Shown one piece after another: positions 1-64,000 of a stretch of DNA of 64,000 nucleotides. The translations under genes and the position numbers were made by a program. Numbering within the stretch: the first letter of the stretch is position 1; the number at the start of each line of letters is the position of its first letter. Source of the stretch: Dactylellina haptotyla (Eukaryota > Ascomycota > Orbiliomycetes > Orbiliales > Orbiliaceae); NCBI GenBank assembly GCA_031310005.1, contig JAQJAX010000011.1:185812-249811 (forward strand), given 5' to 3'. The notes beneath the pieces were generated by a model. The model was not told the origin of the DNA. It did not search any database and saw only the letters and a list, made by a program, of their open reading frames with translations.

Positions 1-356
1 GCTCAGACTATGTCTTCGTATTAATTATTTTTTTTTTTTATTTATAAGCTGTAAGTTTATTAAACAGACCAGCATCTATCGCTAATACACCCTTCTACAT
101 TATTTTACAAATAACGGTACAAAACTAGTATATGCCGATTGTTTAATTTATTAAAGACACGTTTTAACCAAAATATAATGTAAAAATTTTAATACGCAAG
201 GTATTTAAATCGTTATTCACTTTCTAGTCGTTGAACGTTTTTATTTACTTTTTTCAATCACAAAAAATAAATAAACTTCGCTTCAAATTGCTTAAAAAAA
301 CTTCTTTGAAATTAACCTTGTTTTATACATTGTACGTAACGCAATGGGGCCTAGCC

Positions 357-440
357 TTTACCCTAATAAAGGTAAAATTATTATTATTAAAAGATACACT
401 ATATATTTTTTATTATTATTATTTTTGCTTAATCTAAGAT
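357..440 (-). pseudogene. Decayed copy of the nad4L end/nad5 start
   Basis: Read on the minus strand, this stretch repeats the junction at 1430-1520: a tract like the last nad4L codons, then codons for YLLIIIILPLLG matching the nad5 start MYLLIIILPLLG. The nad5 start codon position reads GTG here. The frame ends after GGG with TAA. It lies inside the nad5 intron, so it looks like an internal duplication and not a working exon. Confidence 0.6.
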
Positions 441-489
441 TGGTTATTGAATGAGCAGTCGCGGAATAACGACGACTATTTTTTGTTAG

Positions 490-1330
490 ACTTTTAATTT
501 ATTCTAATCCTTCTTTTGTAAGATGAGCTTTATTCTTCATTAATTTAGCGATTCGTTAAAAGTATACAAAATCTAAAAATTTATCTCTTACGACCGAATT
601 TTTTCAAAGAATGGTATTATTTTTTCTATTACCAGAAAATTTGTTAACTCTACAATAAAATGCACTTTCGTTTGGGTAAATTTTACTACTACCTAAAATT
701 TTTGTTAAATTTATAATTAATTGTTCTCGTTTATGTTGAGTAACTAAAAATCTTAATTGAACAGATTTTTTAAGTTTATAGTTTTTATCTTTTACAATGC
801 TAATATAAAAACAACCTTCACCTGTGACAAAACCCCCTACCCTTTGAGGATATTTTATTTCCTTATTTGTAACTTCAGGTATTTTTAAAAGTTTAACATC
901 AAGGAAGGCAGCTTTTAAATTGTCTGTTAATCCCCTATTCATAGAAGCTTTTATCGCTACAAATTTTAATATCCCTTCCAAAGTTAAATGATCTTTAGAT
1001 TAAAAAAATTCAAATGCTTGTTTAAATAAAATAAAATATGCATATTTTTGTATAATAAGATTAAATTTTTCTAAAAATTTTATCAAAACTAATACGTCTT
1101 TGGTTGATGAAATCTTTAATTTAACGGCATATTCGCTATGTTTTGTAATAGATCCAATACCTTCAAGCGAATTTTGAATTACTTCTAAAATAACTTTATC
1201 TTTTTCATGTATTCCGATCGAAAACTGAGGACATCGCTTTAGCGATGTTTTACTTTTTAAATATTAGCTAAACCTTAATATGAAAGATCCCTTCGCATCT
1301 ATGAAACCAGATATGTAATAAGGGTCTAAT
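490..1330 (-). pseudogene. Decayed LAGLIDADG homing endonuclease gene
   Basis: The minus strand shows the two-motif LAGLIDADG layout in pieces. Near 1310 the first motif reads YYISGFIDAKGSF, with Lys where the catalytic Asp or Glu should be. Near 820 the second motif reads VGGFVTGEGCFYI. The typical HLTLEGI and KNKAHLTKEGLE helices follow each half. Several in-frame TAA/TAG codons break the frame; the longest open piece is 604-981. It lies within the nad5 intron, so it was probably the intron's mobility gene. Expression as a full protein is unlikely. Confidence 0.75.
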
Positions 1331-1438
1331 TTTATAAATTAAGCGTATTTGTATAATAATTTTTTTTTAAATATATAGTTTTCTTTACGCTACTACGATT
1401 AAATTTATCGTATAAGCTTAAGTAATTTTGCTGCTTTG

Positions 1439-1475
1439 ACCCTAATAAAGGTAAAATTATTATTAATAAGTACAT
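1439..1475 (-). CDS. nad5: NADH dehydrogenase subunit 5, exon 1
   Basis: The first 37 nt of nad5 (complex I, inner membrane proton-pumping subunit) encode MYLLIIILPLLG plus one base. The ATG overlaps the nad4L TAA stop by one base (TAATG), the classic coupled arrangement of fungal nad4L/nad5. The exon ends in T, as group I 5' splice sites do, and the frame then leaves the nad5 consensus. The rest of nad5 lies beyond position 1. The short length makes the call rest on context and the conserved N-terminus. Confidence 0.8.
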
Positions 1476-1894
1476 TATTTATATTTTAATTTATAATTTT
1501 TTTCACTTAATCTGGGCTCAGTAGTACCAAGTATATTAGAAATTGAATAATTTATAACTTCTATTTTTTTTATATTTTTTTTTACAGATGTATCAGAAAT
1601 TGAATAGTTTACAGCAAATGAATCATTACTATAATCTACTGCCACAATTCCTCTCAATCGATAAAATGCTACCAATATTCCTAACCCTATAGCTGATTCT
1701 GCACCAGCTATAGCTATAATATAAACAGCAAAAGTCTGTCCAATTATATCGCCAAAATTAAAAGAATTTATCAATATCAAGTATGTAATAGATAATAACA
1801 TTATTTCTATTGATATTAACATTAATATTATATTCTTTCTATTTAATACAAAACCAAATATACCAACCAAGAACAGTAACAGGGACAAATTCAT
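1475..1894 (-). CDS. nad4L: NADH dehydrogenase subunit 4L
   Basis: A small hydrophobic complex I subunit of the inner membrane. It starts MNLSLLLFLVGIFGFVLNRK and contains the conserved ISIEIMLLS and AGAESAIGLGILVAFYRLRG segments with three membrane helices. The usual protein is about 89 residues and ends soon after YRLRG. This one is 139 residues, with a polar C-terminal extension of about 55 residues holding an imperfect repeat (VNYSISD and VINYSISN). Its TAA overlaps the nad5 ATG, so the two are probably co-transcribed and translationally coupled. The extension is conserved in reading frame up to that overlap, so I accept it as part of the gene. Confidence 0.93.
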   Translation of the reverse strand: MNLSLLLFLVGIFGFVLNRKNIILMLISIEIMLLSITYLILINSFNFGDIIGQTFAVYIIAIAGAESAIGLGILVAFYRLRGIVAVDYSNDSFAVNYSISDTSVKKNIKKIEVINYSISNILGTTEPRLSEKNYKLKYK

Positions 1895-2389
1895 TATTTA
1901 TTTTTATCTAGACTATAAACAATGATAAATTTTATAATTAATCTTATTGAAATTTGAACAATTTTACATTATGTATTTTATAAATATTATAAGCTTAGCT
2001 AAACCTACGCTTTAGTATATGCTACGCTACCTACTATAAATATGAAACACCTAGTTCCTGTTAATATATTAGATATTTTAATTTTTAATAATGGATATTT
2101 TAATAAATTAAAAATTTTGTTTTAATATCTTAAAATTAAATAATTTATACATAAATTTTTTTATTTAAAATTATAATAATAAAATAATGGCAAGCTTAAT
2201 GATTTTTTTTTTTTATTTTTTGAGTTTATTTAAAAATATATATTGCAAATAAAACTATAATAAATTTATATAGTTTATTATTATTATTTAATTAATTTTT
2301 TTTGCTTACTTCAAATATTAATATTTAAAATAAACAACTTGATTTAAAAGCTTACCGTTTGCCGATTAAATTTTTTTACGTATGCCTAA
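1895..2389. other. AT-rich spacer
   Basis: This is a very AT-rich stretch with homopolymer runs. I see no gene or convincing RNA in it. Confidence 0.6.
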
Positions 2390-2484
2390 ACTTTAATTAC
2401 TACTCTATATTCCTAACTAAATATTAAATTCAATTTTATAAATCTAACAGAAAATTATCATTCTTTAAGACCGAAAAAGTCATA
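2390..2484. repeat. Dispersed repeat, copy 1
   Basis: About 95 bp shared with 28107-28207. The best part is the tract around aatctaacagaaaattatc followed by attctttaagaccgaaaaag. The function is unknown. The copy ends abruptly where a nad2-derived fragment begins. Confidence 0.75.
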
Positions 2485-2533
2485 GCATATAATTTTTGTA
2501 AAAAAACCCTTTAACTTAAACAATTAATTGTAA
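2483..2533 (-). pseudogene. Fragment of the nad2 exon 2 start
   Basis: About 50 bp nearly identical to 31627-31677, the beginning of nad2 exon 2 ([14 protein letters not shown] on the minus strand). It is far too short to function. Together with the nad2 5' copy at 3296-3545 it shows nad2 sequence was duplicated into the cob-nad4L spacer. Confidence 0.7.
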
Positions 2534-2879
2534 AGGGGAATATAGTTGTTTAAAATATGAGTTATAATAAAAAATATTTACTAATTTAATAAACATAAAA
2601 TATAATTAAATGAATATTAAGAAAAATAATCTAAATCTATAAAAATCACTTTCTATATCATATTCATTATTATAATTTTGTAAATTAGCTGAATTTAGAT
2701 ATAAATCATTAAGGAATAAATAATCTAAATCACTAAGATATATAAAATATTACTCATTGTTTATATTTTCCAATTTTTCTATATTGCCATTTTAATTTGG
2801 GTCATCAATTTGATAATTATCTGGATTTGCAGATTCTCGACTAGAAATTATAGGTGAATTGTGGGATAAAACTTTACTC

Positions 2880-3290
2880 TGACTCACCTTATTGAGGTGT
2901 ATAATACACAGGAAATCTATATTCCCTCACAATATATAGAACATCATTATGATTAAAGGTTTCTGTAGTATTCATGGTAGTTTTATTATCTATTCTACCC
3001 CTAAGATATATTCAATAATTATAATTTATATTTTTTAGTAATTTTAAATATTCTTCCATATAATTATTATTTAAAGCTTCCATGGCATCATTTGCCTTAT
3101 TTACCAGTCCGTATAATTCTGCAGTCATCCTATTTTTATAAAATTTTAATAGTTACATGGTTAAAAGGTCATTACTTTTAGTAGTCAAATCTAATAATAT
3201 TTTCTCCATTTGGTGCGGAATTTGATAATTTTTTGATTAAACCTAGAATATCAGTATCACCCAACCCACTATCAATACCAGGCGAAGTAT
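2880..3290 (-). pseudogene. Broken unknown ORF
   Basis: On the minus strand a readable piece beginning SPGIDSGLGDTDILGLI ends in TAA. A second piece starting MTAELYGLVNKANDAMEALN runs about 80 residues to a stop after FPVYYTPQ. The composition looks protein-like, not random AT sequence, but I recognise no family. The stops and frame changes indicate decay. It abuts the nad2 5' copy. Confidence 0.4.
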
Positions 3291-3295
3291 ATAAA

Positions 3296-3545
3296 TTAAT
3301 TGTACAATTTAAAAACTTAAAAAAAGAATAAACGTCACAAAATTTTGTGTTATAGAAGTTGCCAGGAATAATAATCTATTTAAAGCTAAAAAAATTGAAT
3401 ATAATAATATTAAACAGATTATCCTATTATAGGACAAAGATTTATCTTGTCTAGATGTTACAGCATTTATTAATAATAAAAAACAAGAAGATATTATAAT
3501 CATAAAAAAAAATATATAGATTTTAACCATTATTATTTCAATATT
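3296..3545 (-). pseudogene. Truncated copy of the nad2 5' end
   Basis: About 250 bp match 33905-34190, the start of nad2 with upstream sequence. The copy keeps [20 protein letters not shown] and SITQNFV but lacks about 43 bp in the middle, the part encoding [14 protein letters not shown]. It ends after about 75 codons. The intact nad2 elsewhere in the window makes this a duplicate fragment. Confidence 0.85.
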
Positions 3546-3898
3546 AAATTATAAATTTTTATATTTTTTTTATTAGCTACCACCAGATAAAGAATTAGCA
3601 ATATTATTTATTATATTTAATAAATATGGATCCTGATAGAAAAATTGTTTTTTTATTTATAAAAATATATAGTACATCTTATTGAGTTGCTAATGTTGTC
3701 ATACTTTGAAGTTATTTTTTAATACTTCGGCGTATTCTCTAGTAGCAATATTTAACATACATTTATTTTCATAATCTAATATCTCTACCTATTTCTATGA
3801 ATAACATGTTAAGCAAAGGATAAGTAGTAAAATAAATATAATTTGTTATATTATTTTTTTTTTTTAGTTTATTAATAGAAGATATAGATTGAAAATTT
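3546..3898. other. Spacer with decayed coding-like sequence
   Basis: This lies between the nad2 fragment and the cob stop codon. On the minus strand a few short protein-like strings (ATREYAEVLKNNFKV in one frame near 3720) are broken by stops. I cannot assign them. Confidence 0.3.
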
Positions 3899-4569
3899 TT
3901 ATCTCTTCACTAAACCAATAACAAATAAAAGATCTCCTACAATACTAGTAAACGGTATTAAACATAAGTATCATAAGAAATAAAATAATGTCATACATTG
4001 TCCTACTACAATGTATGGAGCTTCAACATGTTTAGCTCCTAATATTATTAAAATTATAAAATTAGCTACAAAAATTCAAAAGATAATTTTTGATAGAGGT
4101 TTAAATTGGAAACCTTTTGTTTTAGATGTATCAAGATAAGGTAAAGTTAAAATAGCTAAGATGGCTCCAAACATTGCAATAACTCCTAATAACTTGTTAG
4201 GAATTGAACGAAGAATTGCATAGAATGATAAAAGATATCATTCTGGTACAATTGCAGCTGGAGTTTGCATAGGATTTGCAGGTACATAATTTTCTGAATC
4301 ACCTAGGAAATTTGGCATAAAGTAAACAAATAATGATAATACTCATATAAATAAATAGAAAGTAATTAAATCTTTAAATAGATAGTATGGACTCATATTT
4401 GATCTATCATGGTTAACTCCGAACCCTGAAGGATTACTTGACCCTCCAGTTTCGTGTAAACCTATTAAATGTAGTAATACTAAAGCCGCTAAAACAAAAG
4501 GTAAAACAAAATGTAAAGCAAAAAATCTATTTAATGTGGCATTGTTAACTGAAAAACCTCCTCAAATGA
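3899..4569 (-). CDS. cob: Apocytochrome b, exon 4
   Basis: The C-terminal half of cytochrome b, the haem-carrying membrane subunit of complex III. It reads [20 protein letters not shown], contains [13 protein letters not shown], the [18 protein letters not shown] motif of the Qo site (PEWY) and the last membrane helices, and ends [16 protein letters not shown] needs UGA read as Trp. With the other three exons the total is 387 codons including the stop, the usual cob size. The exact 5' splice boundary is uncertain because no G precedes the best in-frame junction; it may lie up to about 20 nt upstream. Confidence 0.93.
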
Positions 4570-4789
4570 TTTTGATTTTATACAGATGTAAGTATAAAAC
4601 CCTAGAGTAATTTTCATTACTTAAAAGACTATATCTTCAACCTTTTTATATATTTTTACATATATATATATAAATAACTTTAGTTAAATAAGGCTGTGAG
4701 GATTTCATCTATGTCCAGATTATTATGGGTATAATCACGCACTGGATAGTCGTTGAACGTTATTTGATTTTTATTATATTAACTATAGT

Positions 4790-5040
4790 ACTAGATAAAT
4801 ATCTTTTTTAGAAAACTTTATTATTATATCTTTAATATAAACAATAATTTTATGATAAAATAAAATAATATAAATAAGTATAATTAAAATAACTGTAATT
4901 TTTTCTGACTTAACAATATTTTATCTAAACATATGTCCTGATATAATAATAGCTATTAAAATTATCACCCTAATTACTCGTGTTATAGTCATTGGTGCCT
5001 AATAACTTTCATAGTTTATACCTATATCAAATCTTCGCTG
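4790..5040 (-). pseudogene. Decayed cob exon 2/3 plus HEG start copy
   Basis: Minus strand, 5' to 3': a tract matching cob exon 2 ([13 protein letters not shown] region, with stops), joined to a tract matching the last bases of exon 3, then about 130 bp matching 7240-7380, the fused start of the intron's first HEG. In-frame TAG and TAA codons make it non-coding. It precedes the second ribozyme core. Confidence 0.75.
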
Positions 5041-5220
5041 CAGATTGTATTAATTTAGGAGATATTTATCAATATATATCTGCAATTTACCTCATTAACA
5101 TTATCGCATTACTGCGCTTAATGGAGCTCTGAATAATTTTTAAGTTGCTAAATATTTATTTCACAATTAAATATAAAGCTAGTAATTTACTAAAATTGGC
5201 ACATTTTTATAAAAAAGTAA

Positions 5221-6045
5221 CTAAACCGGAAATTTAAGATTTTTATAACGTTCAGAATTACGTAATTTCTCTAATCAACCTGAATACTGTATATTTTTAA
5301 GTCCAATTAAAGAATGATAACCAGAAAAAGAAAAAAAATCTATAACTTTTTGTATATCAGCTTTAGAACTAACACCAAATTGTGCATACAATTCTTTATC
5401 AACAGTAATTTTTCGAGTAGTATTAAATACTAATTTAAAAGCTTCAAATAACAATAGGTGTAATCTCTGTTTAATTTGAAAACAACCATCATTGTTTTTT
5501 TTCATTAAAAATGAACCTTCGGAACAGGCAAATCCTACTATTCAATCTTTAAAAAAAGGCAAATTTGCATAATCTAAAGCACTTGTAGGAAGTTCTTGTA
5601 TAACTGGGGCAACTGAAGGTAATTCTGAATAAATTTTTATATTATTATTAAAAATATACATTACCATATTATATTGTGCTCTTCGGGTATTAGTTAAGAA
5701 AAAAAATTCATGATGTAAAAATAAAGGAAATAATACCTCTTGTAACTCTGATTTAGAAAATATTAATCTAACTGTAGGACTTTTTCGATTAGGATAAGAA
5801 TATATTTTACCGATTTTTAATACAGATTGAATATAATTTAATGTGGTGATATCATCTAAATGAATAGAAATGGTTAAATGAATTTCTATTGAATCATTAT
5901 AACTTTTTTTAATTCCAATATAACCATCTCCATCTATAAAACCTATTAAAAAAGCTAAAAAGGATTTAGGGATAGAAAGGTATTCAGCCTCGGATAATCT
6001 ATTTGATTTAGCAGTACGCGATTTATAATTTATAGTTCCAACCAC
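5221..6045 (-). CDS. LAGLIDADG homing endonuclease (cob intron 3, HEG2)
   Basis: A double-motif LAGLIDADG DNA endonuclease/maturase type protein of about 275 residues, open when UGA is Trp. Motif 1 reads FLAFLIGFIDGDGYIGI and motif 2 reads WIVGFACSEGSF; both catalytic acids are present. It ends LKFPV before TAG. It closely resembles HEG1 (6406-7358) along its length, including NDGCFQ and SSKADIQKVIDFFSFSG, so the two are paralogues. The frame is open upstream of 6045 for some 40 codons, so the start is uncertain; 6045 is a GTG and translation may begin further upstream. Confidence 0.8.
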
Positions 6046-6405
6046 AGGTAAACCTGCTAAGTAAATTACTGTAAACGAATCCGCAGAGAATATGAGAGGA
6101 TCAAGATTTTTTATGACAATATATTTACGTATAATATTTAATTTATACTTACATCCTTTAAGATGTATTTAGACTATGTCTTTAACCATAAAATAAATTA
6201 TGGTTATAGGGGATATCGTGTCGAGCTTATTTTTAGTATATCACTCGTTAGTCGTTGAACGTTCTTAATCTAATACATACCGAATTAAGCTTCGCTACAA
6301 ATAATCTTAATATTTAAGAGGTATAATATTAGATGTTTTTGTAATTCTCCCCATTTACCTCTAAAACCTTACAGTTTTAAGGAGCCCTCACAATTATTAA
6401 TTTAT

Positions 6406-7358
6406 TTATATTTTATCTGGATAATTTAAACTACTATAACGTAAACTTTTATTTAAATTGTTTAACCATTTAATGTATTGAATATATTTCAATCCTATTA
6501 AAGGATGTAAACCAGAAAATGAGAAAAAATCTATAACTTTTTGTATATCAGCTTTAGAGCTGACACTAAATTGATTATAATTATTTGTAGTATCTATTTT
6601 TCTATTAGTATTGAATACTAATTTAAAAGCTTCAAATAAGTTAGTATGTATTCTTTGTTTTAATTGAAAACAACCATCATTATTAGTTTTAATAAAAAAA
6701 GAACCTTCTGAATTTGTAAATCCTACAATTCAATTTTTAAAAAAATGTAATAAAGTAAAATCTAATGGATTTTTAGGTATATCAAAAACTGAAGGAATAC
6801 TACTTAATTTAGGTAGTTTATTATATAATTTTATATCATTTTCTAATATATACATAGCTAAATTAAATTGATCTACTCTAGTATCAGTTAAAAAATAAAT
6901 ATTATTATAGATAAGTAATGGAAACAATACTTCTTGTAAATCAGTTTTATTTATTACTAATTTACAAGTTGGACTTTTTAAATCTTTGTAAACATTAATT
7001 TTTCCTAATTTTAAAACAGATTGAATATAGTTTAAAGTAGATATATCTTCCAAATGTAAAGATATAGTTAATTTCATAGCTATAAATCCTTTTGTTGTTT
7101 TAGTTATCTGAATATACCCATCTCCATCTATTAATCCTATCAAAAAAGCTAAAAAAGATGAAGGTATTGAAAGATATTCTTGTTTATCCAATCTTAAAGA
7201 TTTATTTTTTAATGCGTTTTTATGTACAGTACCTATAGTAGGTAAATAAATATCTTTTTTAGAAAATTTCATTATTGTATCTTTAATAAAAACAATAATT
7301 TCATGATAAAATAAAATAATATAAATAAATATAATTAAAATAATTGTTGTTTTTTCTG
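6406..7358 (-). CDS. LAGLIDADG homing endonuclease fused to cob exon 3 (HEG1)
   Basis: The frame continues directly from cob exon 3 through about 318 codons to TAA. Motif 1 is FLAFLIGLIDGDGYIQI and motif 2 is WIVGFTNSEGSF, so the catalytic acids are intact. Fusion to the upstream exon is a common expression strategy for fungal intron HEGs, in which the protein is made from unspliced RNA and then processed. An internal Met lies at 7272. The ribozyme core follows at about 6160-6300. The likely role is homing of the intron and possibly help in its splicing. Confidence 0.87.
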
Positions 7359-7451
7359 ACTCAACAATATCTTGTCCAACTCAAGGAATAGCACTCATTA
7401 AGTTAGTAATCACAGTAGCACCTCATAGAGACATTTGACCGTAGGGCAGCA
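7359..7451 (-). CDS. cob: Apocytochrome b, exon 3
   Basis: A 93-nt exon encoding [20 protein letters not shown] then IPWVGQDIVE, the conserved loop and Qo-region helix of cytochrome b. A G precedes the 5' end, as expected at a group I 3' splice site. The frame joins exon 2 (GYV) and exon 4 (FIWGG). W is encoded by TGA twice. The 3' boundary is placed after GAGT to restore EFIWGG and could be a few bases off. Confidence 0.9.
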
Positions 7452-7678
7452 CATACAATTTGAGCAAATATTGCTCAAAAACGACTATACATTAAGCATC
7501 TTATTTATATTCAATAATATTATAAATAAAAACACCTGTTTGTGTTCTAGTCTGTAACAACCATTATTTAAAATAGCTGACGATCTTCATTATATAATGT
7601 TAAACGTTTTCACAAACATAGCATAAAATTGTTTTAATTATTTACTCTCAAAAAGAATAATAACACAAAACTAATATA

Positions 7679-7966
7679 CTATGGAATAGATATTTTATCT
7701 TTTACTATATACATTTTTTTAACAATTCCATTTGTTTTTAATGCACGTCGAATTGTTTTTTCATTACATGAAATATATTTGGCAGCTGAAATTATGTCTT
7801 CAAAATTACCCACTAATGTGTTATCATCAACCCGTATTACTGTAATAGGTCTTCTATTATTTTTACATTTATCCTTTGTCTCTTGCGACATTGGAGGTCT
7901 GTTTAAGGCTGCTTTACGTATAAGCTCACGAGTAATTTTCGGTAAAGATTTACCTTTATTAATTTA
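7679..7966 (-). pseudogene. GIY-YIG endonuclease, C-terminal part
   Basis: The frame reads KGKSLPKITRELIRKAALNR, then PPMSQETKDKCKNN, then a NUMOD1/helix-turn-helix-like tail (NFEDIISAAKYISCNEKTIR). This is the normal continuation of the GIY-YIG protein whose N-terminal part ends near 9740 (KHTSETLKKMRDNYSD then RIGNL). The two parts are separated by an inserted element, so unless that element is spliced out the gene is disrupted. Confidence 0.75.
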
Positions 7967-7988
7967 TTATAATAAGCATAAATTTAAT

Positions 7989-9044
7989 TTAGCTCCTATT
8001 ACTATTCATTCCTTTTTTAATAATTATAATTTTTTCTAATCCTTCTTTCGTTAAATGATCTTTATTTTCCATCAATTCTGCAACCTTACAAAAATCGTCA
8101 TAGTCTAGTCTCTTAATACCTGAAATAGGATATTTAGCGAATAACGGAATTATTTTTTCATTAATATCTGAAAATGAAAGAACTAAAAAATCACCCACAT
8201 CTCTGCTAGAACGAATAGAATAATAACCACAACCTAAATAATGAATAAAACTTTTTAATAAATTTTCATCTCTTAAATGTTGCGTAATTTGAAATCTTAA
8301 AGCAACACTAAATCCTACTCTATTTTTAGACTCATTAATTTTTATAAAAAAACAACCTTCAGCATTAACAAACCCAACAAATCAGTTAATATCCTTAATT
8401 ACTTGATCTATTACTAGTGGTCTTAAAGCTGGTACTGTATTTGGAAAAGCTAAAGCTAATTCATCAGAAAGACCCTTATTCATTGACGCTTTAATATCAA
8501 CTAATTTTTTAATACCTTCTAATTTTAAATGTTCTTTGTTTTTAATTAATTCAAAAGCTTGCTTAAAAAGCAAATAGTCAGATAATTTTTGTGTAATTAA
8601 AGGATATTTATCAAAATGATTTATTATTATTTCTAAATCTTTAATAGATTGAACTATAAAATAATTAAGATCAATAGTTTGATTTTTAATTAAACCTACT
8701 CCAAAATACGCTTGAATTTTTTCTAGTAAAGGTTTATCTTTTTTATGTAAACCTATTTGAAATTTTAATTCTACAGATCAACCAATTTTAGATTTAGAGT
8801 TTTCACGGACTCTAAGAATAAAAGAACTTTCACCATCCGAGAAACCAGTAATAAAATAAGGATGTAATTTACAGTCATTAGTATAAACTACTAAAGGAAT
8901 AATAGATAATAAACCAAAATTATCCATATAAAAAACATCCCCTTCCAAAATATAAAATAAGTAATATATTGTTATAAAGAAAAAAAACCTATTTCTGTCT
9001 AATTTATAAATTAAATTTTTATTTAGATTTATTTTATTAATCAC
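7989..9044 (-). CDS. Intact LAGLIDADG homing endonuclease inside a GIY-YIG gene
   Basis: A 351-residue frame, complete with UGA as Trp. After a hydrophobic N-terminus (about residues 18-50) come motif 1 (YFITGFSDGESSFIL) and motif 2 (WFVGFVNAEGCFFI), each followed by the family's HLKLEGIKKLVDIKASMN and HLTKEGLEKI helices. Both catalytic acids are present. The gene lies in the insertion that splits the GIY-YIG gene of cob intron 2 and stops only about 20-35 bp before the host sequence resumes, so any ribozyme partner must be on its 5' side (9160-9720). Confidence 0.87.
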
Positions 9045-9159
9045 TATACTAAATATTACTAAAATTAATTTAAAATTTTTGGCGATTTGATCGAAAAACT
9101 CTGCAGTAAAATAAGAGTTTAATAATTTGTTTAAAAAAAATATTGTTTTAGTAGCTGTT

Positions 9160-9720
9160 TTATTTTATTATTATTGAGTCACTAAGTAAAAGTCTAGTAA
9201 TAGGGTAACTCTATTAACTTACACTTAATAATCTACTGTCCCGTAGCATGTAAATCCTCCAATGTGAGCTAGTTTACTTTGAAGTTTAAAGAATATTTCT
9301 ATCTTACAATACAGTCGGCGAAGTTGTATTTATGGTATGCCATCACGGTAAGGCTTATTTTTTATCCCTAAGCTACAGATCATTCAAGGCTTAATCGACC
9401 AAGAAGTCCCAACCAATTATTAAGCTAATTTAATTTCATATCCCAGACTAAAGTTTGCACTTAATGACTCATAAGTATTTTGGTTATCACTCAAATTATT
9501 CATTGGAATACCTACAGATTGGGCTGCTAACCCGTTGCAAATATTTAGCTGCGTGACAGCTTCGCCACCTGAATTAATGCTCGCTACCAAAAAACTGTTA
9601 GTGTTTATTTTGCAAAATCGCGTGCTTCGGTTTCGCCAGATCTAAAAAAAAAGTAAAACTAATTTACGGCTATCGCGGCTGATTCAGCGCGTGCACCATA
9701 TTTAAAGTTTTTGATGACCA
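9160..9720 (-). ncRNA. GC-richer structured tract, possible intron ribozyme
   Basis: This tract is much richer in G and C than its surroundings, with many short complementary segments (for example gctgattcagcgcg), and no reading frame. It sits 5' of the intact LAGLIDADG gene within the insertion, the place a ribozyme core holds in the core-then-HEG introns of nad2 and cox1. I could not recognise a P7 pair or a group II domain V, so the type is unresolved. Confidence 0.4.
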
Positions 9721-9740
9721 GAATAATTATATAAAATAAA

Positions 9741-10412
9741 ATCTTATTAAATTACCTATTCTATTACGACGTAGATCACTATAATTATCTCGCATTTTTT
9801 TAAGTGTTTCTGAAGTATGTTTATAACCAAAAGAATTACCAGCTAACGGTAAGATATTATATTTTGGATTTAACAAATTTATATAATTTTGCTCATAACT
9901 TAATAAAGTAAAATTTGTTTTATCTGTTATTTTTTCAGGGATAATTTCAACAACTACAAAGGCAAAATTTTTTATTCCTAATTCCTTTACTGAAGCAGCT
10001 AGACGAGAATTTCCTTTTAGATAATACAAATGCATCATTAAACGTCAATGTAACCGATTTGTTGAAGCACTTCCAACATACATAGAAACACCATCTACAA
10101 GATTTATTATAACGTAAATACCAGCTAAACCTCTAAGGACATTTTTAGCTCTATCACGTGATTTGGCTAAATGTAAGTTTTCAAACACAGCTTCTGCTTT
10201 TATATTATTATTTTTTAAAATAGTATATAATTTAGGTGACATACTAAAATGTAAATAAGAATATTGTAAATCAAAATGTATTAAAAAACTTTCAGTATCG
10301 AACAATGCAGATAAAAAATAAGGAAAAGCCAAAAATTGAAGCTCCAATAAGTTTAAATCTAAAGAAGTAAGTAAAGAAATTATATAAATATCGCACCATT
10401 TTAGACTATATA
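9741..10412 (-). pseudogene. GIY-YIG endonuclease, N-terminal part fused to cob exon 2
   Basis: The frame runs on from cob exon 2 and contains the GIY-YIG start (NVLRGLAGIYVIINLVDG then MYVGSAS) about 110 residues in. The conserved YEQNYINLLNPKYNILPLAG and KHTSETLKKMRDNYSD segments follow. After RIGNL the sequence diverges and stops at 9727; the proper continuation is at 7966. The N-terminal nuclease domain looks complete, so a truncated protein could be made. It probably mobilised cob intron 2 before being split. Confidence 0.75.
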
Positions 10413-10608
10413 CATAACCTAAGAAACCAGTAGCCATCATAGCTATTAAAATTACTGTACCAATTACTCATGTTATAGTTCTTGGTGCTTGATAACTTCC
10501 ATAGTAGATACCTCTCCCAATATGCAGATATACCAAGAAGAAAAATGCAGAAGCTGTGTTAGAATGGAAATATCTAATTAATCAACCATTATTAACATCT
10601 CTCATGAT
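10413..10608 (-). CDS. cob: Apocytochrome b, exon 2
   Basis: 196 nt encoding [20 protein letters not shown], the [18 protein letters not shown] segment with a haem-ligand histidine, and [20 protein letters not shown] to FLGYV. It joins exon 1 after the EH of SVEH and exon 3 at V|LPYG. W is encoded by TGA in several positions. The frame also runs on into the intron's GIY-YIG gene. Confidence 0.93.
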
Positions 10609-12386
10609 CAAAATTGTTAACATTAACTCACGCTAATGATCGGACTATATCATCGTATGTAGAATAAAGATCATACGCTAATCATCTAGTCTCTGAGGAT
10701 ACTATAGTTTTTTAATTTCAGTCTTCTGTCATTTATAGTAAAAAGCTAAAAGATAAGAATTAATTTACCAAAATTTTCCCTGCAGATTATCTTAATAAAA
10801 TTTAGATTTTCCTGCATATTGATTAGTTTAATGAACACATCATAATTGAGAGTTTATTTTTAATATTAGTTTTATTATTGTCATATATAAATATCCGAAT
10901 AATTTATTATTTTTATAGTTATTAGTTTTTATTATAATAAATAATAAAAAATTAATATAAAAAAAATATAATTAATATATTTATTTATATGTTCAATAGG
11001 AACGCACACAATATAAGAATAAATCTTATTTTTATGAATTATTTAAGAAAATAAAATTAAACGTTTAATAATTAAATTTTGACCTTTATATGCAAAATAT
11101 TTACCGTTATCTAATCTTCGATTAATTGTTCTATCGCTAACGCCAAAATATAAAGCACAATTTTTAATAGAATCAAAATATTTAATTAATAAACCTTTAT
11201 CATCTAAAACCTCTAACTTAACATTACCTCTACCTTTAAGATAAATTCCTTTTGATTTAATTCAAATTTTACCGTTAGAATGAATTTCTAAGTTTGATGG
11301 TTCATTAAGTAAATTTAATAAATTTTTATGAAAGATTTTTTCATCAATATCCAGTTTAGTTAGATTAGTAGATAATCTATTTCTATTCATTCTTTTAGAA
11401 ATTAACATTATTGCCTCTTTTCCTTCTTTAGTAAAATGTTTACCTTGATTTTTAAGAGTTAAAATTAATTTTCAGTCTAGATAATCAATTTTTTTTTTAC
11501 TTAGCCAATTTAAATTATCAAAAAATGGAATTAAAACATTATTAATAAAATCAGTTTTATATACTTGAATTTTTGCTATTGGTTTAGAGTTTTCATTTTT
11601 AGGTTTTTTATCTATGTTAAGACCTACGACATTTGTATCCATTCTAGTTATATAATAACTACCAGGTAATTTTAATAAAAATTGCTTAATAGCCTCTAAA
11701 ACAGGTAGTTCTCTTAATGTTTGACCAACACCAAATTCTAATCTATTATACCCAGTTTGAGCTACAGAAAAATAACCTTCACCTTCTATAAATCCTAATA
11801 ATCAGTAGGGAGTTATATTAATAAAATGATTAGAGGGTAGTTCAAATAAGACTCTTTTCTTATTCATTGAATCTTTAAGAGTTATTATATTTTTTAATAT
11901 ATCTTTATTTTTATTTCCATTCTGATAAAGTAGATAACCTTCTTTAAACGCTAAATAGTTTAAATGTTTTGATGTATTGAGAGGAAATTTCTCAAAAATT
12001 TTTATTAATTCAAGTACATCATTTTTAGTAGAAACATTGTAATTAACAAAATGATCTCCAACATTAATATTACCTATTTTTAATCTTTTACAAATAAGTT
12101 TAAGCAACGGAGCGTCATCTTTATGTAAAAAAATTCTAAAATTAAATTTAAAAGACATACCATTATTTATTGAACCAATCATAAAACATCCTTCACCGTC
12201 AGTAAAACCTCTGAATCAATCTAAAAATTCTTCATCTGAGATATCGTTTAAAGTGTTAATAGATTTTAGATAACTTTTAATAGTTGATAAATCGTCGCGT
12301 GTATTTTGTGTGTACGACGATTCTTCTAATAAATTTATACTTTTTTCCTTAAAATAAATCATTTCAAATAATTTAATAATTCCGAA
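10609..12386 (-). other. cob intron 1, group I with fused HEG
   Basis: The P7 pair is clear on the plus strand: ggactatatc at about 10646 and tagtctctgaggatac at about 10688. A P4-type ctgcag tract follows near 10780. The endonuclease gene occupies the 5' part and is fused to exon 1. Confidence 0.87.
11043..12386 (-). CDS. LAGLIDADG homing endonuclease with HTH-like tail (cob intron 1)
   Basis: The frame continues from cob exon 1 for about 447 codons with UGA as Trp. Motif 1 reads [15 protein letters not shown] and motif 2 reads [14 protein letters not shown]. After the second endonuclease half, the last 85 residues resemble a NUMOD/helix-turn-helix DNA-recognition tail ([20 protein letters not shown]). 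That tail is commoner on GIY-YIG than on LAGLIDADG proteins. It looks intact and is the probable homing enzyme of this intron. Confidence 0.87.
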
Positions 12387-12587
12387 ATGTTCAACCGAGT
12401 TAAAAGCTTCAGCGACACTAGCATTATAGTGCATAGCCAACGTAACACCAGTAACAATTTGAATAATAAGACAAACAGCTAAAAGAGAACCAAAATTTCA
12501 AGCAAAATTAAGGCTAGAAGGTTGTGATCCGTCAATTAAATATGAATTAACTAATTTTAATAAAGGATGACTTTTTAAAATACGCAT
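12387..12587 (-). CDS. cob: Apocytochrome b, exon 1
   Basis: 67 codons starting [19 protein letters not shown] and including [20 protein letters not shown] and [19 protein letters not shown], the N-terminal Qi-side helix of cytochrome b. The start is the first ATG upstream of the conserved region. The exon ends GAACAT, with T at the group I 5' splice site. Upstream is very AT-rich; no promoter motif could be recognised with confidence. Confidence 0.93.
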
Positions 12588-13560
12588 TTTTATGTTTTTT
12601 TTTTATGTTTTTTTTAGATACTTTTAACTATTGATTAAATATAATTTAATAATTTTTTTTTTTACACAAAAAATTAATTTTAGAAATTAGAATAATGAAA
12701 CAAGGGAGGTTATAATTATTATATATTTTTAAATGATTTTATTATTTTTTTTTATAAATAAATAAAATATTTTTATTCTCTTATAAAAATAAAATTATAA
12801 TTTATTAAATAAACCATAAAAATTTATTTAAATTATAATTATAAATAATATATATAAAAAAATAAAATATTTATTTTTATAAATTGTAAATAAATATTAA
12901 AAAATTAAATCATTTAAAGAAAACAAATATCTAAATATAATTACAAATATAGAAATTAAAATATTTATATCAAATAATGGAAAAAATAAACTTAATTATT
13001 TATTATAAAATTTAATTATTTCTGTATATTTAACTTATATTATTGTTTATTTTTAATTTAAATAAAAATCTAAACTTTATTTATACCATTTATTTTTAAT
13101 ATAAATCATTTATTAATTATATTAAATAAATATTTTTATGAAATATCTAAAATAACAATTAAATATAATAATATAATATTCTCTATATTTAAGTAAATTC
13201 AAACACAACTAATTATTTATATTATAATAATATAATACTTTCTATTAACATAATTTTATTATTAGGTAAGGAATATTTTTATAAAAAACCCACATTAAGG
13301 TTTAATACTAAATGTGAATAAAAAAATTTAACTAAATAAATTTATTATTTTAAGGAAAATAAACAAAAGGATTATTATTAAGTTAAAAATAAAATTATTT
13401 GAAAGGAAATTTTTTGTTATATGAAAAGTGTTTATTAATAATTAAAATCTAATATAAACAATAAATGCATTATAAAACAAATTTATTTAAAAGTTTATTT
13501 TAATATTTTTAAAAAGTCTAAACTATTTAAATGATCATAGGTTGTTTTAAAGTACAATCA
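12588..13560. other. AT-rich spacer upstream of cob
   Basis: Nearly pure A/T with homopolymer runs. No gene, tRNA or coding-like stretch was found. Confidence 0.6.
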
Positions 13561-13589
13561 TTCTTGAATATTATTTATCATAGTATTTA

Positions 13590-14057
13590 ATACTTTATAC
13601 TTTAAAAGGTAATTTATCATTAGGTATTTTATTAAATTTTATTAACTCCTTACTCTAGTTTTTTCTTATTAGTAACCCTTGTCTACTATCTAAACTTCGT
13701 GGCATCACCTCTCAAGGATTTGGATTAGGTTTTACTAAAACTTCATCTATTAAACCATATTTGCTATTACACAACTTTTTAGAAAATAACCTATTATTAA
13801 ACCTACCATTAAACTTATTATACATCCTTTTATTAATTATTTTTTTGTATAATTTTCTTCTACTTTTTTATTTATTTATTCTTCTGATATTTCTACATAA
13901 TCTTCTGCATTTTCCTCGATTATTGTTGGTTTTATTTCTAGAGCCTCACTGCTTATTACATTATTTACTATTTCAAAATTTTCACTTAAAACATAAATTA
14001 AAAATAAACTCACTCCATACACTGAGATTATTAGAAAATATATTAACATTTTACTGA
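13590..14057 (-). pseudogene. Broken unknown membrane ORF
   Basis: Minus strand: MLIYFLIISVYGVSLFLIYV, a hydrophobic N-terminus, then an acidic part (PTIIEENAEDYVEISEE), a stop, a second hydrophobic piece, and LIDEVLVKPNPNPWEVMPRS followed by a stop. No family recognised. The layout of a membrane anchor followed by polar sequence resembles the unknown ORFs at 38-39.8, 55-57 and 61 kb. Several in-frame stops indicate decay. Confidence 0.4.
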
Positions 14058-14238
14058 TTACTTTATCTTTTTTACTTAGATTTTCTTGATTTTTTATTTC
14101 TATTTAATAGTTTTTTATGAATGTAATAAGATTTTTTATTATTTAATTTATTAATTATGGCTATGATACTCTTGACTAAAAGTAGATACATAGACTTAGG
14201 AGTTTCACTAAACTCAATATATCGAAGTTTTAATACGA

Positions 14239-14309
14239 ACATGTTGTGTGACTCGAACTTACACCTATATTAACAAAACTTAATATACTCTTCCTTAAGT
14301 TAAACATGT
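14239..14309 (-). tRNA. tRNA-like sequence, copy A (anticodon possibly UUU)
   Basis: 71 nt with complementary ends acatgtt/aacatgt, a short D-arm, and an anticodon-type hairpin (attaa/ttaat) whose loop is one base short (gttttg). The T-arm pairs poorly. A near-identical sequence lies at 42951-43022. If functional the aligned anticodon would be UUU (Lys), but the short loop and weak T-stem suggest a degenerate or atypical tRNA. Confidence 0.45.
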
Positions 14310-14389
14310 GAAAATTAATTATATAATTTCTTCTAATAAATATATTTTATTCTTAATTTTTTTTTATTTTATTTTTTAAGTTATTTCAG

Positions 14390-15130
14390 ATTATAAATAG
14401 ACATTTTTAATTTTATTTAATTCTACTAAAACACTATAACTTTAGGTTATTAACGCCTAACTAAAAGTAAGAAGTATTGTGAATAAAAGATATTATATAA
14501 AAAATATATAATTTATAAATTGATGACGTGATTTAGTTCCGTAATTACCCATTGTATTTAAAGCATCATTATTCTTGTTACCTAACATTAGTGATTAATT
14601 CATTCATTTAATTTTTTTATAATTAAATTGGGTAAATAAAGTTTTCGGGTGTTTTCGGAGTTTGATAATTTAATGCTTATAATAAAAGTTGCTAACTTTT
14701 TTGCACATCAACGAACATGATTTACTAATTTTATCTTTAATTAAAATAATTTAAAATATAAAATTTGTTTAATAACTCATTTCTGAGTCCATAAGAGTAC
14801 ACCTAAATAATATATGGATTAATAAATTCCATAATAACCAACTACCATTTATTCGTTGCTCTTTTACAATCCGTATTAAGGATTTGATATAGATCCGCAA
14901 TTTTTTATTTCCCTTTAGGTCATCTTTATCACTATTACCTTACATAAATTATTAAATTATCCACTTACTATTTTTACTAGTTAGCTTGGTAAATAAAACC
15001 TTTTAAAAACTCTCCGAAATTTGGTAGTTAATAGCACAGTTAATAATGTTTAATTATTTAGTATGCCAGCAAAGGATAGAAACTTAAAACCCGAAATGTA
15101 TTTAAATACTAAAAATTTTTAATTAATTTA
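14390..15130 (-). repeat. Duplicated group I core segments (copy of 17.4-18.4 kb)
   Basis: Two core-like blocks (about 14400-14716 and 14783-15070) repeat blocks at 17775-18063 and 18125-18420. Long near-identical runs include ccattgtatttaaa...gcatcattatt and gtattaaggatttgatatag. The signature common to this intron class is visible: Phe-codon-like tttcggagtttgataa at the 5' end and gctcttttacaatccg inside. The 14.4 kb block lacks its P3/P7-like end, so at least one copy is broken. Confidence 0.7.
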
Positions 15131-15289
15131 CCCTATGTAAAAATATATTTGATATTTGGTATTTAGAGACTTAATTTTATTCAAAAATAGATATTAATTT
15201 ACAAATTTAAATTATCACAGATATCAATAATATAACCAATAATAAAAAAAAAATTAATAAGATAAAATATATTTTATATATTGTTTAGC

Positions 15290-16130
15290 CTCAGGTTTTA
15301 ATTTTATATATTTTACAACCTTAACTAAATAATCATTATTACTAAGATAATTTTTTATGGCTAATAATTTATTTAATCTTATAGTTTTGCTTTCATATAA
15401 AGTATAATTAGAAAAGTGTTTAAAAATAACATTTTATAACAAATAAATAAATTAAAATAATTTGTATATAAGTTTTACTTTTATCATAAACCTTTGTAAG
15501 TGAATTAAAATAATTAGCTATAAAATTTAAAAGTGCTCGATTTTTATCCAATCTTATATATAATACACCATCTCCCGCAATAAACCCATCAACAAAATGC
15601 CCGCTTAAAGGAATAAAAGATGGATTATTATCTAATGTATGTTATGGGCAATAATTAGCTAAATTTGTAAAATCTCTTAGTGTATTCATAACAAAACTAA
15701 TATTAATTAATTGATTAAACCCCTATAGTTATATATATTTTTTATTAAATATATAAATTGCTTCATAAAAACTTAGAAAATCTAAATATTTAGTACCTCT
15801 TAAAGTATATTTTTAGAAATGAGGTATAACATAATTATTAATATTATCCTAATATCTAATTAATAAATCGACAGATCCATTTTTGTTAAAAGATAATTTA
15901 CCGCAACCAAAATATGAATGAACCATATTAAGTAAATCTGTTTAATTAGATAACATAGTAATTTTAAATATTAAACTAATATTAGCGTCAAATTTAGCTC
16001 TTATTATTATGTTTGAGAATGAAAAACTACTCTTAACCTCAGTTAAACCTGTAAAAAAATTAGTATCAAACTGATGATTAGTATTTGTAAAAGGAACAGT
16101 TATAAGTAAAATTGAACTAGTTTAAAAAAT
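15290..16130 (-). pseudogene. Decayed LAGLIDADG gene
   Basis: Readable minus-strand pieces include FFTGLTEVKSSFSFSN, where the acidic catalytic residue of motif 1 is disturbed, FVDGFIAGDGVLYIRLDKNR as a second motif, and YFGCGKLSFNKNGSVDLLI. Many in-frame TAA/TAG codons separate them. The gene lies between the duplicated core blocks. Confidence 0.65.
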
Positions 16131-16639
16131 ATATATGATCCTCAATAGTACAGAGATACATACAAAAACAATCAAACAACTTATAATAAAGAGTGCCCCT
16201 GCCCCGCACTCAATTATAGATAACAACCAATATAATTTATCTTCTAAGACCAAAAAAGAAAACCAACAATGAAACAGCTTTATACGCTAATATTTAAACA
16301 AGAAAAAAAATAAAATGTATTTAAAAATTTTAGCTAAATACAATTAACATCTAAATAGAAATTAAATTATTTAAATTATTTTAATGCACGTTTTTCTAGC
16401 AAATCTAATCAATATTATTTAGGTTTATAATATTTATTAGGTACACTATATAATAAATTTAAATTTTTTATATAACCAATTTTAGTTATATGTTGTTTTT
16501 CTTTATATATATCCGCAACAAGTAATAATAATTAAAATGAATTTTTCTTCTATAAAGTCAATATTTATATTTAGCAAAAAAGGCAAGATTTTTTTTTTAA
16601 TATTATATTTCCAGTATACTCGAGACAAACCATGTCTGC

Positions 16640-17560
16640 TCTATATAATAATTTAGGTACCTAGCCAATAGACTTCGCTACAAGAGTTAAGAGGTGAAGA
16701 TTGTAATCTGAAGATTTTTGACTAACAAAGCTAAACACAGGTTTAAAATAAAAATTAGGAGCTCTAGATTTAGGTTCATTAAACACAAACCCTAAGCCAA
16801 CGTCACCTATAAATAATCCTAATATAAAAAAATTTAGTTGGTATATTGTTATTTTCACTTACAACTTCTAGATTAACAGAGTCTAATTCAGAACAATTAA
16901 ACATAGAAAGTTTTTCATTTAAAGAGATTTTTCTTTATTGCCCCTCCGGATTAGTAGAATACACTAAATGAATTAATTCTGACGCATATTTTACATCAAA
17001 AGATTTAGATAAATTATTATATAAAAATTGGATTCTATCGAATTTAGTCAAATCTATTCTTTTTTCCGTATAATTCTGATAAATAAGGTATAACTATATT
17101 GAAAAGATCGTTAGTATTAGAAACAACAAATATGATGTGTACACCACTTTTATTATTTTATTCTATTTTTATTCTACCAACACCCAAAATACGTTGTAAC
17201 CTAAAAAAAAAAGAATAGCTGATTCTGAAGAATAATTTTGTCAAATAGAAAAAAGATAAACTACCCTTAAAGAATTTGCTTTAGAAAAATATACACCTGA
17301 CGTACCTTCTGCTTGATATAAGCCATTTATAAATTATTTAAAATCGTCTTTATTAACATTAAATTCCGTGGAATTAAAATCATTTTTAATTTTATTAAAT
17401 TCTACTAAAACATTATCTATAAGTTTGGGTTTATTAACACCTAATGCTAGAAATAAAAAATATTGTGAATAAAATATATTATATAAAAAATATATAATTA
17501 ATATACTTAATATTAAGAACCTCAATAATATACTGAAACATATAAAAAAAGTCAAACACT
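16640..17560 (-). pseudogene. Decayed LAGLIDADG gene
   Basis: Minus strand: a hydrophobic start, then FINGLYQAEGTSGVYFSKAN and FFLGLQRILGVGRIKIE before a stop. A second part near 16661-16858 reads FILGLFIGDVGLGFVFNE. The AEG of motif 1 survives but the gene is interrupted by numerous stops. Confidence 0.65.
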
Positions 17561-18924
17561 CGGCAAATACAGAGTCAATTTATACATAACTTGTAAATAA
17601 TTATAACATAAAATAATTTTAATACACTTTTATAGACTTATTAAATATATATAAATCACTAATGCTTAAATTATATTTTATAATATTAAAGTTATATTTG
17701 TTCTGTTTCTGGTTTTATCTTAAATATATTATTTATTTAAGGACTTAGCTACCAGCTTTATATTTTTTTTAAAAATAAATAGAGCATACCTTAATATTTT
17801 CATATAACTACCATCTGCTCGTTGCACTTTTACAACTCATCAAAAATATATAATTTATAAATTGATGATATGATTTAGTTCCGCAATTACCCATTGTATT
17901 TAAAACATCATTATTATTATTACCTTACATGAGTGATTAATTCATTCATTTAATTTTTTTATAATTAAATTGGGTAAATAAAGTTTTCGGGTGTTTTCGG
18001 AGTTTGATAATTTAATGCTTATAATAAAAGTTGCTAACTTTTTTGCACATCAACGAACATTACTTACGAATTTACCTAATATTACTATATTTATTTAGGA
18101 TAAATTATTCGTTTTATAACTCATCTCTGAGACCATTAGAATATATCTAAAGAAATTTATGGATTAATTAATCCATAATAACCAACTACCATTTATTCGT
18201 TGCTCTTTTACAATCCGTATTAAGGATTTGATTTAGATCCGCGATTTTTTTTATTTCCCTTTAGGTCATCTTTATCTTTATTACCTTACATAAATTATTA
18301 ATTTACCCGCTTACTATTTTATTAGTTAGCTTAGTAGATAAAGTTTTTTTAAAAGTCCCCGGAGTTTGATAGTTATTAGCACAATTAATATAATTTGATT
18401 ATATTTAGTATATGCCAGTAAAGAATAGAAGCTTCAAAACCGAGATGCACGACTGTTTATCTTTAATTTTATTTGCTTTGCTAAATACAATTCATTATTC
18501 AATACTTTTAATTTTATATTTAAAAATCATCTCGTTAAATATATTATTAATTTTAATTAAAAATATAATGAACCAAAGAAAACACACAAATTTAAATTTA
18601 GGTTGATAAATTGATACTTTTTAGAAAGCCATTAGAGTACACCTTAAAACAAGCTTTGCTTGTTAATACCATCTACTCTTTGCACTTTTACAGTTTAAAT
18701 ACCAAATAATTATTATATATTTATTATTGATTTGTGTATATAAGTCCTGATTTAGTTCCGCGATATCCCTTTTGCCTTTTCAGTTATATATTTATTTATT
18801 ACCTTACTTGAATAATTACTTCAACCATTTAATCCTTTACTATTAAATTTGGTATATAATATTTTTAGAGAATTTCCAGAATTTGATATTACTCACACAT
18901 AATAAATTTACCAAAATTATTAGC

Positions 18925-18996
18925 ATGATTATCTGTTGAATGATAAGCAAGTATTCTTCAGAAACCAACAGCAATAAAAATAGTACCTATTATAAC
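18925..18996 (-). CDS. cox3: Cytochrome c oxidase subunit 3, exon 3
   Basis: 72 nt encoding VIIGTIFIAVGFWRILAYHS plus TDNH, which matches the conserved cox3 block after FHGLH. The exon is preceded by G and ends CAT. Exons 1-3 add to 239 complete codons. The usual protein has about 269, so roughly the last 30 codons (the WHFVDVVW region) are missing; I could not find them anywhere in the window. The frame runs only six codons past the splice site before a stop. Confidence 0.88.
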
Positions 18997-19369
18997 CGTG
19001 TCTGTCTTTACTTCAGCATATCGAATAAATTAAATGTAAAACCCTATAAATACGACTTAGCTAGAACATAAATTTATTTACTTATTTCTAATGTATACTG
19101 AGTATACCTTAATTACAAAAGAAGAGGTACGTTCATAATTTGAAAATTATCCCTCCCACTTTCGCAATAACTATCGTCTACTCGATGCGCTTTTCCATAT
19201 TTAAATAAATATAGGTTAGTTCCGCGATTACCCTTTTAAGTTTACTTAATACAATAACTTTTTACCTAACCCATTATGATTAATAATGGTACTTATTAGA
19301 CTTTTCGCTATATGGTAATTAAATTTATGTTCATAATTAATAAACTTACTTTACATATTCATTTTGGAT

Positions 19370-20230
19370 TTTATAGTTATAATCTCTTCTATCCCCTATT
19401 GAGTAAGATGAGATTTACTATTAATTAAGTTTGCAACTTTACAATATAAAACAAAATTATCATGTTTAAATCCTAGTAAAGGGTAATTATTAAAATAGGT
19501 ATTATTATATTATATAAAGACTTATGAAAACCTACAACAAAATCACAAATTGTACCCTAAGATTTTTCTATATTACCGCAAGCAAAAAAACTCTACCAAA
19601 TTATACATTAGTTAAATATCCCTAATATATTGAGTTATTAAAAATTTAATTGTACAACCGTACCTAACTTATATGTTTTATATTTGGATATTTTAACATA
19701 AAAACAACCCTCGGCGGCTAACCAATTAGGATTATTAATGCTAAAATCTAAACCACTAGGTCTCTCAACTGGAAGGATATTGCTTATAAATTTAGAAACT
19801 AATTGTTTAGAAAGGCCTCTATTCATTAAAGCTTTAATTACAACAATTTTATGTAAACCAGATAAATTTAAATGCTCTTTCCGGGAAAATAAATATAATG
19901 CTTGTTTAAAAAGTATGAAGTCAGCTTGCTTTTAGTAATTAAAGGGTAATTATAAAAATGTTTTACTATCACTCTTAAGTCATTAACAGAATTAAAAACA
20001 TAATTACATTTTTCTTAGCTATTTACATAAATTTCACCAACACCTCAAAAATTTTTGAATAATTTCAATAAATTAATATCTTTAAGATGAAGATGTATTT
20101 CTAAACGAATAAACACGTCAACCTATTTTCAATTTATCGTCTTTAATAATACCAATGTTAAAATAACCTTCACCGTCAACAAAACCCTGTGATAAATCAA
20201 GGGCTCAAAGGTAGTCTTTAATTATGTGTT
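19370..20230 (-). pseudogene. Decayed LAGLIDADG gene (cox3 intron 2, second)
   Basis: Motif 1 near 20200 reads GFVDGEGYFNIGIIKDDK; motif 2 near 19720 is NPNWLAAEGCFYVKISKYK with several residues missing. KEHLNLSGLHKIVVIKALMN is between them. Frameshifts and stops throughout mean no full protein can be made. Confidence 0.7.
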
Positions 20231-20869
20231 AAAGTAAAAAATTTTGGTTTATTTATTTGTTTTCCTTGCGCTTTCACTATAGATATATTAACCACTAAAA
20301 CACTAAACAGATTAGTGCAGTCATTGAGCGGGAACTCGTTTAAATACTTTTAAGAGTACACCTTAAACAAAGCGCATTGCGCTTTGCCTACTACCGTCTA
20401 CTCATTGCTTTTTTTACATAAATTAAACTCTGATTTAGATCCGCGATAACCTTTTCATATATAAATATATAATATTTTGGTTTGTTACCATAATTAAGTG
20501 ATTACTTCAACCACTAAGAATGTTTCGATTAAGGTTTTTACCAAAATTTTTATAATGTATTACCTTATATATTAAGTTTACATAAATTATTTTCAGCTGC
20601 TTTGCAGCTGTAATTAACCAAAATAAGGTGGTATTATTGTCTTTAGGGATTCCCCGGAGTTTGACAGTTTAGTAACTATCCTTTGATTAAATTTTACTTT
20701 TACTACCTCAAGCAATAAAATAAGTATAAAATACCAAAAGGGATATACTTTTTTCTACTGTTTTAGATATTTAAACCTAAGTGATTAAGCATGAAGGGAA
20801 TCTATCTAGATGATCCAAAGTTATCAGGTTATTAAATAAAGAATGTCATTTAAATTAGAAACTTATCTA

Positions 20870-22640
20870 CCTTTATTCATCCCAGATTTAATTTGACAAA
20901 TCTGGCCAAATCCTTTTTTAGTTAAATGATCTTTGGTTTTTATTATTTCAACTATTTGCATCAATCATTGAAGTCTTTTAATTTTTTGCCCTTTATATTA
21001 TAATCACGGAAGAATGGAATAATTTTTTCATAATTATTTGAAAAAGTATAACATTTAAAACTTACCGTGGTACGGTTTAAATAAGATGGAAAATAAGAGC
21101 CACAACCAAATAAATTCACCATACTTCTAATTAAATATTCATCCTTAATCCTAGAATAAGATTTTTATTCAGTAACCGCGAAACAACTATTATTATATAT
21201 AAACCTATTAACTACTAATTTATATCTTATTAAATATATATTTACCATTATAAAGTATATATATATATTTCTACTAAAATAATTAATAATTTTATATTTA
21301 GGTATATTTAATTTTTTAGATGCCTCACTAATAGAACAATAAGTATTTGAAATATTATTTTCAATATCAAATACTTATATTTCATTAAGGTCTCTTGGTG
21401 TATTAAGTCAAAAATTTAATTTATAAACCATAGAATAATGCATATAAGAAGAAACAATAACAACCAATAATGTCATAGAACTTTGATTTATATAAATATG
21501 ATCTTTATTTTTGTTATTAACTCGTGTTGTACAATCTAATCGAAACCTAATCATTAAAACATACATTAAACATCAACCAATTTATAAGAGTTTGTATAAA
21601 TTATTAGTCTATGACGTTGTTAAAATCCATCTCCCATGATAAGATGCGCTAGGGATATTGGTGTTAACAAATTATAAATATTTTAAGGTATTACTTTTAT
21701 TTTTCAGAATAAAATAATAAAGCTCAGTAATGCATAGGCATTAAGCAAGTATCAAATTAAAACTCTATTGTATTTGTTACTAAACGATTCTTAACTTTGA
21801 TTAAAGGATAAAAAGAATAGTAATGATATAGAGAAAATAAAACAAACCAAAAATACTTAGAATTAACATTGGACTGAGCAAACCCTAATAAAGCATTTTT
21901 ACTTGTTTTACTATAAAATTTAAACTACTATAATACTTTGGCTATATCAAGATAATTTAACTATAGATAACTGAGAACGAGTAAAACGTTCTCCTATAGT
22001 TGAATAAATATTTGTTCCTTATAAAACTAAATTTAAAGATGTTTCAAATATTTTCTGTTTTATCTCGGCATAGTTATCTCTTTTATTTTCAAAACGAATT
22101 GTGGATAATAGGCCTTATGTAAATACCGTTATTAAATAAAAATTAGGAATTTTTGTATTTACAGCTAAAGATTTTAAAGCTGGCATAGTATTAGGGAAAG
22201 CAGCCTTTAATTCATCGGTTTAATAGAAATTAATAGACACTTTATTAGATATAATATTATGTAAACCTTCGATAGTTAAAGGTTTATTACTTTAACTATC
22301 TCTATTGATGATTTAAAAAATAATAAATCTTCTTGTTTTTAGTTATTAAAGGATATTTAACAAAGTGAGATATGATTATACTTGTTTTATCTTCTATAGA
22401 AGATAAAAAATATCCATAGTTTTTCCTTAGAAATTCTGCCTATACCGCCAAAATAAGTTTTAATTTCTACCAGAAATGGTAAAACTTGTAAATGTAGACT
22501 GATTAAAATACAGCTTCAACATTTACGAGTTTTTTAGTTTTTTTAACTTTAATAAAAACACCCTTTAACGACTATAAAGCCTGTAATAAATCAAGGATTA
22601 ATTTAACTAGATTTCTTACCCTTATTTAATTTTAAGGTAA
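20870..22640 (-). pseudogene. Decayed LAGLIDADG gene, interrupted (cox3 intron 2, first)
   Basis: The N-terminal part near 22640-22130 (NPWFITGFIVVKG, with the acidic catalytic position lost) and the C-terminal part near 21130-20870 (the usual KTKDHLTKKG-type helix) belong to one HEG. Unrelated stop-rich sequence separates them at about 21170-22080. Many stops confirm decay. Confidence 0.55.
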
Positions 22641-22716
22641 CTTAAGTAATTGTAGAAAATAATTTAGAATTAGTGTACTTTTTTACACTATTGCTTTTAT
22701 TCTAAATAAAGCATGA

Positions 22717-23142
22717 ATGTAACCCGTGGAACCCTGTTCCGAAGTAGAAGCAAGAACCAAAAGAACCATCACTTAAAGTGAAAGAAGATACTGTATATTC
22801 TACACCTTGGCATATAGTAAAAACTACTGCTAACACAATTGTGAAGATTAAGCCATACAATACACCAGATCTATTTCCCTGTATTAGTGAATGATGTGCA
22901 TACGTTACTGTAATACCAGATGACAGTAAAATAACTGTATTTAATAAAGGAAGCTCAAAAGGGTTTATAGCAGAAATCCCGAGAGGTGGTCATTGAGCAC
23001 CTAGCTCAACTGTAGGTGATAATGCACTATGAAAGAAGGCTCAAAAGACACTTAAGAAAAATAATGCTTCAGATGTTATAAATAAAATAACACCTAAATT
23101 AAGGCCACGTTGAACTGCGCTAGTATGATCACCTAAATAAGT
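22717..23142 (-). CDS. cox3: Cytochrome c oxidase subunit 3, exon 2
   Basis: 142 codons encoding [20 protein letters not shown], the [20 protein letters not shown] segment, [25 protein letters not shown] and [20 protein letters not shown] to GTGFHGLH. This is the core of cox3, a membrane subunit of complex IV. It is preceded by G and joins exon 1 (EG) with the frame preserved. Confidence 0.95.
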
Positions 23143-23379
23143 CTAAATTTTCGATATATTTATATATCAACTGGATTATATCTTAATTAATAGGTTAATT
23201 AAAAAATAATTAACGTATTAAAATTTAACGCATAATCTCTGAGGATCCTACTAAAATATTTATACGTTTTTTGGTTTCCCGCTGATTGAACTATATAAAT
23301 AGTTTTTCTAAGCAAACAGTTAAATTTATAGAGAGCACTTATTAGCATCAATACTACATAAATTTATTTATAATTTTTT

Positions 23380-24130
23380 TTTATCCTTTTCCTATTAAAG
23401 ATCTAATTTTTAATCTTCCTTCGTCAGTAAGATGTTCTTTAGAGATTATCATATTATAAACAATCTCTCATTTTTTATAATCATTATATTTAACACCCAA
23501 TAATGGATATTTATTAAAATAATAAATAAATAATTTTATATTATCTATAGATGATACACTTAAAGATAATACTTCTGAACCAGTATTATTAATATAAGTC
23601 TTAACAGTACAAGACATAAATAATGCTAATTTTTCCATAAAAGGTAACATAGAAGAAGATGTAGGTTTATCGTATGAACGTTGATCCAATCTAAATTTAA
23701 GACTTACATTTTCGCTGACAGATCTTTTTCGACTATTTGATTTAGGCTTACTTTCTATATATTTAATTCCAAAATGTCCATCTGTTTCTGTAAAACCTGA
23801 AAATCAACTATTATTAGAAAAGTCAGAAATATCTAATAAACTTTCTGATATATCTAGGGAATATTTATTATTAATAAATTTAATTAAATCATTAAATCTT
23901 TTATTTTTAGGTGTTCTAAGTTTTCCATGTATTAATTGAATAAAAGATATAATTCCCTTTTTATCTCCTATAATATAACGAAGAGTATTATTACCAGTAA
24001 TTTGAAAACGTCCTATTTTTCCTAATTCTAATTGAATAAACGCATATAAACCTAAATTATTAATATGCGAAGCAAATACTATTCGTGGATTAAGCACTCT
24101 ATTTAATGTTGTATTACCTAAAGCAGGAAG
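23380..24130 (-). pseudogene. N-terminally truncated LAGLIDADG gene
   Basis: The frame carries the middle and second half of an endonuclease: LYAFIQLELGKIGRFQITGN, then WFSGFTETDGHFGIKY (motif 2, acid present), then HLTDEGRLKI. It matches the layout of the intact enzyme in cox1 at 58362-59234, but the first motif (LAGLIEGDG in that protein) is absent. It is probably a remnant left after a second HEG took over the intron. Confidence 0.6.
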
Positions 24131-24149
24131 GGAAATATAACCGCACTAT

Positions 24150-25919
24150 TTAATTTACTCCGAATTGTAATATTGAAATATTTGTTTGGTTTATAATTGT
24201 TATTAGATTATTTAATGAAGAACGAAAAATATAAATTTTAGGTTTATTATTTTCCATTAATAAATTACAATTTAATCTATATTTAATAATCAAAACATTT
24301 ATTAACTTTACAACACCTATTAAATTGAAACCATCAGTATAAAGAATGATACCTCTTCCTTGTAATTTAAGACTACCTCCCTTTACCCAATGAGCTAAAA
24401 CCAAAGGAGTCAAAAGATTATAAATATTATTAGGTACTATTTTTTGATTTTTTTCTTTATGAAACATAAAATAAATATCAACAAAACAATGCATTCATTT
24501 GGTAGCTATTAATAATTCATCTTTAGATTTACCTTTTAATTTTCCATCATTAATATAACGGTAAGGATCTTTATCACAATATTTAGATATTTCTTTAAAT
24601 ACATAAAAAATATATTCCTTATTAGAATAAGATTGACGAAATTTAATTCGTGCTTTTGATTTTATCTTATTATGTATTACAGCTCAACCGTGAGATAAAA
24701 GTAAACCAATAAATATACTATATTCGTATGGAGATATTACGGATTTGATGTTAATTTCTTTTATGTCTTTATTGTTAATTTTAGCAATATTTTTTTCTTT
24801 TAATTTATACAGTATTAATTCTGTACCCTCATAGCGCGTAAATTTTGATAAAAGACAGGTTTGTTTAATATTAAACAAATTTAAATGAATTAAGGTTTTT
24901 TGTTCATTTGAAGGAAAGTGAAATGTAGAATATGATCTTTTGTTTGTAATGATAGAAGACGATAAATAATTACTTTTATGTTTTTTTATTAATTTATATT
25001 GCATGCTAGGTACAATAAAAGGATTAATAATAGATTTTAACAATTCTAAAGAGCTTGAACTTATATATATTCTAGGTTTACCACCTACTATATTAAGTGA
25101 ACATTTAAGTCCATATTTAATAATTAGAACATTAATTAATAAAACTACTTCTTTAACTGAAAAACTATCAGTACTAATTCTTAGACCACTAGATGTAGCC
25201 GAACCGTCGCCCATTATCATATGTGCTAAAGCCACAGGAGTCAATAAATCATAAATATTAGTAGGTATAATTTTTTTTTTATTTAAATAAAATAAATCAT
25301 AAATTTCAACAAGACAAGGTAAACTTCGAGTAGAAAAACTTACAGAATTTACTGCCGTATTTTTTCTAGTTCTATGTTTATATTTGGGTAAACTATAGCA
25401 ATAATGAGCTAAATCTGAATAAACAGATCAAACATAAGAAGATTGAGAAGAAGTTTGTTCGAAACCTAAACGAGGATATTTATTATTAACACTAGCATAA
25501 GATAATCACCCATCAGAGAGTAATAATCCTACTATAATTCCACGTTGTTTAATAGGAAGTTTAATCATATGTAACTCAGTGAAAGATAATTTTTGTGTTG
25601 TAAAACCTGAATATAAAACTTCACCCCAAACAACTAAATCTTTACTTTCGCTAATTTGTATAGAACTTTTTTTTCTTGCAAAAATTGTAATAAATGAATT
25701 TTTTAATTTAATTGGATAAAACAAATTAACACTTTGTGAGTTTAAAGTAAATAGACCCGCTAAATAATAACCAAAATCATTATTTTTATTTGTATATAAT
25801 CTAAAACTATTAATATTTTCTTTATATTTAATTAAAGCTTGTTCTACATCTTCACTAGGAATAACTTTAGCAATATATATATTATAAATACGCAGCATGA
25901 TACCAGTGAAAATTATTAT
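24150..25919 (-). CDS. Tandem-duplicated LAGLIDADG endonuclease fused to cox3 exon 1
   Basis: One frame of about 590 codons runs on from cox3 exon 1 (UGA as Trp). The first unit has GLLLSDGWL and, about 120 residues on, AHMIMGDGSATSSG, the pattern of the LAGLIDADG_2 class with both catalytic Asp. A second unit repeats the layout (IFIGLLLSHGWA and LAHWVKGGSLKLQG), but Asp has become His and GDG has become KGG. Both halves share LLTPxxLAH and LLINVLIIKY. The second copy is therefore probably inactive as a nuclease and could serve DNA binding or RNA maturation. Confidence 0.82.
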
Positions 25920-26138
25920 ACCCTCGGCAGCAACATCTCTAAATCAAAAAGCCATAGAAGCAACTAATGATAATAGCCCTAATAATAAAAGGTAACCTCC
26001 ATTAGAAAAGCCATGCATTGTTAATACACCGGATGTAGTAAGAGTTAGCAATGAAATGCTAGTAAATAATGGCCAAGGAGATGGAGAAACTAAATGAAAA
26101 GGATGGGCTTGAAAATTACTTCTTGTTATATTTGTCAT
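25920..26138 (-). CDS. cox3: Cytochrome c oxidase subunit 3, exon 1
   Basis: 73 codons starting MTNITRSNFQAHPFHLVSPS and continuing PWPLFTSISLLTLTTSGVLT to MAFWFRDVAAEG. This is the N-terminal membrane part of cox3. The exon ends GGT, and the intron's HEG continues in frame. TGA encodes the W of FWF. Confidence 0.95.
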
Positions 26139-26192
26139 TTTATTATTTTATAAATTTTTACTAAAGACAAAGAAATTTAAATTAATAAAAGG

Positions 26193-26288
26193 TAAATGTA
26201 TGGGAGTTCTGATTGTAATTTTCTATTGCTTTAATTGCCTTAAATGTATGGGAGTTCTGATTGTAATTTTCTATTGCTTTAATTGCCT
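26193..26288. repeat. 48-bp perfect tandem repeat, two copies
   Basis: The unit beginning taaatgtatgggagttctga is present at 26193-26240 and again at 26241-26288 without differences. It lies about 55 bp upstream of the cox3 start codon, so it may sit in the cox3 leader or promoter region. No function can be assigned from sequence. Confidence 0.95.
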
Positions 26289-26854
26289 ATATTATTAATA
26301 CTATAGAAACTTAATATTATTAGCATAGTTAAGTTATTCAAAGTATAATGAATCACAATCTACAAAAATCATTAAAAATTTTTAATAATGTGAACTAAAA
26401 CTAATTAAATTTATATTTATAAATTTATTCACAATATTAATAAAATTTAATAAACCCTAAATTTTTTTAATATTTTTAATGAATAAAAATATAAATATTA
26501 AAAACAAAAATTATTAATTTATTAACTATTTAGTTTAAAAAAGTATTTATATTAATATCATCAACTATGTAAAAATCGCAGATAATTATTGTGCGCATAA
26601 CACGTGCCGATCTACATAAAAACTTGCTAAATTATAACTATTATTATTTTTATACGTTAATGTTGTAACCCCCTTTTTTCATCCAATAGTTTCATATAAC
26701 TTTTTTTTATTTTGCTTGTTAATTATTTTAAAGTAAAATTATTATATTAATATTTTTATTGTCAAAACAATATTTATTAAATTAAATTAATTTAATAAAT
26801 ATTTTAGCACATAATGCGTAGTACGACGCTTAATTTTTTAAATTCATAAATTAA
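26289..26854. other. AT-rich spacer between trnR(ucg) and cox3
   Basis: No gene recognised. Short GC-containing stretches occur near 26590 and 26815. Confidence 0.55.
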
Positions 26855-26925
26855 TCACGTTATCTGATTTGAACAGATAATACTCCCATCCGAAGTAGGA
26901 TGCTTTGCCTTTAAGCTAAACGTGA
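26855..26925 (-). tRNA. trnR(ucg): tRNA-Arg, anticodon UCG
   Basis: 71 nt folding as a cloverleaf: acceptor tcacgtt/aacgtga, D-arm gctt/aagc, anticodon stem tccta/tggga with loop cttcgga (anticodon UCG), and T-arm atctg/cagat with loop ttcaaat. It would read CGN Arg codons. It is very similar to trnR(acg) at 44089-44159, which suggests duplication with an anticodon change. Confidence 0.88.
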
Positions 26926-28785
26926 GAATTACATAATAATATAAATTAATATTAAATAAAGTTTAGCTTGGAATAATTTATATAGTTCAAATATACATTA
27001 AAAATGTCAAATATTTATGAAAAAATAAACACATAAAAATATAGTTTTTGGTTTTATAATAAAATTAAATATTATAATATAATATTTAAATTTTATATAT
27101 ATAAAACATAATGTTATAGAACCGAAAGTCCTCAATATATATCTCACGCAAAGTTAATAATCCTACTAAATAAGTATTTTCTATATACCGAAATTTTATA
27201 GTTAGACTAGGCTGAGTTAATATTAATTAATTTTATATATAAATTTGCTATTTTTAAATAAAAATATATTCATATTAATTTTACAATGGTTTTCATATTT
27301 TTACATAATTACCTATAATAAAATAAATTAGTTTAACCCGCTGTTTTTCGACGGTAAGACCACGAGTAATTCAGATGTAAAAAAATTTTTTTATGATTTA
27401 ACTAAAAAGAATAAATGCGTGTCACTTAATATATTAACCCTGTGTATTAAAGTTTTTAAAACTTGCGTATTATAGACCACCCGGTGGAGATGATCACTTA
27501 ACCTTATAATTTGTACGTTTAAATATTATAATTTTGTATTAATAAAACCTTAAAATAAAGGTTTTCTTATTATATAATTATAATGAGATAAAAGTTACTT
27601 CAAATTTTATATTAATAATTGAATATTATACGATCGACACACACATAGTATGAGCTGATATTAATTTTTATCTAAAAATTTATAAATATTATTAGGTTAG
27701 TTACTAATTTTAATACTAACCTATTAATAGTTTAAACATAAGGCATTACACCGCAATTTCCTAAGGGTATGACTGTGGTTTTGTGTATTCCTATACATTA
27801 ACCCGTTGTTTTACAGTATCGTGAGGATGTTTTATTAAAAATATATATAAAATTTAAAAATAATTTCATATTCACACGCAATGCGCATATTGCTCTTTAA
27901 GATAATATTTAATTATAAAACAAATAAAATATATATTTTAATAATGTCTTATTAACATAACCATTGTATATTTATTATTAATTCTGTCACGCGTTTAATA
28001 TACTAATACGCGGCTAATAATTTTTAAAATAAAGGACCAAATTTAAAGGCCATTGGTCATTATTAAAAAATATTTTTTTATAAAAATTTTTTATATAAAC
28101 CTTGGACTTAATTATTACTCTATCCTCCTAGTTAAATAAAAAAATTATTTTATTTAATTTTATAAATCTAACAGAAAATTATCATTCTTTAAGACCGAAA
28201 AAGTGATAGCCACAAAGTAGCTCTGTTGTAAGAGGGAAGGTAGCTTTAATTTTTATGGCAAAAGTCTCAATGGCTTAAGCGCGTATAGCCTAAGTGCTAC
28301 ACGGTATTGAAATAAACGTTATATAGCGCATTTAAAACTGCGCTACTATAATGTTAAAATAAAAATTTACCCTTCTATTTTATTACCTCTTTATTTTAAA
28401 TATAACCATACATGGTTAACGGCCTTTCACCGCATATTTAATAAAAAAAATAATTAATCCTTATTAATTAATAAATTTTACAAGTGTAGCCATATTAGTT
28501 AAACTGATATTGTAATGCAACATAAACCGTAGCCAAGCTACGGTTTTGTAGTTAAAAATATGGTTAATAAAATATAAAACTTTTAAGGTAATATTTAATT
28601 ATTTATTTTTTATATTTTTTAATTACTAATAATTTATTGTATTTATAATTATTAATATTATCAAATAATTGAAATAAATTTTTCTATAAAAAATTTAATT
28701 TATTAATTAATTAAATAAATTTATTATTAATTATATAAATTAAAAATTATAAATATTTATATCTATATGTTTAGATAATCTTATT
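26926..28785. other. Spacer with GC-richer patches
   Basis: No protein gene. Patches such as ccacccggtgg (near 27482) and a tract around 28205-28330 are richer in GC and may fold, but I see no canonical rRNA motif. Contains repeat copy 2 (28107-28207). Confidence 0.45.
28107..28207. repeat. Dispersed repeat, copy 2
   Basis: Matches 2390-2484 over about 95 bp, ending with attctttaagaccgaaaaag. In this location the sequence continues into a GC-richer tract, so this may be the original and 2.4 kb the copy. Confidence 0.7.
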
Positions 28786-28933
28786 TTATATATATATTTT
28801 TTTATTTTCATTAACTGATTTTATTAGTTTATATTTAGATTTTAAAATTGATCTTTCAAAATATATATAATCAAATGATGACTGTTTAGTGTTTATTTTT
28901 AATGCTTTTTTACCTATTTCATAACAAAATCCT
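28786..28933 (-). CDS. nad3: NADH dehydrogenase subunit 3, exon 2
   Basis: 148 nt joining exon 1 to give LTVGFCYEIGKKALKINTKQ, the conserved C-terminus of nad3. The frame then continues with about 30 extra polar residues (starting SSFDYIYFERSIL) to TAA, a tail the usual protein lacks. A G precedes the exon, and the frame is exact when spliced after the ACTGT of exon 1. The full product would be 149 residues. Confidence 0.88.
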
Positions 28934-30462
28934 CAATTTTGATTAAAAGAGTGGCATTCTTACTCTTACAGTAGCTTTAAACTATTCGTTACAAAATTCG
29001 ACTGTACATTTAGACATACATTTCAGCATAACCTTTGTGAAGACCAGTCTGTAGCGACATTTACAACTGCCGACGGTATTTAACTAGGATATTATTAACC
29101 GTTTTCACTTTATTTAATATAAATTAAAAATTATTAGGTTGTAACCTTTATTTAATTTTAGTTAATATTTTTTTTTAGGAAAAATACAAACCATAATGGT
29201 TTAAAATTAACATTTATTATTTATTTCAGGTTGATTTAAAAAGCTTTATTTATAATATCAAATTTATTATATAAGACTTAAATAAAAAAATTAAAATAAA
29301 ATAATTCTTAAATTATATTAATATCTGATTTTAACTAAATATATTAATATTCATTCCATTTTTTAAATTTTTTTTATATTTAATAAACCTCTCGGTATTA
29401 AATGCTGTTTAGTATTTATTAATTATGCAACTTTACAAAAATCTGCAAAATATAAACTTTTTACACCGTAAATTGGATATTTTTTAAAAAACGGAATAAA
29501 TTTAAGGTTAATATAAATAAATTTTTAAATAAAAAAAAAATCACTTATCAATCCAATTGATCTTAGTTTATATGAACTACAATCTAAATATTCAATTATT
29601 TGCTTAATAAATATCACGAGAATGTTGAGTTATTTGAAATTTTAAACTAACAATATAACCTACTTTATTTGCTGTTACTTTTTTTAATTTAACCATGAAA
29701 CTCGTTTTTTTGCGCTAAAGCCCGCTAATCAATTTGGGTTTTTAATTTTTTTATTTATAACAAGCAATCTTTCAATCGGTATTGTATTTGTAAAGTAATT
29801 TTTTAATTTTTCTGATAAATCTTTATACATAGAAGCACGTATATTTAAAATTTATTGGAAACCTTCAGGAGTAAGATGATATTTTTTAAGTAATTCATAC
29901 ACTTGTTTAAATATAAAATAAGCATACTTTTAAGTTATTATAGGATAAATATAAAAATGATATATAATAATTTGTAAATCCTTAATACCTTAAACTTTAT
30001 ATTGATAAATATTGTCTTCTTGATTATAAATAGCTCCAACATTCTTAAAATAATTTTTTATTAATTCTAATCATGGAATATCTTTATGTAAGCCTATTTT
30101 AAACGTAAGTTATATTACTCATCCTGTATATTTTTTATTATTTTGGCTAATTTTTACATAAAAACTACTTTCTGCGTATGAAAATATTGTTATAAAGTAA
30201 GGCTCTAATTCACAGTTATTTATTTACTATCGATTATTTGAAAAATTTTTTTCAATTTGTATATTACTTTATATGAATTAAATGTAAAATTTTTATTATA
30301 AAACAATTGTTTAAAAGAAACACACGTATTATTTGTATTAGAAATTAAAATAATAAAGATAATAAATTAGTATTTTCATCTAAAAAATAAAGAATTAACT
30401 CATTATATAGTTGGAGTTCAACCAACACTGCAATATTATCTATGATTAAGATAATGAAAGGC
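28934..30462 (-). other. nad3 intron, group I with decayed HEG
   Basis: The core is close to the 3' end at about 28940-29150. Minus strand: GCAGTTGTAAATGTCGCTAC, then AGACTGG, then ACAGTC about 50 nt on, a typical P6-P7-P3-P7' run. The P7 bases differ from the other introns here, so it is a different subgroup. A decayed LAGLIDADG gene fills the 5' part. Confidence 0.8.
29390..30260 (-). pseudogene. Decayed LAGLIDADG gene (nad3 intron)
   Basis: Near 30200 the minus strand reads ELEPYFITIFSYAESSFYVK, with Gly and acid positions of motif 1 altered. A second motif region is near 29740. HLTPEGF-type helices are visible near 29860, and numerous stops interrupt the frame. It probably once mobilised the nad3 intron. 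Confidence 0.65.
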
Positions 30463-30764
30463 ACAGTAAGAATTATTAAAAAGATAAAAAGCACAGATAA
30501 ACCATAAGAGCCATTATGATTACTACTTAAGGTGAATGGAAAGATTAATACAATTTCAAGATCAAATATTAAAAATAATAATCCAAATAAAAAAAAAGAA
30601 ATATTAAATTGTTGTCTATTTTGTCCAAGAAAAGAATGAAACCCACACTCAAATGAGCTTCCTTTCTCACCATAATTTTTATTAGGGCCTAATAATATGT
30701 TTAAAGAAAGTAATAATATATTTATTATCGGTATAAGTAATAAGTAGAATGTATTAGAAGACAT
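30463..30764 (-). CDS. nad3: NADH dehydrogenase subunit 3, exon 1
   Basis: A complex I membrane subunit. MSSNTFYLLLIPIINILLLS leads into EKGSSFECGFHSFLGQNRQQ, the signature ECG loop of nad3 with the conserved Cys, then FFLFGLLFLIFDLEIVLIFP and LIILTV. The exon ends ACTGT at the splice site. Without splicing the frame would continue into about 40 unrelated residues. It follows the nad2 region, the common fungal nad2-nad3 order. Confidence 0.95.
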
Positions 30765-30769
30765 GTTTA

Positions 30770-30955
30770 TTTTAGTATTTTTATTGGTAAATTTTCTCTT
30801 AATCTAGGCAATGAGAAATTTAATATAAATAATATAAAAATTATTGATAATAAATTTAATGTTATAATAATTAAAAATAATATCATATTATTATTAAATT
30901 TATAAAAAAATTTTTTTTTTAAAATTCACAATTTATTATTTCATAATTTATTAAT
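30770..30955 (-). other. Small hydrophobic frame upstream of nad3
   Basis: A frame with MILFLIIITLNLLSIIFILF then PRLRENLPIKILK ends in TAA one base before the nad3 ATG. That is where the nad2 stop often lies in fungi, so it may be a displaced original nad2 3' end, but I do not recognise it. Unassigned. Confidence 0.3.
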
Positions 30956-31129
30956 AAATGTGAATAAAATAAAATTGCAGAAATCAAATAAATAATAAAA
31001 ATAAATTTTTATTATTTGTTCCATTCTATGAGTTAAATAGTGTAATAAGTAAAATCGCATCGCTTTAAAAAATGAAAGTATTAAAGATAAATCCTTTTTA
31101 TATCTTGAATTTTGTCTTATTTCAAAATG

Positions 31130-31199
31130 AAAGCAAGATTCGACATCACAAAAATCTGATACAAAGTAAAAAGACAATTTGACATAAACCTGATTCATT
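31130..31199 (-). pseudogene. LAGLIDADG fragment downstream of nad2
   Basis: Minus strand reads FYFVSDFCDVESCFHFEIRQ, recognisable as a LAGLIDADG first motif (G-F-x-D-x-E-S-x-F pattern with Gly lost). It is isolated directly after the nad2 stop codon. Remnant only. Confidence 0.5.
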
Positions 31200-31676
31200 T
31201 TAAGTATTAAACAGCATAAGAGCGAGAACACTCGCATTACTTAATCACGGGAAGGGTTTAATAATAAATAATAATATTATTAAAGTTAAAACAGATATCA
31301 TTAATGATAAAGATGTTGATAATAATCTATTTTTTTTTTTAATAATCTTAGTTTTTAATCATTCTGATTTAATATCATTTCAATTTCATTCATTTAAAGC
31401 TTCAATATAAAGTTCTTTAGATATATCTTTATCTTTATCAAAAAATACTGATTTTATTATTATTAAGTAATAACCAGCACCTATTACACTTGTAATTATT
31501 GCTACTATAGCCATGAAGTAGTAACCTTTATCTAAAGCAGCAGATAAAACTAGCTGTTTTCCAAAGAATCCTAACAATGGAGGAATACCAGCAAATGAAA
31601 ATAATGTGATAGCTAAACAAAGAGATAGCATATAATTTTTGTAAAAAAACCCTTTAACTTGAGCAATTAATTGTAA
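31200..31676 (-). CDS. nad2: NADH dehydrogenase subunit 2, exon 2
   Basis: [20 protein letters not shown], then [20 protein letters not shown] and [18 protein letters not shown], the conserved C-terminal third of nad2, followed by a last membrane helix ([19 protein letters not shown]). A G precedes the 5' end and the join to exon 1 gives NSPLQLIAQ. The last 17 codons are richer in GC ([13 protein letters not shown]) and do not look like nad2, so the original 3' end may have been replaced. Total length 569 residues, normal for the family. Confidence 0.9.
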
Positions 31677-32643
31677 CATTTGATTCAGTATGTTTTCTAC
31701 CTTTATTCATACCCATTTTTAATTCACGTAATTTACTTAAACCTTCATTTGTTAAATGACCTTTTGTTTTCATAATTTCCCCTGCTTTATAAAAATCTGC
31801 AAAATCTTGATATTTTGCACCTTGTAAAGGGTATTTATTAAACAATGGTATAACTTTGTTGTACAGATCTTCAAATTTTATAATTTGAAAATCAACTTTA
31901 TTTTCTCCAGATCTTGAATACACCTTACCACATCCCCAAAAGTTTACAAAACTATCTATAAGTGCCTTATCTATATAATGTTGGGTAATATTAAATCTTA
32001 ATTGAACCTGATAACCTAATTTACTATTTTTAACATTAGTAATTCTAATACCAAAAGATCCTTCTCCTTCTGTGAAACCAACCATTCAATTAGGTTCAAT
32101 ATTTAAATACAATAATTCCTCTTCCGAACGTTTTGGTAGTATAGTTGGAATAATATCAGGGAAAGCAATTTTTAAGTTTGAAGAAAGACCTAGATTCATT
32201 GAAGCTTTAAGAGATATAATTTTATGTAAACCAGAAAGAGTTAAATGTTCTTTTTTTTCAATTAAAGTAACTATTTGTGAAAATAATTCGTAATCTTCAC
32301 GTTTTTTAGTAATAAGAGGATATAATTTAAAATGCTCAATTATTACCTTAATACCTTGTAAAGATTGTACAACATAGTTATAAGATTCTTCTTGATGGTT
32401 ATAAATCTCACCTACGCCTAAAAATGATTTAATTTTTTTTAATAAATTTTAATATTTTTTGTGTAAACATATTTGAAAAACAGGTTGTATAACTCAACCT
32501 ATTTTTGTTGAATTACTTTTGGTAATTCTAACTGTAAAATTAGATTCAGCGTCACAAAAACCTGTTAAGAATCAAGGGTTTAGTATATTATGTGAAGCAT
32601 TTGTTGCTAGAGTAGAGTATGATCTTCTCGGTACATATAAATA
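31654..32643 (-). pseudogene. LAGLIDADG gene with one nonsense codon (nad2 intron)
   Basis: From about MFSNYLYVPRRSYSTLATNA the frame reads WFLTGFCDAESNFTVRI (motif 1) and WMVGFTEGEGSFGIRI (motif 2), with both acids present, and ends GRKHTESN plus six residues. One in-frame TAA near 32449 (KKY-stop-NLLKKIKSFLG) is the only break seen. The last 23 nt overlap nad2 exon 2 in another frame, so HEG and exon share sequence at the splice site. If the TAA is real the enzyme is lost; a sequencing error would restore it. Confidence 0.82.
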
Positions 32644-32922
32644 GTTAGAAAACATTATTGAGATGTTAATTTATTTATAAATTCATTAGAACAATCCTTA
32701 AATGTATTAATTAAATACATCAAAACCATCTGCTCGTTGCTCTTTTATAACACTATATTAATATGCTGTTAATTTAGATCCAAGGTTATCTATTTTTTTA
32801 TTATTTTTATCTTTATTACCTTACATGAGTTATTAATTCATCCGCTTATTTATTTATAAATAAACTTGGTATATAAAACTTTAAGAACTTCCTGGAATTT
32901 GATTATTATACCCTTTAACTAA
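31677..32922 (-). other. nad2 intron, group I, core before HEG
   Basis: The core starts directly at the exon (about 32690-32920) with the class signature ctgctcgttgctctttta, atttagatcc and cttggtatataaaa also seen in the cox3 tract. The endonuclease gene occupies the 3' part up to and past the splice site. The 3' splice site is preceded by G. Confidence 0.83.
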
Positions 32923-34155
32923 AGGTGAATTTAGTTGATCTTTTAAATTATAATATGAATGATAATATCAAAAATAATATCCCATACTAAGTAATATAAA
33001 AAAAAAATTAAGATTGCTTAATGAATATTGCATTAAGTAAAATAAAAATGCTTGAATAGATTCTATAGTATTAATAGTTAAAGCTAATAGTATAAAACCT
33101 ACATGACTAATAGTACTGTAGGCAAATAATCTTTTTATTCTAGTTTGTACTAATCCTACTACTGTTCCTATTATTAATGATAAGAATGAACTAATTAATA
33201 AGATATCAGTTCAAGTAAATACAGTTTTTGCTCCACTAGCAAAATGTACTAAATCTAGCATAAATATAAAAATTGAAATCTTAGCCATAATAGCAACAAA
33301 AGTAGTTACTAAAGTAGGTAAAGAATCATATACGTCAGGAGATCAGAAATGGAATGGAGCTGAAGAAACTTTAAATAGATATCCTATTGATAATATAATA
33401 AGTGACAGATCAAAAGATTGAATAGGATTAATTTCACTAGCTTTTATCCATGTTTCTTTAACCTGGTATTCAGGTAAATTTATTATAGATTCTTGGGTTT
33501 GCGCTATCATTGTATCAGTTAAATGATATAATGTGTAAATTCCATCAAAATAAGTTAAACCTGTATTAACGTATAGTAAAGCTGATCCTAATAATATAAA
33601 ACAAGATGATAGTCCACCAAGTAAAAAATAAGTTAGAGCTGCACCTGTAGCCAATTCAGAGTTTCTATAAATAGAGGATAAAATATATAATCCATAACTT
33701 TGTAATTCTAAACATAAAAACATTGTTATTAAATCACAACAAGACATTAAAGACATTGCTCCTATTAATATAAATAATATAATTGTAGGAAAATCAATTA
33801 TACCTGATAAATCAATTATAGCGTATCTCTCACTTTTATTCATATTATTTAATTTTTGTTTTAAAGGTTCTTTTAAATATTTAAGATGTCTATTAAAAAA
33901 TGAAATTAATTGTACAATTAAAAAACTTAAAAAAAGAATAAACGCCACAAAATTTTGTGTTATAGAAGTTACTAGGAATAATCCTCCGTATACACCAATT
34001 CCTGTTCCTATGCATGTAATATGTAAACTATTTAAAGCTAAAAAAATTGAATATAATAATATTAAGGAGGTTATCCTATTATAGGACAAAGATTTATCTT
34101 GTCTAGATGTTACAGCATTTATTAATAATAAAAAACAAGAAGATATTATAATCAT
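32923..34155 (-). CDS. nad2: NADH dehydrogenase subunit 2, exon 1
   Basis: 411 codons of the complex I antiporter-like subunit: [76 protein letters not shown] and [20 protein letters not shown]. The FHFWSPDVY Trp is TGA. Exon ends AATTCACCT. An in-frame stretch upstream of the ATG is open for several codons without another ATG, so 34155 is the best start. A truncated copy of the 5' end lies at 3296-3545. Confidence 0.95.
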
Positions 34156-34189
34156 AAAAAAAATATATAGATTTCAACCATTATTATTT

Positions 34190-35072
34190 CAATATATTTA
34201 AATTAATTTAAATTTTTTATATATAAACATTTTTTTTTTAATATAACATAATAAAATTGCTTAAGTCTATTTTACAATTTAAATTAAAATTTAAACCAAT
34301 TATGTAAAAGATTAAAATAAAAACATAATTTTCCATGTAAATGCTTTATATTATAGTATATAATTTATATTATACCAATTTCATTATTTATATTTAGGTA
34401 GGCCACCTGTTAAACAAGCGAATCATTCGCTTTAAATTTTTTATTAATTTTTTATCGATTTATCCGAAGGTCTCATTTACCATCTACGGCCGTTATATAG
34501 CACACAAATATTTTTTTTTATAATAATATTATATTTACTAATTTTTAAATTTTTAGTTACACGCTTGTGTTACTATGTAACTGCAACACAATTTCGCATA
34601 CTTTACGTGCAAAACGTTAAGGTAATAAAAAATTTAAATATTGTAAGTTGCTTTCCTTTAAAAATTTAATTTTTAAAGTCGCTCAAAGGCTAGCATAGTC
34701 TAATGTTACAATCATTAAATGTATTTATATTATAGATAATAATCTTAATTTACGTTTTATTACGTCAAAATTATAAATCAGAAGGTTGTAAATGGCTTTT
34801 TTAATTGCATTGAAATTTACTCCTTTTTCTAACTTAAGATACCTAAAATAAAAAATTATAATTTTAAAGCAATAAGGACTATTATAGTTACTCTTTCGTA
34901 ATATTACAGCTGTGTTCTAAAAACATTACGTTACATTATATTAATTATTATAATGGACTAATTTTTTTTTATAAAATTAAAATATTATACGTTTTAAATT
35001 ACCAAAATAAAATTTATTGTGTGCTAAATTTATCTATAAATATATTTTATGTTTTATAATGTTTAATTATGT
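34190..35072. other. AT-rich spacer between atp6 and nad2
   Basis: No gene found. GC-richer patches around 34400 and 34480 (tacggccgt) do not fold into a recognisable tRNA. Confidence 0.5.
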
Positions 35073-35508
35073 TTAATGTAAGTATAATCCATCTTTTATA
35101 TAAGAAGATGTTAATATAACAAAAACATAAGCTTGAATAAAGGCAATAGCTAATTCTAGCCCACATAAGGCAATAACGAAAGCTAAAGGCACAAGACCTA
35201 TAATAAAGTATATTATACCAGAAGCCATAATTTTATATATGAAACCTGATAAAATATTAAGAAGCATATGACCTGACATCACGTTAGCACCTAAACGTAA
35301 ACCTAAAGATACACATCTAGAAAGATAACTTATGAACTCGATTACAACCAGTAAAGGTAATAAACCTAAAGGACAACCTGCAGGAACAAATAAAGAAAAG
35401 AATTTAAGCCCATGTTTTTGGAAACCAAGTAAAGTTGCTCCTAGGACTATAGTAAAACTTAATGAAAATGTAAGAACAAAATGTGATGTACTTGCAAAAT
35501 TGTATGGT
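35073..35508 (-). CDS. atp6: ATP synthase subunit a, exon 2
   Basis: PYNFASTSHFVLTFSLSFTI, FVPAGCPLGLLPLLVVIEFI, SLGLRLGANVMSGHMLLNIL and LELAIAFIQAYVFVILTSSY are the conserved C-terminal helices of the proton-channel subunit, including the essential Arg of SLGLRLGAN. A G precedes the 5' end. With exon 1 the total is 777 nt, 258 residues, the expected size. Confidence 0.96.
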
Positions 35509-36817
35509 CTAATTGAAAAACCATATAGATTTATCAAATTGGACTATAATTTAACCCTATGTTTTATGAGAGTATTATACGGTTAGTCGCTGAGGATTAA
35601 AATAAAAATTTTTTATTTTGATTTCCTGCTGATTATTCATTGTTATATCTTTAAAAATTTTACGTTATTTGATGTTTTAAAAACATTATTAATCGTAAAT
35701 AAAGCCTTAGAAATTCCCAGCATATGGTAAAATTTTATTTATTGTTTAATTTCAATATTATATTATATAAATTATATTATATAAATTTTTATATTTATTT
35801 AGTTATTTAATTATTCTATTGCTATTCATATTATTTTTAATTTCTTCTATTTTTTTTATACCTTCTTCTGTTAAATGTTCTTTAGATTTTATTAATTCTG
35901 CTACTTTTACAAAATCTTTATAATCTTCTTTTTTTACACCTATCAAAGGATATTCGTTAAAAATAGGTATTATTTTTTCTATTATATCAGAATATACTGA
36001 AACCATAAAATTTATTTCATTTCTTGTTGAAGGTATATAAATTTTTCCACATTTTAAATAATCATTAAAAGATTCAAATAATATTTTATCTCTAATGTGT
36101 TGAGAAATTGAAAACCTTAAAGTTATATAAGGTTTATTTTTAGATTTTTGAATCAATACTTGAAAACTTCCTTCAGCTTCTGTAAAACCTCTTAATCAAT
36201 TTAAATCTTTTATTTTTATGTCTTTAAATTCAGATCTTTTTATTTGTTCTGTATTAGGAAATGATTCTTTGATCATATCTGATAAACCTAAATTTAATGA
36301 AGCTTTAAAATTTACTATTTTTTGTAAACCATTTAAAGTTAAATGTTCTTTATTTTTTATTAACTCTACAGCTTCTTTAAATAAAAGATAATCTGATCGT
36401 TTTTTAGTTATTAAAGGATATTTATCTAAATGATTTATTATAACATAAATATTTTTTAAAGAACTAACTCTATATTGCGTTGAATTTTCTCCATGTTTAT
36501 ATAATTTACCTACTCCTAAAGTTCTTTGTATAGCTTCTAATAAAATTTTATCTCTATTATGTAAATTAATACTAAAAACAGGTTTAACCTGTCATCCTTT
36601 AAGTATTCTACTATCTTTATACAGAGATACACTAAAACAGCCTTCTCCATCAATAAACCCAGTTATATAATAAGGATGAAGATAAAAAGAATTTTTACTA
36701 TTAGAACTATATTTTGTAACAGATAAAGATCCAGAAACATGTGAAGAATAATATTTAACTGAATATTTATAAAATTTGAAATTAAATAATTTAATAAATA
36801 AAGAATGGCACCTTGTT
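35509..36817 (-). other. atp6 intron, group I with fused HEG
   Basis: The core is at the 3' side: ggactata at about 35542 and tagtcgctgaggat at about 35585 form P7. The intact HEG is fused to exon 1. Intron position: inside the V codon of GMV|PY. Confidence 0.88.
35803..36817 (-). CDS. LAGLIDADG homing endonuclease fused to atp6 exon 1
   Basis: The frame continues from atp6 exon 1 for about 338 codons. Motif 1 YYITGFIDGEGCFSVS and motif 2 WLRGFTEAEGSFQVLI both keep the catalytic acid. The usual HLTLNGLQKIVNFKASLN and HLTEEGIKKIEEIKNNMN helices follow. No stops apart from UGA=Trp. It is probably an active homing enzyme of the atp6 intron. Confidence 0.9.
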
Positions 36818-37158
36818 ACCATTCCAAGAAGATTATTAATTAAAATAAACATAAATAATGTATAAATAAATGGGAAATAAATTTGCCCATTTGCACCACT
36901 AATTTGATTTATAACTAAATTTTTAACGGTAATAGTTATAGATTCTTGATTTAATGATCATTTATTCATCAGTAGCTTTTCATTATTTTCTGTTAATAAA
37001 GTAAACATAAAATTTAGTATTAAACTAATAATTAAGTATAATCCTATATTACTCAAAGATAAATGTAAATTATTTAATATTGAGAAGTCTACCCCTATTA
37101 TATTTCTAATTTCAAATTGATCTAAAGGATTTGAAGCAGCTATTATTGTATTATACAT
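36818..37158 (-). CDS. atp6: ATP synthase subunit a, exon 1
   Basis: MYNTIIAASNPLDQFEIRNI begins the protein, with the propeptide-like PLDQFEI start typical of fungal atp6. NGQIYFPFIYTLFMFILINN and LLGMV close the exon at GGAATGGT. The first W after LLMNK is TGA. No atp8 was found upstream, where many fungi have it. Confidence 0.95.
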
Positions 37159-37185
37159 ATTATTTTTTTTTTTTTTTATATAGTT

Positions 37186-37310
37186 TTAATTTACTCTTAA
37201 TTTATTTAGAGGTATAAAACAATTTGTTTTTTCTTTTTTGAACAATAAATATGCATCGGATTTTTTTTTTTGACGCCAATTAATATAACATTCTAAACAA
37301 ATATGAAGCT
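37186..37310. repeat. Diverged direct repeat, copy 1
   Basis: About 125 bp beginning ttttaatttactcttaattt is repeated at 37722-37855 with scattered differences. It lies just upstream of the atp6 start, so it may include leader sequence. Confidence 0.75.
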
Positions 37311-37721
37311 AGAATAATGTGTAATACACGATATATAATTTTTGTTATATATATTTCACCAGTATTTGAAGTTATTAAGTTATAATAATCAAAAGAGTAA
37401 GAACTACAACAAAAGGTAGAATAAAAAATAATTAAATTAATAAAAAAAATTCCTAACTTTATTAACAAAAATTACATTATATCTTAAAGAGCGTGAATAA
37501 TAAATTTTGATAAGTTAATGGTAAAAATAAAAGGCGTTTTTCCTCATAAGCTGAACACATTAAATAATTTATTTAATAATTATTCCATAAATATAATTTT
37601 ATTTAAATTATATATAATATTAAAAAAACTCATATCTATTAAAAGCATAATTATATCAACTTGTTTTATTATACCAATATTAAACTACTTCATTAAATAA
37701 AATAAATATTTTATTATATAT

Positions 37722-37855
37722 AAAATTTTAATTTACTCTTAATTTATTCAAAGATATATAGCAATTTGTATTTTCATTTTTAGACAATAAATTATGTATC
37801 AATTTTTTTTACGTTAATTAATATAACATTATAGACAAAAATGAAGCTAAGTAAC
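37722..37855. repeat. Diverged direct repeat, copy 2
   Basis: Matches 37186-37310 (shared parts include aatttactcttaatttatt and taattaatataacatt). The 400 bp between the copies is AT-rich and without a convincing gene; a short hydrophobic frame at 37280-37468 on the minus strand is unrecognised. Confidence 0.75.
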
Positions 37856-38037
37856 TATCCGAAAATTAAATATTTCCAAATTTTTAAGAAAAATAATAAA
37901 TAAAAATAAAAAAAAATTAATTACTAATATTATCTAATATACATTATTAATAATTTTAATTTTTTTATTTTTATAATTTATGTTATAAAAATAAAATTTA
38001 AATTTTATAAAATTTATCTTTTATTCATATAATTTAT

Positions 38038-39816
38038 TCAATATTTTTCTTGTGTACGAATATTATTTATTATACTAGTTTTTAGTTCCTCATATTCTGA
38101 TAAATTTATTTCTCCATTTTTATATTTATCCTCTAATTTGTATAAAGCACGAAAATGTCTAACCATTTCTCTTTTATACGTATGTAATTTTCCATTGTAT
38201 TTATCATTATCAACATAAGCTCCAGACTCTAGAACCATTAATTTATTTCAATTTTTAATACTATCACCAAAAACAAGTTTAGCCATTTTTATAATTTTAT
38301 CCTTATCTGGATCTTTTATAGTTTCAAATATAGAATTTTCTTCGAATACCCTATTTAATTTAATTGCCTCATAATTTTCCCTTTCTTGACCAGTGTATGC
38401 CGGGATTCTTTCTATATTTTTTTTAAGAACCATTTCTTTAGGTACATTTTTATGTGTATTAGATGAGTCAATAACAGGAAAAGGAGGCTGTTCTTTACTA
38501 TATTGAATAGCAGATCATACTCCATTATCACTATTTGTTGGTAAAAATACATAACCTCCCTTAAAAATTTTTTTTTGATTATTTTCTAGGGTTTTATCAG
38601 GATATCTACCTTCTTTAAAATAATGTCAATTACCATCCCTATTATTAGGATCTAAAAGTGGACCAGAGAATTCAGGTTTTTCATTTACATAAGTACTAGC
38701 AAATACATCTTTAGTATCAGAGCCTTTAGGAAAATAAGCATAACCACCAGGAAAATAATCTTTTAATTTTAATTTTTTATTAAAATAATATCCTTTTTTA
38801 AAATATTTCCAACTACCTTCTTGATTAGACTCTACAATATTAGTTTGTTGAGAGTCAAATAATACGTCTGAAGATCTAGAAGCATCTCTTTGGGTATTAG
38901 AATTTACTTCCTGATGAGAGTTTTGTTTATTTGTACCTAAATTATTTTGAGATGAAGATGATATAGTATTTTCACTTTTATCTAATTCGTCGTCTGTATC
39001 GAATATTACATAACGTAATGATCGTTTAGATCTCGGTCTATTACGAGGTTCATAATTTTCTTCATTGGAAGATTCCTCCCCAGAATTTCCCATATAATTA
39101 ATAAATAATTTGGAATTTTTATTTAATTCTTTATTTCCATCAATACCTGTTAAACTTAATTTTTGATTAAAAATATAATTAATTATTTTTAATAAATTAA
39201 AAATAATATATTCTATCATATTATAAATATTAGGAAATAAAAGATATAATGATAAATTAAATGGCTTAGACTCAATTATATGAATTATTTTGTAAATAAA
39301 ATCATTAGAATAGGAAAAATATATTAATAAATAATTAAAATATGTGATTAATAAAGGAATAATTAAATTTTGTAAATAAAAAAAAATAATAACACTTAAA
39401 ATTATTTTAAATATTATATATAAATATTTTAATAATATATCTTTAAAATTATTATTTAATAGTTTTTTAGTATTTTTATATGAATTTTTATTACTTAATG
39501 TACTATACTTATAGCTTAGATTTGTTTTATATAAAAAATATCTGTTATTTAATATATTAGATGGTTTTATTAATGTATGATATGACTTTTTATTTGAAAT
39601 TAAAGAAGGTTTAGTTATATATTTTAATCAGTTGCTTGAAACTGGGTATATTCCTTTATTAATTCCATTTTTTATATCATCTAAGGTTAAGTGTTTATTT
39701 GCTTTCATCAATTCGGCCCTTTTACAAAAAGACTTTAAATATTCGCTTTTAGTTCCTAAATTAAGATAATTATTTAAAAACGGAATAATCTTATATAAAT
39801 CAGCAAATCTTGACAT
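38038..39816 (-). CDS. Unknown chimeric membrane ORF (592 aa)
   Basis: I do not recognise the main body. With UGA as Trp the frame is open for 592 codons. Residues 1-58 are the C-terminal piece of a LAGLIDADG enzyme (KANKHLTLDDIKNGINKG). Then come a polar stretch with PSLISNKKSYHTL, two or three hydrophobic segments (about residues 115-200, for example IIFKIILSVIIFFYL), an acidic/Arg-rich part (NEENYEPRNRPRSKRSLRY), a Ser/Asn-rich linker, and two tandem repeats at about 333-455 (SWKYFKKGYYFNKKLKLKDY and NWHYFKEGRYPDKTL, each followed by a GGYxxxP block). It ends with a charged region. The frame is also open upstream into a GIY-YIG fragment, so the true start is uncertain. Confidence 0.6.
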
Positions 39817-39849
39817 AAAATTAAGATTTAATATATTACTTTTGACTTT

Positions 39850-40063
39850 ACTAATAATAATATTATAGTAATAACTAAGTTTTATACCTAAATTTATACT
39901 ACTACCTACATACTTACTATTATCAAGATTATTTATTCATAAATAAATAGCTGATTTATTTTTATTCTCTTTTATAATATCCACTTTTTGAATGCCAGCC
40001 TTAGCATAAATTTTAATAGGGTTTATAATACTTGAACTAATACTATAAGAATAGTAGGAAGTA
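39850..40063 (-). pseudogene. GIY-YIG endonuclease fragment
   Basis: Minus strand, in frame with the following unknown ORF: AIYLWINNLDNSKYVGSSIN is the GIY-YIG opening motif, preceded by AGIQKVDIIKENKNKS. It resembles the GIY-YIG part of the hybrid enzyme at 50373-51240 (VIYRWINNLNGDSYIGSG). Only the first strand-helix part remains, and no catalytic Arg/Glu region is seen. It lies directly after the rps3 stop. Confidence 0.7.
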
Positions 40064-40069
40064 CAAGTT

Positions 40070-42829
40070 TTAACTTTTTGTTTTCCTCGCAAATGTATGA
40101 TAACCTTTTTTATTAGACAATAAAGAAGGATTAATATTAGAACTTATTTCTGTCTTTATTGCTACTTTACCTTTAATCATTATATTTTTTAATTCTTTAA
40201 TTCTATTAAGACCTTCTAATCTTAAGTGTTTTTTTGTTTTAACTATTTCTGCTGCTTTGCAAAAATCTACAAAATCTAATGCTTTTATTCCAATTACATC
40301 GTGCATTTGTGGTTTGGAAATAGTACTATAACCATAATAGCTAGTTCAAGCCTTTACTCCAAATGACCCTGTTTTTGCAACACCACTTACAAAACTGTAA
40401 TCTAAATTTGGACGTCAGTCACCTCTTATATTGGCAACCGAGATAAATTTATGTGAAGCATCAATATTTTTTAAACTTCCTTTGTAAGTCATTTTTTTTA
40501 TAGCACGAGAAGCAACATTACGTCTAGTTAATCTCCCAGCAGCTATTAATCTAATTCCAGAAATAAATTTATATTTAATTCGACTTAATAGTTCCAAGTA
40601 TTGATAATAATTTTTTGATTTTAAAGAAGATAATTCACGTAATGTATTTACACCCATAATATTAAATATATTCAACTTATCTAATTTATATCTACTATAA
40701 AGTACTAATTTAGCTTTAGTAAATATTTTTCTTTTAACTTTAAGAAGATTTTTCTTTTTAGTTACTAATTTTCTAGCTATATATTCTGCAAGCATATTAC
40801 TATTTAAATATATATATTTAAGTCGAATTAGATTAATTTCTAATTTTTTTTTAGAATACCTATTTAAATAATTAAGTAATCAAATTTTCAATTTATTAAT
40901 TCTAGAATCAAACTTATGTTTTTTAACAAAATATTTTGTTAAAAAAAGAAAAAATTCAAAATTTTTTTTTTTTATATAACCCATTATTATTTGGGTATTA
41001 GGATATAATCTATCTCTTCCTATTTGAGTAGATATTCCTAATTTTTCTAAATATATTTTTTTTAAATTATATTTAACTAAATAATTAAAACTTATAAGCA
41101 GAGAAACTTTACTTATTTGTGTATTAATATATGAAAAAAATTTAGTTACAGAAATTATTATAGGATCATTTAAAGCCTCTTTAATTTCTTCAGTTTTATA
41201 TGTTAATATTTCATTTATATTATTAATTAATTCAAAACACATATTATGTTTATTAATAAATTCAATATATTCTTTTATTTCTTTAATTTTTTCATTATTT
41301 CATTCTGTAATAGATTTTATCCATTTTTCTTTATAAATTATTTTTTTAATTAAATCTTTATTATTAATAAATTCAATAAATTCTTTTGTTTCATTAATTA
41401 TTTCATTATCTCTTTTTATAATTGGTTCAAATTTTTTTTCTATTCTTTTAATTATTCTTTTAATTTTACTTTTATTTTTTTTTATATTATTAAAATTTTT
41501 TTTTATTATAGTAAGAATATTATTAATTTTTTTTTCATTTCTTTCAATTAAATTTAAATCATCTTTTATTTTATTAATTATTTTAGTCATTTTTTCTTCT
41601 TTTTTTAATTCAAAAGAATTTTTATTTTTTGTTAATCAATTTATTATTCTTATTATCATAATACTAAATATTACCCGATTATTTATATAGAATTTAGGAT
41701 AATTCTTTATTATAACATTAACTCATTTACTTATGATTAATTTTAATTTTAATTTATCTATATCTAATCGTTTTAATTTTAACTTATATCTTAACATAAT
41801 AACTTTTATAATTATAGATATTGAATTTATTATATCATTATAATATAATAAACTTTTTTTGAATCAATCTACTTTTAAAGTATCAAAATTTGTTTTAAAA
41901 AATTGTAATTTATCTTTTTCTAAAATACCATCTAGTCAATAATTATTAATTTTAATTTTAAATAATAAATATTGAACTTCTCTCACATGATCCATTATTG
42001 ATTTAGAAGTATTCTTATCTATATGTTTAAGTAAATAATCCATATTAAAATATATTAATTTTTTTTTTTTATATTTTCTTTTAAAATAATTACTTACATT
42101 ATTTCCTTGCTCAGCAAAAAAATATAATGTTATTAAAATTTTAGAACTAGTATGTTTTAGGGTAGGAGAACTGATATAGATCTTACTTGTAATTAGACGT
42201 TTTTTAAGTTTATACATTTTTTTCTGAACAAACCCTGGAATAGCATAAAAATAGATTTTAATTCATTTTGTTAAAATTAAATGTAAATTTTTAACATCTC
42301 TCAATTCAAGCTTATCATAAGAATAAACAGATTGTGATCATTCTGTTACAGCAGCTGATTGATGTTTTGGTAATAATGATTTTTCATCTACTATACGATT
42401 ATTAGAAGGAATATAATTATTTTTATTAGAATAAATTTCAAAAATTTTACTGTTAGAATTAGCTTTTGTAGAATAAGATTTTTTATCTATTTTTTGTAAA
42501 AAAGATATTTTTTTAGTTTCAGTTATTTTAAATAAATTTAAGTTATTAGCATTTAATTCTAGATCTCTAACTCTAGTAAAATTAGATTTTTTATATTCAA
42601 TTTTTTTTAAGTTTAAATCAGTTAAATAAGCTTTATTAGGTTTATATAAATCATTAAAATTACATAAAGTTAATTTATTATCGTTATAATCTAAATTTTT
42701 ATTTTTTAAATAATAATTTGAAAAAAAATTTTTGTTTGAATTTTCAATATTGAAATTGCTAAAAGATAAGGTTGCAGCTTCAAATTGTTTATTATTTAAA
42801 CTTTTAACAAAGGAATTACTTATAATCAT
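40070..42829 (-). CDS. rps3: Ribosomal protein S3, fused to a LAGLIDADG C-terminal fragment
   Basis: 919 residues with UGA as Trp; far longer than most fungal mitochondrial S3. The Lys/Asn/Ile-rich N-terminal and middle parts are variable, as usual for this protein. The C-terminal S3 domain is clear from about residue 679: LVLYSRYKLDKLNIFNIMG, SGIRLIAAGRLTRRNVASRA, KGSLKNID and GSFGVKAW. After about residue 840 the frame continues into a HEG tail (DFVDFCKAAEIVKTKKHLRL and EGLNRIKELKNIM) and ends NPSLLSNKKGYHTFARKTKS. HEG insertion into the rps3 3' end is known in other fungi; here the HEG remnant extends the protein. Confidence 0.9.
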
Positions 42830-42950
42830 TCCTTAATTAAAAATTGCTTTAGCTATTCTTTATTAAGAATATTTTTTATTACTAAAGACTTAGTCAAGTT
42901 AAACTTGAAATATCTCGAAATTTTAAATTTAAATATATTAAATTTTAAAT

Positions 42951-43022
42951 ACATGTTGTATGGACTTGAACCTACACCTATATTAACAAAATTTAATATA
43001 CTCTTCATTAAGTTAAACATGT
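42951..43022 (-). tRNA. tRNA-like sequence, copy B (anticodon possibly UUU)
   Basis: 72 nt nearly identical to 14239-14309. Acceptor acatgtt/aacatgt; anticodon hairpin attaa/ttaat with a six-base loop attttg, where a standard loop has seven; T-arm gtagg/cc-tac with one bulged A. Aligned with trnR(acg) the anticodon falls on UUU (Lys). It lies about 120 bp upstream of rps3. It may be a real but odd tRNA or a degenerate copy. Confidence 0.5.
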
Positions 43023-44088
43023 TAAAAATATAAATTCTGATTTAAATAAGCTGATTTTTGTTTTAATTTGAAGCTAACTAAAAAAAGCTAACCATAGGCT
43101 TATTATCTATTACACTATCATATTTATTGATATAATTTATTAACTATTTACAATATATGATAAATAATTTTATTTAAATACCAAGATTCTTATCCTAAAT
43201 AACTCTCCGAATATAAAAAATTATATCAAAAAGTATTTTACGGAAAATTAGCATCAGACTTTCCAATATATATAGCATAATAAATTTATATATAGCCAAA
43301 ATATAAATCCAGAAAAATATATTTAAAATATCTATTCTTATAAATAATATGTGCTTACATAATTTTTTATTCCATTAAATTATTAACCTTTTTACAATAC
43401 TTTAAAGTAAACTTTTAAGTTAAATTTTTTAATATAATTGTGATTTTTATTTTTGCTAAACATTCAAATTAATATTTATTCAACTATTTCACCTACCCTG
43501 CCTGCTATTAGGTACTTAAAAATATAATTTTTTATAAAAAACTTAATTATTAAAACGGCGCTCATACTCAGCGCGCCGTTACACGCGCACTGGATTTTTG
43601 ATAAAAATATAAAATATGATTTTTTTTTTTATTAATGTTTTATATAATGTATTAATAGTTAAATTTTATTTTATTACATTCTTATTCATTATAATATAAT
43701 TCACTTATAATATTATAATTTTAAATTTTGTATTACTCAATCCATAAATTATAGTAAAGTATTTAAAAAAGATTATTTTATAAATTATTATTAAATTTTA
43801 AGATTGTTTTATAATTAATTTATATGAAAGTTTGCTAATAATGAATATTATTATACAATATATTTAAATTTTTTATATATTTAAATAATTGAAATAATAA
43901 TATTTAATTATATTAAAGTATATATAATAACCTATAATAATTTATTCTAGCTAATAAGGCAAGAATATATTAAAATAAATTAAATATTAAAAACATATTA
44001 AATTAAGTGTAATCGGCCACCCTTAGTTAACACTTAGCCACAACCTGCTTTATAATTTGTCGATTTTTTATTGTTATATAATAATTTA
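43023..44088. other. Spacer with a GC-rich hairpin
   Basis: Mostly AT. A GC-rich inverted repeat aacggcg...cgccgtt at 43554-43580 stands out. No gene recognised. Confidence 0.55.
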
Positions 44089-44159
44089 TCACGTTATTTG
44101 ATTTGAACAAATAACCATCTCATTCGTAATAAGACGCTCTACCTTTGAGCTAAACGTGA
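44089..44159 (-). tRNA. trnR(acg): tRNA-Arg, anticodon ACG
   Basis: 71-nt cloverleaf: acceptor tcacgtt/aacgtga, D-stem gctc/gagc, anticodon stem tctta/tgaga with loop ttacgaa (ACG), T-arm atttg/caaat with loop ttcaaat. The standard fungal mitochondrial CGN tRNA. A close relative with anticodon UCG is at 26855-26925. Confidence 0.93.
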
Positions 44160-44906
44160 TTTAAAAAGTAATCTATCGTCGATAGCTTATTTATAGCGAA
44201 TTTAAGCATCCCGATCATTATAAATATAATTACCTTTAAATTCTACCACCTAACAACTTAAGATATTAATATTTTCAGTATTTTGCGTACAAATTACACT
44301 AATAAAAATAAACTTAAACACCTAAAATATCTAAATGTATAAATTGGGCTTTAATTTTTACCATTAATTTTTAATTATAAATATTAATTATAAATAAATT
44401 TAAAAATTAGATGTTTTTAAATTTTTAAAATTGATGTTAATTACACGTTTTATATTTTTATAATTTTTTTATAATATTTTTATAAACTAAAATATCTAAT
44501 AATATAATAATCATTTCATATTAAAAATAAATTTTTATTATTAAGAATTAAAATTAATAAAAATTTTTTATATTATTAAAATTTATATATAAGACATATT
44601 TAATTCTTAACATATTATTTAAATAAAAATAAGCGTAATACAAACACCTTAAGTAATAACTAAATATAATTTTTACACACAAATATTTTTATTAAAAACT
44701 ATAATAATATAACAAGGGAGGGGATTTAAAATAAATAAATAAAAATATAAATATTCTTATATATATAAATTAGTTTTTAATAGACTTTTCCAAATAACTT
44801 TTTTATTCACCTACATTATTATTTAAATTTTAATTTATATTATACTTAACTTTCAATTTATGAATGATAAAGTTATTTTATCATTTGAAATACAACCATT
44901 AATTTA

Positions 44907-44943
44907 GAGTGTCGTCCATTATTTATTATAAAGGACGACACTC
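44907..44943. repeat. Perfect 11-bp inverted repeat
   Basis: gagtgtcgtcc and ggacgacactc separated by 15 AT-rich bases. Much richer in GC than its surroundings, like the GC clusters of other fungal mitochondrial spacers. Could be a processing or mobile hairpin element. Confidence 0.8.
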
Positions 44944-45167
44944 AAAAATATACCACGTTTATAATATATTAAGGACGAGAAATTTATATATTATTATTTT
45001 AAAAATTATTATATTGATATAGGATAGTATTATTAATTTCTACCGTTTTACAATACTAAAACATCGCGTACGTATTACGTATATAAATTTAAAATTTATT
45101 AATATTATCTAATAACTATCTTCTAATTTTTAGGAAAATTTTTTTTTAAATTGCGCTATCTGCAATT

Positions 45168-45190
45168 ATTCAGACACTAAGTGCCTGAAT
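45168..45190. repeat. Short hairpin
   Basis: attcagacact and agtgcctgaat form an almost perfect palindrome in AT-rich spacer. Function unknown. Confidence 0.65.
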
Positions 45191-45770
45191 ATATCTGAAT
45201 AATAAAATTTTTAATATTTTTATAGTATTAAAAATAACTTTTTTATAAAAGTTTGTTTTATTTATTATAATAATTAAAATAGTAGACCCTACACTATATT
45301 ATTACTTTCTAATTATTAATATATTAAATAGCAGCTTAATTTTATGAATATTTTTTTATAATTAAACGTACCCGATAACACTACCTAAATTAAACTTTAT
45401 TTTAATATAGGTTTAAGAATAATTTAAATACTATATTTAATATGATCTTCTCTTGGTTATATTCATAGATAGTTTTTATTATAAAAATAAAATTTTTTAT
45501 ATTATTTTTTTTAGATAATATTTTATTAAATTATACAATATCAAATAGTTATTTTTTATAAAGATTAAGTTAAATTAATTTTAAGTCTTTAAGCAAAAAG
45601 CTAGAAATAAGTAAAAAACTTAATAAGTTTATTTGTAAAAAAATATTAATAATTAATAACAAAAATAATAAATATAACTATTGAAAAAATAAAACAACAA
45701 CGAAGGTTGAATAAATTACTTTTATAATCACGGATATTTATATATATAACTACCAAAAATACTTTGTTAA

Positions 45771-46065
45771 TTATTTAAACAAAGTACTTTGTTGAGGTAA
45801 AGAACTATAAGAATGAGGGATAGGTGGACTGTGTAAATTTCATTCTATAGAAATTTGAGCTCTTGATAATAAAGCTCTAAGATAATCTGTATTAAATTCT
45901 GGGTAATATCATATATTTCTATTTGCAGATTCCCCATACACTAATTGTATGTAAAGGGCATATAAGAAAATTACTGTAGCTCCTACAGATATTAAAGATC
46001 CAAAGCTTGAGATGTAATTTCATCCTAAGTAAGCGTCAGCATAATCACTTATACGACGTGGCATA
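45771..46065 (-). CDS. cox1: Cytochrome c oxidase subunit 1, last exon
   Basis: [40 protein letters not shown] and the C-terminus [13 protein letters not shown] before TAA. The MPRR motif and final helix are typical of cox1, the catalytic haem-copper subunit of complex IV. The exon starts after G at the splice site with T completing a Gly codon. Confidence 0.95.
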
Positions 46066-47382
46066 CCTTGCAGCGAACTGGTAATGTAAATTGGCAAAAG
46101 TAATGAAATAAATTAAATACTTAGACCACAATAACTAAAAATTTAATCTGGCAGGCTAAAATTTATTGTAAATTTGAGAAAAATAACTTTTATTTAAATA
46201 CAATGTTTGTATCTATGTATTTATTAATAGTGGTTTTGGAAATTCCTAAATTTATTACAGCAGAAGCACGAGTATCGTAACACTGAATGAGTTTTTTTGT
46301 AAAGGCATCATAAACATAAACTTTTTTACTCATAGAGTTATTAGCTTCTGTTTTATCTTTATACATTTGTTCTATAAATTATTTAGATTTTGGTTTTCCA
46401 TACATAGGATTTAATTTCCCCAGTTTAGACTTACTCATTTTATCTAAAGTATCAGAGCTATGTTTTTTAGATAAAAATGGATTTAATTCACCAGAAAATA
46501 ATTCACTAAGCTTTTTTTTTTAGTTTCATCTGATAAAGGTTTACCTTTTCTAGATTCAGCTATTAATTTTTTAGACTCTTCAGAATGTTTAAATCTTAAA
46601 GATGAACTGACTTTAGTGTTTATATTTAAGGTAGGGTTATATAATCCAAAATAATATTCTTCTTTAGCTAAAATATCCGATTTATAGTGTAAGCCACTTT
46701 TATCTAAAACATCTAAAATAACAAGAGAGAAACAATCATGTACATATTTAAAATTGAATTTGAAATATGTCTATTATCTATTAACCTAGAAGGAAAATAA
46801 TAAGTAGCTAATCTTTTACTTAAATCATGAGCACTTCCAATATACTGTTTACCATTTATTGAATTATGTAAAAGATAAATACCACTAACAAATTTATGGT
46901 TTGTTAATATTGTATTTTTATCCTTTAAAAGACTATTATAAATAAAGGTTTAGATTTTAATTTATTTATATCCAATTTATTTGAATTTACCATATTGTGG
47001 TTTGGATTAATAGTAATTAAATTATCAATATCTGCAGAATTATTTTCCGATGAAGAATCATTTTTATCTGAATATTCTCCAGGATTCTCATTGGAAGGGC
47101 CAACGTCACTATGAAAAAGTTTTGAATTATTTCCAAAATTAAATTTTTTTTTATATTTAGCAGCAACCAGTAAATTTAGGTTTATTGTGTTATGGTTAAA
47201 CCAGTTAGGACTATATATTTATCCTTTAAGGATAATATCGTGTAGTCTCTGAGGATACTAATAAAAATACTAATTTATAAAATTTTAAAAGTTTCCTGCT
47301 GGTTCTCTTTAAATAAGTTAGTTATAATTTAAAAAATTCCAGCATATAGATAAATACAAAATAAATATTGCTATTAAACGGG
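46066..47382 (-). other. cox1 intron (LAG|MPRR site), group I, core before HEG
   Basis: The core lies directly downstream of the exon on the minus strand: gactatata at about 47210 and tagtctctgaggatac at about 47252, then the gctggt...ccagcatata P4-type tract. A broken GIY-YIG gene fills the 3' part. The exon ends GG and not T, which is unusual but keeps the frame. Confidence 0.8.
46190..47190 (-). pseudogene. Broken GIY-YIG homing endonuclease gene
   Basis: VSGIYLLHNSINGKQYIGSA opens the nuclease domain. After two frameshifts (near ISNSILN and at an A-run after DETKK) come RFKHSEESKKLIAESRKGKP and a NUMOD1/HTH-like tail (FTKKLIQCYDTRASAVINLG, ISKTTINKY). One in-frame TAA also occurs before FIEQMYKDK. 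Otherwise the gene is well preserved, so the inactivation seems recent. Confidence 0.8.
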
Positions 47383-48959
<1,577 letters not shown>

Positions 48960-48996
48960 CTATGTTTTGCATGTAAATAAATATTATTAAAAAAGT

Positions 48997-49800
48997 TTAT
49001 TTTAATCTATTTGAATTCATTTGTATATTTAATATCTTAATCTGGTCTAAACCTTTTTTAGTTAAGTGTTGTTTTAATTCAATAATTGACATACATTGTT
49101 TAAAACAAACATAATCTTCTTGTTTTAAGTTTAAAAGAGGATAACTATCAAAATGAGGTATTATTTTTTCTAATAAATAATTAATATATTGAACTAAAAA
49201 ATCACACCTGGGTGTAGATAAATTAGATATTAAATTAACTACCCCCACAATAAAAAAATTTTATAAATAATTTCATTAATTCTAAATATTTACTGTGCTG
49301 AGCTATATGAAATTTACAATACACTTTTTCTAATAATACATAATCCTTAGCCGGTTTAACGTAGATAGAAAATCCACCATCCCCGGTCACAAATCCTGAA
49401 ACCCATTGTGGATTTAAATTATTAGGTAAATCTATAATTGGTTTATCTGATGGTATTATATTAGGGTAATAATTTAAAACTTTTTTAGATACTCCTCTGT
49501 TTATAGAAGCATAATAAGAAAGAATAGTTAAAAACCCTTCTTTAGTTAAATGTTCTTTATTTAAAATCATTTTTACAACCTTACATCATAATAAAAAATC
49601 CACTCCTTTTTTAGAAATAAGCGGATATTTTGTAAAATGCGGTATTATTACATCATTTATGTAGTTAACATTTGTTACTCGATAAACAGATTTTTTTCTA
49701 TCAGGTCTATGATATATTCCACCTACACCAAAAAAAGATTGAATTTTATATAAGATTTATTTATCTTTTTCATGTAAATTTAAATTATTAAAGATATAAT
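48997..49800 (-). pseudogene. Truncated, frameshifted LAGLIDADG gene
   Basis: Motif 2 is intact (NPQWVSGFVTGDGGFSIYV). The first half lacks a readable motif 1 and starts within VGGIYHRPDRKKSVYRV. A frameshift separates FIKFFYCGGS from LISNLSTPRCDFLVQYINYL. Ends NIQMNSNRLK 36 bp before the cox1 exon. Confidence 0.75.
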
Positions 49801-50372
49801 TAAATGAATTTTACTATACAAAAAAGTTATTATCTAAATTTTTCAATGTCTATGTTTAATAGTAACATTATCCAAATGAAAATTAAAATGTAATTTATAA
49901 ATTTAAAAATTACAATAAGAATTTAAAATAAACATTCGAAAGTATTTAAATACTGTTAATTAATACTTAAATACTTAAGACCACACGCGTGGTTTTTAAT
50001 ATATTTAAAACAAAACGGGACTATATCTTAATAAGCAAAACTTATTTATTTTCATCTAGTCTCTGAGGTAATTTTATAGAAATTACCTGCTGATTGTCAT
50101 CTCAATATTTAATATGAGTTTCCAGCATATAAAAAATTTTCACAATAATTAATATTTTTATGTTTTTTTGTAAAAAAAAAATACTTTTTTACAGAAGTAA
50201 AGGCTTTAATCAGCCTGAAGCTTATATTCTCCTTACTTCACACCTTTGTGGATCAAATATAAATAAAACAATATTTGGTTTGTACTTCCAACCGTATAGC
50301 GAAACCGTAGATAAGGCCTAAAAGTTAACCAAAAGAGAATTCTAAAAATTAGAAAAAAAAAATAAAAAAAAG

Positions 50373-51240
50373 TTATAGTAATTTGAAAACATATCTACCT
50401 TTATACGCTTTTTCTTTTTTATATTTTAGATTTTTTAAAATTGAACTATCCCCACAATTTAAAGCTTTAGCAGCTAAATTAATTGAATCATAACAAGTAG
50501 AAATATTTGTTTCTAGATCAGTTACCATTATTTTTTTAGCTTTAGGATGATTAATAGATCCTTTGTGACCTTTTTGAGATAAAGACATTTTTTCTCGAGT
50601 ATCATCCGTATGTTTAATACCGAGACGTGAGCCCCCTACCTTTAAAAGGTTATATTTTGGCTGTAATAAATCAATATAAAATTGTTCTCTTTCAATAACT
50701 TTTAATTTATCACAATATTCAAGTATTTCTAAAGTAAAATTTGAATAACCATATTTGATTAAAGCACTATATATATAACTCTTTCTTTTTTTCAAATAAA
50801 GCTCCATTAATTTTAATGAATAATAGTGATAAAGCCTTTTATTTAAATCTACACCACTACCAATATAAGAATCGCCATTTAAATTATTAATTCAACGATA
50901 AATTACTGATTTACCTTTATTATCTTTAAAAATATCAATCTTTTGAGTATCAGCATTAACATAAATAACTTCAGGTTTAATACCTTTTAAATTATTTCCA
51001 TTGTTAGTAGAAAAATTTCTATTACAAGAAAAATTATATAATTTAAATTTGGCTTTTTTTCTATCAGAAACAAAAAAATATTTTCCTGAAATTCTTACTT
51101 TAGATTTTAAAGACTCTGACATTTCTATTATTACTGAAAAACAACCCTCAGCATCTATAAACCCCGTAACTCAATTAGGATCTAATTTATTTTCAATAAA
51201 TTTTGTAGAATAATATTTTTTAATAATTTATTTGTTCTTA
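50373..51240 (-). CDS. Hybrid LAGLIDADG/GIY-YIG homing endonuclease
   Basis: One frame (UGA as Trp) starts with a single LAGLIDADG motif (NPNWVTGFIDAEGCFSVII). About 85 residues later it enters a complete GIY-YIG enzyme: VIYRWINNLNGDSYIGSG, then EREQFYIDLLQPKYNLL (with Glu), GIKHTDDTREKMSLSQKG and a NUMOD-type tail (TDLETNISTCYDSINLAAKA) to YKGRYVFKLL. There is no ATG before MSESLKS in the LAGLIDADG part; translation may start there or by fusion. The GIY-YIG part looks functional; the LAGLIDADG part is half a domain. Confidence 0.78.
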
Positions 51241-51461
51241 TATCTGAACAAAACATTGGACTATATCTTAATCATTTAGTAAAAATGATTTCCCGCATGT
51301 AGTCTCTAAAAATCTCAAATATATTATAAATATATTTGATTATCTGCTGATAGCTCATTGTAATATCCTTAAATATATTTATATTTAAAGCCTTAGAGGT
51401 TTCCAGCATATAGTGGATAGATTGCACATAATTATTAATTAATGTAGGCTTACGTTTATAA

Positions 51462-51475
51462 ACCATTCCTAAATA
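51462..51475 (-). CDS. cox1: Cytochrome c oxidase subunit 1, 14-nt microexon
   Basis: TATTTAGGAATGGT encodes YLGM plus two bases of V. It is required to join FG (54881 side) to YAMMSIG (48959 side) as the conserved FGYLGMVYAMMSIG. A G precedes it and it ends in T, matching group I splice rules on both sides. Without it the two flanking exons would be missing four residues and be out of frame. Confidence 0.85.
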
Positions 51476-51540
51476 CTAACAAATAATAGTTATTAAACTA
51501 TTTTGTTTTGGACCATCTCTTTACCAACTTTATTAGTTAT

Positions 51541-52425
51541 TTATTTAGATACTAAACTGTTTCACTTTATATTATAATGTTTTCAAGTTTTACCTAAATC
51601 TGAATTAGGTGAGGCATTATGAGCATGTAGTTTTCTAAGTTCATAAAATTTATTAACCATATTAATTCTCATAAATTTTTCAGATCTACAAGGATTAACT
51701 TTAAAATAATCATTAACTAAAGATAAAACTTCCTTTTTTTTAAAACAAGTTCATTTAAATGCTTCTTGTTTAACCATAGGATAAATTGTACCTCCATATA
51801 ATTTTACTAAAGCATCCAATATAAATCTATTTTTTTGAGTAGCAGTTATAAATATTTGACCAGAAGCATCATTAAGATAAATACTACCATCAGTGTCAAA
51901 AAACCCAGCTAATCAGCCATTATAATATGTTAATGGTTTAGGATCTTTTAATTCTATATTATATATTTCACAAATTTTACCTAATTGAAGAATTCTTATG
52001 GGATTCTGTAATAAACCATTAACTTTATTAATTAAATTTAATAAACCTTCTTCATGGTGTAGTCTATATCTTAAATAGTTATCACCACTATAAAGTTTTA
52101 CAGATCCACCAAATTTTTGTTTTATTAAATATAAACATTTTTTATCTCTAAGTTGTGTAACTATTTCTAAACTAGCATAACCTTTTTTTGATAATAAAAA
52201 ACACCCATCCCCGTCAATAATTCCTGCTAATCATTCGTAAAATTTTGCTTCATTATTTTCAGAATTAATTGATCCTTTATTGCTTTCATTAACATTAGAT
52301 ATTTTATCATTATCATTATCATTTATATCACTTAATGATTTTGTATATAAAAATCTAAATTTTTGCAGAGAGTATATAAATAAATAAAATAAATATTTAA
52401 TATTTATTAAAAACGTTGGCAACAA
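51541..52425 (-). CDS. LAGLIDADG homing endonuclease (294 aa)
   Basis: Starts MLPTFLINIKYLFYLFIYSL, a hydrophobic leader, then an Asn/Asp/Ser linker. Motif 1 is WLAGIIDGDGCFLLSK and motif 2 WLAGFFDTDGSIYL, each followed by the NGLLQNPIRILQLGKIC and KKKEVLSLVNDYFK helices. Ends WNSLVSK before TAA. Resembles the second half of the neighbouring 723-residue frame and is probably a paralogue. Intact. Confidence 0.88.
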
Positions 52426-52489
52426 ACGTATGGCCTCTGAAATTCCTACTTGCTTTTAATAATAATTTTTCATTTTTAAAAATGAAAAA

Positions 52490-54661
52490 TTAAACAATTT
52501 TGTCTCATTTATTTTTAAATTGTATTCATTGGTTGAATTTATCTATTTTATTAACATTTAAATTACTATGATGTTCCAACATATAAAAATCTTTTATTAA
52601 ATTAATTTTTAAAGCTTTATTAGATTTTAAAGGAAAATCTTTAAAATAATAATCTACTAAATTTAATATTTCTTGTTTTCTAAAAATAGAATATTTAAAC
52701 GCATCTTTAGAACTAAGAATTTCAATTCTTCCTCCATATAAATTTTGTAACAGGTCTAATATATATTTATTCTTTTGGGTTATACTAATAGTTAATTGTC
52801 ATGATTTTTCATCTATATGAATAGATCCATCACTATCAATCAAACCACTAAATCAACCATTATTATAAACTAAACGTTGAGGTTCTATTAGCTGTACATT
52901 ATATTTTACATAGATTCTGTTTAGTTGAACCATTCTTATAGGATTTCTAATTAAACCATTAACATCACTAATTAGATTGATTAAACCTTTTGGATTTTGT
53001 AATTTATACTTTAATGCATTAGATCCTGCTATTTCCTTAATAAATCCTCCATATTTATGTTTTATTGAATATAATAAGGATTTATTGTTTATATGCTTTA
53101 CAATTTTTAAACTATCAAAACCTTTTTTAGTACTCTTAAATTCACCGTCTCCATCTATTAATCCTCCCAATCATTCAAAAAAGGATTTATTATTTAAAGG
53201 TTTAGATGAATAAAATCGTACATTACTACTAGGTTTTCACTTACAAGAAAAATTAATATAAGTTCTTTTTGTAATAGTTTGTTTAATGATTCCTTGTCCA
53301 TGTTGACCAGCTTTACTAAATAAAGGATTTAATTTGTTGGTATTATTGTGTAAAGGTCTTAATTGTTTAATTATTTTCATTTTTTGTCTTTTGACAAATG
53401 AATTAAAAAAATTATTATTATTACAAAGTGAAAAACTATAACAACATGAATTAATTACCCACAGATAAAATTTTTGTAATATTACTCCAAGATTAAATTT
53501 AGAATAACTTTTTTTTAAATTCTTGTTATCTATAATTCGGCAGGTAGAATAATATCTTTTATTAGTTTGTGAATTAATTACCTTTTTCAAACTACCTTTT
53601 TCAGGTATTACTAACATTTCTTCCTCAGGTATAAAAATTCTTCCTGTATTCATCCCAGATCTTATTTCTTCAATTTTTGTTAAGATTTCAGGTGTGATTA
53701 TACATTTATTATCTTCTCTTAATAAAAAAACTTTTTTTAAGTCGTTAAAATCATGAGATTTTAAGCCTTGAAGAGGATATTTATCAAAAAAAGGTATTAT
53801 TTTATTTTTAAAATCGTCTAAGGTTGTAACAAGATAATCTCCGTACATAGTAGTTCGAGGTCTAGGATAATATTTTCCACATCCTAAATAATCTACCAAA
53901 CTTTTTAATAAATCAGCATCACGTATATGTTGTGTCACTAATAATCTAAAACCAACAGAACCACCTTTTAACGATTTTTTAGTTACTAAGTAAAAGCAAC
54001 CTTCACCATTTACAAACCCGGATACTCAATTAGGATCCATAATTTTTGGATTCATAACTTGAGGTCTTATAGTTGCTATTATAGTAGGAAAAGCTGCCTT
54101 TAACTCATCAGATAAACCTTTATTTAATGCAGCTTTAATTGAAACTATTTTATTTAAACCTTCTAAAGTTAAATGTTCTTTACGTTTCATTAAATCTATA
54201 ACTTCTTTAAATAATAAGTAATCTGCAAATTTCTGAGATATCAGAGGATAATTATCAAAATGATCAATAATAACTTTTAAATCTTTTAAAGAACCAACTC
54301 AATATTGAATACTATCAGATCCTCTATTTGTGACTGTACCAACTTCAAAAAAATTTCTAAGATTAGTAACTAATGCTTTGTCTTTTATATGTAAAGCTAT
54401 TTTAAAAACCAATTCTATTGAATACCCTATTTTCATTTTTAAATTAGGACGAATATTAATTAAAAAACAACCTTCAGCATCAGTAAAACCAGTAACAAAT
54501 CAAGGATTTAATTTATTCATATTTTGTTTAGTTGCTTCAATATAATTGCTAGCAAATTCTGAATTATTTTTATTATTAGTTGTTAAACTACGAGTGAATA
54601 TTAACTGTTTATAATAATTTGAATTAATAAAATTATTATTGCCATAAAGAAAATTAAGCAT
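52490..54661 (-). CDS. Double homing endonuclease with four LAGLIDADG motifs (723 aa)
   Basis: A single frame with UGA as Trp. Residues about 50-350 form one two-motif enzyme (NPWFVTGFTDAEGCFLINI and NPNWVSGFVNGEGCFYLV, with HLTLEGLNKIVSIKAALN). A linker of about 110 residues rich in Lys/Asn and with a hydrophobic patch follows. Residues about 480-723 form a second two-motif enzyme of another subfamily (WLGGLIDGDGEFKS and WFSGLIDSDGSIHI, with NGLIRNPIRMVQLNRI). All four acids are present. The second enzyme resembles the adjacent 294-residue HEG. Start is an ATG at 54661. Confidence 0.85.
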
Positions 54662-54772
54662 GCTTAACTTAGAAAATTCTTTTATTCCAAGTTTGAAGTT
54701 TTCACTTCGTGCTTTGGTTATTTGCGGATTGTCATACTTTACTAAAATTTTTACTGATGAAAATTTATTTCA

Positions 54773-54973
<201 letters not shown>

Positions 54974-55244
54974 TTATATTATATCATATTTAATTTATTT
55001 AAATTAATTCAAAATACCTAAGTTTTTAAATTATCTAGTTTAATAATAATTTAACAAAATTATAAAATAATGAAAATAGTTAAATGATAAAAAATTAAAT
55101 ATAATGCTTATTATTATAATTTTATATTAATAAATATAGACAATAATAATAAACCTATGTATATTGATAGTATTAATTTGCTAGTTATTATTAGGAATAT
55201 TTATTAAAACATGTTTAATTTTTATTATATAGAATATAAATTAT

Positions 55245-55781
55245 TTAATTTTTTATTGGCGGAAACACTAAAAAAAAAACATCTTGATATTTACCCACTA
55301 GATGTTTATTTATATATGGTTGAGAATCATGTAGTTTATAAAAGTCTAATTTTTTTTTTAAAATACTATCTTGTGATTCTTGTACAAGAATATTATTAAG
55401 TTTAATTGGATTAGCATCTGGCCCATATTTAGCAAAAAATACATTTTTACTCATTCTGGTTTTAAGTAAATCTTGCCCATCTACAACAATAGATGGGGAA
55501 GATTTATAATCTGAATTCTTAGGCGGAAACACTTTATAAAAAATATCCTTATATCTATCTACTTCAAGTTTATCAACATTTAGTTGAAAACCACGTAATT
55601 GATAAAAGTCTAATTTTTTTTTTATAATATTATCTTGTGATTCTTGTACAAGAATATTATAAAGTCTAAATATATCAGCATCTGGCCCATATTTAGCAAA
55701 AAATACATTAAAACTCATATTATTTGTTTTAGGCCATGGCTGGTGTTGATCTACAACAGTAGAAGGGTAAGGTTTATAGTC
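55245..55781 (-). repeat. Two tandem coding repeats of about 268 bp
   Basis: Units at 55512-55781 and 55245-55511 encode the two C-terminal repeats of the unknown ORF. They are diverged but collinear and in frame, so the duplication is not very recent. Confidence 0.8.
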
Positions 55782-57272
55782 TAAAAAATTTCGACCTTCA
55801 GGATGCATTTGAAATATATTCATATAACTTAAATCATAGTATTTACTAGTTATTCCTATCATTAAAACACTTTTTAAATCGTAATGTGGGTTTTCTATAT
55901 GAAAAAGATATGGAAATCATACACCCATTTCAGGTTTATGTTTTAAATTAAATATACTTTCATTAAGCACACAATACTTATTCAATACATTTTTATAAAA
56001 TATAATATTAAAAGCTAATTCTTCTATAGAATTGGTATATTCTATATTATATAATTTGCAGTGTCAGTTATAATAATCTAAAAATGGATAATACATTTCC
56101 TTAGCTTGATTATAAAATATATTAGAATCTATATAAAATTCCTTTTTACTTACATCAAATGTAGGATAGTATTTATCATGTAATTTACAAAAGACAAAAT
56201 GTTTAATTAAAATACTAATACCTACTATTAATATATTATCATATAGTTCATGACGTAAAGGAATTTCCTTTAAATAATTTTCAACATAATAATTGTAATC
56301 ATTAGTAAATTTATTATTCTTTATAATATTGTATTTGACTTGCTGACTTTTTCAAATTTTGAAATTATATTTATTTATATTATCCCTATAGTTAATTTGA
56401 TCATCTTTTAAAAATTTTTCTTTAAATAAAAATTCCTCACATGATATAAGAGAATTAAAATGCCTTATATCGTATAATATATCATGAGAGAAATTTTCGA
56501 AAAATTTAAATTTTAAAGGTAATCCTTTATCAAAATTGGAGATTATTATAATATTTTGAAATAAACCTATTTCGTAATTTTCTTTCAGTATAATATTTTT
56601 TTCATCTATTAGTTCAGATTTTTCGATATGTTTTAGATTGCTATTATGTGCATCTATTAATATGCTAATAAAAGAATCCATTTTATCAGATAATGTAAAC
56701 CAAATCATATTACGAGGACGTGGCTCTTCATTTATATCAATAAATGCAGAACCATAAAGATTAGGGTCTGAGTTACCTCCGCCCCCTGGTACCTTATGAC
56801 GCCCTAAATCTAAATTTTTTAAAGTCTCATATAATGCATTAAATATGTGACTAGAATTATTTAAATCAATTTTTGAAGTTTTTATACTTCAATCATTTAA
56901 TATATAATTGGTAATAAAAATAAGCATTGTATTATCTAAATTTAACGTAATAAATATAGTCAAAATATTTCAAAATTGAATAATAAAAAATAATTTAAAT
57001 AAAGATATTTTTTTATTTTTTGATTTAATAAAACCAAAAATTATTCATATATATAATATTGTATATATAATATTAATTTCTAAATTTAAAAATTGAAAAA
57101 TAAAGATAGGAATAGAAACAATAATTTTAAATATAAAACTATTAATAATTAATTTTTTTGGTTTAATTCAATTTAAATAAATATTTATAATATAGGTTAT
57201 AATAAAAGCATATAATGAATATAAATTTTCAGGAAACTTAATTATATTTTTTTTATTTTTTAATGTCTTCAT
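55245..57272 (-). CDS. Unknown membrane ORF with C-terminal repeats (675 aa)
   Basis: I do not recognise this protein. UGA as Trp keeps it open. Residues 1-165 hold four or five hydrophobic segments (for example LYSLYAFIITYIINIYLNW and LFKLFFIIQFWNILTIFITL). A Gly-rich turn (GRHKVPGGGGNSDP) and INEEPRPRNMIWFTLSDKMD follow, then a large polar region. Residues 498-587 and 588-675 are two tandem repeats sharing NVFFAKYGPDA, NILVQESQD and KKKLDFY, ending VFPP. It lies in a cox1 group I intron where a HEG is normally found. No nuclease or polymerase motif is visible. A membrane location is inferred. Confidence 0.65.
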
Positions 57273-58123
57273 TAAAAAAAAAAATATATGTGGACTATTT
57301 TTTTATATAAATATTTAATGATATTAAAAATTGTTTAATAAAATATAGATTTTAGTCAATTAATGTCTTTTTATAATAAAGATATAAAATTTGGCCGGCA
57401 ATCTACTATTATAATTTTTTTTTAGATAAATTTTAAATAATAAATTATATTTTATAACATCAATAATACGATATTATGAAAAAATCATATGTTGATTTAA
57501 ATTTATATAAAAAGTTAATTCTAAATAATTATCATCGTATGAGTATTAGGATAAATTGGATCAAATATAAAAAGACTAAATAAAACTGAATTATATAATT
57601 TAAAACTTTTTTTTTTATCTCTTAAATACAAAAAAAATTTATTATTAATTGAAAAAATTTATACTAAAAATTTTAATATAAATATAATATATGGACTTAT
57701 TTTTTTATAAATATTTTAATTATATATTAAATAAATTATAAAATTTTATTCCCGTAATAATTAAATTTTTTCAAAAACAAAGGATAATTTTTATTAAAAA
57801 TTATACTCATATTTAATATATTAATTTAATGTATCGGTAAATGTTACCACTACTTATTTTTTTTTAATAAGTTTACAGTCATAAAAATAACTGATCATTA
57901 TAGTGAAAAAAAAATAATAAATTATTAATTCTTCACTCCTATTGACTGGCAAAAAATTAATATAAATTTAATAATAAAAAAATTTTTATTTATACCTAGC
58001 GTGTAGTCTCTGAGATTTAGGTGTATATTTACCTATTACCTGCAGATTGTTATAAATTATTAAAATATTATAATTTATAATATCCCTGCATATAGCTAGC
58101 ATAACTTTGGCCTTCCTTTGTTA

Positions 58124-58228
58124 ACCAAAGAATCAAAACAGATGCTGGAATAAAATTGGATCCCCACCACCAGCAGTTTCGAAAAAAGATGTATTGAAAT
58201 TTCTATCAGTTAAAACCATTGTAATTCC
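58124..58228 (-). CDS. cox1: Cytochrome c oxidase subunit 1, internal exon
   Basis: 35 codons: [20 protein letters not shown] then [15 protein letters not shown]. Conserved cox1 helix V/VI region. Preceded by G, ends GGT. The first residue is Gly where Ala is usual (AITMLLTDRNF), which depends on the splice point. Confidence 0.95.
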
Positions 58229-59411
58229 CTATACTTAATCTACGAGACTACGTCCCATGACTTTTTCGTCAGCTGCTAAGCAGCTGACGACAATGTCTTA
58301 AAAATAATATTATTATTTAGAGTAGATATTCATTAACTCACATTAATGGTGGGATTATATCTTACTTATCTAAGCTATAGAAATTATTAAGATGGTCTCA
58401 AACAAAAATTGTTCTTTTATCATTCATATTTGATTTAATTTTTATAACTTTTTCTATATTGAATTTATGATCCATTTTTCCAGATTTAAATAAATTAACA
58501 ACTTCTATTCAGCATTTATAATCTAAATATTTACTACCAAATAAAGGGTAATTGTTTAAATAAGATTCTAAATTCAAGTTACCTTTTAAGCTTGTTGTTC
58601 TAACTCTATATTCAGGATTAGGTTTATCTACCCTGATAGGCTTTACAACAGTAGATAAAAATTCAGCTATATTTTCTAAAAAATATAAATTATTTTTTCC
58701 ATTATAATCAATTTGTCTTTGTGAAAGCTCAAATTTACATTCTATTCTTGTAGATTTATCATTTTTAGTTGTTCTAACTGAAAAATGCCCATCCGCTTCA
58801 ATAAATCCTGATAATCAAGAATCACTCGTTAAATTGCTAGTGTTTAAAGGTTTTTTTTCTAAATTAAGATTTGAATCTTTAATATTATATCAATCAATTA
58901 ATTTTCATAAAGCATAAATTTTTGGTGTTCTCATATAACCATTAATTAAAGATAATAACAATAATAATCCTAATTTATTATTAACTGTAAGGATATAAGC
59001 ATTTACTCCTTTTTTCCTTGTAAGAGATCCATGACCTAGATTTTTTTGAATTAATAGAGCTAAAGGTAAATCTTTTAAATGAAAAACAATTTGTATAGAA
59101 GGGTAATTAATAACACCTTTTGGGGATCTTTCTGATTTAGGTACAATGATTGTTCCATCACCTTCAATTAACCCCGCCAAATATGAACTAAATTTATTTT
59201 TTTCAATTTGAGTCTGAGAAATTGTACTATACAATTTTGTATCCTTACAATTTTTTATAATAAAAATATAGCAAATAAGCTCTGACGTATAATCTCTGAG
59301 GATTCATAAAAAGTCCAAACTTTCTATGTTTCCTGCTGATTGTGTAAAATAGATATTTAACAGTTCCCAGCTTATAGTCAAATTTAAAACCGGCAGAATT
59401 AAATAGGTTTT
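58229..59411 (-). other. cox1 intron (VLAG|ITMV site), group I
   Basis: Core after the upstream exon: taatctctgagg at about 59290 pairs with gggattata at about 58350, a G-C to A-T covariant P7. The ctgctgattg and cccagcttatag tracts lie between the core and exon. The HEG ends just before the distal P7 strand. Confidence 0.83.
58362..59234 (-). CDS. LAGLIDADG homing endonuclease (290 aa)
   Basis: Starts MYSTISQTQIEKNKFSSYLA. Motif 1 is YLAGLIEGDGTIIVPKS and motif 2 WLSGFIEADGHFSVRTT, both with acids. LINGYMRTPKIYALWKLIDW between them and the C-terminal MNDKRTIFVWDHLNNFYSL are typical of the yeast aI4/aI5-type subfamily as I recall it. Intact with UGA as Trp. Confidence 0.9.
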
Positions 59412-59533
59412 ACCGGCGAGCACAGGAAGAGAAAGTAATAATAGAACAGCAGTAACAACCACAGCTCATCCGAATAAGGCAAGTTTATGTAATCTTGTTC
59501 CAGGACTTCTCATATTAAGCACAGTTGTTATGA
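59412..59533 (-). CDS. cox1: Cytochrome c oxidase subunit 1, internal exon
   Basis: ITTVLNMRSPGTRLHKLALF then GWAVVVTAVLLLLSLPVLAG. NMRSPG and LPVLAG are conserved cox1 segments. Preceded by G; two bases complete the Phe codon of MNF. Confidence 0.95.
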
Positions 59534-60920
59534 CATTAAATATTGTTAAATTAATAACAATTAATGGACTATTTATTTAGCACATCTAAATTTTAGATAT
59601 GGTATTTAACGTTTAGTCTCTAAGGATTTAATAAACATAATGTTTATTATTTCCTGCTGATTAAGCATAGCTTATAAAAATTTTAAGTATTTATAAACAC
59701 TGAGCTATTCCAGCATATAGTTAAAAATTTTATATGAACCTCATAAAATTTTTGTTTTTACATAAATTTACAAAAATATCCATTATAAGCTTTACCTAAA
59801 TTAATATGTTTAACCAATGTTATTTGAGAAACAGATAAGCCTTTGCTTTGTAAATATTCTACACATTTACCTAAACTAGGTAACACTATAGAATTTTCTA
59901 AATTATTTACATCTGTTAGTATAACAGGTTTGGAAGAACTATTTAGAGGTTTATTTTTATTAAATTTAATTCTATCATTTTCTAACATTAAAGATAAATC
60001 CAAATCAGACATATCTTTAACTTTAGCAGTTAACACCGGTTCTCTTAAAAAAAGATATTTATCTAAATAATAAGTACCGTTTTTTAAATGCTTAGTAAAT
60101 GTCGTATGATGAATATTAAATTTTCTAATAAAATCAATCTGTTGTGTTGAATTATAATATAGGATAGTCATATCTCTATTATACATAAATAAACTTCTTG
60201 CATTTGACCCACTAGGATTATTTGCAACTCTAATAGTATTTAAAGTAAAACTAGAATCTAATAAATAATACTGTTCTAATATAATCTCTGAATTTTTTAT
60301 ATAATTTTCATAAAAAGGAAATACTTTTAAAGAAAAATTTTTTAATTGTTCTTTTTTTAATAAAGGAATTAATAAACCACTTTCTCTATGAGTAAGATTA
60401 ATATAACCATTTAATCTAAAAGATAACTCTGGAGATGAACCTACATATTTTCTACCTGTTGTTAAATGTGTAAAAATATAAATACCAGCCACTCTTTTTT
60501 TACTATTAGGTAAACCTAGCTTTTCTTTAAGAAAATTTTTAGTTATACTTTTTTTATACAAATCAGTTAGAATAAAACTAGGAGTATTAAGTAAATATTT
60601 TAATTGTTCATTAGTAGTTTTAATATTACAATAAGCTAAAATTTCATTAATTTTATTAGCAGTTACAACTTTATCACTATTTAATTGCTCAATTGCTAAA
60701 TCGTGACTATATTTATTAGGACCAGCTCTACCTAAAATTTCTTTTCACTTAGAATCAAATTTAGGTTTATTATTTCTTTTAGGAGTACCATTTTCTTGAA
60801 AATTATTATTATTATTAGATTCAAATTTAGGTTTATTAGAACTAAAATAACATTTGTTTATTAATTTAGAGCTTATTAAGTTTTTTCTATTCTTTACAAA
60901 AAAAATTAAACTAAAACTGA
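59534..60920 (-). other. cox1 intron (GAMNF site), group I with fused GIY-YIG gene
   Basis: P7 pair at the 3' side: ggactattta at about 59570 and tagtctctaagg at about 59613, with ctgctgatta and ccagcatatag near 59650-59710. HEG fused to the upstream exon. Confidence 0.87.
59758..60920 (-). CDS. GIY-YIG homing endonuclease fused to cox1
   Basis: The frame continues from exon MNF for about 387 codons with UGA as Trp. After an Asn-rich spacer ([20 protein letters not shown] near its end) comes [20 protein letters not shown], the GIY-YIG motif. [20 protein letters not shown], with a Glu in the expected place, and [15 protein letters not shown] follow. The C-terminus is a DNA-recognition tail ([20 protein letters not shown]). 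Intact. Likely drives mobility of this intron. Confidence 0.87.
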
Positions 60921-61027
60921 AATTCATAGCACCAAGGAGAGATGAGATACCTGCTAAATGTAAACCAAAAATTGCTAAATCCACACTAGCTCCACTATGA
61001 CTTTGAATTCCAGCTAATGGAGGATAA
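60921..61027 (-). CDS. cox1: Cytochrome c oxidase subunit 1, internal exon
   Basis: [20 protein letters not shown] then [15 protein letters not shown]. Classic cox1 helix IV region. Preceded by G; the junction gives GTGWTLYPPLAG. Ends within the Phe codon of MNF. Confidence 0.95.
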
Positions 61028-61064
61028 CATTAATGTTGGTAACCTCAATTTAGTTAAAAAGTTT

Positions 61065-61838
61065 AAACTAAAACTATCGTTACATTCAATATATCACTAT
61101 ATTGTTCGGACTATAATTTTATCTTTTATATAACAAAACCTATTAGTAAAAAATTGATGGATGTAACATATACATTGTATTATTTACTATTATTAAAAAT
61201 CATTTTCACTTTAATTTAAAAATTAAACTATCTACCAATAATAATCTAAGATGTGCAAGCTCATTATTAATTACAAGATTAGAATTATTAGGATCAATAG
61301 TCCTTAATATATTAAATAAAGTGTTATATTCACTTTCTAAATAATCTAGCCTATTTAATAAATTATCGTATAAAATATCATGCTCTACCATTAAGTTTCG
61401 CAAACCAATAATATCTTGACGAGAATAAATTAAATTATGATTAACTGAATATTCCGCAGCCATTTCTCTATTATGAGTTATGAAAGTACGATGAAGTTCA
61501 ATTATTTCATTTGTTAAATCATTTAATCTATTCTCCAATAAAGATACAATAACATAAAAAAAAAAATAATATAAAAATAATATTTGGAAGAGATGGAATA
61601 GGTAAAATAGGTAAATTTCCATGTAATATTAAATATTTATAACGATTAGGCTTAGAATCTTTATGGGAAAAATAATATTTATTAGGTTTTTCTAATATAT
61701 AATATGAAATTAGTGATAAAACAAAATAAGTTAAAATCCAAATAAGTTTTATGTAAACCGAATAACATTATGTTGGCTTTAAATAAACTCAATATATCAC
61801 TATATTTATAGGGCTATAACTTTATATATATATTATAA
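61065..61838. repeat. Direct repeats flanking an inserted ORF
   Basis: tcaatatatcactatatt followed shortly by g(g/c)ctataactttat-like sequence occurs at about 61068-61130 and 61780-61838. The repeat includes a ribozyme P7 strand. It flanks the unknown frame and could be a target duplication or the result of recombination. Confidence 0.65.
61206..61622 (-). CDS. Unknown coiled-coil ORF (138 aa)
   Basis: MEIYLFYLFHLFQILFLYYF is a hydrophobic N-terminus; the rest is helical and charged (LLENRLNDLTNEIIELHRTF, LLNRLDYLESEYNTLFNILR). Not recognised. Upstream, another frame reads WILTYFVLSLISYYILEKPN then PSLPNIIFILFF and runs into the same T-run at about 61556-61566. A one-base shift there would make a longer membrane-anchored protein, so the visible ATG may not be the original start. 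Confidence 0.5.
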   Translation of the reverse strand: MEIYLFYLFHLFQILFLYYFFFYVIVSLLENRLNDLTNEIIELHRTFITHNREMAAEYSVNHNLIYSRQDIIGLRNLMVEHDILYDNLLNRLDYLESEYNTLFNILRTIDPNNSNLVINNELAHLRLLLVDSLIFKLK

Positions 61839-62096
61839 TTTATTAAATAATAAAAATTATTAATAATATATTAACTTAAAAAAATAATAAAACGAAATAA
61901 AAAAATAATAAAACGAAATAAAAAAATAGTTAATAGTAAATAAAATTTATTTATAAATAAATATATAATTAATAAGATATTCTTCGTTTAGTCTCTGGCT
62001 ATTAAAATATAATATTAATATATTTTATTTAGTGCAGATTGTCTTCTTTGAAGAGTTTCCCGCATATGGAAGAATTTTAGAACTCCTTATTCGTTA

Positions 62097-62201
62097 AGAG
62101 TTCATCCAGTACCCGCTCCGTCCTCGATACAGCTAGAAAATACAAATAAAGCTAAGCTAGGTATAAGTAATCAGTAACTGATATTATTAAGTCTAGGGAA
62201 T
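62097..62201 (-). CDS. cox1: Cytochrome c oxidase subunit 1, internal exon (most 5' in window)
   Basis: FPRLNNISYWLLIPSLALFV then FSSCIEDGAGTGWT. FPRLNN and GAGTGWT are universal in cox1. Preceded by G, ends ACTCT. About 95 residues of cox1 lie upstream of the window. Confidence 0.95.
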
Positions 62202-62749
62202 CAAATTTACGTAAGTAATTTCTTACCTACCTGGACTATGTCTTCATCCAAATTTATTATTAATCTATATCAATAAATTAATATAACTTTGTTAAGGCAT
62301 AAAAGCATTAATAAAATATTTTTTTTAATTTTAACTTTTACGCGGGCGCGTCGATTAAATTAAAACTATATAATTATGCCTATAAATTTTTAATTAAACA
62401 ACAACAAAGGTTGAATAAAAAAAAAATATTTTAGAATTATTTTAAAGTATAAAATTAATAAAAATTGGAGCTTCGCGTATAGTCTCTGAGGATCCTACTC
62501 ATAAATAATTACTTTGGTTTCCTGCATAACCCTCCCATGTATGATACAAGTTTTACGACTAGTTCAGTTTATTTATTAACTTTATGACAGTTATTACCGC
62601 CCAACTAGGTGTCTATATCATCTGTTGACTGAATAAATTAATTCAATTTCGAGAGATTCCATGCCTACAGCGTAGTTATATTTAGAAAATTTACACTTTC
62701 TAACGGCATTCCCTTTTTTAGAAAAAAATTTTAAATTAATGTTTGTATT

Positions 62750-62890
62750 TAGTATAAATCATTTAAATGATCTCAATTGAACTCAGTTCTTTTTGTATTC
62801 ATTTGACTTCTAACAAATTCTACTGTGTTTATTCCTTGTTCAGTATTTAAAACCAATAATGGTACCCACCACCCTCCTCTTTCACCCTAA
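62750..62890 (-). pseudogene. C-terminal scrap of a LAGLIDADG gene
   Basis: Minus strand: PLLVLNTEQGINTVEFVRSQ then MNTKRTEFNWDHLNDLY and TAA. It resembles the C-terminus of the intact enzyme at 58362 (MNDKRTIFVWDHLNNFYSL). No N-terminal motifs nearby. Confidence 0.6.
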
Positions 62891-63018
62891 TGTTTTTAAT
62901 TACCTTCTGCTAGGGTGTATACATAAACAAAAGGCTATAGTTTATTTATCAAAGATAAAAAATATTTGTTTTACCTTTTATTATTAAATTATTAATATTA
63001 TAGCGATGCTATTATAAA

Positions 63019-63930
63019 TTATCTATTATTCATTTTTTCTTTAATTTTCTTAATTTCATTTATACCTTCATTAGTTAAATGACCTTTTGCTTTGATAATT
63101 GCTGCTGCTTTACATCAATCTTCAAACTCCAATCTTTTTACTCCTTGGAGACGATATTTTTCTAAAAAAGGTATAATCTTTTCTTCAATTTCAGAAAATT
63201 TAGTTACTTCATAAACTACTAGTGGGTGACTTTTTCTATGGACCAATCTTCCAGTTTGTAAATAATCTACAATACTATTCATTAACTCAAGATCTCTCAA
63301 ATGCTGACTTATTTGAAAAATCAAAGTTACTTGATATCCAACTTTATAAGCATTTGATTTTCGAATATCTATTAAAAAACATCCTTCACCATCTATAAAA
63401 CCGGCTAACCATCATGGATAAATTAAAGATTTATTTATAATAGGACGTATAGCAGGTTTAGTATCTGGAAAAGATTCTTTTAATATCGTCGATAATCCAA
63501 GATTCATAGATGCTTTAATATTTAAAATATTTTGTAAGCCTGCCATAGAAAGATGCTCATTTTTATTAATTAGCTCAATAACTTTGCTAAATAAAATAAA
63601 ATCAGCTCGTTTATTAGTCAATAAAAGATTTTTAGAAAAGAAAGGTATAACAACATTAGTTAAATCTGAAACAGAACCTATAGTATAATATGCTTTGTTA
63701 TCAGATTCTTTAATAGATATTGAACCTATACCTCCAAAACTAAATTGTATACGTTTTAATAAATCTAAATATTTTTTATGTAAACATATACTGTATCTAG
63801 ATAAAGTTCTTCAACCTATTTTCGATTCTCTTTATTTTAATACACTAACCGAAAAGTGGATTCTCCATCACTAAAGCCCGCTACATAATTATTATCTAGA
63901 TAATTCATCAATGAAAGATTACTTTCACTT
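63019..63930 (-). pseudogene. LAGLIDADG gene broken near its start
   Basis: Motif 1 YVAGFSDGESTFRLVY is followed by a stop/frameshift near 63840. From RESKIGWRTLSRYSICLHKK the frame is open to the end with motif 2 WLAGFIDGEGCFLIDI and HLTNEGINEIKKIKEKMNNR. Most of the protein is preserved, but the break right after motif 1 would prevent a full two-motif enzyme. Confidence 0.78.
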
Positions 63931-64000
63931 AAAGTAGAATATGATTTAAATGATTTTTAATAAATAAATTATTATTATTAACATAATTTAATAATTTTGA

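What the first reader, a model, noticed from the sequence alone, without database searches (positions are those of the whole stretch)
55245..57272. Group I intron of cox1 carrying a 675-residue non-HEG membrane protein with tandem repeats
The intron has no recognisable endonuclease. Instead it encodes a protein with several N-terminal membrane segments, a large polar region and two 89-residue C-terminal repeats sharing NVFFAKYGPDA and NILVQESQD. The long open frame in such AT-rich DNA argues for selection. The cargo could be a passenger gene spread by the intron.
Basis: partly seen in the sequence, partly recalled or inferred. Interest (0 to 1): 0.75.

Follow-up and report, generated by a model that had tools for sequence, protein, structure and literature searches.

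The report
Orphan membrane-protein frame in mitochondrial intron
Inside one self-splicing intron of a fungal mitochondrial gene sits a long open frame for an unknown membrane-type protein instead of the usual DNA-cutting enzyme; it looks like a passenger gene of a sort already known from mushroom mitochondria, and what it does is not shown.

Summary
The window is fungal mitochondrial DNA (TGA = Trp). On the minus strand cox1 is split between WFFG and HPEV by a 3,156-nt intron (58123-54968). It looks group I: U before the 5' splice site, G at the 3' end, P1/P3/P4/P5/P6 in the fold, and an R/S pair for P7. An ATG-started frame of 675 codons (57272-55245) begins 19 nt after the S motif, in the P9 region. 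It has no endonuclease domain and no credible relative in the libraries and collections searched. It shows N-terminal hydrophobic stretches, a polar middle, and two C-terminal repeats (53 of 85 aligned residues identical). The frame is not chance: 685 open codons against at most 151 in 1,000 simulated introns, with strong codon-position bias. The repeats show no clear purifying selection (dN/dS about 0.87). In three relatives the site is uninterrupted. Best reading: an orphan 'ncORF/uORF'-type membrane protein, an exchangeable, perhaps plasmid-derived class known from Agaricomycete mtDNA, riding passively in an intron whose own endonuclease was lost. 'Passenger' is plausible; 'spread by the intron' is not shown. 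Function and expression are unknown.

The parts
58124..58225 (-). cox1 exon [34 protein letters not shown]; its 3' end CUUUGGU forms P1
   Evidence: tblastn of a recalled generic COX1, P1 in fold
54968..58123 (-). group I-type intron, 3,156 nt, begins UAAC, ends in G
   Evidence: exon mapping, boundary letters, fold and R/S motifs
57985..58135 (-). 5' part of the intron core with the last exon bases: P1, P3, P4, P5, P6
   Evidence: minimum-free-energy fold, z = -3.0; helix names assigned by hand
58004..58013 (-). R motif TCAGAGACTA (5' strand of P7)
57292..57298 (-). S motif ATAGTCC (3' strand of P7)
57300..57985 (-). AT-rich filling between R and S (P8); longest stop-to-stop frame on the transcribed strand 45 codons; possible eroded insert
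   Evidence: no significant endonuclease remnant (best E 0.29)
55245..57272 (-). ORF675: orphan protein, hydrophobic N-terminus, polar middle, two C-terminal repeats
56910..57152 (-). hydrophobic N-terminal stretches (aa 41-121)
   Evidence: hydropathy; helices in a low-confidence model
55521..55781 (-). C-terminal repeat 1 (aa 498-584)
55257..55511 (-). C-terminal repeat 2 (aa 588-672)
54875..54967 (-). cox1 exon [31 protein letters not shown]

Best explanation
A group I intron at the WFFG|HPEV site of cox1 carries an orphan gene for a membrane-anchored mitochondrial protein, of the exchangeable ncORF/uORF class seen in mushroom mtDNA and perhaps once part of a mitochondrial plasmid. Shown: intron anatomy, the long coding-like frame, absence of a recognisable endonuclease domain, hydrophobic N-terminus, C-terminal repeats. 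Inferred: the ORF was inserted by recombination into the P9 region, outside the catalytic core, so splicing is not harmed. It would be translated from precursor or excised intron RNA and inserted into the inner membrane by its N-terminus. It persists as a passive passenger because the intron removes it from cox1 mRNA. The intron's own endonuclease was lost, possibly leaving the 0.7-kb AT-rich filling of P8.
For: Intron: P1/P3/P4/P5/P6 fold, z -3.0. For P7, all 10 GACTA-type R-like motifs on the minus strand have ATAGTCC as the nearer downstream S, and 3 of 4 GATTA-type have ATAATCC, a covariation across this genome. Coding: 685 open codons against at most 151 by chance; GC by codon position 31/20/12%, 0 of 2,000 simulations as skewed. 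No endonuclease or other accepted domain. Positive control: two endonuclease ORFs of the window find relatives in the six fetched fungal mitochondrial contigs (the GIY-YIG one 68% identical in L002), ORF675 none. Precedent: five of six large ncORFs of H. irregulare have transmembrane regions, and putative plasmid genes occur in introns of T. cingulata and A. bisporus (passages of PMC4201751); of 20 intergenic ORFs in five Heterobasidion species nearly all, three excepted, have transmembrane regions (section 11 of PMC10234125).
Against: No plasmid hallmark found: no dpo/rpo domain in 13 of the 31 window ORFs of 120 aa or more that were scanned, and no long inverted repeats round the ORF. No significant endonuclease remnant in P8. 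Expression is untested. The repeats' dN/dS near 0.87 gives no clear sign of constraint. No Rfam group I match.
Confidence: 0.6

Rival explanations
1. A fully diverged endonuclease or maturase of a new fold that moves or splices its own intron.
For: It sits downstream of S, as does the GIY-YIG ORF 51122-50373 of another cox1 intron. A weak match of the C-terminus to UvsY, a phage recombination mediator (E 0.0022, below its cut-off).
Against: No nuclease or reverse-transcriptase match. The UvsY match is near noise level: the reversed sequence gives E 0.0082 to another family (1 of 9 control sequences below 0.01), and PHROGs shows no UvsY. Membrane segments are unusual for a nuclease (general knowledge).
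Confidence: 0.08
2. A functional, selected mitochondrial membrane protein with a host or intron-helping role; the intron is its stable home, as for intron-borne RPS3.
For: Intact 675-codon frame with coding periodicity. Introns encoding RPS3, N-acetyltransferases and aminotransferases are known (passages of PMC7902536 and PMC8393795). Three of 33 ncORF products of a rust mitochondrion were found by proteomics (passages of PMC7951889).
Against: No relative seen in the collections searched. No clear purifying signal between the repeats: 8 nonsynonymous, 0 synonymous changes in the 36-codon core; the 22-codon head alone has dN 0.35, dS 0.72.
Confidence: 0.17
3. A recently acquired but already functionless frame (dead plasmid or ncORF DNA not yet decayed), as argued for the LV-uORF of Fusarium oxysporum.
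For: dN/dS near 1 between repeats. The authors of PMC5604515 conclude that the LV-uORF is not a functional gene in that complex, while citing an earlier study that saw purifying selection (passages). ncORFs of T. cingulata and G. lucidum are doubted or unexpressed (passages of PMC4201751).
Against: No stop in 675 codons. About 91-95% of neutral simulations of the repeat divergence alone gain a stop.
Confidence: 0.15

Closest known systems
ncORFs/uORFs of Agaricomycete mtDNA (Heterobasidion; passages of PMC4201751 and PMC10234125, section 11 of the latter)
   Same: Long orphan frames without domain match, transmembrane regions, patchy occurrence
   Different: Those described are intergenic, some near plasmid genes; this one is inside a group I intron of cox1
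Putative plasmid genes inside introns of Trametes cingulata and Agaricus bisporus (one sentence in PMC4201751)
   Same: Non-endonuclease cargo in a mitochondrial intron
   Different: Those were called by similarity to plasmid genes; ORF675 has no such match in what could be searched here
Intron-borne RPS3, N-acetyltransferase and aminotransferase genes of fungi (passages of PMC7902536, PMC8393795)
   Same: Non-endonuclease ORF carried by an organellar intron
   Different: Those have recognisable domains; this is an orphan membrane-type protein
Yeast cox1 aI4-alpha / I-SceII intron and the angiosperm cox1 intron (site identity recalled, from no call)
   Same: By recall, the same insertion site TTTGATTCTTTGGT|CAY
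   Different: Those carry an endonuclease ORF (for the angiosperm intron: passages of PMC3192709); here none is recognisable

Membership tests
Group I intron | U before the 5' splice site, G at the 3' end, P1 with an internal guide | tested here: met
   ...CUUUGGU|UAAC, GGCCAAAG guide...AAUAAG|CAU
Group I intron | P3-P6 core | tested here: met
   fold of 151 nt, z -3.0, 0 of 200 shuffles as stable; helices named by hand
Group I intron | P7 from R and S motifs | tested here: met
   R 58013-58004, S 57298-57292, covarying R/S pairs elsewhere
Group I intron | match to the Rfam model | tested here: not met
   no group I match at gathering score or E up to 5; I attribute this to the long insertions that split the core
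Group I intron | self-splicing | not testable with these tools
   needs RNA
Homing endonuclease gene | LAGLIDADG, GIY-YIG or other nuclease domain | tested here: not met
   neighbours do match
Agaricomycete ncORF/uORF | ATG-started frame of at least 420 bp without similarity to characterised proteins | tested here: met
   675 codons; no accepted match in the libraries searched; NCBI nr not searchable here
Agaricomycete ncORF/uORF | transmembrane regions (frequent, not required) | tested here: met
   hydropathy
Agaricomycete ncORF/uORF | intergenic location (as in the Heterobasidion cases) | tested here: not met
   inside a cox1 intron
Mitochondrial linear plasmid gene | similarity to plasmid ORFs, dpo or rpo | tested here: inconclusive
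   no Pfam match; the plasmid collection searched is PLSDB (no match), not a fungal mitochondrial plasmid set
Mitochondrial linear plasmid gene | terminal inverted repeats | tested here: not met
   only AT-rich arms of at most 50 nt, 70-81% complementary, among the 25 of 77 pairs shown

The most novel reading that the evidence does not exclude
ORF675 founds a family of intron-borne, membrane-anchored mitochondrial proteins with a selected role, for example tethering or stabilising intron RNA at the inner membrane; the unrelated ORF159 in another cox1 intron of the same genome would be a second, independent case of a membrane-segment ORF standing where an endonuclease is expected.
Probability: 0.1. 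Interest if true: 0.65.

Novelty: new member of a known kind. Interest (0 to 1): 0.33.

Why it matters
If the protein is made and selected, group I introns would be shown to carry membrane-protein cargo as well as endonucleases, ribosomal protein S3 and a few enzymes, and the open question whether fungal mitochondrial ncORFs are real genes would gain a testable case. If it is a passive passenger, it adds one more case of exchangeable orphan DNA lodging in introns.

Tried and rejected
UvsY-like C-terminus: Pfam E 0.0022, below cut-off. Rejected after controls (1 reversed and 8 shuffled sequences: the reversed one gives E 0.0082 to another family). PHROGs gave only weak other matches, E 0.034-0.39; a two-repeat profile found no UvsY in the PDB (that a UvsY structure exists is recalled). 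The UvsY family was not found in the six fetched contigs, and rings below its cut-off in 3 of 14 control genomes.

Homology of ORF675 with ORF692 (38014-40092) or rps3: BLAST without composition correction gave E 3e-5 and 0.001, but shuffled sequences do as well often enough (31 of 300 for the N-terminus against ORF692 and 125 of 300 against rps3; 69 of 1,000 for the linker). Rejected.

Duplicate S motif near 57700: alignment score reached by 35 of 1,000 simulations; not claimed. Endonuclease remnants in the P8 filling: best tblastn hits of window ORFs E 0.29 and 0.56; not claimed.

Structure: AlphaFold without a useful alignment gave pLDDT 31 for the whole protein and 47 for the repeat; no fold search was made on such models.

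Search for other introns at the same site in viral contigs: one search found none; one search found 6 loci (L007-L012), which I judge chance matches, as none shows an S motif or the HPEV exon downstream in the stretch held (one has an R-like match). Arg-codon bias (CGN 6 of 11) is not significant (P 0.07-0.08). The Heterobasidion GC palindrome is not among the recurrent GC-rich 13-mers of the window (none occurs more than twice), so the window was not assigned to that genus.

Full report
Setting. The window is AT-rich (about 13-29% GC per kb), uses TGA as Trp, and holds fungal mitochondrial genes: rps3 (Pfam VAR1, 52.6 bits), COX1 and COX3 pieces, and many LAGLIDADG and GIY-YIG ORFs. That it is a basidiomycete is my inference from these genes and from recall; no call names the organism, and no whole genome is held.

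Observation. cox1 runs on the minus strand. Between WFFG (58124) and HPEV (54967) lies a 3,156-nt intron that holds ORF675 at 57272-55245.

Intron type. The exon end CUUUGGU pairs with GGCCAAAG, which starts at intron nt 12 (P1). The same fold of 151 nt gives hairpins that I assign by hand to P3, P4, P5 and P6; it is 3 standard deviations more stable than shuffles, 0 of 200 as stable. The R motif TCAGAGACTA and S motif ATAGTCC pair as P7. One search lists 14 R-like motifs on the minus strand. Ten have GACTA, and the nearer of the two S types downstream of each is ATAGTCC, 37-53 nt away in seven and 249, 714 and 883 nt in three. Four have GATTA; for three the nearer is ATAATCC, at 62, 69 and 940 nt, and one has none. 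Two of 12 minus-strand ATAGTCC sites have no R of their own. Not every R/S pair was checked to lie in an intron. The covariation supports P7. In the ORF675 intron the R-S distance is 714 nt, and the longest stop-to-stop frame on the transcribed strand of the filling is 45 codons. No Rfam group I match was found, which I attribute to the insertions that split the core.

Place of the ORF. The ATG follows the S motif after 19 nt, so the ORF is in the P9 region. The GIY-YIG ORF 51122-50373 also lies downstream of its S (51264), whereas the LAGLIDADG ORF ending at 58362 and ORF159 lie between R and S.

Is it a gene? The longest open stretch is 685 codons; 1,000 order-2 simulated introns reached at most 151. 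GC at codon positions is 31/20/12%; GC1-GC3 = 0.19 is reached by 0 of 2,000 simulations. The five other frames contain 28-78 stops each. Against this, codon-usage correlation with five core-gene ORFs is not discriminating (0.82 in frame, 0.86 in one reverse frame). The two C-terminal repeats differ at 52 nucleotides over 85 codons with dN 0.23 and dS 0.27; by part, the 22-codon head has dN 0.35 and dS 0.72, the 36-codon core 8 nonsynonymous and 0 synonymous changes, the tail dN 0.35 and dS 0.38. Neutral simulations give a similar pN/pS (observed 0.89; medians 0.81 and 1.19 under two mutation settings), but 91-95% of them gain a stop. So the frame has stayed open, while amino-acid constraint is not clearly visible.

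What is it? hmmscan found nothing for ORF675 in Pfam or NCBIfam at E up to 1 and one weak unknown PHROG at 0.18. Pieces gave UvsY at 0.0022 and DUF7216 at 0.11 and weak PHROGs at 0.034-0.39; UvsY was rejected by controls. PADLOC gave none for ORF675, the PDB only E 0.079 and above, and phages and PLSDB plasmids none. Viral contigs and genome contigs gave no relative with the full protein or the repeat alignment. Structure prediction was not usable (pLDDT 31 and 47). These collections are mainly prokaryotic or viral, so absence from them says little about other fungi.

Comparison with relatives. A cox1 exon found six fungal-mitochondrion-like contigs in IMG/VR. In three (L001-L003) the WFFG-HPEV site could be read and is uninterrupted; they carry an intron a few codons upstream, after QHLF, whose ORF shows LAGLIDADG motifs by eye. 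In the other three I did not read the site. Two window endonuclease ORFs find good relatives there (GIY-YIG 68% identical over 423 positions in L002; LAGLIDADG 39-48% in the six best rows); a third was queried in a wrong frame by mistake. ORF675 finds none in the six, nor does ORF159 (nor in viral contigs).

Literature. [quoted passage not shown] cingulata and A. bisporus' are reported; the authors suggest a plasmid link for ncORFs, and also note that ncORFs of T. cingulata were doubted and one of G. lucidum was not expressed (passages of PMC4201751). In five Heterobasidion species nearly all of 20 intergenic ORFs, three excepted, have transmembrane regions, and 14 of 20 have relatives among mitochondrial or plasmid ORFs (section 11 of PMC10234125). 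In a rust, three of 33 ncORFs were seen by proteomics (passages of PMC7951889). 35.51% of fungal uORFs lack known domains (passages of PMC8672057). Introns may encode RPS3, N-acetyltransferases or aminotransferases (passages of PMC7902536 and PMC8393795). The large Fusarium LV-uORF is argued to be non-functional in F. oxysporum, against an earlier report of purifying selection (passages of PMC5604515). Nine paper searches (only listings seen beyond the papers named) did not bring up this ORF.

Conclusion. The most economical account is an orphan, membrane-type ncORF lodged in the P9 region of a cox1 group I intron in which no intact endonuclease was found. It is a new member of a known kind in an uncommon place. 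Whether it is expressed, selected or spread by the intron is open.

Noticed in passing
61143-61622 (-): A second non-endonuclease ORF (159 aa, one N-terminal membrane segment) in another cox1 intron, between its R (61997) and S (61114) motifs; GC1-GC3 0.16, no Pfam match; weak PADLOC REase_II at E 0.017.
   Followed up: partly
38014-40092 (-): 692-aa ORF overlapping the end of rps3: its start resembles ORFs of the fetched contigs (37-55% over 42-66 aa, endonuclease-like by eye), then membrane segments and two degenerate repeats (GSWKYFKKG / GNWHYFKEG); no accepted Pfam domain.
   Followed up: partly
40070-42829 (-): rps3 with a C-terminal tail similar to a stretch of L004 where a LAGLIDADG relative also matches (62% over 42 aa).
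   Followed up: no
52490-54661 (-): One 723-aa intron ORF holding three LAGLIDADG_1 stretches and a LAGLIDADG_3 match, apparently two endonuclease genes fused.
   Followed up: no
3293-3573 and 33903-34224: Near-identical copies (95-97% in two blocks, 81% in a third) of a stretch at the 5' end of what I read as nad2, one displaced near cob; partial nad2 copies are also described in Heterobasidion.
   Followed up: no
16150 and 17530 (-): Two similar stretches, VVWLFLYVSLYYWGS and SVWLFLYVSVYYWGS, probably two copies of the 3' end of cox3, by eye.
   Followed up: no
22778-23140 (+): 120-aa plus-strand ORF without Pfam match at E up to 0.01.
   Followed up: no
57285-58000 (-): The AT-rich P8 filling folds into a row of hairpins (z -1.73, 2 of 20 shuffles as stable); may be an eroded insert.
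   Followed up: partly
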